DNA of 38,774 nt. Source: Phycisphaerae bacterium. GTDB taxonomy: Bacteria > Planctomycetota > Phycisphaerae > Phycisphaerales > Phycisphaeraceae. The position numbers were made by a program, and so were the translations under genes. The stretch covers positions 331,132-369,905 of the forward strand of contig JAUHZU010000004.1 in NCBI GenBank assembly GCA_030425705.1. Direction: 5' to 3'. Each line of letters opens with the position of its first letter. Position 1 is the stretch's first letter. Shown piece after piece: positions 1 through 38,774 of the stretch. The notes below the pieces were generated by a model, which worked only from the letters and a program-made list of their open reading frames with translations, made no database searches and was not told the origin of the DNA.

Positions 1-1948
1 CTTCCTTCGCGTAGCCCACGAACTTGTCGCTGACCGGCAGCACACGCACCTGCTCGGGGCTGAGCCACAGCGGGAACGCGCCGTTGAAGTGCTCGATGAG
101 CACGGCGATAAACCGCTCCATCGAGCCGAAGGGCGCGCGGTGGATCATGATCGGCCGGTGCGGCTTGTTGTCGCGGCCCACGTACTCCAGCTCGAAGCGC
201 TGCGGCAGTTGATAGTCGACCTGCACCGTGCCGAGCTGCCACTCCCGGCCGATGACGTCCTTGACGACAAAGTCGATCTTCGGGCCGTAGAACGCCGCCT
301 CGCCCGGCTCTTGGCTGAAGGGCACGCCCATAGACTGCGCGGCGGCGACGCAGGCGGCCTCGGCCGCGTCCCAGTCGCTCGACTCGCCGACGAACTTGCT
401 GCTGTCCGGGTCGCGCAGCCCGACGCGGACGCGGTAGTCGGTCATGCCCAGCGTCTTGAAGATGATCTTCACCAGCTCGATACAGCCCATCACCTCGTCC
501 GCGAGCTGGTCGGGCGTGACGAACAGGTGTGCATCGTCCTGCGTGAAGCTGCGGACGCGCGTCATCCCGCCCAGCTCGCCGGACTGCTCCCAGCGGTAGA
601 CCGTGCCGAACTCCGCGAGGCGGATGGGCAGGTCGCGGTAGCTGTGCTTGTCGTTGGCGTAGATGCGGATGTGGTGCGGGCAGTTCATGGGCTTGAGCAT
701 GTACCCGTCGATGTCGCCGTCGGTCATGCGCGCCGCCAGGTCGCCGCACGAGCAGCCCTCGTCGGCCAGCTTGCGCATCAGGTCGCTGTCTACCAGCGGC
801 GGGAACTGCGAGTCCTGGTAGTACGGGAAGTGGCCGGACGTGCGGTACAGGTCCAGCTTGCCGATGTGCGGCGTGAAGACCTGGTGGTAGCCCTGCTGCT
901 CGAGGTAGCGGGAGATGAACTTCTGCAGCTCGTCGCGGACGACCGCGCCCTTGGGCTTCCAGAGGATGAGCCCCTGGCCGACCTTCTCGTCGATGGCGAA
1001 CAGCCCGAGCCGCTGGCCGACGACGCGGTGGTCGCGTCGCTTGGCTTCCTCGAGGTTTTCCAGGTGCTGGTCGAGCTCTTCGGGCGAGAAGAACGCCGTG
1101 CCGTAGACGCGTTGGAAGCGGTCGGAGTTGACGTCGCCGTGCCAGTGTGAGGACGCGACGGACATGATCTTGAACGCGGCGATGCGGGACGTGCGGTCGA
1201 CATGCGGGCCTTGGCAGAGGTCTTCCCATTGCCAAATCTCTTTCTGTCCGTCCTTTAGGCTGGAGAGCGTGCCGCCATGTTGCTGCGTATCGCTGGGATT
1301 CCCTGTCACATAAAAGGACAGCATGGCTCCTTGCGCAGCTTCATACACATGCTTTTGGATCGGCGCTCCGACAGCATCCAAGTGATATGAGCGTTTGTTG
1401 TCGGCTCTATCTAGCGCCCTTGTTGCATTATCAACCTTGTACTTGTTTCCTTCGCGAAGCAGTTTATCCATGCCCTTGTCGTCGTGTGCCAGCTCATACC
1501 GCTTGAACGGTCGATCTTCCTCCACGATCTTGCGCATCTCCGCCTCGATCTTCTCGAAGTCGTCGGAGCTGATGGGCGTGTCTAGTTTTAAGTCGTAGTA
1601 AAAGCCGTTGTCCAGCGGCGGGCCGTAGGCGAGTTGGGTGTCGGGCCAGAGCCGTTCGATGGCCTCGGCCATGATGTGGGCGGCGGAGTGTCGGAGGAGG
1701 TAGAGGGCATCCGCCCGGTGCTGGTCGTCGCGGTAGGTGGGGATGCCTTTTTTGTTGAGGCGGGGCGCGGTGATGATGGCGACCTCGCAGTCGCCGGGGA
1801 GCGGGCGGTGGGCGTCGTAGAGCTCGCCGTTGACGCGGGCGCCGATGGCGGCCTTGGCGAGCCCCTCGCCGATGGAGGCGGCCAGGTCGTAGGCGGACGA
1901 CCCCTCGGGGAGGTCGCGTTCGGAGCCGTCGGGGAGTTGGATCTTCAT
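1..1948 (-). CDS. thrS: Threonyl-tRNA synthetase (3' end beyond window)
   Basis: Charges tRNA-Thr with threonine in the cytoplasm. The frame starts at an ATG at 1948 and stays open to the window edge, giving 649 codons; most of the C-terminal anticodon-binding domain lies outside. In order I see an N-terminal TGS domain (starts MKIQLPDGSERDLPEG), the editing-domain metal motif HSAAH (His87, His91) with its partner DLCQGPH (Cys245, His249), and the class II catalytic core with MNCPHH, RVRSFTQDDAH, FYGPKIDF and MIHRAPFGSMERF. Compared with E. coli ThrRS as I remember it, the stretch between the YKV motif and the Cys-His motif is about 45 residues too long. That stretch is also much lower in GC (separate entry). 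The motif reads CQGPH rather than the usual CRGPH. An upstream leader ORF and hairpin suggest attenuation control. The product assignment is secure. Confidence 0.96.
   Translation of the reverse strand, partial: MKIQLPDGSERDLPEGSSAYDLAASIGEGLAKAAIGARVNGELYDAHRPLPGDCEVAIITAPRLNKKGIPTYRDDQHRADALYLLRHSAAHIMAEAIERLWPDTQLAYGPPLDNGFYYDLKLDTPISSDDFEKIEAEMRKIVEEDRPFKRYELAHDDKGMDKLLREGNKYKVDNATRALDRADNKRSYHLDAVGAPIQKHVYEAAQGAMLSFYVTGNPSDTQQHGGTLSSLKDGQKEIWQWEDLCQGPHVDRTSRIAAFKIMSVASSHWHGDVNSDRFQRVYGTAFFSPEELDQHLENLEEAKRRDHRVVGQRLGLFAIDEKVGQGLILWKPKGAVVRDELQKFISRYLEQQGYHQVFTPHIGKLDLYRTSGHFPYYQDSQFPPLVDSDLMRKLADEGCSCGDLAARMTDGDIDGYMLKPMNCPHHIRIYANDKHSYRDLPIRLAEFGTVYRWEQSGELGGMTRVRSFTQDDAHLFVTPDQLADEVMGCIELVKIIFKTLGMTDYRVRVGLRDPDSSKFVGESSDWDAAEAACVAAAQSMGVPFSQEPGEAAFYGPKIDFVVKDVIGREWQLGTVQVDYQLPQRFELEYVGRDNKPHRPIMIHRAPFGSMERFIAVLIEHFNGAFPLWLSPEQVRVLPVSDKFVGYAKE
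1223..1432 (-). other. Low-GC in-frame insertion in the thrS editing domain
   Basis: These codons encode thrS residues 173-242, between the YKV motif and the DLCQGPH metal-binding motif of the N2 editing domain. I count about 52% G+C over 1261-1500, against about 68% at 601-660 and 77% at 1801-1860. Codons rare elsewhere in the window cluster here (AGA, AGG, CTA, GTT, AAT, ACA). The frame is uninterrupted through it, so the segment is translated. E. coli ThrRS has only about 25 residues at this place (from memory) against 70 here. It is too short for an intein and shows no splicing motifs. Either a recent insertion or a lineage-specific extension under different codon selection would explain it. 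Confidence 0.7.
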
Positions 1949-2044
1949 ATCGGGCCTGTGGGGTCGTCGTTTGGGGGTCGTAGGGGTCGGTTCGGCCGGC
2001 GGGCCGGGGCATTCAGCAGGGGATGCGGCATTGTTAACGAAACA

Positions 2045-2069
2045 GGCCGCCCGTGCGGTGGGGGCGGCC
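2045..2069 (-). terminator. Candidate attenuator hairpin upstream of thrS
   Basis: On the minus strand an 8-bp perfect GC stem (GGCCGCCC / GGGCGGCC, 9-nt loop, plus a flanking A-T pair) is followed by TGTTTCGTT, a broken U-rich tract. It lies about 100 nt before the thrS start and about 50 nt after the leader-ORF stop. With only divergent genes here it cannot terminate a neighbouring operon, so a role inside the thrS leader is the natural reading. The interrupted U-tract makes terminator strength uncertain. Several upstream CGGCCG segments could form competing pairings, but I cannot resolve an antiterminator by eye. Confidence 0.5.
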
Positions 2070-2115
2070 TCGGCCGGGCTCTGCGGGTTGTCCGGGGCGG
2101 GCCCGGGGGGCAGTG

Positions 2116-2190
2116 TCACAGCGTCGGCCGGGGGACGGGGGTCGTCCCGGTCGGGGTGGGGGTCGCGGGGGTGGTGTGACGGCTGGCCAT
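2116..2190 (-). CDS. Candidate Thr-rich leader peptide of thrS
   Basis: A 24-codon ORF starts at an ATG at 2190 and ends in TGA at 2116-2118. It contains 8 threonines, concentrated in TTPATPTPTGTT at residues 6-17. It sits about 30 nt downstream of a consensus-like promoter and about 50 nt upstream of a terminator-like hairpin, all on the thrS strand. This order matches classical leader-peptide attenuators: ribosomes would stall on Thr codons when charged tRNA-Thr is short. A leader peptide upstream of a synthetase has precedent in pheM-pheST of E. coli. There is no Shine-Dalgarno sequence. The main doubt is that high-GC noncoding DNA often yields Pro/Thr-rich frames by chance. Confidence 0.45.
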   Translation of the reverse strand: MASRHTTPATPTPTGTTPVPRPTL

Positions 2191-2228
2191 GGTCGGGTCG
2201 GTGCGGAGTGGTGCGTGGGGCGGGTTTC

Positions 2229-2256
2229 AGCGTATCGGGGCGGTCCCCGGTGTCAA
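2229..2256 (-). promoter_or_regulatory. Candidate sigma-70 promoter of thrS
   Basis: The minus strand carries a perfect -35 box TTGACA (2256-2251), a 16-bp spacer and the -10-like TACGCT (2234-2229). Transcription would begin near 2222, leaving about 30 nt before the leader ORF and about 270 nt before thrS. The -35 is exact; the -10 matches only 3 of 6. Confidence 0.5.
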
Positions 2257-2337
2257 GGATCGGCCGGCCCGGGGCTGGGGGTTTAGTAGGCCCGGGGGTG
2301 TGATAAAAAAGCGCTAGCGTCGTCTGGTAGGGCCCGA

Positions 2338-2368
2338 TACAATCCTCGCCCCGTGTTTGGGGGCGAGG
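2338..2368 (+). promoter_or_regulatory. -10-like box and 9-bp palindrome upstream of hppA
   Basis: TACAAT (2338-2343) matches the -10 consensus at 5 of 6 positions; no convincing -35 is seen. It abuts a perfect inverted repeat CCTCGCCCC / GGGGCGAGG (2344-2352 and 2360-2368, 7-nt loop). The expected transcription start would fall inside the repeat, so it could be an operator or a 5' mRNA hairpin. No U-tract follows, so it is not an intrinsic terminator. It completes the 514-bp divergent thrS-hppA region, in which I see no other gene. Confidence 0.4.
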
Positions 2369-2462
2369 CCCCGGTCTTGCCGATTCCTAACCCACGCTCC
2401 GGCGGTCTATCCACAGGAGGAAGGCCAGGAGAGCGGTAGCCAAGCCGATCGAGACACACGTC

Positions 2463-4652
<2,190 letters not shown>

Positions 4653-4678
4653 GGCGGACGGCCGACCCCAGCCTCCAC

Positions 4679-4703
4679 AAACCCGCCTTTTGGCGGGTTT
4701 TTT
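4679..4703 (+). terminator. Rho-independent terminator after hppA
   Basis: A perfect 9-bp stem AAACCCGCC / GGCGGGTTT with a TTTT loop runs directly into more T residues. It lies 26 bp after the hppA stop and is the clearest intrinsic terminator in the window. Confidence 0.92.
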
Positions 4704-4789
4704 CGTGAGTGAACCCCTCACGCGCTTGTAGCGCGACACGCCCCCTTATCATGCACGACCCCAAGCACCCCAACCCTGAAACCCACGCG

Positions 4790-6136
4790 ATGACACGCAC
4801 CCAGACCCCACCCACCCCGACCACGACCGACTCCCCCGGCCCCCTGCCGCTGGGGCTCTCGCGCGCCGCACGCTTCGCGCACGACCAGCCCATCAGCGGG
4901 CTCATCCACATCGCCTTCAACACGCCCGGCATCATCTCCCTCGCCGCGGGGCTCGTCGACTACGACTCGCTCCCGCTCGACGAGGTCGGCCCGCTCACCC
5001 AGGCGATCCTCGGCTCCAACGACGCCGCACGCGCCGCGCTGCAGTACGGCACGACCGAGGGCTTCGACGCGTTCCGCGAAACGCTCTTCACCCACCTCCA
5101 GCAGCTCGAAGCACAGGCCGGCGGCACCCTGCCCGACACGTGCTCAGCCAAAGACATCGTCGTCACGACCGGCAGCCAGCAGCTCCTGCACACCCTCACC
5201 GAGGTCCTCGTCGACGAGGGCGACATCGTCATCGTCGGCTGGCCCAGCTACTTCGTCTACACCTCCGCACTGACCTCCTTCGGCGCGACGGTCCGCTCGG
5301 TCGACCTCGACGACGACGGCATGGACCCGGCCAAGCTCGAGCGCCTGCTCGAAGGGATCGAGGCGGTCGGCCAACTGCACAAGGTCAAGGCCGTGTACGT
5401 CGTCGACTACCACCAGAACCCCACGGGCATCACGCTCAGCGCCGAGCGTCGGCCGCGGCTGCTCGACGTGGTCCGGCGGTTCAGCGAGCAGGCCGGGCAC
5501 CGCATCGTCCTCATCGAGGACGCCGCCTACCGCGAGCTGACGTTCGACGGCAACGCGCCGCGGTCGATCAAGTCCTACGACACCGACAGCCGGCACGTCG
5601 CCCTCTGCCAGACCTTCTCCAAGCCCTTCGCCCCCGGGCTCAAGACGGGCTACGGCCTGCTGCCCGAGGGGCTGACCGCGCCGGTCGCGGTCAGCAAGGG
5701 CGGGCGCGACTTCGGTTCGTCGAACCTGTGCCACCACGTGCTGCACCGCGCGATGGTCTCTGGCGTGTTCGAGAAACACGCCGAGGGCGTCCGCGCCGCG
5801 TACGCGAAGAAGCTCGCCGCGACCCACGCGGCGCTCGAGGAACACCTGGGCGACACGCCGGGCGTGACCTGGTCGCGCGCGAACGGCGGGATGTACGTCT
5901 GGCTGACGCTGCCCGAGTCGATCGACACCTCTATGGGCGGGGCGCTGTTCAACCGTGCTGTCGAGGAGGGGATGCTCTATGTGCCCGGCGTGTTCTGCTA
6001 CCCCACCGACCCGACCCGCACCCCGCCGACCAACACGATCCGTCTGGCCGTGGGCGTGCCGACCGTCGAGCAGATCCACGAGGGTATCGCCCGCCTGGCC
6101 CGCGCGATCGCGGCGGTCACCCCGCCGCTCGGCTAA
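4790..6136 (+). CDS. PLP-dependent class I/II aminotransferase
   Basis: A fold-type I PLP enzyme of about 448 residues that probably transfers amino groups between an amino acid and a 2-oxo acid. Visible motifs are YHQNPTG (substrate/cofactor Asn), EDAAYRELTF (Asp and Tyr near the PLP ring), TFSKPFAPGLKTGY with the Schiff-base Lys at about residue 278, and NTIRLAVG with the carboxylate-binding Arg. The layout resembles the 2-aminoadipate/aromatic aminotransferase (LysN-like, MocR-catalytic-domain) group but without a GntR-type DNA-binding domain, so it is a stand-alone enzyme. The substrate cannot be read from sequence. Other in-frame starts are GTG 4709 and ATG 4751. I prefer 4790 because a -10-like TATCAT at 4747-4752 overlaps the 4751 start. 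The N-terminus is Pro/Thr-rich and probably flexible. Confidence 0.88.
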   Translation: MTRTQTPPTPTTTDSPGPLPLGLSRAARFAHDQPISGLIHIAFNTPGIISLAAGLVDYDSLPLDEVGPLTQAILGSNDAARAALQYGTTEGFDAFRETLFTHLQQLEAQAGGTLPDTCSAKDIVVTTGSQQLLHTLTEVLVDEGDIVIVGWPSYFVYTSALTSFGATVRSVDLDDDGMDPAKLERLLEGIEAVGQLHKVKAVYVVDYHQNPTGITLSAERRPRLLDVVRRFSEQAGHRIVLIEDAAYRELTFDGNAPRSIKSYDTDSRHVALCQTFSKPFAPGLKTGYGLLPEGLTAPVAVSKGGRDFGSSNLCHHVLHRAMVSGVFEKHAEGVRAAYAKKLAATHAALEEHLGDTPGVTWSRANGGMYVWLTLPESIDTSMGGALFNRAVEEGMLYVPGVFCYPTDPTRTPPTNTIRLAVGVPTVEQIHEGIARLARAIAAVTPPLG

Positions 6137-6196
6137 CCTGTAGGCGAACCCGGCCCACGGCCCGACCCCCTCACCCAGAACACAGACCCCACCCCT

Positions 6197-6436
6197 ATGC
6201 AGCAGATCAAGCTCTTCATCGGACGCGAAGACCACACCGCAGACCTCGAAAAGGAGGTCAACGCCTGGATCGCCGAACAAGGCGTCAACATCCTCTCGAT
6301 CACCGGCAACATCGCGCCGCAGTCGATCCTGCCCCACAAGGAGGCCGGTGCCGGCGGCCAACTCGGCGGCAGCGCGACCACCCGCCGCTTCGCCCCCTCG
6401 GACATCATGGTCCTCGTGACCTACGAAAAGGCGTAA
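6197..6436 (+). CDS. Small protein of unknown function (79 aa)
   Basis: Encodes a soluble 79-residue protein with no signal peptide or membrane segment. The N-terminus (MQQIKLFIGREDHTADLEKE) suggests a beta strand then an acidic helix. The middle has VNILSITGNIAPQS and the C-terminus ends in a hydrophobic strand, DIMVLVTYE. Coding character is good: normal codon use, a single ATG, and placement 60 bp after the aminotransferase on the same strand. I recall similar short planctomycete proteins but know no function for them. The pattern could fit a small alpha/beta domain, but none is assigned. Confidence 0.75.
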   Translation: MQQIKLFIGREDHTADLEKEVNAWIAEQGVNILSITGNIAPQSILPHKEAGAGGQLGGSATTRRFAPSDIMVLVTYEKA

Positions 6437-6458
6437 CGCTCGGGGTCGGCGGGAATCC

Positions 6459-6488
6459 TTGACAGCAAGACCGGGCCGCCCCGACAAT
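6459..6488 (+). promoter_or_regulatory. Promoter of the first lectin gene
   Basis: A perfect TTGACA (6459-6464) is followed after 18 bp by GACAAT (6483-6488, 4 of 6). A start near 6495 leaves a short leader containing GGAGGG at 6512-6517 before the GTG start. A longer reading frame beginning at 6459 would start inside this promoter, which argues against it. Confidence 0.6.
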
Positions 6489-6521
6489 GAGGGTCCTGTC
6501 CGTTTGCCTCCGGAGGGTACC

Positions 6522-7367
6522 GTGATCCGCCAACTGCTCGTCCTGTTTTGTTTCGTGGCCCTGACCCTCCCCGCGTCGGTCGTGGTCGCACAGCCCGAGG
6601 AGGAGCGCGACCGCACGACCGAGCGTGTCGAGCGGGCCGAGGCCGACTACGAGCAGGCCGTCGCGTTTGCCCGGGACGAATTGATCGAGGCACTCAACGA
6701 GGCGGTGTACCGCGTCGCGGACCAGGGCGACCTGGAGGAGTTGGAAACCCTCGAGGCCCAGCGGTCCGCCTTTGAAGAAACCGGCGAGCTACCCGCGTCG
6801 CGCGAGGTCCGGCGGGAAGCACTGGCCTACCACCGCGCGATCGAACGGGCCAGGGACGACCTGGAACGGGTCTACGAACGCGCGGTCCGGGACTACACCC
6901 GCGAGCGCCGGATCGACGAGGCCCGCGCCCTGCGGACCAAGATCGCGATGCTCCGGTTGGGTGCTACAGTCACCAAGGTCGACTACAACGGGCACACCTA
7001 CGCGCTGATCACCGTAGCCGCCACGTGGGACGACGCACGGGCGTTCTGCCTCGCGGTTGGTGGGGACCTGGTCAAGCTCGATGATCGGCGTGAAGCGGTC
7101 TTCGTGGCGGAGCTCGCCGAGGCCGCCGGCATCCACGCCGTCTGGCTGTCCGCCTCTGACGTCGCGGAGGAAGGCCAGTGGTTCTGGGCCGATGGCACGC
7201 CCTGCCTCTACCACGAGTGGCGGCCGCGCGAGCCCAACGGCGGACGGCGTGAGAACTACGCCGAGCTACGCACCGAAACCCAGGGCTGGAACGACGTACC
7301 CGGCTCGACACTGCGCGCCTACGTCTGCGAGTGGCCCGGTGAACCCGAAGAAGGCGCGACGGACTAG
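6522..7367 (+). CDS. Secreted coiled-coil / C-type lectin-domain protein A
   Basis: A predicted exported protein of 281 residues. Residues 1-23 form a signal peptide ending ASVVVAQ. Residues about 30-145 are highly charged and helical (likely coiled coil) with the run DELIEALNEAVYRVADQGD. Residues about 155-271 form a C-type lectin fold: WDDARAFCLAVGGDLV, WFWADGTPCLYHEWRPREPN, GWNDV and YVCEW. EPN (237-239) and WND (256-258) are the classical Ca2+/sugar-binding motifs; EPN is the mannose/glucose-type signature in animal lectins, so real carbohydrate binding is plausible. The GTG at 6522 is chosen for its GGAGGG site five bases upstream and for giving a proper signal peptide. Its paralogue follows 45 bp later with an almost identical helical segment. 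The ligand is unknown. Confidence 0.85.
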   Translation: MIRQLLVLFCFVALTLPASVVVAQPEEERDRTTERVERAEADYEQAVAFARDELIEALNEAVYRVADQGDLEELETLEAQRSAFEETGELPASREVRREALAYHRAIERARDDLERVYERAVRDYTRERRIDEARALRTKIAMLRLGATVTKVDYNGHTYALITVAATWDDARAFCLAVGGDLVKLDDRREAVFVAELAEAAGIHAVWLSASDVAEEGQWFWADGTPCLYHEWRPREPNGGRRENYAELRTETQGWNDVPGSTLRAYVCEWPGEPEEGATD

Positions 7368-7412
7368 GTGGGTCGTTTGCAGACGGCTGTTGAAGGGCCT
7401 TGGGAGCTTGTG

Positions 7413-8291
7413 ATGCGTTGTGCAGCGTGGTGGCGGGCCGGCCTGTGGGTCTTCGTGTTTGCGTTCTCGGCCGGGCCGGTCGTGGTGGCGGCGCAGGACC
7501 AGCCCGAGGAGCGCGACCCGACAACCGAGCGTGTCGAACGGGGAGAAGAGGAGTACGAGCAGCGCACCGCCCATGCCCGCGACGAACTGATCGAAGCACT
7601 CAACGAGGCGGTGTACCGCGCGGCGGACCAGGGCGACCTCGAAGAATTGGAAGCCCTCGAGGCCCAGCGTGCGGCCTTCGAGGAGGATGGCGAGTTGCCG
7701 CCTTCGCGCGAGGTCCGGCGGGAAGCCCTCGCCTACCACCGGGCGATGGAGCGGGCGAAAGACGACCTGCTGCGCGTCTACGAACGCGCGGTCCGCGACT
7801 ACACCCGCGAACGCCGGATCACGATGGCGCGGATCACCCGCACGAAGATCGGCCTGCTCCGCGTCGGTGATCGGTTTGAGATCGTGCCTTACGACGGTCA
7901 TTTCTACGCCCTGATTCCGGAGAAAAAGACGTGGCTGGAGGCGCGGGCGATCTGCTCAGAGCTCGGCGGGTACCTGGTTTGCATCTCCAGCGAAGAGGAG
8001 AACCAGTTTGTTGCCGGCCTGATCCCCGAGGAGGGCCACTGCTGGTTGGGGGCAACCGACATGCAGGACCAAGGGGTCTGGGTCTGGACGGACGGTAGCG
8101 ACTTCGCTTACAGCAACTGGGGCCCGGGCGAACCGAGTGGCGGTGATCGGCAAGACAGTTTATGGATGGGACGCGCTGGCTTGTGGGACGACTTCTGGGA
8201 TAACTTCGGCGGGATTACCTGCTTCGTCTGCGAGTGGGAAGGCCTGGAGATCGATGCCGACCAAGAATCGGGCGGGGCACGGGTTGACTAA
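7413..8291 (+). CDS. Secreted coiled-coil / C-type lectin-domain protein B (paralogue)
   Basis: A tandem paralogue of the preceding gene, 292 residues. A signal peptide (about 1-28) precedes a charged helical region that matches protein A nearly residue for residue (ALNEAVYRAADQGDLEELE; SREVRREALAYHR). The C-terminal lectin domain (about 165-275) has diverged much more: TWLEARAICSELGGYLV, HCWLGATDMQDQGVWVWTDG, EPSGGDRQD and WDDFWDN. The sugar-site triad is EPS rather than EPN, so specificity may differ or be lost. The ATG at 7413 is preferred over GTG 7368, which begins one base after the upstream stop codon and would add 15 residues before the signal peptide; GGGAG lies just upstream. Probably co-transcribed with protein A. 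Confidence 0.85.
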   Translation: MRCAAWWRAGLWVFVFAFSAGPVVVAAQDQPEERDPTTERVERGEEEYEQRTAHARDELIEALNEAVYRAADQGDLEELEALEAQRAAFEEDGELPPSREVRREALAYHRAMERAKDDLLRVYERAVRDYTRERRITMARITRTKIGLLRVGDRFEIVPYDGHFYALIPEKKTWLEARAICSELGGYLVCISSEEENQFVAGLIPEEGHCWLGATDMQDQGVWVWTDGSDFAYSNWGPGEPSGGDRQDSLWMGRAGLWDDFWDNFGGITCFVCEWEGLEIDADQESGGARVD

Positions 8292-8348
8292 ATCGCAACC
8301 CGTTCGGGTGTCTCACGGCGCGCAACAGACTAGCCGGCGCTTCCGCGT

Positions 8349-8354
8349 TATGCT
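8349..8354 (+). promoter_or_regulatory. -10-like box six bases before the trmB ATG
   Basis: TATGCT (preceded by T) ends exactly six bases before the trmB ATG and no Shine-Dalgarno is present. If it is the -10 element, transcription starts at or next to the start codon and the mRNA is leaderless. The same spacing occurs before guaD and the LacI-type gene. No clear -35 is seen. Confidence 0.4.
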
Positions 8355-8360
8355 CTTGGC

Positions 8361-9065
8361 ATGACCAAAGGCATCTCACAGAGCCAGCAGCTCGACGTGA
8401 CCGGCTTCGGCCGGGACCAGGGCGACCTGCCCGAGCTGGCCGACTTCGGCAGCCCGCCCGAGGCCAACCATATCGACCTGCGCACCTGGTTCCCCGAGCA
8501 CGTCCGGCTCGGCAAGGACGGCCAACCCCGCCGGCTCGAGCTCGAGCTCGGTTCGGGCAAGGGCACCTTCCTCGCCCAAGAGTCCCCGCTGCACGACGAC
8601 GTGCTCTACCTCGGCATCGAGTGGGCGACGGCGTTCTACCGCTACGCCGCGGACCGCATGCGTCGGCTGCACCTCGAACACGTCCAGATGCTCCGCGCCG
8701 ACGGCGTGGTCTTTATCCGCAACTACGTGCCCAGCGCGTCGGTCCACGCGCTGCACTGGTACTTCCCCGACCCCTGGCCCAAGGCCCGGCACCACAAACG
8801 CCGGACATTCCAGGCCCCGTTCCTCAAGCAGCACGTCGCGCGTATCCTCGTGCCCGGCGGGTGCGTACGGGTCGCCACCGACCACGAGGACTACTGGCAG
8901 TGGATGCAGGAGCACGCGGCGCAGGTCGCGGACCTGTTCGACGTCGAGCCGTTCGTCTCGCCCGCCTCGGCACAGGAGGGCGAGCTGGTCGGGACGAACT
9001 TCGAGCGGAAGTACCGCGAGGAAGGCCGGACCTTCCGCGGGATGGTGCTGCGGCGGAAGGGCTAG
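8361..9065 (+). CDS. trmB: tRNA (guanine-N7)-methyltransferase
   Basis: Methylates G46 of tRNA at N7 using S-adenosylmethionine. The 234-residue protein matches TrmB in length and motifs: LELELGSGKGTFL (SAM-binding motif I), YLGIEWATAFY, the family signature HWYFPDPWPKARHHKRR with its conserved Asp, and the C-terminal TNFERKYREEGRTFRGMVL that contacts the substrate. The start is the ATG at 8361, with a -10-like box exactly six bases upstream and no ribosome-binding site. It stands alone between the lectin pair and a lipoprotein gene, so context adds nothing functional. Confidence 0.96.
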   Translation: MTKGISQSQQLDVTGFGRDQGDLPELADFGSPPEANHIDLRTWFPEHVRLGKDGQPRRLELELGSGKGTFLAQESPLHDDVLYLGIEWATAFYRYAADRMRRLHLEHVQMLRADGVVFIRNYVPSASVHALHWYFPDPWPKARHHKRRTFQAPFLKQHVARILVPGGCVRVATDHEDYWQWMQEHAAQVADLFDVEPFVSPASAQEGELVGTNFERKYREEGRTFRGMVLRRKG

Positions 9066-9086
9066 GCCGGGGCGGCGTCGGCGGGA

Positions 9087-9116
9087 TCGACCCGGGGCGG
9101 GGGCTTGCGTTATGAT
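9087..9116 (+). promoter_or_regulatory. Candidate promoter of the lipoprotein gene
   Basis: TCGACC (9087-9092, 4 of 6), an 18-bp spacer and TATGAT (9111-9116, 5 of 6) lie about 45 bp before the lipoprotein ATG. An AGGAG-containing ribosome-binding site sits in the resulting leader. Confidence 0.5.
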
Positions 9117-9160
9117 GGCCGGCTCACAAACCCCAACCCAACAGACCAGGAGACCGACCG

Positions 9161-9655
9161 ATGAAGCGTGGTTTTGGATGGAAGCGGATGATGCTCGTCG
9201 TGGCGCTCGCGCCGGTGGCGGTGCTGACCAGCGGCTGCAAGACCGATGGCGGGACGACCGGCGGCCTGGCGTTGGCTGAGCCGGTCGAGATCGTCGAGGG
9301 CATGAGCGGCAGCAGCGACGCGCTGAAGACCGCCGGGACCTACCTGATCACCAGCCAGGCGCAGTGGGAGAGCGGCGGCTTCGCCGAGGCGTGCCCCGGG
9401 CCGATCGACTTCGCGGCGCACGACGTGGTCGTGGTAGCGATGGGCGAGCAGGCGACGGCCGGCTACTGGGTGCGGATCGACGCGATCCAGCAGGCGGGCA
9501 CCGAGTTGGCGGTGCAGTGCACGATGAACAAACCCGGTGCCGATGCGGTTGTCGCGACCGTGGTGACCTACCCGTTCCACGCGGTCATGGTGCCCAAGAC
9601 CGGCGCAGCTCTGGCGGTACCCGATCCGACTTTCGTCAGCGGTCAGGAACGCTGA
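9161..9655 (+). CDS. Lipoprotein with PrcB-like C-terminal domain
   Basis: A 164-residue predicted lipoprotein. The Lys/Arg-rich N-terminus, hydrophobic stretch and lipobox LTSGC put the lipidated Cys at residue 26. The remainder reads like the PrcB C-terminal domain, first described in a Treponema protease complex: an initial QAQWESGGF segment, then DVVVVAMGEQATAGYWVRID, AGTELAVQC and TYPFHAVMVPKTG. This assignment rests on pattern memory only. No protease gene is adjacent, so a complex like that of Treponema is not implied. A promoter and AGGAG site precede it and a good terminator follows, so it is a single-gene transcript. Confidence 0.75.
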   Translation: MKRGFGWKRMMLVVALAPVAVLTSGCKTDGGTTGGLALAEPVEIVEGMSGSSDALKTAGTYLITSQAQWESGGFAEACPGPIDFAAHDVVVVAMGEQATAGYWVRIDAIQQAGTELAVQCTMNKPGADAVVATVVTYPFHAVMVPKTGAALAVPDPTFVSGQER

Positions 9656-9692
9656 TCGCGGTTCGACGCCCCGTACAACCGAGCCAAAAAGG

Positions 9693-9723
9693 ACGCCCCG
9701 CGGCACACGCGGGGTGTTTTCTT
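9693..9723 (+). terminator. Terminator after the lipoprotein gene
   Basis: The stem ACGCCCCGCG / CGCGGGGTGT (10 bp including one G-U pair, 5-nt loop) continues into TTTCTT. It lies about 40 bp after the stop codon and well before the pyruvate kinase start. Confidence 0.85.
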
Positions 9724-9812
9724 CGGACGTGCCCGGCCCGGCCCCCGCGGGTGTCGGCGGCCCGGCGGGTCGGCCGATGTAGTGCGGGACGACCCGCCGA
9801 CCGAGGACCCCG

Positions 9813-11357
9813 ATGCCCGACCACGCCAAGCACCCCATCCTGACCAAGATCCTCGCGACGCTGGGCCCGGCCAGCGCGGACGTGCCCACCGCCGTCCGCC
9901 TGATCGAGGAAGGCGTCCGGGTGTTCCGCATCAACTTCTCGCACGGCACGATCGACCAGTTCGCCAAGACCCTCGCCGTCGTCCGCGAGGCCGGCGAACA
10001 GGCCGGCGAACACGTCGCGGCGCTGGGCGACCTCAGCGGCCCGAAGATCCGCATGCTCGGCGTCGAGGGCGGCACGCTCGAGGTCCAGCCCGGCGACCAC
10101 GTCGAGATCACCCGGCGGAACGTCGATGCGTCACGCGACCCCGAGACCGGCGTGGTCACCCTCGGCACGACCTACCCCGAGATGGTCGATGATGCGCAGC
10201 CCGGCCACCGCCTGCTCATCAACGACGGCGCGGTCCGCATGCTTATCACGGACAAGGTCACCCCAGCCGACCCCGACACGGACGGCCGCCGCCCCGACGA
10301 CCCCCGGCTGATCTGCGGCGTCACCGTCGGCGGCACGCTGTCGGCCAAGAAGGGTATCAACCTGCCCGACTCGGACCTGTCCGCGCCGTCGCTCACCGCC
10401 TGGGACCGCCAGTGCGCCGCCTGGGCCGTGGAGGCCGGCTTCGACTACCTCGCGCTGAGCTTTGTCCGCAAGGGCGCGGACGTCGACGAGCTCAAGGCGC
10501 TGCTGAAGGACGCGGCGCAGCAGCGGCCGGCCGCGCAGCGCCAGCCACGGATACCGATCATCGCGAAGATCGAGATGCCCCAGGCGATCCGCGAGCTGGA
10601 CGGCATCGTCCGCGCCGCGGAGGGCGTGATGGTCGCGCGCGGGGACCTGGGGGTGGAGATGGACCTCGCGCGGGTGCCGATCCTGCAGAAGCAGATCATC
10701 AAGGCCGCGCACGACCACGGCAAGCCGGCGATCGTCGCGACGCAGATGCTCGAGTCGATGATTACCAGCGCCACACCCACGCGGGCCGAGGTCGGCGATG
10801 TGGCCAACGCCATCCTCGACGGCGCGGACGCGACGATGCTGTCCGGCGAGACGGCCGTGGGCCAGTACCCCGTGCAGGCGGTGCACTACATGGCCCGCAC
10901 CGCCGCGCAGGCCGAGGCCTACCGCGCCGAGGAGCGCCGCCGGCACCCCGAGCTGCCCACGCTGGGCTACACGTCAAAGGACCGGCCCGCGGCGCTGGCG
11001 CGCGGGGTGTCCGTCATCGTGCGCGACCTGGGCGCGAAGTGTGTCGTCATGTGGACGCAGACCGGCGGCGGCGTGCGCTACCTCAGCCAGATGCGGCTGA
11101 CTGTGCCGATCATCGCGCTGTGCCCGGACCCGGCGGTGCTGCGGAAGCTGGCGCTGCTGTTCGGCGTGCGTCCCGTGCTGGCCGACCCGCCGGACGACGC
11201 CCGGCTGATCTTCGCCCACGCCGACCAGGTGCTGCTGGACCGCGGCCTGGCCGAGCCCGGCGACCCGGTCGTCATGGTCCGCGGCTGGCCGATGGGCGTG
11301 CCCGGCACGACCAATACCGTACAGGTCCACCACGTCGCCGATCAGTGCCGCATCTGA
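9813..11357 (+). CDS. pyk: Pyruvate kinase
   Basis: Converts phosphoenolpyruvate and ADP to pyruvate and ATP in the last step of glycolysis. The 514-residue protein has TKILATLGPAS at the N-terminus, RINFSHG, the B-domain, the active-site signature IPIIAKIEMPQAI with the catalytic Lys, MVARGDLGVE, ATQMLESM and GADATMLSGETAVGQYP, then a C-domain ending TNTVQVHHV. At the monovalent-cation site the sequence is LSGPKIRM (residues 74-81) with Lys78, where K+-dependent enzymes have Glu in TKGPEIRT. By the published Glu/Lys rule this predicts a K+-independent enzyme. The gene is monocistronic and faces a minus-strand gene 25 bp away. Confidence 0.96.
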   Translation: MPDHAKHPILTKILATLGPASADVPTAVRLIEEGVRVFRINFSHGTIDQFAKTLAVVREAGEQAGEHVAALGDLSGPKIRMLGVEGGTLEVQPGDHVEITRRNVDASRDPETGVVTLGTTYPEMVDDAQPGHRLLINDGAVRMLITDKVTPADPDTDGRRPDDPRLICGVTVGGTLSAKKGINLPDSDLSAPSLTAWDRQCAAWAVEAGFDYLALSFVRKGADVDELKALLKDAAQQRPAAQRQPRIPIIAKIEMPQAIRELDGIVRAAEGVMVARGDLGVEMDLARVPILQKQIIKAAHDHGKPAIVATQMLESMITSATPTRAEVGDVANAILDGADATMLSGETAVGQYPVQAVHYMARTAAQAEAYRAEERRRHPELPTLGYTSKDRPAALARGVSVIVRDLGAKCVVMWTQTGGGVRYLSQMRLTVPIIALCPDPAVLRKLALLFGVRPVLADPPDDARLIFAHADQVLLDRGLAEPGDPVVMVRGWPMGVPGTTNTVQVHHVADQCRI

Positions 11358-11382
11358 GCCGGCCCGTCCTGCTGTCACCGTC

Positions 11383-12252
11383 TCACCGGCTCGGGCCGTT
11401 GCCGAAGTACGGCGGGCCCTCGCGGCGGGAGGGGAAGATCACGCTGTCGGTATCGCTGTTGGCGAATGACGTGGGGTCGAAGGCGTAGATCAGGTTGCCG
11501 CGCGTCCCGCCTGAGAACAGCGGCTCGGGCACGCCGGCGAATGAGGTCTGCTCGAAGGAGACGTGCGCGTCGCCGTAGGCCACGTTCTGGCCGACCTCGT
11601 CGTGGATGTTCGAGTTTCCGGGCTTGCCGGCGCTACCCGAGCTGTCGGTCGTGCCGCAGCAGGGCGGGCCGGCGTCCGCAGCAATGGCGAACTGGCTCTG
11701 GAGCTTGTCCATGTTCAGCACGTAGGGCTGGTAGTTGAACCCGTCGTCCCACTCGTACGGGCTGGTGTAGCCGTAGCTCAGGTTCGAGGTGTCGGTGACG
11801 TCGATGTTCGACCCGACGATCGTGAAGTTGATGCGTTCCTTCGGCGAGCCGCCCTCGAAGGTGTCCGCGACGTCCTTGGTCGATGGACACACGAAGATCG
11901 AGGACGTGAGGTAGTCGTTGCGGATGAGCAGGAACAGCGCCCCGGCCACGTCGTTGAACGGCGCGGTCGGGCCGAACGGGTCGCTGAGGATCCCGCTGGT
12001 GGTCTGGGGCACGGCCTGCTGGACGCCGGCGGAGAGGTCCTTGCGGCAGGCGGGGAGCAGCTCGCGGTTGTCGACCGCGTAGGTGTTCAGCCCGGTGGCG
12101 ATCTGCTTCAGGTTGCTGGCACACTGCGACAGCCGGGCCGACTTCCGCGCCGACGCGAGGGCCGGCAGGAGGATCCCGATGAGGATGGCGATGATGGAGA
12201 TCACCACCAGCAGTTCGATCAGCGTGAAGCCGCGGTGTATTGGACGACGCAT
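11383..12252 (-). CDS. Prepilin-type N-terminal cleavage/methylation domain protein
   Basis: A 289-residue pseudopilin-like exported protein. A short basic leader (MRRPIHRG) precedes the processing site [17 protein letters not shown] with the conserved Glu5, so prepilin peptidase should cut at Gly8. The rest is a periplasmic or surface domain with [19 protein letters not shown] and, near the end, [11 protein letters not shown]. This resembles the large planctomycete prepilin-like family that ends in an H-x9-DG-type motif, although the motif here is a variant. The ATG at 12252 is used because an upstream in-frame start would put 29 extra residues before the leader and overlap the promoter at 12311-12339. 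Its exact role, structural or carbohydrate-related, is unknown. Confidence 0.88.
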
Positions 12253-12310
12253 GGCATACCCCTGTGATGCGCGTGGGTCGAGTCGAGAAAGGAGACGCAC
12301 GGAACGACCC

Positions 12311-12339
12311 ATCTTAGCCCCCCGGCCTGACTCAACCAA
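12311..12339 (-). promoter_or_regulatory. Candidate promoter of the minus-strand prepilin-like gene
   Basis: On the minus strand, TTGGTT (12339-12334), a 17-bp spacer and TAAGAT (12316-12311) lie about 60 bp before the ATG at 12252. The spacing is ideal; box matches are 3 of 6 and 4 of 6. Confidence 0.45.
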
Positions 12340-12403
12340 GGCCGTTCACACAGATTCCACGGTTTTCGTGCGCACGGGGCAAGGGGCCCACCGGTCGACC
12401 GGG

Positions 12404-13159
12404 CTACCCCAGGTCCAGCCTGGCCATCTCGTCGTCGGAGATGTCGAAGTTCGCGTGGACCTTCTGCACGTCGTCGTGGTCCTCGAACGCCTCGATCATC
12501 CGCAGGACCTTCTCCGCGTCCTTGCCGGCACACGCGACGGTGTTCAGCGCGATCTGGTTGACCCCCGCCGAGGCGATAGCGATCCCGGCCGACTCGATCG
12601 CCTCCTTCACCGCGATGAAGTCGCTGGGGTCGCAGACGACGTGCCAGGCCTCGCCGTCGTCGGCGATGTCCTCGGCCCCGGCCTCCAGGGCGGTCTCCAT
12701 GAGCCGCTCCTCGGTGGCGTGTTCCTTGTCGATGTAGACCTCGCCCTTGCGCTCGAAGTTGAAGGCGACCGACCCGGACGTGCCCTGGTTGCCGCCGCCC
12801 TTCTCGAAGAGCTTGCGGACCTCGCCGGCGGTGCGGTTGCGGTTGTCGGTGAGGATCTCGAGCATGACGGCCACGCCGTTGGGCCCGTAGCCCTCGTAGA
12901 GGATTTCTTCGTAGTCGCTGCCCTCGCCGCCGCCGGTGCCCTTCTCGATGGCCTTGGCGATGGTGTCCTTGGGCATGTTCTGGGCCTTGGCCTCCTCGAT
13001 GGCGTAGCGGAGCGCGAGGTTCATGGCCGGGTCGCCGCTGCCGCCGTTCTTCGCCGCGACGATGATCGCGCGGGAGCACTTGCTCCAGACCTTGGACCGC
13101 TTGGCGTCCTGCCGCCCCTTGCGGTGCTTGATGTTTGCCCATTTGCTGTGGCCGGCCAT
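12404..13159 (-). CDS. yebC: YebC/PmpR-family protein
   Basis: A 251-residue member of the YebC/TACO1 family. Members have been described as DNA-binding regulators (PmpR) and, more recently, as ribosome-associated factors that ease translation of proline stretches. Characteristic sequences are MAGHSKWANIKHRKGRQD at the N-terminus, KNGGSGDPAMNLALR, NMPKDTIAKAIEKGTGG, YEGYGPNGVA, NRNRTAGEVRKLFEKGGGN and a C-terminal acidic segment. The length is normal. A -10-like TAGAAT (minus strand, 13210-13205) and GGAG near the start suggest its own promoter. No ruvC or other classical neighbour is present. Confidence 0.95.
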   Translation of the reverse strand: MAGHSKWANIKHRKGRQDAKRSKVWSKCSRAIIVAAKNGGSGDPAMNLALRYAIEEAKAQNMPKDTIAKAIEKGTGGGEGSDYEEILYEGYGPNGVAVMLEILTDNRNRTAGEVRKLFEKGGGNQGTSGSVAFNFERKGEVYIDKEHATEERLMETALEAGAEDIADDGEAWHVVCDPSDFIAVKEAIESAGIAIASAGVNQIALNTVACAGKDAEKVLRMIEAFEDHDDVQKVHANFDISDDEMARLDLG

Positions 13160-13324
13160 GTCGGGGGGTCTCCGTCGTCGTCGCGTGGCTGCGGGTAGCG
13201 GGGCATTCTACCGGAGGCCGGGCGGGCAAGTGGGCCACGTTCTCTTCGCAGATCAGAACCCAACGCCGCATTGGGGCACACCCGGCCATGCCATAGCCGG
13301 GCTTCGTTAGACTGTCGCCGCCCC

Positions 13325-14242
13325 ATGCACGACGACCACCCCGACAACCCGCTGGGCCGGTTCATCGCCGGACCGCTGTTCCAGACCACCATCCTGGTGC
13401 TGATCGTGATCGCGGCGGTGCTCGTCGGCATCGAGACCTACCCGTCGGTCATGGAGCGGCACGGCCACCTGCTGCACACCCTCGACAAGGTCGTGCTCTG
13501 GCTGTTCGCGATCGAGGCCGTGCTCAAGATGGCGCAGCACGGCCGGCACTTCTACCGCTACTTTCTGGACCCGTGGAACGTCTTCGACTTCCTGATCGTC
13601 GCGGTCTGCTTCCTGCCGGTCGACTCGCAGTACGCGGCGGTGCTCCGGCTGGCGCGGATCATGCGGGCGCTGCGTCTGATCACCGCTGTGCCACGGCTGC
13701 AACTCATCGTCGGCTCGCTGATCAAAGCCCTGCCCTCGATGGTATACGTCAGCATCTTGCTTGGGCTGATGTTCTACGTCTACGCGGTGATGGGCGTGTT
13801 CCTGTGGGGCGGCAACGACCCGGTGCACTTCGGCAACCTGCAGAAGTCGATGCTGTCGCTGTTCCGCGTCGTCACGCTTGAGGACTGGACCGACATCATG
13901 TACATCCAGATGTGGGGCAGCGACCGGTACCCGTTCAGCGACGGCGACCGCGCGGCCTACGCCGGTCAATTCAACAGCCAGGCCAGCCCGGTAATCGGCG
14001 CGGTGTACTTCGTGAGCTTCGTGCTGCTGGGCACGATGATCATGCTCAACCTTTTCATCGGGGTCATCATTAACTCGATGGAAGAAGCCCACGACGAGCA
14101 GGCCGCCGAGGCCCGCGAGAAGAGTATGGAGGAGACCGGCCACCTCAGCGTCGAGGACGAACTGGTCCTTGTCGAGGAGCAGCTAAAAAAACTCCAGCAG
14201 CAGCTCCGCCTCATCCGCACGCGCGGCGAGGCGAAGCACTGA
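13325..14242 (+). CDS. Single-domain voltage-gated cation channel (BacNav-like)
   Basis: A six-transmembrane channel subunit of 305 residues expected to form homotetramers. S1 is about 20-40, S2 52-72, S3 85-98, S4 105-130, S5 137-161, pore 170-195 and S6 222-252. S4 has four arginines at every third position (Arg108, 111, 114, 117), typical of a voltage sensor. The selectivity filter reads TLEDWTD (184-190). Known Na+-selective NaChBac and NavAb have TLESWAS and TLESWSM, and the engineered Ca2+-selective CavAb has TLDDWSD, so this filter has extra acidic residues. A 30-residue extracellular loop separates filter and S6. A C-terminal helix, VEDELVLVEEQLKKLQQQLR, could be the tetramerisation coiled coil. 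The ATG at 13325 precedes a short cytoplasmic segment; a -10-like TAGACT lies at 13308-13313. Ion selectivity is inferred only. Confidence 0.9.
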   Translation: MHDDHPDNPLGRFIAGPLFQTTILVLIVIAAVLVGIETYPSVMERHGHLLHTLDKVVLWLFAIEAVLKMAQHGRHFYRYFLDPWNVFDFLIVAVCFLPVDSQYAAVLRLARIMRALRLITAVPRLQLIVGSLIKALPSMVYVSILLGLMFYVYAVMGVFLWGGNDPVHFGNLQKSMLSLFRVVTLEDWTDIMYIQMWGSDRYPFSDGDRAAYAGQFNSQASPVIGAVYFVSFVLLGTMIMLNLFIGVIINSMEEAHDEQAAEAREKSMEETGHLSVEDELVLVEEQLKKLQQQLRLIRTRGEAKH

Positions 14243-14300
14243 CAGAGCCCCCGCCGCGTAAGATCGGCCGTGGGGCCGCGTCGCCTCAACGGAGACCCGC

Positions 14301-15911
14301 ATGCGCCTACGACCGATCGCCGCCCTCGCCCTGCTCCTCGCTGCCGCCCCGATCGCGTCCGCGCAGGGCGGTGCCGAACCACCGGTCCCCAACATCGTCG
14401 TCATCCTCTCCGACGACATGGGCTACTCCGACCTGGGCTGCTTCGGCGGCGAGGTCCGCACCCCCCACCTCGACGCGCTCGCGGCCCACGGCGTCCGCCT
14501 CCGCCAGTTCTACAACACCGGGCGCTGCTGCCCCACCCGCGCGTCGCTGATCTCCGGGCTCCACCCCCACCAGGCCGGCATCGGCCACATGACCAACGCC
14601 CCGGGCAACGACCACGGCGACTTCGGCACCCCCGCCTATCAGGGCCACCTCGACGCCGGTGTCACAACCCTCCCCGAGGTGCTGCGCGACGCGGGCTACA
14701 CCACCCTCATGGCCGGCAAGTGGCACCTGGGGATGGACGACCCCTCGCAGTACCCGCTGCAACGCGGGTTCGACCGGTTCTACGGCCTGCTCGCCGGCGC
14801 CACCAACTTCTTCCAGCCCTTCGGCAACCGCGGGATGACGCTGGGCAACGACCCGATCGCAACGGGCGAAGACTTCTACTTCACCGACGCCGTCACCGAC
14901 TACGCGCTCACCTTCCTCGACGAGGCCGAAGCACACGACGATGCGCAGCCGTTCTTCCTCTACCTCGCCTACACCGCTCCGCACTGGCCGATCCAGGCGC
15001 CCGCGGAAGACATCGACCGCTACCGCGAGCGCTACACCGCCGGGTGGGATGCGCTGCGTGAAGAACGCATCGCGCGGATGCGCGAGTTGGGCGTCATCGA
15101 CGAGGGCTGGGGACTCTCCGAGCGCGACGGCCCGGCCTGGGACACGCTCGAGCCGGCACAGCAGGAGGAGCTCGCGCTCCGCATGGCGATCTACGCCGCG
15201 ATGATCGACCGGATGGACCAGAACATCGGCCGGGTCGTCGCGCAGCTCGAAGCGATGGGCGAGCTGGACAACACACTGATCCTGTTCTTTAACGACAACG
15301 GCGGGTGCGCCGAGGGCGGGCGGTTCGGCGGCGGGCCCGCGGAAGAACTCGAGACCGAGCGCGGCTACTTCCTCACCGTCGGGCAGATGTGGGCCAACGC
15401 GAGCAACACGCCCTACCGCCTGTACAAGCACTACGTACACGAGGGCGGCATCGCGACCCCGGCGATCGTCCACTGGCCGGCGGGCATGGATGGCGACGGC
15501 CTCGGCGGCTTCCGCGACCAGTCCGGCTACCTGCCGGACGTGATGCCGACGCTGCTCGACGCCGCACGCATCCCGCCCGACGACCGGCCGGCGACCGCGG
15601 GGGTCTCGCTGCTGGGCGCATGGACCGACGATGCGCCCCTCGCCGAGCGGGCGATGTATTGGGAGCACGAGGGCAACGCGGCCATCCGCGTCGGCAGCAT
15701 GAAGCTCGTCCGCCGACACGCCGGCGACCACACCCGCTGGGAGTTGTACGACCTCGCCAACGACCGGACCGAGCGGCACGACCTCGCCGGCGACCGGCCC
15801 GAAGTGGTGGAGTCGCTGGCCCGGCAGTGGCAGCAATGGGCGGGCACCGTCGGCGTCCTGCCCTGGCGCGGTGCCGGGGCGATGCGCGCGGCGCGGGAGG
15901 ATCGGCCATAG
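14301..15911 (+). CDS. Secreted arylsulfatase-type sulfatase (S1 family)
   Basis: Hydrolyses sulfate esters, probably on a carbohydrate, outside the cytoplasm. A signal peptide (1-21, ending ASAQ) precedes NIVVILSDDMGYSDLG with metal-binding Asp38/Asp39. The formylglycine motif is C76-C-P-T-R within GRCCPTRASLISGLHPHQAG, giving a Cys-type sulfatase that needs a maturase. Further core motifs are MAGKWHLG, the downstream FFNDNGG metal site, and a C-terminal subdomain with LYDLANDRTERHDLA. At 536 residues the length is normal. The tail beyond SISGLHPHQAGIGHM resembles planctomycete arylsulfatases acting on polysaccharides, but the substrate cannot be read off. It is followed 71 bp later by a second sulfatase on the same strand, so the two may be co-expressed. 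No maturase gene is in the window. Confidence 0.93.
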   Translation: MRLRPIAALALLLAAAPIASAQGGAEPPVPNIVVILSDDMGYSDLGCFGGEVRTPHLDALAAHGVRLRQFYNTGRCCPTRASLISGLHPHQAGIGHMTNAPGNDHGDFGTPAYQGHLDAGVTTLPEVLRDAGYTTLMAGKWHLGMDDPSQYPLQRGFDRFYGLLAGATNFFQPFGNRGMTLGNDPIATGEDFYFTDAVTDYALTFLDEAEAHDDAQPFFLYLAYTAPHWPIQAPAEDIDRYRERYTAGWDALREERIARMRELGVIDEGWGLSERDGPAWDTLEPAQQEELALRMAIYAAMIDRMDQNIGRVVAQLEAMGELDNTLILFFNDNGGCAEGGRFGGGPAEELETERGYFLTVGQMWANASNTPYRLYKHYVHEGGIATPAIVHWPAGMDGDGLGGFRDQSGYLPDVMPTLLDAARIPPDDRPATAGVSLLGAWTDDAPLAERAMYWEHEGNAAIRVGSMKLVRRHAGDHTRWELYDLANDRTERHDLAGDRPEVVESLARQWQQWAGTVGVLPWRGAGAMRAAREDRP

Positions 15912-15982
15912 TGTCCAGGACACGCCGACTGCGGCGCGATGGTGATCCAGCGCGCAACAGACAAATCACAAGGGCATTACGC

Positions 15983-17497
15983 ATGTATACGAAAACCAAG
16001 CTCGCCGCCGCCCTCCTGCTCGCCTTGTGGGCCTGGCCCGCGCTGGCGCAGGGCAGTGCCGACCGGCCCAACATCATCGTCATCCTCTGCGACGACCTGG
16101 GACAGGGCGACCCGACCTGCTACAACCCGGATTCCAAAATCCCCACGCCGCACATCGACCGGCTGGCACGCGAGGGGATGCGCTTTACCGATGCGCACAC
16201 CAACTCGTCGGTCTGCACGCCGACGCGCTACGGCGTGCTGACCGGCCGGTACTGCTGGCGGTCTCGGCTCAAACAGGGCGTGCTGTGGAACGGGTGGGCA
16301 AGGGCGCTGATCGAGGCGGACCGCACGACGATCGCGTCGATGCTCGAGGGCTATGACTACACCAGCGCGGCGATCGGCAAGTGGCACCTCGGCTGGGACT
16401 GGCAGTCCACCGACGGCAGCGAGATCAACGCGAACCACCACCCGGCCGGCGCGGTCGACTATGAAGCACCCGTCGAGCGTGGACCGGGCCACTTCGGCTT
16501 CGACCACTGCTACCTGATCCCCGCGTCGCTGGACATGGGGCCATACCTCTGGCTGGTCGACGGCGCCGCGCAGCAGCCACCGACCGAGCACACCGAGGGC
16601 AGCCGACGACGGTGGGACGGCGGCGGCGGGTACTGGCGGGCCGGGCCGATCGCGCCGGGGTTTGATTTCTATGACGCCGTGCCCGCGTGTACCGAGCAGG
16701 CGGTGGCGTTTGTCGAAAGCGCGGCGGCTCGTGACCACGGCCCCTTCTTCCTCTACTTCCCCCTCCCCGCCCCGCACACGCCGTGGATGCCGACGCCCGA
16801 GTTCCAGGGCGACACCGAGGTCGGGTGGTACGGCGACTTCGTCGCGCAGACCGACTGGTCGGTCGGCCGCATCCTCGCCGCGCTCGACCGCAACGGGCTG
16901 GCGGAAAACACGATCGTCATCTTCACCAGCGACAACGGCTCGCACTGGCCCGAGGCGCAGATCGCCGAGTTCGGGCACGACGCGAACAACGGCTGGCGGG
17001 GGCAGAAGGCCGACATCTACGAGGCGGGCCACCGCGTGCCGTTCATCGTCCGCTGGCCGGCCCGGGTCGAGGGGGGCGCGGTCAGCGACCGGCTCGTCTG
17101 CACGACCGACCTCATCGCGACACTCGCCGACGCGCTCGGCAAGCTCCCCGAGGACTTCCCCGGCGAAGACAGCATCAGCTTCCTCCCGGTGTTGCTCGGC
17201 GAAAACGACGCGCAGGGACTGCGCGAAGCGGTCGTCCACCACTCGCTCAACGGCACGTTCGCTATCCGCCGCGGCGAATGGAAGCTCATCGTCGACCAGC
17301 TCGGCTCCGGCGGGTTCACCGCCCCGCGCAACCGCGTGCCCGGCCAGGGCGACGTCCCCGCGGACATCGGCGGCCAACTCTACAACCTGTCCAACGACCC
17401 GGCCGAGCAACACAACGTCTGGTCCGACCACCCCGACCTCGTCGCGGAGCTGACCGAGCTGTTGGAGTCGTACCGCACGGCTGGGCACAGCCGGTGA
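15983..17497 (+). CDS. Secreted sulfatase, arylsulfatase A / GALNS-like
   Basis: A second exported sulfatase, 504 residues. A signal peptide (1-22, ending PALAQ) precedes NIIVILCDDLGQGDPTCYN with Asp37/Asp38 as metal ligands. The formylglycine site is C78-T-P-T-R in SSVCTPTRYGVLTGRYCWR. AIGKWHLGWDW, PHTPWMPTPEF, FTSDNGSHW and YEAGHRVPFIVRWP complete the core. The GRYCWRSRLKQGV segment is typical of the arylsulfatase A/N-acetylgalactosamine-6-sulfatase-like subgroup. The frame stays open upstream to 15305, but that part overlaps the first sulfatase in another frame; only the ATG at 15983 gives a signal peptide. It differs from its neighbour in subfamily, so the pair is not a recent duplication. 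The stop lies one base from the stop of convergent purE. Confidence 0.93.
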   Translation: MYTKTKLAAALLLALWAWPALAQGSADRPNIIVILCDDLGQGDPTCYNPDSKIPTPHIDRLAREGMRFTDAHTNSSVCTPTRYGVLTGRYCWRSRLKQGVLWNGWARALIEADRTTIASMLEGYDYTSAAIGKWHLGWDWQSTDGSEINANHHPAGAVDYEAPVERGPGHFGFDHCYLIPASLDMGPYLWLVDGAAQQPPTEHTEGSRRRWDGGGGYWRAGPIAPGFDFYDAVPACTEQAVAFVESAAARDHGPFFLYFPLPAPHTPWMPTPEFQGDTEVGWYGDFVAQTDWSVGRILAALDRNGLAENTIVIFTSDNGSHWPEAQIAEFGHDANNGWRGQKADIYEAGHRVPFIVRWPARVEGGAVSDRLVCTTDLIATLADALGKLPEDFPGEDSISFLPVLLGENDAQGLREAVVHHSLNGTFAIRRGEWKLIVDQLGSGGFTAPRNRVPGQGDVPADIGGQLYNLSNDPAEQHNVWSDHPDLVAELTELLESYRTAGHSR

Positions 17498-17498
17498 G

Positions 17499-17993
17499 TC
17501 AGTCGAGGGTGCTGTTCACCGCCGTGTCGTGCTGCTCTTTGCGGTAGGCGTGCAGCGCCGCGCGCAGCTCCGGCCGGCCGTTGTTGGCGAGGATCGCGAC
17601 CGCCAGCAGCGCCGCGTTCTTCGCCCCGCTGTCGCCGATCGCCAGCGTGCCCACCGGCACCCCGCCGGGCATCTGCGCGATGGACAGCAGCGAGTCCCAC
17701 CCGCTGAGCGCCCGGCTCTGGATCGGCACGCCCAGCACCGGCAGCGTCGTCTGTGCCGCGACCATCCCCGGCAGGTGCGCCGCGCCGCCGGCCCCGGCGA
17801 TGACCACCTCCAGCCCCGCGTCCTCCGCACCCGCCGCGAACGCGTTCATCACGTCCGGCGTCCGGTGCGCGCTCACCACCTTCGCTTCGTACGCCACCCC
17901 GAAACGCTCCAGCAACGCGGCGGCGTGCTGCATCGTCGGCCAGTCGGACTTCGATCCCATGATGACGGCGACGACGGGCTTGGCTTCGGGCAT
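17499..17993 (-). CDS. purE: 5-(carboxyamino)imidazole ribonucleotide mutase
   Basis: Catalyses N5-CAIR to CAIR in de novo purine synthesis. The 164-residue class I PurE has all expected motifs: [14 protein letters not shown] (phosphate loop), VSAHRTPD (catalytic His), [28 protein letters not shown] and [13 protein letters not shown]. The start is the ATG at 17993, because an alternative at 18047 would add an atypical 18-residue extension. Its usual partner purK is not in the window. guaD lies divergently about 100 bp away, grouping two purine enzymes. The 3' end faces the second sulfatase with one base between stop codons and no obvious terminator. Confidence 0.96.
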
Positions 17994-18080
17994 GGCGGGG
18001 CTCGCGGGCGGCGGGGAACAGACAGGGCAGTTTAGCCACTGATGCATACGGGTTCATGCGGGCCGCCGACGGTGGCGCGA

Positions 18081-18086
18081 TAGACT
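18081..18086 (+). promoter_or_regulatory. -10-like box six bases before the guaD ATG
   Basis: TAGACT matches TANNNT-type -10 elements and ends exactly six bases before the guaD ATG, with no ribosome-binding site between. This predicts a leaderless transcript, with the same spacing as before trmB and the LacI-type gene. Confidence 0.4.
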
Positions 18087-18092
18087 GCCCGT

Positions 18093-19382
18093 ATGAAGAT
18101 CGCCGGCCACTTGATGCTTCCCGACCCGGCCCAGGCAGCGTTCGGCGGCGAGCGGGTCCGCCTCGCGCCCGGCTGGCTTCGCATCGAGGGCGGCGTCATC
18201 GCCGAGGTCGTTGAGGGCGACATCCCCGACGATGCGGACGCGGGGGGCACGGGTAGTGTGGTCTGCCCCGGGTTCATCGATGCGCACATGCACCTGCCGC
18301 AGTTCGGCATCATCGGGGCGCACGGGCTGGGGCTGCTGGACTGGCTCGAGCGCGTGACGTTCCCGGCCGAGATGCGGTGGGCGGACACCGACACCGCGCG
18401 GCGGGACACGCGCGCGGCGGTGCGCCGGATGCTGGGCGCCGGGACGACGGGCTTCGCGGCCTACGCGACGGTCCATGCCGAGGGCGCGCGGGCCGCGCTG
18501 GACGAAGCACAACGGGCCGGGGTGCGCGCCCACATCGGCCAGGTGCTGATGGACCGCGGAGCGCCGGAAGCGCTGTGCCGGCCGGCGGGGCAACTGCTGG
18601 AGGAGGCCGCGGCGCTGCAGTCCGCTTATCCAACCGACGGGCGGGTGAGCGCGGCGATCACGCCCCGGTTCGCCCCGGCGTGCAGCGCGGCGCTGCTGGA
18701 GGGCGCGGGCGCACTCGCGCGGGCGACGGGTGCCTTGGTGCAGACGCACCTGGCGGAGACGCGGGCCGAGTGCGTGCTCGTCGGCGAGTTGTTCGACGGG
18801 CAGGGGTACCTGGACGTCTACCGCGCGGCCGGGCTGCTGGGGCCGCGCTCGGTCTTCGGGCATGGCATCTACCTCGGCGGGGCGGACCTGTCGGCCCTGG
18901 CCGAGTCCGGCGGCGCGGTCGCGCACTGCCCGCTGGCGAACAGCTTCCTAATGTCCGGCCGGCTCGACGCGTCGGGGGTGCTCGCGTCGGGCGCGGGGAT
19001 GGCGCTGGGCAGCGACATCGGCGCGGGGTACGAGGTGTCGATGGTGCGGGTCGCCCGCGCCATGCTGGAGACGGCCGGGGCCCTGCGCATCAGCGACGCC
19101 GGCCGCGGGCCCGAGACCGTGCCGACCGCGGCGCAGGCCTGGTGGCGGATCACGGCCGGCAACGCCCGGGCCCTGCACTGGCCCGACGCCGGCCGGCTCG
19201 CGCTCGGGGCCATGGCCGACCTGGTCCTCGTCTGTCCCGACGCCGACACCAAGCGAACCCTGTTCACCGCCCCCACCTCGGCCGTGGACCCCCTGGCCGG
19301 CCTGCTCTTCGGCTGGGACGACCGCTGGATCGAGCGGGTCCTGCTCCAGGGCCGGCCCGCGGGCCCGATCCCGGATGAGTAG
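18093..19382 (+). CDS. guaD: Guanine deaminase (amidohydrolase family)
   Basis: Converts guanine to xanthine and ammonia in purine salvage or catabolism. The 429-residue protein has the metal site DAHMH (His65, His67) inside a guanine-deaminase context, PGFIDAHMHLPQFGIIG then LLDWLERVTFPAEMRW. Later motifs are QTHLAETRAE, VFGHGIYLGG, AHCPLANSFLMSGRL and the final metal Asp in GSDIGAGYEVSM. These closely fit GuaD rather than chlorohydrolase or cytosine deaminase relatives. The C-terminal segment is the usual small beta domain of amidohydrolases. It is divergent from purE, which fits a shared purine role. No terminator is obvious downstream. Confidence 0.9.
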   Translation: MKIAGHLMLPDPAQAAFGGERVRLAPGWLRIEGGVIAEVVEGDIPDDADAGGTGSVVCPGFIDAHMHLPQFGIIGAHGLGLLDWLERVTFPAEMRWADTDTARRDTRAAVRRMLGAGTTGFAAYATVHAEGARAALDEAQRAGVRAHIGQVLMDRGAPEALCRPAGQLLEEAAALQSAYPTDGRVSAAITPRFAPACSAALLEGAGALARATGALVQTHLAETRAECVLVGELFDGQGYLDVYRAAGLLGPRSVFGHGIYLGGADLSALAESGGAVAHCPLANSFLMSGRLDASGVLASGAGMALGSDIGAGYEVSMVRVARAMLETAGALRISDAGRGPETVPTAAQAWWRITAGNARALHWPDAGRLALGAMADLVLVCPDADTKRTLFTAPTSAVDPLAGLLFGWDDRWIERVLLQGRPAGPIPDE

Positions 19383-19693
19383 GCCCCCTGCACCAGCAGT
19401 CAGGGGCGGGTTTGCCCGACCGGCAGCATAAGTTTTTTTAATCAGGGGCTGGTATCCGGTCGGCCGATTCGATAGGATAAGAGCTGCCCTGCGGGGCATG
19501 TCGGCGGCGTGGGGTAAGCGCCGGCCGACACACGCCGGAAAACCCCGGCAAATCCCTGCATTTTCGCCTGTTTCCAGGCCAAGCGAGCCCCCCGATGATG
19601 ACCCACACCCCGCCCCACAATCGGCCGACCGGGCAACCTCGAGCACGCCGAAATCCGGGTGTCTATTGCCCTGTTGCTGCTGAAAACCGGGTT
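19383..19693 (+). other. 311-bp gap between guaD and the pseudopilin operon
   Basis: No convincing gene or RNA gene is seen here. A run of seven T residues at 19433-19439 follows a weak short GC repeat around 19406-19416 and could be a poor terminator for guaD. The following stretch, about 19430-19485, is AT-richer with TAGGAT-like sequence and may hold the operon promoter, but no paired boxes can be assigned. An in-frame ATG at 19595 could extend the next gene, but it would place the prepilin cleavage site far from the N-terminus. Confidence 0.4.
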
Positions 19694-20299
19694 ATGGGCC
19701 GTCCCCGGCCGCGTCGGCAGGCGGGCTTCACGCTGATCGAGATCCTCGTGGTCATCAGCATCATCGCCCTGCTCGTCGGGCTCGTCGCCGGCGGGGCCCT
19801 GCTTGCACAGGGTGCCGCGACGCAGAACCGCACACAGTCCATGATGCGGGCCTTGCTCGGGGCTCAGGAAGAGTTCAAGTCCCAGTCGGGGTTTGGTATC
19901 GACCTGAACCACATCAACAACCAGCCCATCGACTGGGGCAGCGGCACCTTCGCACAGAACGCCCCGGGCGCGACCGGCGCGGCCAGCGCGGCCGGGCTCA
20001 GTTCGTCCGAGCGCTTCGTCGTCGCCTGCTTCCTCTTTGACGAGTCGGCCGAGGCCCTCCGCGCCGCGGCGCAGGGGCGCGGCGCCCTGGTCGACAGCGA
20101 CGGCGACGGCTTCCTCGAACTCCGCGACCCGTGGGAGAACGAGGTCCTCTACCGCAACGGCAACGACCAGACCGGCAGCTTCGACGGCATCAACAACAAC
20201 CTGCTGCCCCTCAACCGCTCGCCCTTCTTCGTCTCCGCGGGCAAGGACGGCGACTTCGGCACCGACGACGACATCACCACCCTCGAGCTGGGGAGCTGA
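19694..20299 (+). CDS. GspG-like major pseudopilin
   Basis: First gene of a five-gene pseudopilin operon; 201 residues. The basic leader MGRPRPRRQAG is cut before [18 protein letters not shown], with Glu5 conserved, giving an N-methylated hydrophobic helix. The C-terminal half has the GspG hallmarks: LRDPWENEVLYR (compare DPWGNPY in GspG) and FFVSAGKDGDFGTDDDI, which corresponds to the Ca2+-binding end loop of type II secretion major pseudopilins. An additional DSDGDGFLE loop (134-142) also looks Ca2+-binding. By analogy it would form the shaft of a secretion pseudopilus in the periplasm. No ATPase, platform or secretin gene is in the window. The ATG at 19694 is chosen for its correct leader length. 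Confidence 0.85.
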   Translation: MGRPRPRRQAGFTLIEILVVISIIALLVGLVAGGALLAQGAATQNRTQSMMRALLGAQEEFKSQSGFGIDLNHINNQPIDWGSGTFAQNAPGATGAASAAGLSSSERFVVACFLFDESAEALRAAAQGRGALVDSDGDGFLELRDPWENEVLYRNGNDQTGSFDGINNNLLPLNRSPFFVSAGKDGDFGTDDDITTLELGS

Positions 20300-20302
20300 C
20301 CC

Positions 20303-21217
20303 ATGACCCAACGCACCGCCCCCCAACCTTACCGCCGCCGGCCCGGCTTCACGATGGTCGAGCTGCTCACCTCGGTCGCGATCATCGCGATCATGATGAT
20401 CATCATCTTCCCCGTCGTCGGCGCGCTCAAGGGCGGCAGCCGGATCGAGGCCGGCCTCAACACCGTCTCCCTCGCCAGCGACGTCGCCCGCGCCTGGTCC
20501 ACCGCCTCCCTGCCCCAGGCCGACCTCGGCTCGGACCCGGTCGCCCCCGTCCCCTTCGCCGACTACTCCGGCACCGCCGCGATCTTCTGCCCCACCGGCG
20601 AGGTCCGCATCGTCATCAACGACCAGCGAGCTGAAGACAACGGCGGGAACTTCCTGGAGTCCTACACCCAGCGCCTCAACGGTTATGCCGACTACCGCGT
20701 CGCCAATCGCGGCCGACGCGACCTTGACTACATCTCCATCCCCCAGGGCGTTGGGCTGGCCGGCATCTACCGCAATGGCGCAGGCGCGCAACTGATCGCA
20801 CCACCCTTCGCCATCGCCTACAACCGTGATGGCCAGATGATCCCCGGGGCCGACACCGGCGGCGGCACCCGCGTCATCTACTACGACGCAAACTTTAACG
20901 GGGAATACACCGGCTCGGACCGCGGGTCGGTCGCCGGTGGCTACGACCCCGCCGACTGGGACGGCGGCCCGGGCGCGAACAACGAAGACCCCGACGCCAC
21001 CGCCCTCGTCCGCCACCTGCCCTTCGAGGCCATCGAGACCGTCGTCGGCGTCATCATCTACGACCTGCAGGAGGCCAAGGCCGCCGGCTTCGACTTCTCC
21101 GGCGGCGGGGTCTACGGCGTGGGCTCGACCGGGTACGACTGGCTCCGCGCCAACGGCACGCCCCTGTTCTTCAGCCCCAACACCGGCGTCGCCATGCGTG
21201 ACGAAGGGAAGGAATAA
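20303..21217 (+). CDS. Minor pseudopilin (GspH-position)
   Basis: Second operon gene, starting three bases after the previous stop; 304 residues. The leader ends in RRRPG and is followed by FTMVELLTSVAIIAIMMIIIF with Glu5. The large following domain is Gly/Asp-rich and has a Ca-loop-like YDANFNGEYTGSD and the segment GANNEDPDATALVRHLPF. It occupies the GspH place in the G-H-I-J-K order, but at about 300 residues it is nearly twice a typical GspH and shows no clear GspH signature, so the assignment is positional. It probably contributes to a pseudopilus tip or shaft. Confidence 0.75.
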   Translation: MTQRTAPQPYRRRPGFTMVELLTSVAIIAIMMIIIFPVVGALKGGSRIEAGLNTVSLASDVARAWSTASLPQADLGSDPVAPVPFADYSGTAAIFCPTGEVRIVINDQRAEDNGGNFLESYTQRLNGYADYRVANRGRRDLDYISIPQGVGLAGIYRNGAGAQLIAPPFAIAYNRDGQMIPGADTGGGTRVIYYDANFNGEYTGSDRGSVAGGYDPADWDGGPGANNEDPDATALVRHLPFEAIETVVGVIIYDLQEAKAAGFDFSGGGVYGVGSTGYDWLRANGTPLFFSPNTGVAMRDEGKE

Positions 21218-21219
21218 CC

Positions 21220-21924
21220 ATGTTGATCCCCACCCCCCGCCGGCCGCGCGGACGCGCGGGCTTTACCCTCGCCGAGGTCCTGATCTCGATCGGCGTGTTC
21301 GCCATCGGCATGATCGCCGTCGCCTCGCTGTTCCCCGTCGGTGCCCTGCTCCAGAAGGAGACCGCCGACGACATCCTCGCCAAGCAAGCGTCCACCAACG
21401 CCCGCGCGACGATTGAGGCCATCGGGCTGACCTACCTCCAGGGCGATCCCGATACCGACCTCGGCATGTACCACCCGAATCCCGCGTCGGGCAACAACGT
21501 GGTCATGCCCGTGGGCGCTGGCCCCGGCCCGTTCGGCGCGGTGACCCCGACCACGTTCTTTGACCGCTTCCCGCTCGACTCGCGCAGCTTCCCGACCACC
21601 GAGGCCGTCTGGAACGACCGCGACCAGTTTGTGTTCTTCTTCGTGCGCGACTCCGGCGGCAGCCCGGCGTCCCCATCGTGGCAAGGGTTCATCCTGGTCG
21701 TAGACCGCGAGGACGGCCAGAACTACAACGACGTGCTGGCTGGGCTCACGTTCGGCATCCCCACCGAGAACGGCACGCCGTACATCACTATCGACGGCAA
21801 GACCGGCGAGTGGAACACGGGGAACCCGCCGCTCATCACCGCCCCGGCCTCGGGTGAGGTCTACTTCCACGACGAGGCCATCGGCGTCGAGACGTTCTCC
21901 TTCGAGACGATCGTCAGTCCGTAA
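21220..21924 (+). CDS. Minor pseudopilin (GspI/PilV-like)
   Basis: Third operon gene, two bases after the preceding stop; 234 residues. The basic leader MLIPTPRRPRGRAG precedes FTLAEVLISIGVFAIGMIAVASLF. The AEVLISIGVFAIG pattern resembles GspI and PilV minor pilins. The remainder is a soluble domain with no clear signature, containing DSRSFPTTEAVWNDRDQFVF. Tight spacing implies co-translation with its neighbours. As a minor pseudopilin it would belong to a tip complex with the J- and K-like proteins. Confidence 0.78.
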   Translation: MLIPTPRRPRGRAGFTLAEVLISIGVFAIGMIAVASLFPVGALLQKETADDILAKQASTNARATIEAIGLTYLQGDPDTDLGMYHPNPASGNNVVMPVGAGPGPFGAVTPTTFFDRFPLDSRSFPTTEAVWNDRDQFVFFFVRDSGGSPASPSWQGFILVVDREDGQNYNDVLAGLTFGIPTENGTPYITIDGKTGEWNTGNPPLITAPASGEVYFHDEAIGVETFSFETIVSP

Positions 21925-21991
21925 GCCGCCGACGACCGCCCGCGCATCAAGACCCGCTCCCCCCGGCCCCCCACCGACCGGAACCGAACGC

Positions 21992-23512
21992 ATGACACGC
22001 CACGCCCCCACGAACACGACCCGCCGACGCCGACCCGCCCGGCGGGGCTTCACCATCGTCGAGCTGCTGGTCGCGGTGTCGCTGCTGGCGCTGATGCTGT
22101 TCCTCATCGACAACCTGTTCAACTCGACCACCCGCGCCGTGTCCGACGGCGTCCGCCAGAGCGCCGTCCTCGCCAACGCCCGGGCCGTGCAGGACCGCTT
22201 CACCATCGACGCCTCGGCGATGCTCGGGCCGAACGCGAACAACCCCGCGCCCGAGGGCGGCGGGTACATCGTGATCATCAACCACCGGGTCCAGTCGCAG
22301 GTCCTCCGCCGCGACGGCAGCGAGTCGCTGGAAACCTTCCGGGTGGACCAACTCGTGTTCATGGCGAGCGCTACCACGACCGACAGCAAGGTCCGCCGGT
22401 TCCGCGGCAGCGCGCCGCGCGACGAGACGCAGTACGGCACGGACTACTCCTCGCCCTACGCCCTGGTGCGGTACTCGCACGGCCGACGCACCAACCGCGA
22501 CGGCAGCGACCTGGCCGGCTGGGTCGAGCTGGGCTGGGACCGCAGCTCCGGGCTCGACCGCCTGGCCAACGACTGGATCCTCACCCGGCAGGCGGTGCTG
22601 TTCAACCCGACGGACCGGCTGGGGAACACGATCCTGCAGAACGGTAACGCCGACTGGTTCGTCGACACGCCCCGGGTGGCCGAGTTGGTTCAGGCCAACC
22701 CCAGCGGTGCCTATCCGATGTATCTCGGTTTCTGCGACGTGGTCCACCGCCCCGCGTCGGCGCCGCTGACCGCGCCGTTGTACGGCTTCGTCGATCGGTA
22801 CCTGGACCCCAATAACACGACGACGCCGCTGACCCCCGCGGACATCGAGAACAACTACCTCTTCCTGACGCACATTGACGAGCGCCTGCGGGTCAACCCG
22901 ATCCCCGCCAGCACCGACTTCGAGGCCGAGCCCATCGGCCAGCTCCACGGCATCTTCGCGCCCAACTGCTCGGAGTTCATCGTGCAGTTCGCCGCCGACG
23001 CCAACAACGACGGCGAGATCGACCGCGTGAACGACCAGGGCACGGCCGACCCCTCCGATGACGACAACACCGGTACCGAGGCTAACGGCGACCCGATCTA
23101 CTGGTACGACTTTGATGCGCTGGCCCAACTCGGCGTCGACCCCTGGTCGGGCACCGAGTGGACCGGCTCGACCGTGCCCTCGCCGGTGGTGGACGTGACC
23201 GCCTCCGCCCACGGCTCGACGGCGTTCATCTTTCGGTACGAGGACGACCAGGCCTACACCGAGACCACGCCGGGCAACGGCGATGTCGACAACAGCAAGT
23301 GGCCGTACATGATCCGCATCCGCTACCGGCTGCACGACGCGCCGGGCCGGCTGGAGAGCAACGCGAACTTCCGCCGGGCCGACGGCTTCAGCAACGACGA
23401 CGACAACGGCGACGGCACGGTGAACGGCCCCGGCGACCTGTTCGACGAAGCCGACGAGGCCATCGTCTCCGGGCGGTACTTCGAGCAGATCATCCGCGTG
23501 CCCCGGCCGTAG
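21992..23512 (+). CDS. Minor pseudopilin (GspJ-like, enlarged)
   Basis: Fourth operon gene, 506 residues, more than twice a typical GspJ (about 200). A long Arg-rich leader (TTRRRRPARRG) precedes FTIVELLVAVSLLALMLFLI with Glu5. The matching tip-protein pattern GVRQSAVLANARAVQDRFTID follows the helix. The long soluble domain contains Asp-rich loops that look Ca2+-binding: DANNDGEID and DDDNGDGTVNGPGD. The ATG at 21992 is chosen over an in-frame start at 21854, which lies inside the upstream gene. 102 bp containing a long palindrome separate it from the K-like gene. Confidence 0.8.
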   Translation: MTRHAPTNTTRRRRPARRGFTIVELLVAVSLLALMLFLIDNLFNSTTRAVSDGVRQSAVLANARAVQDRFTIDASAMLGPNANNPAPEGGGYIVIINHRVQSQVLRRDGSESLETFRVDQLVFMASATTTDSKVRRFRGSAPRDETQYGTDYSSPYALVRYSHGRRTNRDGSDLAGWVELGWDRSSGLDRLANDWILTRQAVLFNPTDRLGNTILQNGNADWFVDTPRVAELVQANPSGAYPMYLGFCDVVHRPASAPLTAPLYGFVDRYLDPNNTTTPLTPADIENNYLFLTHIDERLRVNPIPASTDFEAEPIGQLHGIFAPNCSEFIVQFAADANNDGEIDRVNDQGTADPSDDDNTGTEANGDPIYWYDFDALAQLGVDPWSGTEWTGSTVPSPVVDVTASAHGSTAFIFRYEDDQAYTETTPGNGDVDNSKWPYMIRIRYRLHDAPGRLESNANFRRADGFSNDDDNGDGTVNGPGDLFDEADEAIVSGRYFEQIIRVPRP

Positions 23513-23528
23513 GCGTTGCGCCCCCCGC

Positions 23529-23590
23529 GGTGGCACAGGCATCCCGCCTGTGGGCCCGCCGCACCACACAGGCGGGACGCCTGTGCCACC
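23529..23590. repeat. Long palindromic element between the J- and K-like genes
   Basis: Two 24-bp arms form an inverted repeat with one mismatch (left arm 23529-23552, right arm 23567-23590, 14-nt loop). The arm core is GTGGCACAGGCRTCCCGCC. As RNA it would form a very stable hairpin in the intercistronic gap. I recognise this as resembling the interspersed palindromes common in planctomycete and verrucomicrobial genomes, whose readthrough gives peptides such as AQASRL and QAGRLCH. It has no U-tract, so it is not a standard terminator. Only one copy was noticed in the window. Confidence 0.85.
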
Positions 23591-23614
23591 CAACACCCCC
23601 CAGGGAGTCTTGCC

Positions 23615-26600
23615 ATGACGACCTTGCATTGCCTTGAAGAAACCCCGACCGCCACGCCCCGCCGCGACGCGCCCGCCCCCCGGGCCAACCGCTTCCGGTG
23701 CGACCGGCGCGGCTCGGCGATCATCCTCGTGATCGTCTCCATCGTGCTCATGGCGATCCTCGGCGCGACGTTCGTGCAGATCACCCGGTTCGAGCGCATC
23801 GACACCGGCGGCGAGCATATCGACATCGCCATCAACTCCGTCCTCAACGAGGTCGCCGTCGTCCTCGCGCAGGACCTGTACGACGACAACGGCAACTTCT
23901 TCAACCACGCCGGCAGCGCCGGGACCGACGGCGGCGGCGACGAGCCGTTCGACTACGCCTGGACGGACAGCACCGTCGCGCAGCGGCCGGTCGTGTTCGT
24001 GGACGGCAGCGCCGGCGTCGCGCAGGGCGGGGTCTACGACGACCCGTGGCTGGCCGAGGCGTTTGCGATGCCCCCCGGCGGGGTGCCCATCGTCTGGCCG
24101 CACCTCAGCGACCTGACCGGGCGGTTCCTGAATGTCGGCACGAACGACCTGACCACGCTCGGCCAGGCCAACCCCGGCGAGGTCGCCTCGACCGCCTTCA
24201 TGGTGACGGATGTCGATGTGACCGAGCCCTACCTCGTCGATGCCGACGGCGACGGGATCGGCGACAGCTTGTGGGCGTACTGCCCGGCCGCGGAGATCGC
24301 CGGCAAGCGCTACGTCTACGCGATCCGGATCATCGACCTGTCCTCGAAGGTCAACCTCAACACCGCGCTGGGCATGACCGACGGGGCCGGCAACATCGTC
24401 GGCAACCCCCGGGGCGACAGCCCGACCGAGGTGGACGCGACCGGCCTCGCGGCGCTCCTGGCGGTGAACGGCGGGACGACGGTGGCCACTGCCGTCAACG
24501 AAGTCAACCAGACGATCGCGCAGCGCTACGGCGGCACGGCGACCGTGCCCGTGGCCTGGGGCGACGCGACGGACGAACGCCGGCACTTCTGGCTCAACGG
24601 CGCGTCGCTGGTCAACAACGCCCTGGTCAACCAGGCGACCAACCCCAGCTACGACCCCAACGACCGGTATGGCCAGTCGGACCTGCTCGAGCTGCTGTAC
24701 AAGAACGGCCTGAACAACCCCGCCGTGGCGACACCGCTGGAAGACGACATGCCGACGCTGCTGCGGCGTGACAACGCCGAGTTCGTCTTCGACGACACGC
24801 CCGCCGGGATCCACTCCGGGAGCCGCGCAAACTTCTACACCAACCGCAACCCGCGCATCCTGTTCACGACCGAGAGCGGTGTGATGGTGATCGCCCCGCC
24901 GGTCGGCACGGCGACGACGCTCATCGGCCCGGACCACGACAGCGACGGCACGGGCGAGCGGATCCTCCGCGCGGACATCAACCACAGCTCGCTGGCCGAC
25001 CTGGCCGAGGTGATCCAGGACACGATCCTCGCCAACGGCACGTTCGACGCGACAAACTTCGGGCACTTCGGCGGCAGCGCGGCCGAGTTCGCCGCGCAGC
25101 TCGCGGTGAACATCGTGGACCTGCGCGACCCGGACAACCAGCTCACCACGCACAACGGGCAGACGGGGATGGAGGCCCTGCCGTTTGTCAGTGAGGTGTA
25201 TGTGCAACGGTTCTACCGTACCGTCGCCAGCGCCGAGACGCCGATCGGCTCGGGCGTCTGGACCCATCAATACTCGGCTGGCGGACCGACGGCGACTTAC
25301 ATGATCGAGCTGCGTAACCCGTTCCGCAAGCCCGTGTCGCTGGAGAACGTCTTCCTCTATGTCGATGGCGTCGCGTTCGGCGGGACCGGCGGCGAGCTGA
25401 GCACGTTCCCGGGCGTCCCGGCGGACAACCTGCTCCAGCCCGGCGCGGCGATGTTCATCTACTTCAACGGCCGTGGCGAGGACATGCTCAACGGCTACAC
25501 CCCCGTGGGCGACGACATCGACAGCGAGATCGCCGACGCCTGGCCGATCGGCACGACGCCGGTGCAGGTCGAGCTCCGCGGCGAGGACCAGGGCACGGGC
25601 ACGACGCTGGCCTGGCCGTACTGCGGCGTGGTCGTGGAGGCGGTGGAGAACATCCCCAACGGCTGGGAGACGACCAACTCGATGGTCGCCGCGCCGCTCC
25701 CCGGCGGGGCGAACAACGCGTTCTACATCCAGCACAGCTACCACGGCGCGGACGGGGTCAACCTGCTGCAGTGCGAGCCGAGCGACTTCGGCGCCCTGAC
25801 CGACGAGCCGGAGAGCTACGACAACACGATGATCCAGGCCGGCAACACCTCCAAGACCCGGGAGCCCACCGTCGCCGGCGGGCAGTTCGTCGGCGACTGG
25901 AACACCGGGGACATGCAGTGGCTGTTCCTGGACAAGCAGACCTCGGCGACCGACAACGACGGCCGGATCCCTTATGTCGCGGACGTGCTGACCATCCCGG
26001 TGATCGGGCCCAACGACCCGGGCACCGCGAACACCACGCTCGCGACGGCGATCCAGACGGCGGGCGTCGCCCGGCTGGATAACCTGATGATGGACTACCG
26101 GGCCTCGACCGCGCCGGTCATCAGCAACATCTCGCCGTCCCTGAACGTGCCGCACGCGGTGCTGCTGCTCGAACGGCTGACGACCCACAGCCCCGCGGTC
26201 GACGGGTTCGACCTCGACGGCGACGGCGTGGACGTCACGGCCGGCGGAACACCCGACTACGACGAGGTCTACGTCCCCGGCAAGATCAACCTCAACACGG
26301 CGTCGCTCAACACGCTAATCGGTGCGCTGCCCTTCCCGACAATCACCCAGCGCGCCGCGGTGGCCCAGCGGATCTTCAACTTCCGAGACAGCCCGATCCC
26401 CCGACCCGCGACATCGCGGTCGAACTCCCAGCCGGGCATCGCCTACACCGGCGAGCTGTACGAGCTGCTCAGCGCAGACCTCGCCGGCATGACCCCCCAG
26501 CCCGACTGGAACGACCACCAGGTCGGGGGGATGACCTCCGGCGGCACGTTCCTGGCCGACAACATCACCGGCGACCGGGAAGAAGACCTGATGCTGGCCA

Positions 26601-26791
26601 AGTGGCTCAACGAGGTGTGCACGACGCGGAGCGATGTGTTCGCGGTGTACCTGGTCGTGCAGGGCTTCCCCGAGGGCAACTTCGGCGCGGGCGCGGTCGA
26701 GTCGGCCCGCGTCGTCGCGGTGTTCAGCCGGGCCAACGTCCGCCAGGCCGGCGACAAGGCCCAGCTCATCGCCGTCCGCCGGATCGAATGA
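23615..26791 (+). CDS. Giant GspK-like minor pseudopilin
   Basis: Last operon gene, 1058 residues against about 330 for typical GspK. Residues 30-50 read RDRRGSAIILVIVSIVLMA-like: a cleavage Gly then a hydrophobic helix without the usual Glu5. Lack of Glu5 is the hallmark of the GspK/PilX tip protein. Two helix-hairpin-like segments typical of GspK occur, VNLNTALGM near residue 245 and KINLNTASLNTLIGALPFP near 890. DADGDGIGD and DLDGDGVD loops suggest bound Ca2+. The remaining sequence is a large Gly/Asp/Asn-rich soluble domain with no recognised fold. In type II secretion the K protein caps the pseudopilus, so a 3-fold larger cap would be an unusual adaptation. The ATG at 23615 follows a GGGAG site; an upstream start at 23516 would read through the palindrome. 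Confidence 0.82.
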   Translation: MTTLHCLEETPTATPRRDAPAPRANRFRCDRRGSAIILVIVSIVLMAILGATFVQITRFERIDTGGEHIDIAINSVLNEVAVVLAQDLYDDNGNFFNHAGSAGTDGGGDEPFDYAWTDSTVAQRPVVFVDGSAGVAQGGVYDDPWLAEAFAMPPGGVPIVWPHLSDLTGRFLNVGTNDLTTLGQANPGEVASTAFMVTDVDVTEPYLVDADGDGIGDSLWAYCPAAEIAGKRYVYAIRIIDLSSKVNLNTALGMTDGAGNIVGNPRGDSPTEVDATGLAALLAVNGGTTVATAVNEVNQTIAQRYGGTATVPVAWGDATDERRHFWLNGASLVNNALVNQATNPSYDPNDRYGQSDLLELLYKNGLNNPAVATPLEDDMPTLLRRDNAEFVFDDTPAGIHSGSRANFYTNRNPRILFTTESGVMVIAPPVGTATTLIGPDHDSDGTGERILRADINHSSLADLAEVIQDTILANGTFDATNFGHFGGSAAEFAAQLAVNIVDLRDPDNQLTTHNGQTGMEALPFVSEVYVQRFYRTVASAETPIGSGVWTHQYSAGGPTATYMIELRNPFRKPVSLENVFLYVDGVAFGGTGGELSTFPGVPADNLLQPGAAMFIYFNGRGEDMLNGYTPVGDDIDSEIADAWPIGTTPVQVELRGEDQGTGTTLAWPYCGVVVEAVENIPNGWETTNSMVAAPLPGGANNAFYIQHSYHGADGVNLLQCEPSDFGALTDEPESYDNTMIQAGNTSKTREPTVAGGQFVGDWNTGDMQWLFLDKQTSATDNDGRIPYVADVLTIPVIGPNDPGTANTTLATAIQTAGVARLDNLMMDYRASTAPVISNISPSLNVPHAVLLLERLTTHSPAVDGFDLDGDGVDVTAGGTPDYDEVYVPGKINLNTASLNTLIGALPFPTITQRAAVAQRIFNFRDSPIPRPATSRSNSQPGIAYTGELYELLSADLAGMTPQPDWNDHQVGGMTSGGTFLADNITGDREEDLMLAKWLNEVCTTRSDVFAVYLVVQGFPEGNFGAGAVESARVVAVFSRANVRQAGDKAQLIAVRRIE

Positions 26792-26885
26792 GGCGCGAGA
26801 GGTGAGGATCGAGGGGCGATTCCTCTCGATCCAATCATGCTCAACGCTCCCCCCACTCGCGCCTCAATCCTTACCCCTCGATCCT
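26781..26885. repeat. Interleaved inverted repeats after the pseudopilin operon
   Basis: GGATCGA occurs twice in each orientation within 105 bp (forward at 26781 and 26806, inverted near 26826 and 26878). Longer pairs are TGAGGCGCGAG / CTCGCGCCTCA (26789-26799, 26856-26866), AGGATCGAGGGG / CCCCTCGATCCT (26805-26816, 26874-26885) and an 8-bp local hairpin (26806-26813, 26825-26832). The two long pairs interlock, so only one stem or a pseudoknot can form at once. The first copy overlaps the end of the K-like gene. Confidence 0.7.
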
Positions 26886-26908
26886 ACAACCAGTCCCCAC
26901 CCCCCACG

Positions 26909-26946
26909 GGCCGCCCGTCCACCACCAGGCGGCCTGTGGTTTTTAA
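26909..26946 (+). terminator. Terminator of the pseudopilin operon
   Basis: GGCCGCC (26909-26915) pairs with GGCGGCC (26928-26934) around a 12-nt loop and is followed by TGTGGTTTTTAA. It lies about 120 bp after the K-like stop and before the convergent gltD end. No U-tract exists on the other strand, so it acts on the plus strand only. Confidence 0.7.
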
Positions 26947-26988
26947 CCCCGTGGTGAACAATTCACTCCCGCCCAGCGTGCGGCCACG

Positions 26989-28560
26989 CTACCCCGCGGA
27001 GGACATCAGGTTGGCGTCCGCGTCTGTGACGCCGGGCGCGGGCAGGGCCGTGCGGCGCATCAGGTGCGCATCGATCGCGCGGGCGGCACCCCTTCCTTCG
27101 GCGATGGCCCAGACGACCAGCGACGCGCCGCGGCGAACGTCCCCCGCGGCGAAGACGCCCGGCACGCTGGTGGTGTACCGGCCCTCGGGCGTCGTTGCGG
27201 TGCCGCGGTGGGTCTCGACCCCCAGCCGATCAAAGAGCGCCGGCGTGTCGTGGCCGGTGAACCCGATGGAGAGGAAGACGTAGTCGGCGGGCAGGTCCTG
27301 CTCGCTGCCGGGGCGTTCGGCGCTGACCGCCTTTCCGGTCTCGGGGTCGGTCGACCAGTCGAGCGTGGCGACGCGGATGTGCGTGAGCCTGCCGTCGGCG
27401 TCGCCGATGAAGGCCTTGGGCAGGATGGCGTAGCGGCGTGGGTCGCGGTCGAACCTGGCGATGCCCTCGGCGTGGCCGTAGTCGATGAAGTACGTGCCGG
27501 TCGGCCCGGGCCAGGGGTGCTCGGCGTCGCGCTCATCCGGCTCGCGTTCGCGGCGGGTGATGTTGGTGATCGACGCGCAGCCCTGGCGGAGCGCGGTGGC
27601 GATGCAGTCCGTGCCCGTGTCGCCGCCGCCGATGACGACGACGTGCTTGCCCTTCGCGTCGAGGTAGTCGCCGTCGGCGAAGTTGGAGTCGAGCAGGGAC
27701 TTGGTGGACTTGTGCAGGTAGGTCATCGCCATGTGCACGCCGTCGAGGTCGCGGCCGGGAAGTTGGTCCAGATCGCGGCCGCGCAGCGCGCCGCAGGCGA
27801 GGAGCACGGCGTCGTACTCGTCGCGGAGGGTCTGCGCATCGATCGTCTCGGCGTCGCCCGCCATGCCGTGATGCGAGCAGGCATCGGTCTCCGGCCGGCC
27901 GTCGGTGATGTTGCAGTTCGTGCGGAAGGTGATGCCCTCGGCCGCGAGCAGGTCGACGCGGCGCTGCACCGTGCGCTTGTCGAGCTTCATGTTCGGCACG
28001 CCGTACATCAACAGGCCGCCGACGCGATCGTCGCGCTCGAAGACGGTGACGTGGTGGCCCGCCTTGTTGAGCTGGTCCGCCGCGGCGAGCCCGGCCGGGC
28101 CCGAGCCGACAACGGCGACGCGCTTGCCCGTGCGCTCCTTCGGCGGGCGGGGCTGGACCCAGCCCTCCTCGAACGCCTTGTCGATGATCGCGCACTCGAT
28201 GGACTTGATCGTCACCGGCGGGTCGCTGATACCCAGGACACACGCGCTCTCACACGGCGCGGGGCAGATCCGCCCAGTGAACTCGGGGAAGTTGTTGGTC
28301 CGCACCAGCCGGTGATACGCGTCCTTCCAGCGCTGCTGGTAGACCAGGTCGTTCCACTCGGGGATCAGGTTGTCGATTGGGCAGCCGGTGTCGCACTGGC
28401 AGAACGGCACGCCGCAGTCCATGCAGCGTGCCCCCTGCTCGCGCAGGGTGCGGTCGCTCGCGCGCTCGTAGACCTCGTAGAAATCGTTGAGCCGGACCAG
28501 CGGCGCCCGCGAGGGCATCGGCTCGCGCTCAAACTCGAGGAACCCGGTGGGCTTACCCAT
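26989..28560 (-). CDS. gltD: Glutamate synthase (NADPH), small subunit
   Basis: Passes electrons from NADPH to the large subunit for conversion of glutamine plus 2-oxoglutarate to two glutamates. The 523-residue protein has the N-terminal iron-sulfur Cys pattern CMDCGVPFCQCDTGCPI, then ICPAPCESACVLG, an FAD-binding VVGSGPAGLAAADQL, an NADPH-binding VVIGGGDTGTDCI and the C-terminal FAD motif GVFAAGDVRRG. The length is a little above the usual 470-490. It lies 89 bp downstream of gltB, the common gltBD order. The far end converges with the pseudopilin operon. Confidence 0.96.
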   Translation of the reverse strand: MGKPTGFLEFEREPMPSRAPLVRLNDFYEVYERASDRTLREQGARCMDCGVPFCQCDTGCPIDNLIPEWNDLVYQQRWKDAYHRLVRTNNFPEFTGRICPAPCESACVLGISDPPVTIKSIECAIIDKAFEEGWVQPRPPKERTGKRVAVVGSGPAGLAAADQLNKAGHHVTVFERDDRVGGLLMYGVPNMKLDKRTVQRRVDLLAAEGITFRTNCNITDGRPETDACSHHGMAGDAETIDAQTLRDEYDAVLLACGALRGRDLDQLPGRDLDGVHMAMTYLHKSTKSLLDSNFADGDYLDAKGKHVVVIGGGDTGTDCIATALRQGCASITNITRREREPDERDAEHPWPGPTGTYFIDYGHAEGIARFDRDPRRYAILPKAFIGDADGRLTHIRVATLDWSTDPETGKAVSAERPGSEQDLPADYVFLSIGFTGHDTPALFDRLGVETHRGTATTPEGRYTTSVPGVFAAGDVRRGASLVVWAIAEGRGAARAIDAHLMRRTALPAPGVTDADANLMSSAG

Positions 28561-28649
28561 GTCGGCTCCCCCCTTCCAGAGTCAAGGCGTTGCCGGCTCG
28601 CGTCGTCGCGGGGTAGTGTTGATCGATATGCATCGGTGGGGGCGTCGTC

Positions 28650-31600
28650 CTATGCATGGCCAACCTCGGGGGCGGGCGCGAGCTGTTTCTTGCGTTGCTG
28701 GAGCACCCGCCGGTAGTCGATGGGCATGACCTTGATGAACTGGCTCTGCAGACGCGACCAGTTCTCGATCAGGTGCTCGGCGACGGTGGACTGGGTGAGC
28801 AGCATGTGTCGCTGAATGAGGCCGAGCAGCTCCATGATGTCCTGGCCGTGCTCGAGGGTTTCAAGCTCGACCATCTCGGTGTTGCAGTGGGCGGTGAACT
28901 CGCCGTCGCGGTCCCAGACGTAGGCGATGCCGCCGGACATGCCCGCGGCGAAGTTGCGCCCGGTCGGCCCGAGGACGACGACGCGGCCGCCGGTCATGTA
29001 CTCGCAGCCGTGGTCGCCGACACCCTCGACGACGGCCCGCGCGCCGGAGTTGCGGACGGCGAATCGTTCGGCGGCGATGCCGCGGATGTACGCCTGCCCG
29101 CGGGTGGCGCCGTACAGCGCGACGTTGCCGACGATGATCTGGTGCTCGGGCACGAAGCCGGCGTCGGCGGGCGGGCGGACCACCAGGTGCCCGCCGGACA
29201 GGCCCTTACCGACATAATCGTTCGCGTCGCCCGTGACGGTCAGCGACACCCCCGGCGCGAGCCACGCCCCCAGGGACTGGCCGGCGCTGCCGCGGAAGCT
29301 GAGCGCGAGGGTGTCGTCGGGCAGGCCCGTGTCGCCGTAGCGCTTGCTGATCGCGTGGGAGAGCATCGTGCCGACGGCGCGGTCGAGGTTGGTGATCGCG
29401 CCAGTGAACTCGACGCGTTCGCCGCGTTCGATCGCCGGGGCGCAGGCCTCCAGGAGCTGCCGGTCGAGCTGCTTGTCCAGCGCGTGGTCCTGTTCGATGA
29501 GCTTGCGGACGCCGACGTTCGTGCGGTGGGCCGGCGGGGTCGCGGGTCGGAGCAGCGGCGACAGGTCCAGCCCGTCGGCCTTCCAGTGCCGGATCGCAGC
29601 GCGGGCGTCGAGCAGGTCGACCCGGCCGATCATCTCGTCGATCGTCCGCACGCCGAGCCGGGCCATGTACCGCCGGGCTTCCTCGGCCACGAGGAAGAGG
29701 TAGTTGATCACATGTTCGGGCTGGCCGGTGAACTTACGGCGGAGCACCGGGTCCTGCGTGCACACGCCGACGGGGCAGGTGTTCAGGTGGCACTTGCGCA
29801 TCATGATGCAGCCGACCGCGACAAGCGGAGCGGTCGAGAAGCCGTACTCCTCGGCCCCGAGCAGCGCGGCGATCACCACGTCGCGCCCGGTCTTCATCCC
29901 GCCATCGGTCTCGAGCCGGACCCGGCTGCGCAGGTCGTTAAGAACAAGCGTCTGGTGCGTCTCCGCGAGCCCCAGCTCCCAGGGGAGCCCGGCGTGCTTC
30001 ACGCTCGTCAGCGGCGATGCACCCGTCCCGCCGTCGTGCCCGGAGATCAGGATGTGGTCGGCGTGCGCCTTGGACACACCGGTCGCGATCGTGCCGACCC
30101 CGACCTCGGACACGAGCTTGACGCTGATGTCCGCCTCGGGGTTGGCGTTCTTCAGGTCGAAGATGAGCTGGCTGAGGTCCTCGATCGAGTAGATGTCGTG
30201 GTGCGGCGGCGGGGAGATCAGCCCGACGCCCGGCGTCGCGTAGCGCAGCGTGGCGATCGTGTCGTTGACCTTGAAGCCGGGCAGCTGGCCGCCCTCGCCG
30301 GGCTTTGCGCCCTGGGCGATCTTGATCTGGATCATGTCCGCGCTGGCGAGGTAGCCCGACGTCACGCCGAACCGTCCCGACGCGACCTGCTTGATCGCGG
30401 AGCGCTTGGACATCGGCGAGCCGTCGGCGTACTGCTCCAGCGTGTAACGCCGGGGGTCCTCGCCGCCCTCTCCGGAGTTGGACCGCCCACCGATCCGGTT
30501 CATCGCCAGCGCGAGCGTCTCGTGCGCCTCCTCGCTCAGCGCGCCCAGCGACATCGCACCGGTGCGGAACCGCTTGACGATCTCCGCCGCCGGCTCGACT
30601 TCAGAGAGCGGGATAGGGCCGGTCGCCCCGCGATCCGGCGCTGTCGCGTCGCGGTCGAGTTCGTGGTCCTCGCACAAGGTCTTAAGACGCAGCAGGCCGC
30701 GCAGGGTCGAGCGGTTCTGCGCATCGTCGTTGGCGTGCCTGGCAAACTGCTCGTAGGCACCGCGGGAGTTGGTGCGCGCCGCGACCTGGAGCGACGCGAT
30801 CGCCGGCGGGCTGTAGGCGTGCTGCTCGCCGCCGGCCCGCCAGTGGTACTCGCCGGGGTTGGAGAGCTGCGGGTGGTCCTGGCCGGTGTCTTCGTGGTCA
30901 CGCCGGGGGTATGCGAGCTCGTGGCGTCGGCGGGACTCCTCGGCGACCTGGTCGAAGCCGCACCCCTTCAGACGCGACGCGGTGCCCGCGAAGCAGCGGT
31001 CGACCACCTCCTCGCCCAGGCCGAGGATCTCGAAGATCTGTGCGCCGCGGTACGAGGCCACCGTCGAGATGCCCATCTTGGACATGACCTTGAGGATGCC
31101 CAGCGTGATCGCCGTGATGTAGTTGGCGACCAGCTCGTCGTCGGCCAGGTGCTTGTTCTTGTCGACGACGCCCTGGTCGCGCAGCGCGAAGAGCGCTTCG
31201 GTCGCGAGGTAGGGGTTGACGGCATCGACGCCGTAGCCCAGCAGCGTGCAGAAGTGGTGCACCTCGCGCGGCTCGCCGGACTCGAGCACGAGCCCGACCT
31301 TGGTGCGCGACCGGGTCCGCAGCAGGTGGTGGTGCACCGCACCGACCGCCATCAACGAGGGCAGCGGGACGTGGAACGCGTCGGTCGCTCGGTCCGAGAG
31401 GATGACGATCGAGCAGCCATCCGCGATCGCGCGGTCGACCTCGGCGCAGACGCGGTCCAGCGCCTGACGGATCGCGACGCCGCCCGCCTCCTCCGCCCGG
31501 GCGTAAGTCGTGTCGATAGTCCGGCTGCGCCAGCCGCGCACCGGGGTCTCCGCCAGCGCGCGCAGCGCCGCCGTCTGCCGGTCGGTCAGCACCGGGTGCG

Positions 31601-33413
31601 GCAGCTTGATCCGGCCGCACTGCTCGGGCGTCGTCGCAAGCAGGTTGCCCTCCGGCCCGAGGCGCGTATCGAGCGCCATGATGCACGCCTCGCGGATCGG
31701 GTCGATCGGCGGGTTGGTCACCTGCGCGAACAGCTGCTTGAAGTAGTCGAACAGCAGCCGGGGCTTGTCGGACAGCACGGCCAGGGCCGAGTCGTTGCCC
31801 ATCGAGCCGAGCGCCTCCTTGCCGTTCTTCACCATCGGGAGCATGAGCAGGTGCAGGTGCTCGACGGTGTAGCCGAACGCGCGCAGCCGACGCAGCAGCG
31901 GCCGGTCAAACGCCTCGGTCGCCTCGTCCTGCGGGCCCGGGGCGTTGGGCCCGGGGCGCGGCGCGGGCTCCGGCGGCGCGGGCAGGTCGTCGATGCCGAT
32001 CTCGTGTTCCTTCAGCCACGCCCCGTACGGGCGCGCGTCGGTGTAGCGCGCTTTGACCTCGGCGTCGGGCACGACCCGGCCCTCTTCGAAGTCGACCAGG
32101 AACATCTTGCCCGGCTCGAGCCGGCCCTTCACGCGCACATTCTTCGGTTCCACATCGACCACGCCGACCTCGCTGGCCATGATCACACGGTCGTCGTGGG
32201 TCAGCACGTACCGGCTGGGGCGGAGCCCGTTGCGGTCCAGGCACGCACCGATCACCGTGCCGTCGGTGAACGACACGCTCGCGGGGCCGTCCCACGGCTC
32301 CATCAGGTGGGCGTGGTAGGCGTAGAAGTCCCGCTTGGACGGGCCCATCGCGTCGTGGTTCTCCCAGGCCTCGGGGATCATCATCATGATCGCTTCGGGC
32401 AGCGACCGGCCGGACATCACCAGCATCTCCAGCACGTTGTCGAACGACCCGGAGTCCGACGCCTCGCGGTTGATGACCGGGAACAGGTCGCCGATGTGCT
32501 CGCCGAAGTGGTCGGACTGCATGAGCCCCTGCCGCGCGGCGACCCAGTTCTTGTTGCCCTTGACGGTGTTGATCTCGCCGTTGTGGCTCATCATCCGGCA
32601 AGGCTGCGCGCGGTCCCAGCTCGGGAACGTGTTCGTGCTGAAGCGCGAGTGCACCATCGCCAGGTGCGAGGTGTACCGCGCATCGCGCAGGTCGGGGTAG
32701 TACCGCGGCACCTGCCCGGCGGTGAGCTGGCCCTTGTAGACGATCGTGCGCGGCGAGAGCGAGCAGATGTAGAAGCTGCCCGGCTCGACATAAAACGCGC
32801 CGCGCTGCACCGTGTTGATCACGCGGTTGCGCGCCAGGTAGAGCGCGCGGTCGAAGGCCGACTCGTCCATGCCCTCGGCGCAGGCCACGAACAGCTGCTC
32901 GATCACGGGCATCGTCGCCCGCGCGGTCGGGCCGACGTCTGCGCCGTCCGCATCCACGGGCACGGCCCGCCAGCCCAGCGCCTTGAGCCCGACCGCGGCC
33001 AGCCGGTCCTCGTACAGGCCCTTGCAGTACGCCCGCGCCTCGTCGTCCACGGGCAGGAACAGGTTGCCCGCGGCGTACCGGCCGGGCTCGGGCAGCTCGA
33101 CGCCCAGCGACTCGCGCGCGACTTCGCGCAGGAACTTGTGGGGCAGGGCCGTCAGCACGCCGGCCCCGTCGCCGGTGTTCGGCTCGCAGCCGCAGGCACC
33201 GCGGTGGTCCATGCGCAGCAGCATGGTGAGCGCATCACGGACGATGTCGTGCGACCGGGTGCCCTTGAGGTGGGCGATGAAGCCGACCCCGCAGGCGTCG
33301 TGTTCGTTGGCCGGGTCGTACAGCCCCTGGGCCGGGGGGAGGCCCGGCGCGATCCGCGCGGGGAAGCCCGCATCGGGTTGGGGTTGTCGGTCGTTATGGG
33401 CAACGTTGTTCAT
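28650..33413 (-). CDS. gltB: Glutamate synthase, large subunit
   Basis: Catalyses the glutamine amidotransferase and glutamate synthase reactions of GOGAT with GltD. The 1587-residue protein is normal in length. The nucleophile is Cys41 in NEHDACGVGFIAHL, implying a 40-residue propeptide removed to free that Cys. The FMN/glutamate-synthase domain has GGRSNSGEGGEDPRRY, ASADMIQIKIAQGAKPGEGG, HDGGTGASPLTSVKHAG and the Cys cluster CHLNTCPVGVCTQDP for the 3Fe-4S centre. The C-terminal domain has the Gly-rich helical repeats GSAGQSLGAWL and GGRVVVLGPTGRNFAAGMSGG. The start is the ATG at 33413 because the reading frame upstream to 33500 lacks typical sequence. A LysR gene lies 119 bp upstream on the same strand. 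Confidence 0.97.
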   Translation of the reverse strand: MNNVAHNDRQPQPDAGFPARIAPGLPPAQGLYDPANEHDACGVGFIAHLKGTRSHDIVRDALTMLLRMDHRGACGCEPNTGDGAGVLTALPHKFLREVARESLGVELPEPGRYAAGNLFLPVDDEARAYCKGLYEDRLAAVGLKALGWRAVPVDADGADVGPTARATMPVIEQLFVACAEGMDESAFDRALYLARNRVINTVQRGAFYVEPGSFYICSLSPRTIVYKGQLTAGQVPRYYPDLRDARYTSHLAMVHSRFSTNTFPSWDRAQPCRMMSHNGEINTVKGNKNWVAARQGLMQSDHFGEHIGDLFPVINREASDSGSFDNVLEMLVMSGRSLPEAIMMMIPEAWENHDAMGPSKRDFYAYHAHLMEPWDGPASVSFTDGTVIGACLDRNGLRPSRYVLTHDDRVIMASEVGVVDVEPKNVRVKGRLEPGKMFLVDFEEGRVVPDAEVKARYTDARPYGAWLKEHEIGIDDLPAPPEPAPRPGPNAPGPQDEATEAFDRPLLRRLRAFGYTVEHLHLLMLPMVKNGKEALGSMGNDSALAVLSDKPRLLFDYFKQLFAQVTNPPIDPIREACIMALDTRLGPEGNLLATTPEQCGRIKLPHPVLTDRQTAALRALAETPVRGWRSRTIDTTYARAEEAGGVAIRQALDRVCAEVDRAIADGCSIVILSDRATDAFHVPLPSLMAVGAVHHHLLRTRSRTKVGLVLESGEPREVHHFCTLLGYGVDAVNPYLATEALFALRDQGVVDKNKHLADDELVANYITAITLGILKVMSKMGISTVASYRGAQIFEILGLGEEVVDRCFAGTASRLKGCGFDQVAEESRRRHELAYPRRDHEDTGQDHPQLSNPGEYHWRAGGEQHAYSPPAIASLQVAARTNSRGAYEQFARHANDDAQNRSTLRGLLRLKTLCEDHELDRDATAPDRGATGPIPLSEVEPAAEIVKRFRTGAMSLGALSEEAHETLALAMNRIGGRSNSGEGGEDPRRYTLEQYADGSPMSKRSAIKQVASGRFGVTSGYLASADMIQIKIAQGAKPGEGGQLPGFKVNDTIATLRYATPGVGLISPPPHHDIYSIEDLSQLIFDLKNANPEADISVKLVSEVGVGTIATGVSKAHADHILISGHDGGTGASPLTSVKHAGLPWELGLAETHQTLVLNDLRSRVRLETDGGMKTGRDVVIAALLGAEEYGFSTAPLVAVGCIMMRKCHLNTCPVGVCTQDPVLRRKFTGQPEHVINYLFLVAEEARRYMARLGVRTIDEMIGRVDLLDARAAIRHWKADGLDLSPLLRPATPPAHRTNVGVRKLIEQDHALDKQLDRQLLEACAPAIERGERVEFTGAITNLDRAVGTMLSHAISKRYGDTGLPDDTLALSFRGSAGQSLGAWLAPGVSLTVTGDANDYVGKGLSGGHLVVRPPADAGFVPEHQIIVGNVALYGATRGQAYIRGIAAERFAVRNSGARAVVEGVGDHGCEYMTGGRVVVLGPTGRNFAAGMSGGIAYVWDRDGEFTAHCNTEMVELETLEHGQDIMELLGLIQRHMLLTQSTVAEHLIENWSRLQSQFIKVMPIDYRRVLQQRKKQLAPAPEVGHA

Positions 33414-33532
33414 GCGCGGTGGAACCGGTGACGGGCCGGGGCACGGCCGAGGGCGGCGTTGGCGATCGGGGATCGTGGGGTGTTCGGCACGGGCCGACAC
33501 CAGAAAGAGACGCGAAGAAATCGGGGCCCGGC

Positions 33533-34486
33533 TTACCGGGTGTCGGCGGTGTCGCGTCCGGCACGGCCGTCGGTTTTCCCGGCGGCGGGCGGCGCGTCGG
33601 GCGTGCCGGCACCGACCAGCAATTCATCCATGAACGCTTTCGCCGCGGGCCCAGGCCCGGCACCGCGGCGGGTGATGATGCTGATCGGGCGCGTCAGTTT
33701 CGGCGTCAATCGGACGGCACAGAGCGAACCGCTATCCACCTCGCGCTGCACCGCACGTCGGGGCAGGATCGCGAACCGGTCCGTGACCGCGACCGCGCCC
33801 TTAAGCGTGTCCAGGTTGTCGAACCGGTGCTTCACGACGGGCGTCGCGCTGTTCTCTTTCAGGTAGGCGTTGATCCGACGCCCCACGGGCAGGTCCGTAT
33901 CAAAGCCGATCATCTCCTGGCCCGACAGCTCCCCGGCCGAGACCGCGCGACGCTTCGCCAGCGCGTGATCCGGCCCACAGACCACCGCCATGTCTTCCTC
34001 ACGCAGCGGCTGCACGGTCACCTTCTTAAAGCGGTCCGGGTACGAGACGATGCCGAAGTCGACCTTCTCGTCGAGCACCGCCTGGTAGATCGTGTCGGGC
34101 TTGTCGTAGCCGATCTCCACGGAGACGCGGGGCATCTTCTTCTCAAACGCGTCGCGGGTCTCGCTCAGCAGGTCGATCCCCGAGGAGTAGATCGCCGATA
34201 CGCGCACCACGCCCTCAACCGCTTCGTCCTTCAGCCCCAGCGAGCTGACCTTGCGCTCCATCTCGTCGAACCGGCGGAGGGTCTCCTTGGCACCGATCAG
34301 GTACAGGTCCCCCGCCTGGGTCAGTTCGAACGGGCGGACCGAGCGGTCGATCAACTTCACGCCCAGACGGCGCTCAAGCTGCCCCACCCGCTGACTCGCG
34401 GCGGACTGGCTGATCCCAAACATCGCCGCGGCCTTGGAGAAGCTCCGGCAACGGGCGACCTCGACGAACAATCGGACGGTTTGCAT
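33533..34486 (-). CDS. LysR-family transcriptional regulator
   Basis: A regulator of about 317 residues with an N-terminal winged helix (FVEVARCRSFSKAAAMFGISQSAASQRVGQLERRLG) and an effector-binding domain from about residue 90 (VRVSAIYSSGIDLL, VDFGIVSYPDRF). The C-terminal tail is Pro/Ala-rich. It precedes gltBD in the same direction, and GltC of Bacillus subtilis is a LysR activator of gltAB, so control of glutamate synthase is a reasonable inference. Upstream is an AT-rich segment with an inverted repeat at 34524-34551. Starts at GTG 34498 and GTG 34507 are also possible: AAGGAG is well spaced for 34498. I use the ATG at 34486 because MQTVRLFVEVAR is the typical LysR beginning. Confidence 0.9.
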   Translation of the reverse strand: MQTVRLFVEVARCRSFSKAAAMFGISQSAASQRVGQLERRLGVKLIDRSVRPFELTQAGDLYLIGAKETLRRFDEMERKVSSLGLKDEAVEGVVRVSAIYSSGIDLLSETRDAFEKKMPRVSVEIGYDKPDTIYQAVLDEKVDFGIVSYPDRFKKVTVQPLREEDMAVVCGPDHALAKRRAVSAGELSGQEMIGFDTDLPVGRRINAYLKENSATPVVKHRFDNLDTLKGAVAVTDRFAILPRRAVQREVDSGSLCAVRLTPKLTRPISIITRRGAGPGPAAKAFMDELLVGAGTPDAPPAAGKTDGRAGRDTADTR

Positions 34487-34523
34487 CGGACCCACCACGT
34501 CCGGCACTCCTTGAATAAGAAGG

Positions 34524-34551
34524 ACTTATGTATCAATCCCAGCCCATAAGT
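34524..34551. promoter_or_regulatory. Candidate LysR operator / autoregulatory site
   Basis: A perfect 7-bp inverted repeat, ACTTATG / CATAAGT, with a 14-bp spacer lies 38-65 bp upstream of the LysR-type start in AT-rich DNA. LysR proteins commonly bind interrupted dyads at their own promoter, so this is a natural site; the classical T-N11-A core is not exact. Confidence 0.4.
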
Positions 34552-34704
34552 ATACCGCATCCAATTTCGGCGGGCAATGGAATGTCACCCACGGCGCCCG
34601 GGGCCCGACGCCGCAGCGGTCGATCGCCCGACTGGCCGGCGTGGTACGGCTTAGCCGGGATGAAAACAGATTGAAATATTTCTTAACATTTTACGAAATT
34701 ATGA

Positions 34705-34732
34705 TTGAAAGTTTTCTGAAAATAGATATCTT
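34705..34732 (+). promoter_or_regulatory. AT-rich promoter of the LacI-type gene, possibly leaderless
   Basis: The stretch 34660-34735 is strikingly AT-rich for this window. TTGAAA (34705-34710), a 16-bp spacer and TATCTT (34727-34732) form a promoter whose -10 ends six bases before the ATG at 34739, so transcription would begin at the start codon. A second TTGAAA at 34671 with TACGAA at 34693 is an alternative. No Shine-Dalgarno is present. Confidence 0.5.
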
Positions 34733-34738
34733 CTGGTC

Positions 34739-35821
34739 ATGGCCACGCCGACCAAGGTCAACCAGCAGAGCATCGCCCAGCACCTGAACGTGTCGGTGGC
34801 CACGGTGTCCAAGGCCTTGAGCAACGCGGGGGGCGTGAGTGCCGCGACGCGTGACAAGGTCATGCGGGCCGCCTCGGACCTCGGCTACCAGGCCGCAAAG
34901 GCCCGGCAGGCCGACCGCCAGGCGGGCCGGCTACCCAAGCACCGCTTCATCGGGGTCCTGGCCCGGTCGTCGTACCAGCCGGGCGTCTTCGCCGTGCCCC
35001 GCTCGTACTTCGGGGCGATCCGGGAGCTGAGCACCGATCTGAACTTCACCCTGGTGCCCCAGGAGATCCTCCACTCCAAGGACGACCACGACATCCTCAA
35101 CCCCGAGATGCAGCCCCCCGCCCTGAAGGACGGCAGCTTGTCGGGCATGCTGGTGATGGGCCAGTGGTCGGCCGAGGTCATCCGCGAGCTCAACCGCATC
35201 GCGCCGTGTGTCGTCGCGCCCTTCACCATCCCAGGGCTCGAGCTCGACCAGATCGGGCTGGACCACAATGCCGGCGTGTCGGACATCGTCCGCCACCTGC
35301 ACGGGCTCGGGCACAAGCGGATCGGCTTCTTCGGGCGGTGCCACTCGCTGTCCTGGTCGACCGAGCGGTTCGCGGGGTTTGTCAACGGGCTGTCCCGGCT
35401 GAACCTGGACTACGACCCGTCGGCGGTGATCGATATCGCCGAGGCCCCGCTGATGGAAGAGGGCCACGACGCGGCCTGGGCCGGGCACATCGAGCGTGCC
35501 CACGCGCTCACCGTGGGGGGGGTGACCGCGTGGGTCTGCTCGTCGGACTGGCCGGGCAACCAGCTCCACCGCGGGCTGGTCGCGGCCGGGCTCAGCGTGC
35601 CAAGCGATGTCTCGCTCACGGGCTTCGACGACTCGGAGCCGGTGTCGCTGGGCATGCCCCCGCTGACGACGACGTACCTGCCCCGTCCGGAGATGGGCAA
35701 GGCCGCGATCAAGCGCCTGTTCCACCGCATCAACGATCCGGACGCGGATGTCCGGCGGATCCTCTTTTCGTGCCCCATGGTCGACCACGGAACCACTGCC
35801 CCGCCGGGGGTCGGGAGATAA
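34739..35821 (+). CDS. LacI-family transcriptional regulator
   Basis: A 360-residue DNA-binding regulator. Residues 11-29 form the LacI helix-turn-helix SIAQHLNVSVATVSKALSN, followed by the hinge helix area GVSAATRDKVMRAASDLGY. The periplasmic-binding-type sugar domain spans about 68-350, with a conserved GHKRIGFFG and a late LTGFDDSEPVS motif. Such proteins usually respond to a sugar or oligosaccharide. The next genes encode PEP-CTERM exported proteins, one with an SGNH hydrolase domain, so local control of a carbohydrate-related surface locus is plausible. The ligand is unknown. The start at 34739 gives the standard HTH spacing. Confidence 0.92.
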   Translation: MATPTKVNQQSIAQHLNVSVATVSKALSNAGGVSAATRDKVMRAASDLGYQAAKARQADRQAGRLPKHRFIGVLARSSYQPGVFAVPRSYFGAIRELSTDLNFTLVPQEILHSKDDHDILNPEMQPPALKDGSLSGMLVMGQWSAEVIRELNRIAPCVVAPFTIPGLELDQIGLDHNAGVSDIVRHLHGLGHKRIGFFGRCHSLSWSTERFAGFVNGLSRLNLDYDPSAVIDIAEAPLMEEGHDAAWAGHIERAHALTVGGVTAWVCSSDWPGNQLHRGLVAAGLSVPSDVSLTGFDDSEPVSLGMPPLTTTYLPRPEMGKAAIKRLFHRINDPDADVRRILFSCPMVDHGTTAPPGVGR

Positions 35822-35941
35822 CCGCAGACGTCCCGACGCGGGCCGGCCAAGCCAGATCACATCGGGGGATGTCCACCGCGGGTAGGTCCCGCAAGAAGGA
35901 ACGCACCTTTCACTTTTCCCCTTTTCAGTAGGAGCTTAGGA

Positions 35942-36664
35942 ATGTTTGGACGCAAGATTGTTACCATCGCAACGGCAGGGATCCTCAGCACGTTTGGCGT
36001 CACGGGCGCGGATGCAGCCAGCATCGGCTGGAACTACCAGGGTGTTGGCGGGGTCGGCCTGAACCCGGGCGACGTGGCCGGTGCACCCGGTTTCGCCCAG
36101 GCCAACTGGAACAACCACCTGGGTGCCGGCCAGGGCGCAGGTACCACCCCCTTCGGCCCGCTGGTCGATGACGGCGGCTCTCCCACCGGCGTCAACGTCT
36201 CGTCGTGGACCGTCTCCACCGCCAATAGCTGGCAGTATGGCGACACCTCCTCGCCCGACGCGATCCTCCTCAACGATTTCAACGACAAGGACCCGAGCCT
36301 GACATTCACTGGGCTCAACTCGGTCTTCTCGGGAAGCTACACCGTCGTCGTCTACTACGGCAACAACGAGTGGAACATCACCAACCCGTTCTCGGTACTG
36401 ACTGTCAACGGCAGCTCGCAAGACGTCCAGACCGGTGACCTGTTCGCGAACGTCGGCTACGTCATGAATACCGACAACGGCGCGACCGATTCGAACTACG
36501 CGGTCTTCACCGGTGTCACGGGCGATACGCTGAATGTCTCCATGGATGCCTCCGGCGGGAACAACGGCATCAGCGCGATCCAGATCACCGACGTACCCGA
36601 GCCCGGCTCGCTGGCGCTGCTCGGACTCGGCGGCCTCGCGATGCTCCGTCGGCGACGCGGCTAA
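35942..36664 (+). CDS. PEP-CTERM sorting-domain protein
   Basis: An exported 240-residue protein. A signal peptide (1-25, ending GADA) precedes a Gly/Asn/Thr-rich beta-strand domain of unknown fold with NWNNHLGAGQGAG and ILLNDFNDKDPSL. The C-terminus has the PEP-CTERM tail: VPEPGSLALLGLGGLAML then RRRRG. Exosortase recognises PEP, cleaves, and may attach the protein to the exterior; no exosortase gene is in the window. A TAGGAG site lies just before the ATG. A good terminator follows. It lies 120 bp after the LacI-type gene. The structural role is unknown. Confidence 0.88.
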   Translation: MFGRKIVTIATAGILSTFGVTGADAASIGWNYQGVGGVGLNPGDVAGAPGFAQANWNNHLGAGQGAGTTPFGPLVDDGGSPTGVNVSSWTVSTANSWQYGDTSSPDAILLNDFNDKDPSLTFTGLNSVFSGSYTVVVYYGNNEWNITNPFSVLTVNGSSQDVQTGDLFANVGYVMNTDNGATDSNYAVFTGVTGDTLNVSMDASGGNNGISAIQITDVPEPGSLALLGLGGLAMLRRRRG

Positions 36665-36681
36665 ACCTCACGCCTCCACCC

Positions 36682-36720
36682 CCGGCCGGCCGCCTGACCG
36701 CGGCCGGCCGGCTTTCTTCT
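36682..36720 (+). terminator. Terminator after the small PEP-CTERM gene
   Basis: A perfect 12-bp inverted repeat (36682-36693 and 36700-36711) with a 6-nt loop is followed by CTTTCTTCT. It lies about 17 bp after the stop. Some readthrough to the next gene is possible because the T-tract is broken by C residues. Confidence 0.8.
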
Positions 36721-36783
36721 GGCAACACCAAGCCGGCGACCCGCGCTCTGCCCCGCCGGGACCGCCCCACCACGGACCGACCG

Positions 36784-38463
36784 ATGAAGTGCCCCACCGC
36801 CATGCTCCTGGCCTGCTCGCTCGCGGGGCTGTCCTCCGCCGGCGTGACCGACCTCTCGGGCGATCTCACGACCCACCTCAACGACGCCGTCGGTGCCGGC
36901 AACTCCGCCCGCCTCGTCGGCGACACGACGACCTTCTGGCACAGCGTCAACGCCGCCGCCGATATCGACCTCAACGGGTTTGGCTTCACCATCGACACCG
37001 GCGACGGGAACCAGCAGACCTACTCCGGCGCGATCGCCGGGCCCGGAACGCTCAGCTTCGTCGGCCGGCCCGACGCCGCGTGGTGGGCGTCCGGCGACAT
37101 CTGGCTGGGGGGCAACGCCGCGAACACGCCCGACAGTGTCCACCTCGTCTACGGCTCGGTCAACCTGAACAAGACCGCGGGCGTCGACGCGCTGGCCGGG
37201 GCGATCACGCTCGGCTCTTCCAACGCGTCGCAGACCGCGCTGCTCGCCTGGAACGCCGACCACCAGATCAACGACGGCTCCGCGATCACCACCGGCGCCT
37301 CGACCTTCGAGCTGCTGTTGCAGGGCTACAGCGAGACGTTCGGCACGCTCGCGATCGACGGCCGGGGCTACCTCGACCTCGGCACGGGCAGCAGCCAGGT
37401 CCACTTCGCCGACAGCAGCGCACAGGCCTGGGGCGCGGGCGACACCCTGCTCATCCGCAACTGGGCGGGCCCGGCCACGAACACCGTCGCGTTCGGCACC
37501 ACCCATGCCGGGCTGACGAATGCCCAGCTCGCGAGCGTCGGCTTCATCGACCCGGCGGGGATGGCGCCGGGCCTGTACCGCGCCGCGATCCAGAACGACG
37601 GGACGCTGGTGCCCGACGCGATGGTCGTCGCGGTCAACCCGCCGTTCGATCTGTCGCCCGAGGCGTTCGCCGAGCGCGAGGCGGTTTACAGTGTCCCGGG
37701 GCGCGACCACCTGGCCGGGGCCGACACCCCGCTCACCGCGGGTACCACCATCAGTGTGTTCGGCGACTCGATCACCTGGCAGGACGGCTACCTCACCCAC
37801 ATCCGCACCGCGCTCGCCAACGGCGAGGGCACACAGGCGCTGGGTGTGAACGTCATCAACCGCGGGATCAACGGCGGCGGCGTGCTGCAGGTCCGAGACG
37901 GGGTCGCCGACTCGGCTTTCCCGGGAAGCAGCGCGCAGGCCTCCTTCGCCGACGTCATCGCGGCCGACGACACCGACATCGCGGTGGTCTTCATCGGCGT
38001 GAACGACGTGTGGTGGCGCGGCACGAGCGAAGAAGACTTCCGCACCGCCCTCGAGGACCTCGCCGACCAGGCCGCCGCCGCGGACGTCCGGCTGGTCTTC
38101 GCGACGCCTACCGTCCACTTCGAGCGTCCCGATGGCGGCAACGGTGACGACGCGGCGCTGGACACCTGTTCCCAGATCATGCGCGAGGTGGCGGACGACA
38201 AGGACGCCGTGCTCGTCGACCTCCGGGCCGCGTACCTCGCCTACGAGATGAACCACAACGGCGAGCTCCAACTCGACGGCTCGCTGATCTTCCAGGACAC
38301 CGGCGTCCTGACCTATGACGGCGTGCACCCCAACGCGCTGGGCAACGAACTGCTCGCCGACCTGATCAGCCAGGGGATCTATGAGGCCGCCGTCCCCGAG
38401 CCCGGCTCGCTGGGGCTATTGGGGCTCGGCACCCTGGCCCTGTTCCCCCGACGGCCCGAATGA
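36784..38463 (+). CDS. PEP-CTERM protein with SGNH/GDSL hydrolase domain
   Basis: A 559-residue exported protein. A signal peptide (about 1-19) precedes a Gly/Thr/Ala-rich beta-repeat region (20-280) with autotransporter-passenger-like runs such as GAITLGSSNASQTALLAW. Residues about 320-530 form an SGNH hydrolase: block I FGDSITWQDG (Ser329), a central INRGINGGG with the Gly motif, block III FIGVNDVWW (Asn408) and block V YDGVHPNALG (Asp512, His515). This suggests an esterase or deacetylase on carbohydrate or lipid. The end VPEPGSLGLLGLGTLALF is a PEP-CTERM tail, with a short basic end PRRPE that is weaker than its neighbour's RRRRG. A terminator follows. Confidence 0.88.
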   Translation: MKCPTAMLLACSLAGLSSAGVTDLSGDLTTHLNDAVGAGNSARLVGDTTTFWHSVNAAADIDLNGFGFTIDTGDGNQQTYSGAIAGPGTLSFVGRPDAAWWASGDIWLGGNAANTPDSVHLVYGSVNLNKTAGVDALAGAITLGSSNASQTALLAWNADHQINDGSAITTGASTFELLLQGYSETFGTLAIDGRGYLDLGTGSSQVHFADSSAQAWGAGDTLLIRNWAGPATNTVAFGTTHAGLTNAQLASVGFIDPAGMAPGLYRAAIQNDGTLVPDAMVVAVNPPFDLSPEAFAEREAVYSVPGRDHLAGADTPLTAGTTISVFGDSITWQDGYLTHIRTALANGEGTQALGVNVINRGINGGGVLQVRDGVADSAFPGSSAQASFADVIAADDTDIAVVFIGVNDVWWRGTSEEDFRTALEDLADQAAAADVRLVFATPTVHFERPDGGNGDDAALDTCSQIMREVADDKDAVLVDLRAAYLAYEMNHNGELQLDGSLIFQDTGVLTYDGVHPNALGNELLADLISQGIYEAAVPEPGSLGLLGLGTLALFPRRPE

Positions 38464-38479
38464 CCCCGTTCCTCCTTCG

Positions 38480-38511
38480 CCTCCCTGCCGTTCGTTCGGC
38501 AAGGGGGTTTT
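38480..38511 (+). terminator. Terminator after the SGNH PEP-CTERM gene
   Basis: TGCCG / CGGCA (38486-38490, 38497-38501) with a TTCGTT loop extends past one C-A mismatch into five more pairs, then runs into TTTT. It lies about 17 bp after the stop. Confidence 0.75.
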
Positions 38512-38659
38512 GCTCCACCCACGATCGTCCGCAACAACGTAGCGGGCGGTCGATTCTGGCCCGATAGGCCAAGATTTTGCTTCACCTGTTGGCAAGAGTT
38601 TGATAAATTATAGAAGATCGGTCCTCTCGCCCCCTCCCCTCGAAACCAGGAGCCCCCTC

Positions 38660-38774
38660 ATGTCGAGCCGTCGTGCGTTTACGTTGATTGAGTTGTTGGT
38701 GGTGATCTCGATCATCGCGTTACTGATCGCGATCCTGTTGCCGGCGTTGGGGGCGGCGCGGCAGACGGCGCGGG
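38660..38774 (+). CDS. Prepilin-type N-terminal domain protein, start only
   Basis: The first 38 codons of a pseudopilin-like protein run off the window edge. [20 protein letters not shown] has a short basic leader; the residue before Phe is Ala instead of the usual Gly. Glu5 is present. Codons are TTG/GTG-rich, unlike most neighbours, as in this family elsewhere. Upstream is an AT-rich stretch (about 38570-38620, including TTGATAAATTATAG) that should hold the promoter, although boxes cannot be paired with confidence. An AGGAG lies just upstream of the ATG. Confidence 0.8.

Follow-up and report, generated by a model that had tools for sequence, protein, structure and literature searches.

A threonine-rich leader with attenuator anatomy upstream of thrS in a Phycisphaerae bacterium, and its counterparts in related genomes

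The stretch of 38,774 nucleotides that was analysed here (the window) carries, upstream of the threonyl-tRNA synthetase gene thrS and on the same strand, promoter-like hexamers, a short threonine-rich open reading frame (ORF) and a terminator-like hairpin. Anatomically, this leader arrangement corresponds to classical ribosome-mediated transcription attenuation, and with good confidence the element can be read as an attenuator that would sense charged tRNA-Thr and control thrS. The family of thrS leaders to which it belongs is very likely real. The window copy itself likely works as a threonine attenuator, although a weakened state is a real possibility. The following features compose the locus:

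Positions 2256-2251, minus strand: -35 hexamer TTGACA, read in the sequence and identical in all three congeners aligned.
Positions 2234-2229, minus strand: -10 hexamer TACGCT, separated from the -35 hexamer by a 16-nt spacer; three of six positions match TATAAT.
ATG at 2190 to TGA at 2118-2116, minus strand: leader ORF MASRHTTPATPTPTGTTPVPRPTL, 24 codons, 8 of them Thr.
Positions 2070-2044, minus strand: terminator-like hairpin AGGCCGCCC-CCACCGCAC-GGGCGGCCT, nine GC-rich pairs and a 9-nt loop, with counterparts in the other qualifying loci.
Positions 2043-2036, minus strand: U-rich tail GTTTCGTT, moderate, with five T in eight positions.
Positions 1..1948, minus strand: thrS, threonyl-tRNA synthetase (ThrRS), with its ATG at 1948; the gene runs past the window edge.

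The identity of thrS is given by TIGR00418 (547 bits, cut-off 383.65), and its product contains TGS and tRNA-synt_2b domains. On its other side a membrane pyrophosphatase gene (2463-4652, plus strand) diverges from thrS. About 66 nt downstream of thrS a frame on the same strand appears sulfatase-like by eye, and the order infC-rplT is therefore not present there. ThrRS residues of about 190-240 are variable and insertion-like, many relatives aligning only over residues 1-190 and 240-649; near this stretch (window 1201-1575) the G+C content is 51-55%, compared with 61-73% elsewhere in thrS.

In the thrS frame, a GTG at 2119-2116 shares bases with the leader stop (GTGA), and no stop codon interrupts the frame between this GTG and thrS, so that automatic annotation may begin ThrRS 57 codons early and thereby hide the attenuator. 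Translation of thrS from this GTG, which would add 57 residues to ThrRS and couple it to the leader ORF, is very improbable. The open frame and an overlap resembling that of coupled genes would suit such a start; however, the extension would hold the terminator, the TGS domain starts at residue 1 of the product begun at 1948, and the upstream frame of one congener (G001) is open only to -60 and contains no start codon, whereas that of the other (G002) is open to the leader stop and offers TTG codons only. On the grounds of the congener frames and the TGS position, the N-terminally extended ThrRS was rejected.

The promoter-like hexamers upstream of the leader ORF are retained across three congeners in the alignment, and the -10 hexamer, at equal spacing, reads TACGCT in G002 and TAATCT in G001. 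From these hexamers the RNA would be expected to start near 2222. The hexamers at 2256-2229 were not listed by a stock sigma-70 scan, since the -10 hexamer matches TATAAT at only three of six positions. A stock terminator scan likewise did not list the window hairpin, because its loop limit is 8 nt. Folded alone, the hairpin gives -18.7 to -19.1 kcal/mol; the sequence after it reads GUUUCGUU, and the 3′ end of a short RNA would be expected in the tail at 2043-2036. For the intrinsic terminator of a classical attenuator the window thus offers the terminator-like hairpin with its moderate tail (2070-2036), where termination is predicted, and for the cognate-codon-rich short ORF a frame with Thr at 8 of 24 codons, for which translation is predicted. 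Within this frame the Thr run is interrupted by Pro; the counterparts in the congeners contain 9 Thr in 25 codons (G001) and 12 Thr in 24 codons (G002). The three congeners all retain the promoter hexamers, the 3′ end of the leader, the position of its stop and the hairpin. Folding of the whole leader lent no support, with a z of -0.58 and 54 of 200 shuffles equally or more stable. The initial annotation had placed a TTGACA promoter hexamer, a 24-codon ORF with 8 Thr and the thrS ATG on one strand, and all of these were found where it had put them; the GC hairpin which it gave as 8 bp was also recovered, with nine pairs, while the U-rich tail proved moderate.

Recurrence of the element was assessed in 105 thrS upstream regions, composed of 55 of the 61 nearest genomes (five had no ThrRS match, and G003 had a C-terminal match only) and 50 further genomes of the class, which were picked to cover families and members of the order and are not a random sample. 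Up to 450 nt upstream of thrS were considered, a few regions being shorter due to contig ends (e.g. L141). A qualifying region contains an ORF 8-60 codons long in which some 12-codon stretch carries the same amino acid six times or more, followed 8-70 nt past its stop by a terminator-like hairpin, in which the finder permits at most one mismatch. By this rule a Thr-rich ORF with hairpin is present in 32 of the 105 regions, whereas the remaining 19 amino acids together give a single match (His), probably a shifted frame of a Thr run. Dinucleotide shuffles under the same rule yielded Thr in 0 of 1,050 and Arg in three. A Thr-rich ORF is found in 33 regions, 32 of which have the hairpin, and the hairpin-less one is probably that of G069 of family f15. 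There (L315) MNTTTTTTTTC stands upstream of thrS as the end of a longer frame, with no hairpin by the rule, which possibly reflects another mode of control.

The element is not general in the class: 73 of the 105 regions lack it by the rule, including 20 of 33 in the window's own family. By family, using labels assigned by the analysis tool, it occurs in 13/33 (f1), 8/15 (f2), 1/13 (f3), 1/1 (f4), 5/6 (f5) and 1/5 (f6), in 3/5 of f11, which belongs to the same class and is given as outside the order, and in 0/27 over 17 further families. In a tree of ThrRS N-termini (n=65, 28 with leader) the trait requires 12 changes, whereas shuffling gives 21 on average and reached so low a count in 0 of 500 cases, although most of the forks are weak and near-identical sequences could by themselves cluster a trait. 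A DNA search with the window leader over the 61 genomes matched at the thrS position in one congener only, G001. The leaders contain 6-12 Thr each, amounting to 43% of codons overall when each leader is taken to begin at the start codon nearest upstream of the run; examples are MRHTAATTTTTTTTATTPCGRPTR (G002, same genus as the window), MLVTTTTTTTTTTTTRPPAIG (G013), MPRPTTTTTTTTETRPRG (G046) and MNTLTTTTTATTTTLTRGAGGL (G041). Among the 32 hairpins 28 distinct 5′ arms occur, each with a matching 3′ arm; as stem pairing is partly built into the finder, this describes a diversity of paired stems and is not an independent test of pairing. In a separate set of named genomes, 74 of 80 loci were scanned for Thr-rich ORFs with no hairpin criterion, six being omitted because their match begins close to the end of a contig or far into the protein, and at least two loci of this set (L038, L039) are order members already among the 105. 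Two of the 74 loci have a Thr-rich ORF, L046 with a clear run and L059 with a doubtful one. L046 comes from a record titled Cyanobacteria bacterium CYA N2_1; its ORF reads MKSVMSQPTTTTTPTSRRG, its ThrRS is 57% identical to that of the window, and it is perhaps a mislabelled bin or a transfer.

The initial annotation had proposed that a planctomycete thrS may be under leader-peptide attenuation, and the Thr-specific recurrence in 32 of 105 relatives supports this. As regards the comparisons that it suggested, ORF and hairpin recur in these relatives and are lacking by the rule in the larger part of the sample; Thr-rich leaders following retained hexamers hold for the three congeners, the element as such for the wider set; and, as to compensatory changes in the hairpin, varied paired arms are seen, within the limit set by the finder. 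Its own caution, that a Thr/Pro-rich frame together with a hairpin may arise by chance in GC-rich DNA, finds some ground in the high G+C content and the C-rich strand at the window locus, but does not hold for the family. Under a loose rule (ORF of 10-40 codons, Thr the commonest residue, at least seven Thr and at least 30%, hairpin 10-60 nt past the stop), 400 kb of the own genome, both strands, contain the window site and one other match with a weaker hairpin; moreover, Thr stands nearly alone among the amino acids in the 105 regions and is absent from the shuffles. Since the Thr-specific recurrence in relatives is the decisive evidence, chance is excluded for the family, and for the window element a chance origin is scarcely credible.

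In window 1-4000 no Rfam family matched with E up to 1, and none exceeded its gathering score in the 20 loci scanned; a T-box or another Rfam leader was rejected accordingly. Below threshold, Trp_leader (RF00513) matches over the attenuator of L126 (G018; 401-477, minus strand) with 25.4 bits (gathering 41, E 0.52), probably reflecting a shared shape only. The two other matches in the 20 loci, also below threshold, are to sRNA families.

A TAnnnT box whose end lies 5-10 nt upstream of an in-frame leader start is present in 27 of the 32 loci, compared with 9% of random positions. With the box so placed, transcription would start on the start codon or within a few bases of it, and judged by the box these 27 leaders are probably leaderless. 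A -10 motif TAnnnT, located 4-9 nt before the RNA start, is described for Streptomyces lividans in the accessible part of PMC8079986. Five loci are exceptions: the window (G000), with a distance of 38 nt from -10 box to ATG, its congeners G001 (18 nt) and G002 (16 nt; both distances counted by eye), G018 and G021. In the alignment, 28 nt between the -10 hexamer and the ATG of the window are absent from both congeners.

The hairpins of many relatives end in at least five T, which argues against a reading where the Thr-rich ORF acts on translation of thrS and the hairpin is no terminator. Such control would find a parallel in the leaderless polycysteine ORFs of mycobacteria, which regulate downstream translation (Canestrari 2020 as cited in PMC9031893, accessible in part), and would accord with the moderately U-rich tail of the window. 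However, 95 nt separate the window hairpin from the thrS ATG, though some relatives have a shorter distance, as in G041, whose hairpin starts 65 nt upstream of the ATG. Taken together, translational control is quite improbable, and transcription attenuation is the preferred reading.

An attenuator further requires an alternative to the terminator, for which two candidate segments can be given:

Positions 2116-2134, minus strand: candidate segment 2, the 5′ side of the antiterminator, at the leader 3′ end CCCCCGGCCGACGCTGTGA.
Positions 2061-2078, minus strand: candidate segment 3, the 3′ side of the antiterminator, overlapping the 5′ arm of the terminator in the fold.

In the fold, segment 2 pairs with CCCGGCCGAGG, which covers the base of the terminator arm and the nucleotides preceding it. 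The gap between leader stop and hairpin measures 22-48 nt, and 24-32 nt in 24 of the 32 loci. Pairing of the 5′ arm with the segment around the stop reaches a mean z of -2.03 against segment shuffles (n=32), with z below -2 in 17 and below -1 in 22 of the 32 loci. In family f5, ATCGGYTGGTGCG, starting at the last letter of the stop codon, is by eye a near-exact complement of the arm CGCACGGCCGAT; a single position varies between T and C and stands opposite a G, which allows pairing in either case. In f2 the arm pairs with two short segments, CTCGG directly after the stop and GCGGC directly ahead of it. The congeners G002 and G001 give z of -2.80 and -0.97, whereas the window gives -0.37, no better than shuffles, and in its full fold the terminator is present alongside the main antiterminator helix, CGGCCG. 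The alternative pairing, and with it the antiterminator fold that the initial annotation had suggested looking for, is thus supported over the set and not for the window alone.

With its split Thr run, a 38-nt 5′ UTR and an antiterminator at shuffle level, the window copy is among the weaker ones. It might even be decayed, the family being real and this copy now a constant partial terminator or inert, after loss of leaderless initiation, of the compact Thr run and of the antiterminator; the 28-nt alignment gap in the two congeners, filled in the window only, and the moderate tail could be taken in the same sense. This is unlikely, as hexamers, leader 3′ end, stop position and hairpin are kept in the three congeners and eight Thr remain. 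For a functional attenuator the following course is proposed. RNA polymerase would begin near 2222 and transcribe the leader, and a ribosome following behind it would translate the Thr-rich ORF. With ample Thr-tRNA, the ribosome would get to the stop at 2116 and cover the surrounding segment, upon which the hairpin at 2070-2044 could form and transcription would end near 2040. With scarce Thr-tRNA, it would stall in the Thr codons and leave the stop segment free to pair with the 5′ arm of the hairpin, so that no terminator would form and thrS would be transcribed; thrS would in this way respond to threonine.

A parallel arrangement precedes ileS (TIGR00392, 783 bits) in the own genome (L340, G000:C16), where TATACT is followed after 6 nt by an Ile-rich ORF, MTHAQPTIIAIIISDPDQR, and a GC hairpin with TTTTT. 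Under a looser rule of 4 in 12 codons, an Ile-rich ORF with hairpin occurs before ileS in 15 of 30 genomes, own genome included, the 30 regions being the loci for the best of 60 genomes with a match; other amino acids were found in 0-3 regions each and Ile in 0 of 600 shuffles. A -10 box lies 5-10 nt before a start in 13 of these 15 leaders, again including the own genome. The Ile leader and the mostly leaderless appearance of the relatives' leaders both go beyond the initial annotation.

No cognate-rich leader was seen before pheS, serS, proS, glyS, hisS, tyrS, trpS, valS, leuS and metS in up to six genomes, with the genes told apart by eye within Pfam matches and several loci in which the upstream region was unreached or a wrong frame used (e.g. 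L237, L225, L240); this absence is a lead, not proof. Some unrelated ORF-hairpin pairs do precede these genes. In the own genome (L250, G000:C9), a class II synthetase gene that looks like glyS by eye is preceded by a strong hairpin, CAGCCCCGCAATACGCCTGCGGGGCTG, followed by CGTTTTTT; this hairpin comes after a Pro-rich frame without clear meaning. Before hom no Thr-rich ORF was listed in six genomes, the upstream region of G046 not being reached, and at L371 a frame with 4 Ile in 12 codons precedes hom. A scan for leaderless leaders covering 800 kb of the G013 genome and 400 kb of the window's own, stretches containing no leader findable by the rule, gave four matches, none convincing; as the same rule recovers 23 of 32 thrS and 8 of 15 ileS leaders, misses are likely. 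Isoleucine is made from threonine. It is an evenly balanced proposition that members of the class use leaderless attenuation as a two-channel sensor of tRNA-Thr and tRNA-Ile charging, acting at thrS and ileS and at none of the other synthetase genes looked at, with repeated gain and loss.

The thr, his and trp leaders of E. coli are classical leader-peptide attenuators. With these, as with those of synthetase genes, the present element shares a cognate-rich short ORF, a terminator-like hairpin before the gene and, over the set of loci, a putative alternative antiterminator; it differs from them in its target, thrS, in the phylum and, as the -10 box suggests, in that most relatives would have their start codon close to the 5′ end of the RNA. 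Control of thrS is known as translational autoregulation in E. coli and by a T-box in Firmicutes, and to the T-box and the Rfam leaders the element would be alike in function if the attenuator explanation holds. A comparative study of attenuation at aminoacyl-tRNA synthetase genes was reportedly made by the Lyubetsky group in about 2010. If true, the present reading extends amino-acid-sensing leader-peptide attenuation to Planctomycetota. Attenuation requires coupling of transcription and translation, and planctomycete cell organisation has been debated; the leaders therefore represent ready reporters of coupling and of leaderless translation.

Our literature searches brought up no report of an amino-acid attenuator for Planctomycetota; in the accessible part of PMC4833913, short leader genes in Planctomycetes are counted for reinitiation distances, not as amino-acid attenuators. 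Leader-peptide attenuation of synthetase genes is described, in the portions available, for pheST of gamma-proteobacteria and for trpS and leuS of Streptomyces (PMC1262725), and a His leader precedes hisS paralogues in Bacilli (PMC2965389). Like the leaderless polycysteine ORFs of mycobacteria, as far as the excerpt of PMC9031893 describes them, most leaders found here would be leaderless short ORFs with a one-amino-acid run sensing supply, but the mycobacterial ORFs use Cys and act on downstream translation, whereas a terminator-like hairpin follows here. The closest parallel is thrL of Streptomyces lividans TK24, likewise a leader peptide before thrS on a leaderless transcript (inferred here for most relatives), which its authors list as an attenuator (PMC8079986, accessible part); neither the thrS target nor leaderless initiation is therefore new as such. 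According to the same part of that report, this actinobacterial leader, MKRVRPFLETTPGFVPAR, has only two Thr and one hairpin with no U-rich stretch, at which termination is unclear to the authors, whereas the leaders described here combine 6-12 Thr with a terminator-like hairpin. Given its Thr runs, its hairpins and the accompanying Ile leader, the planctomycete case is clearer than the Streptomyces one.
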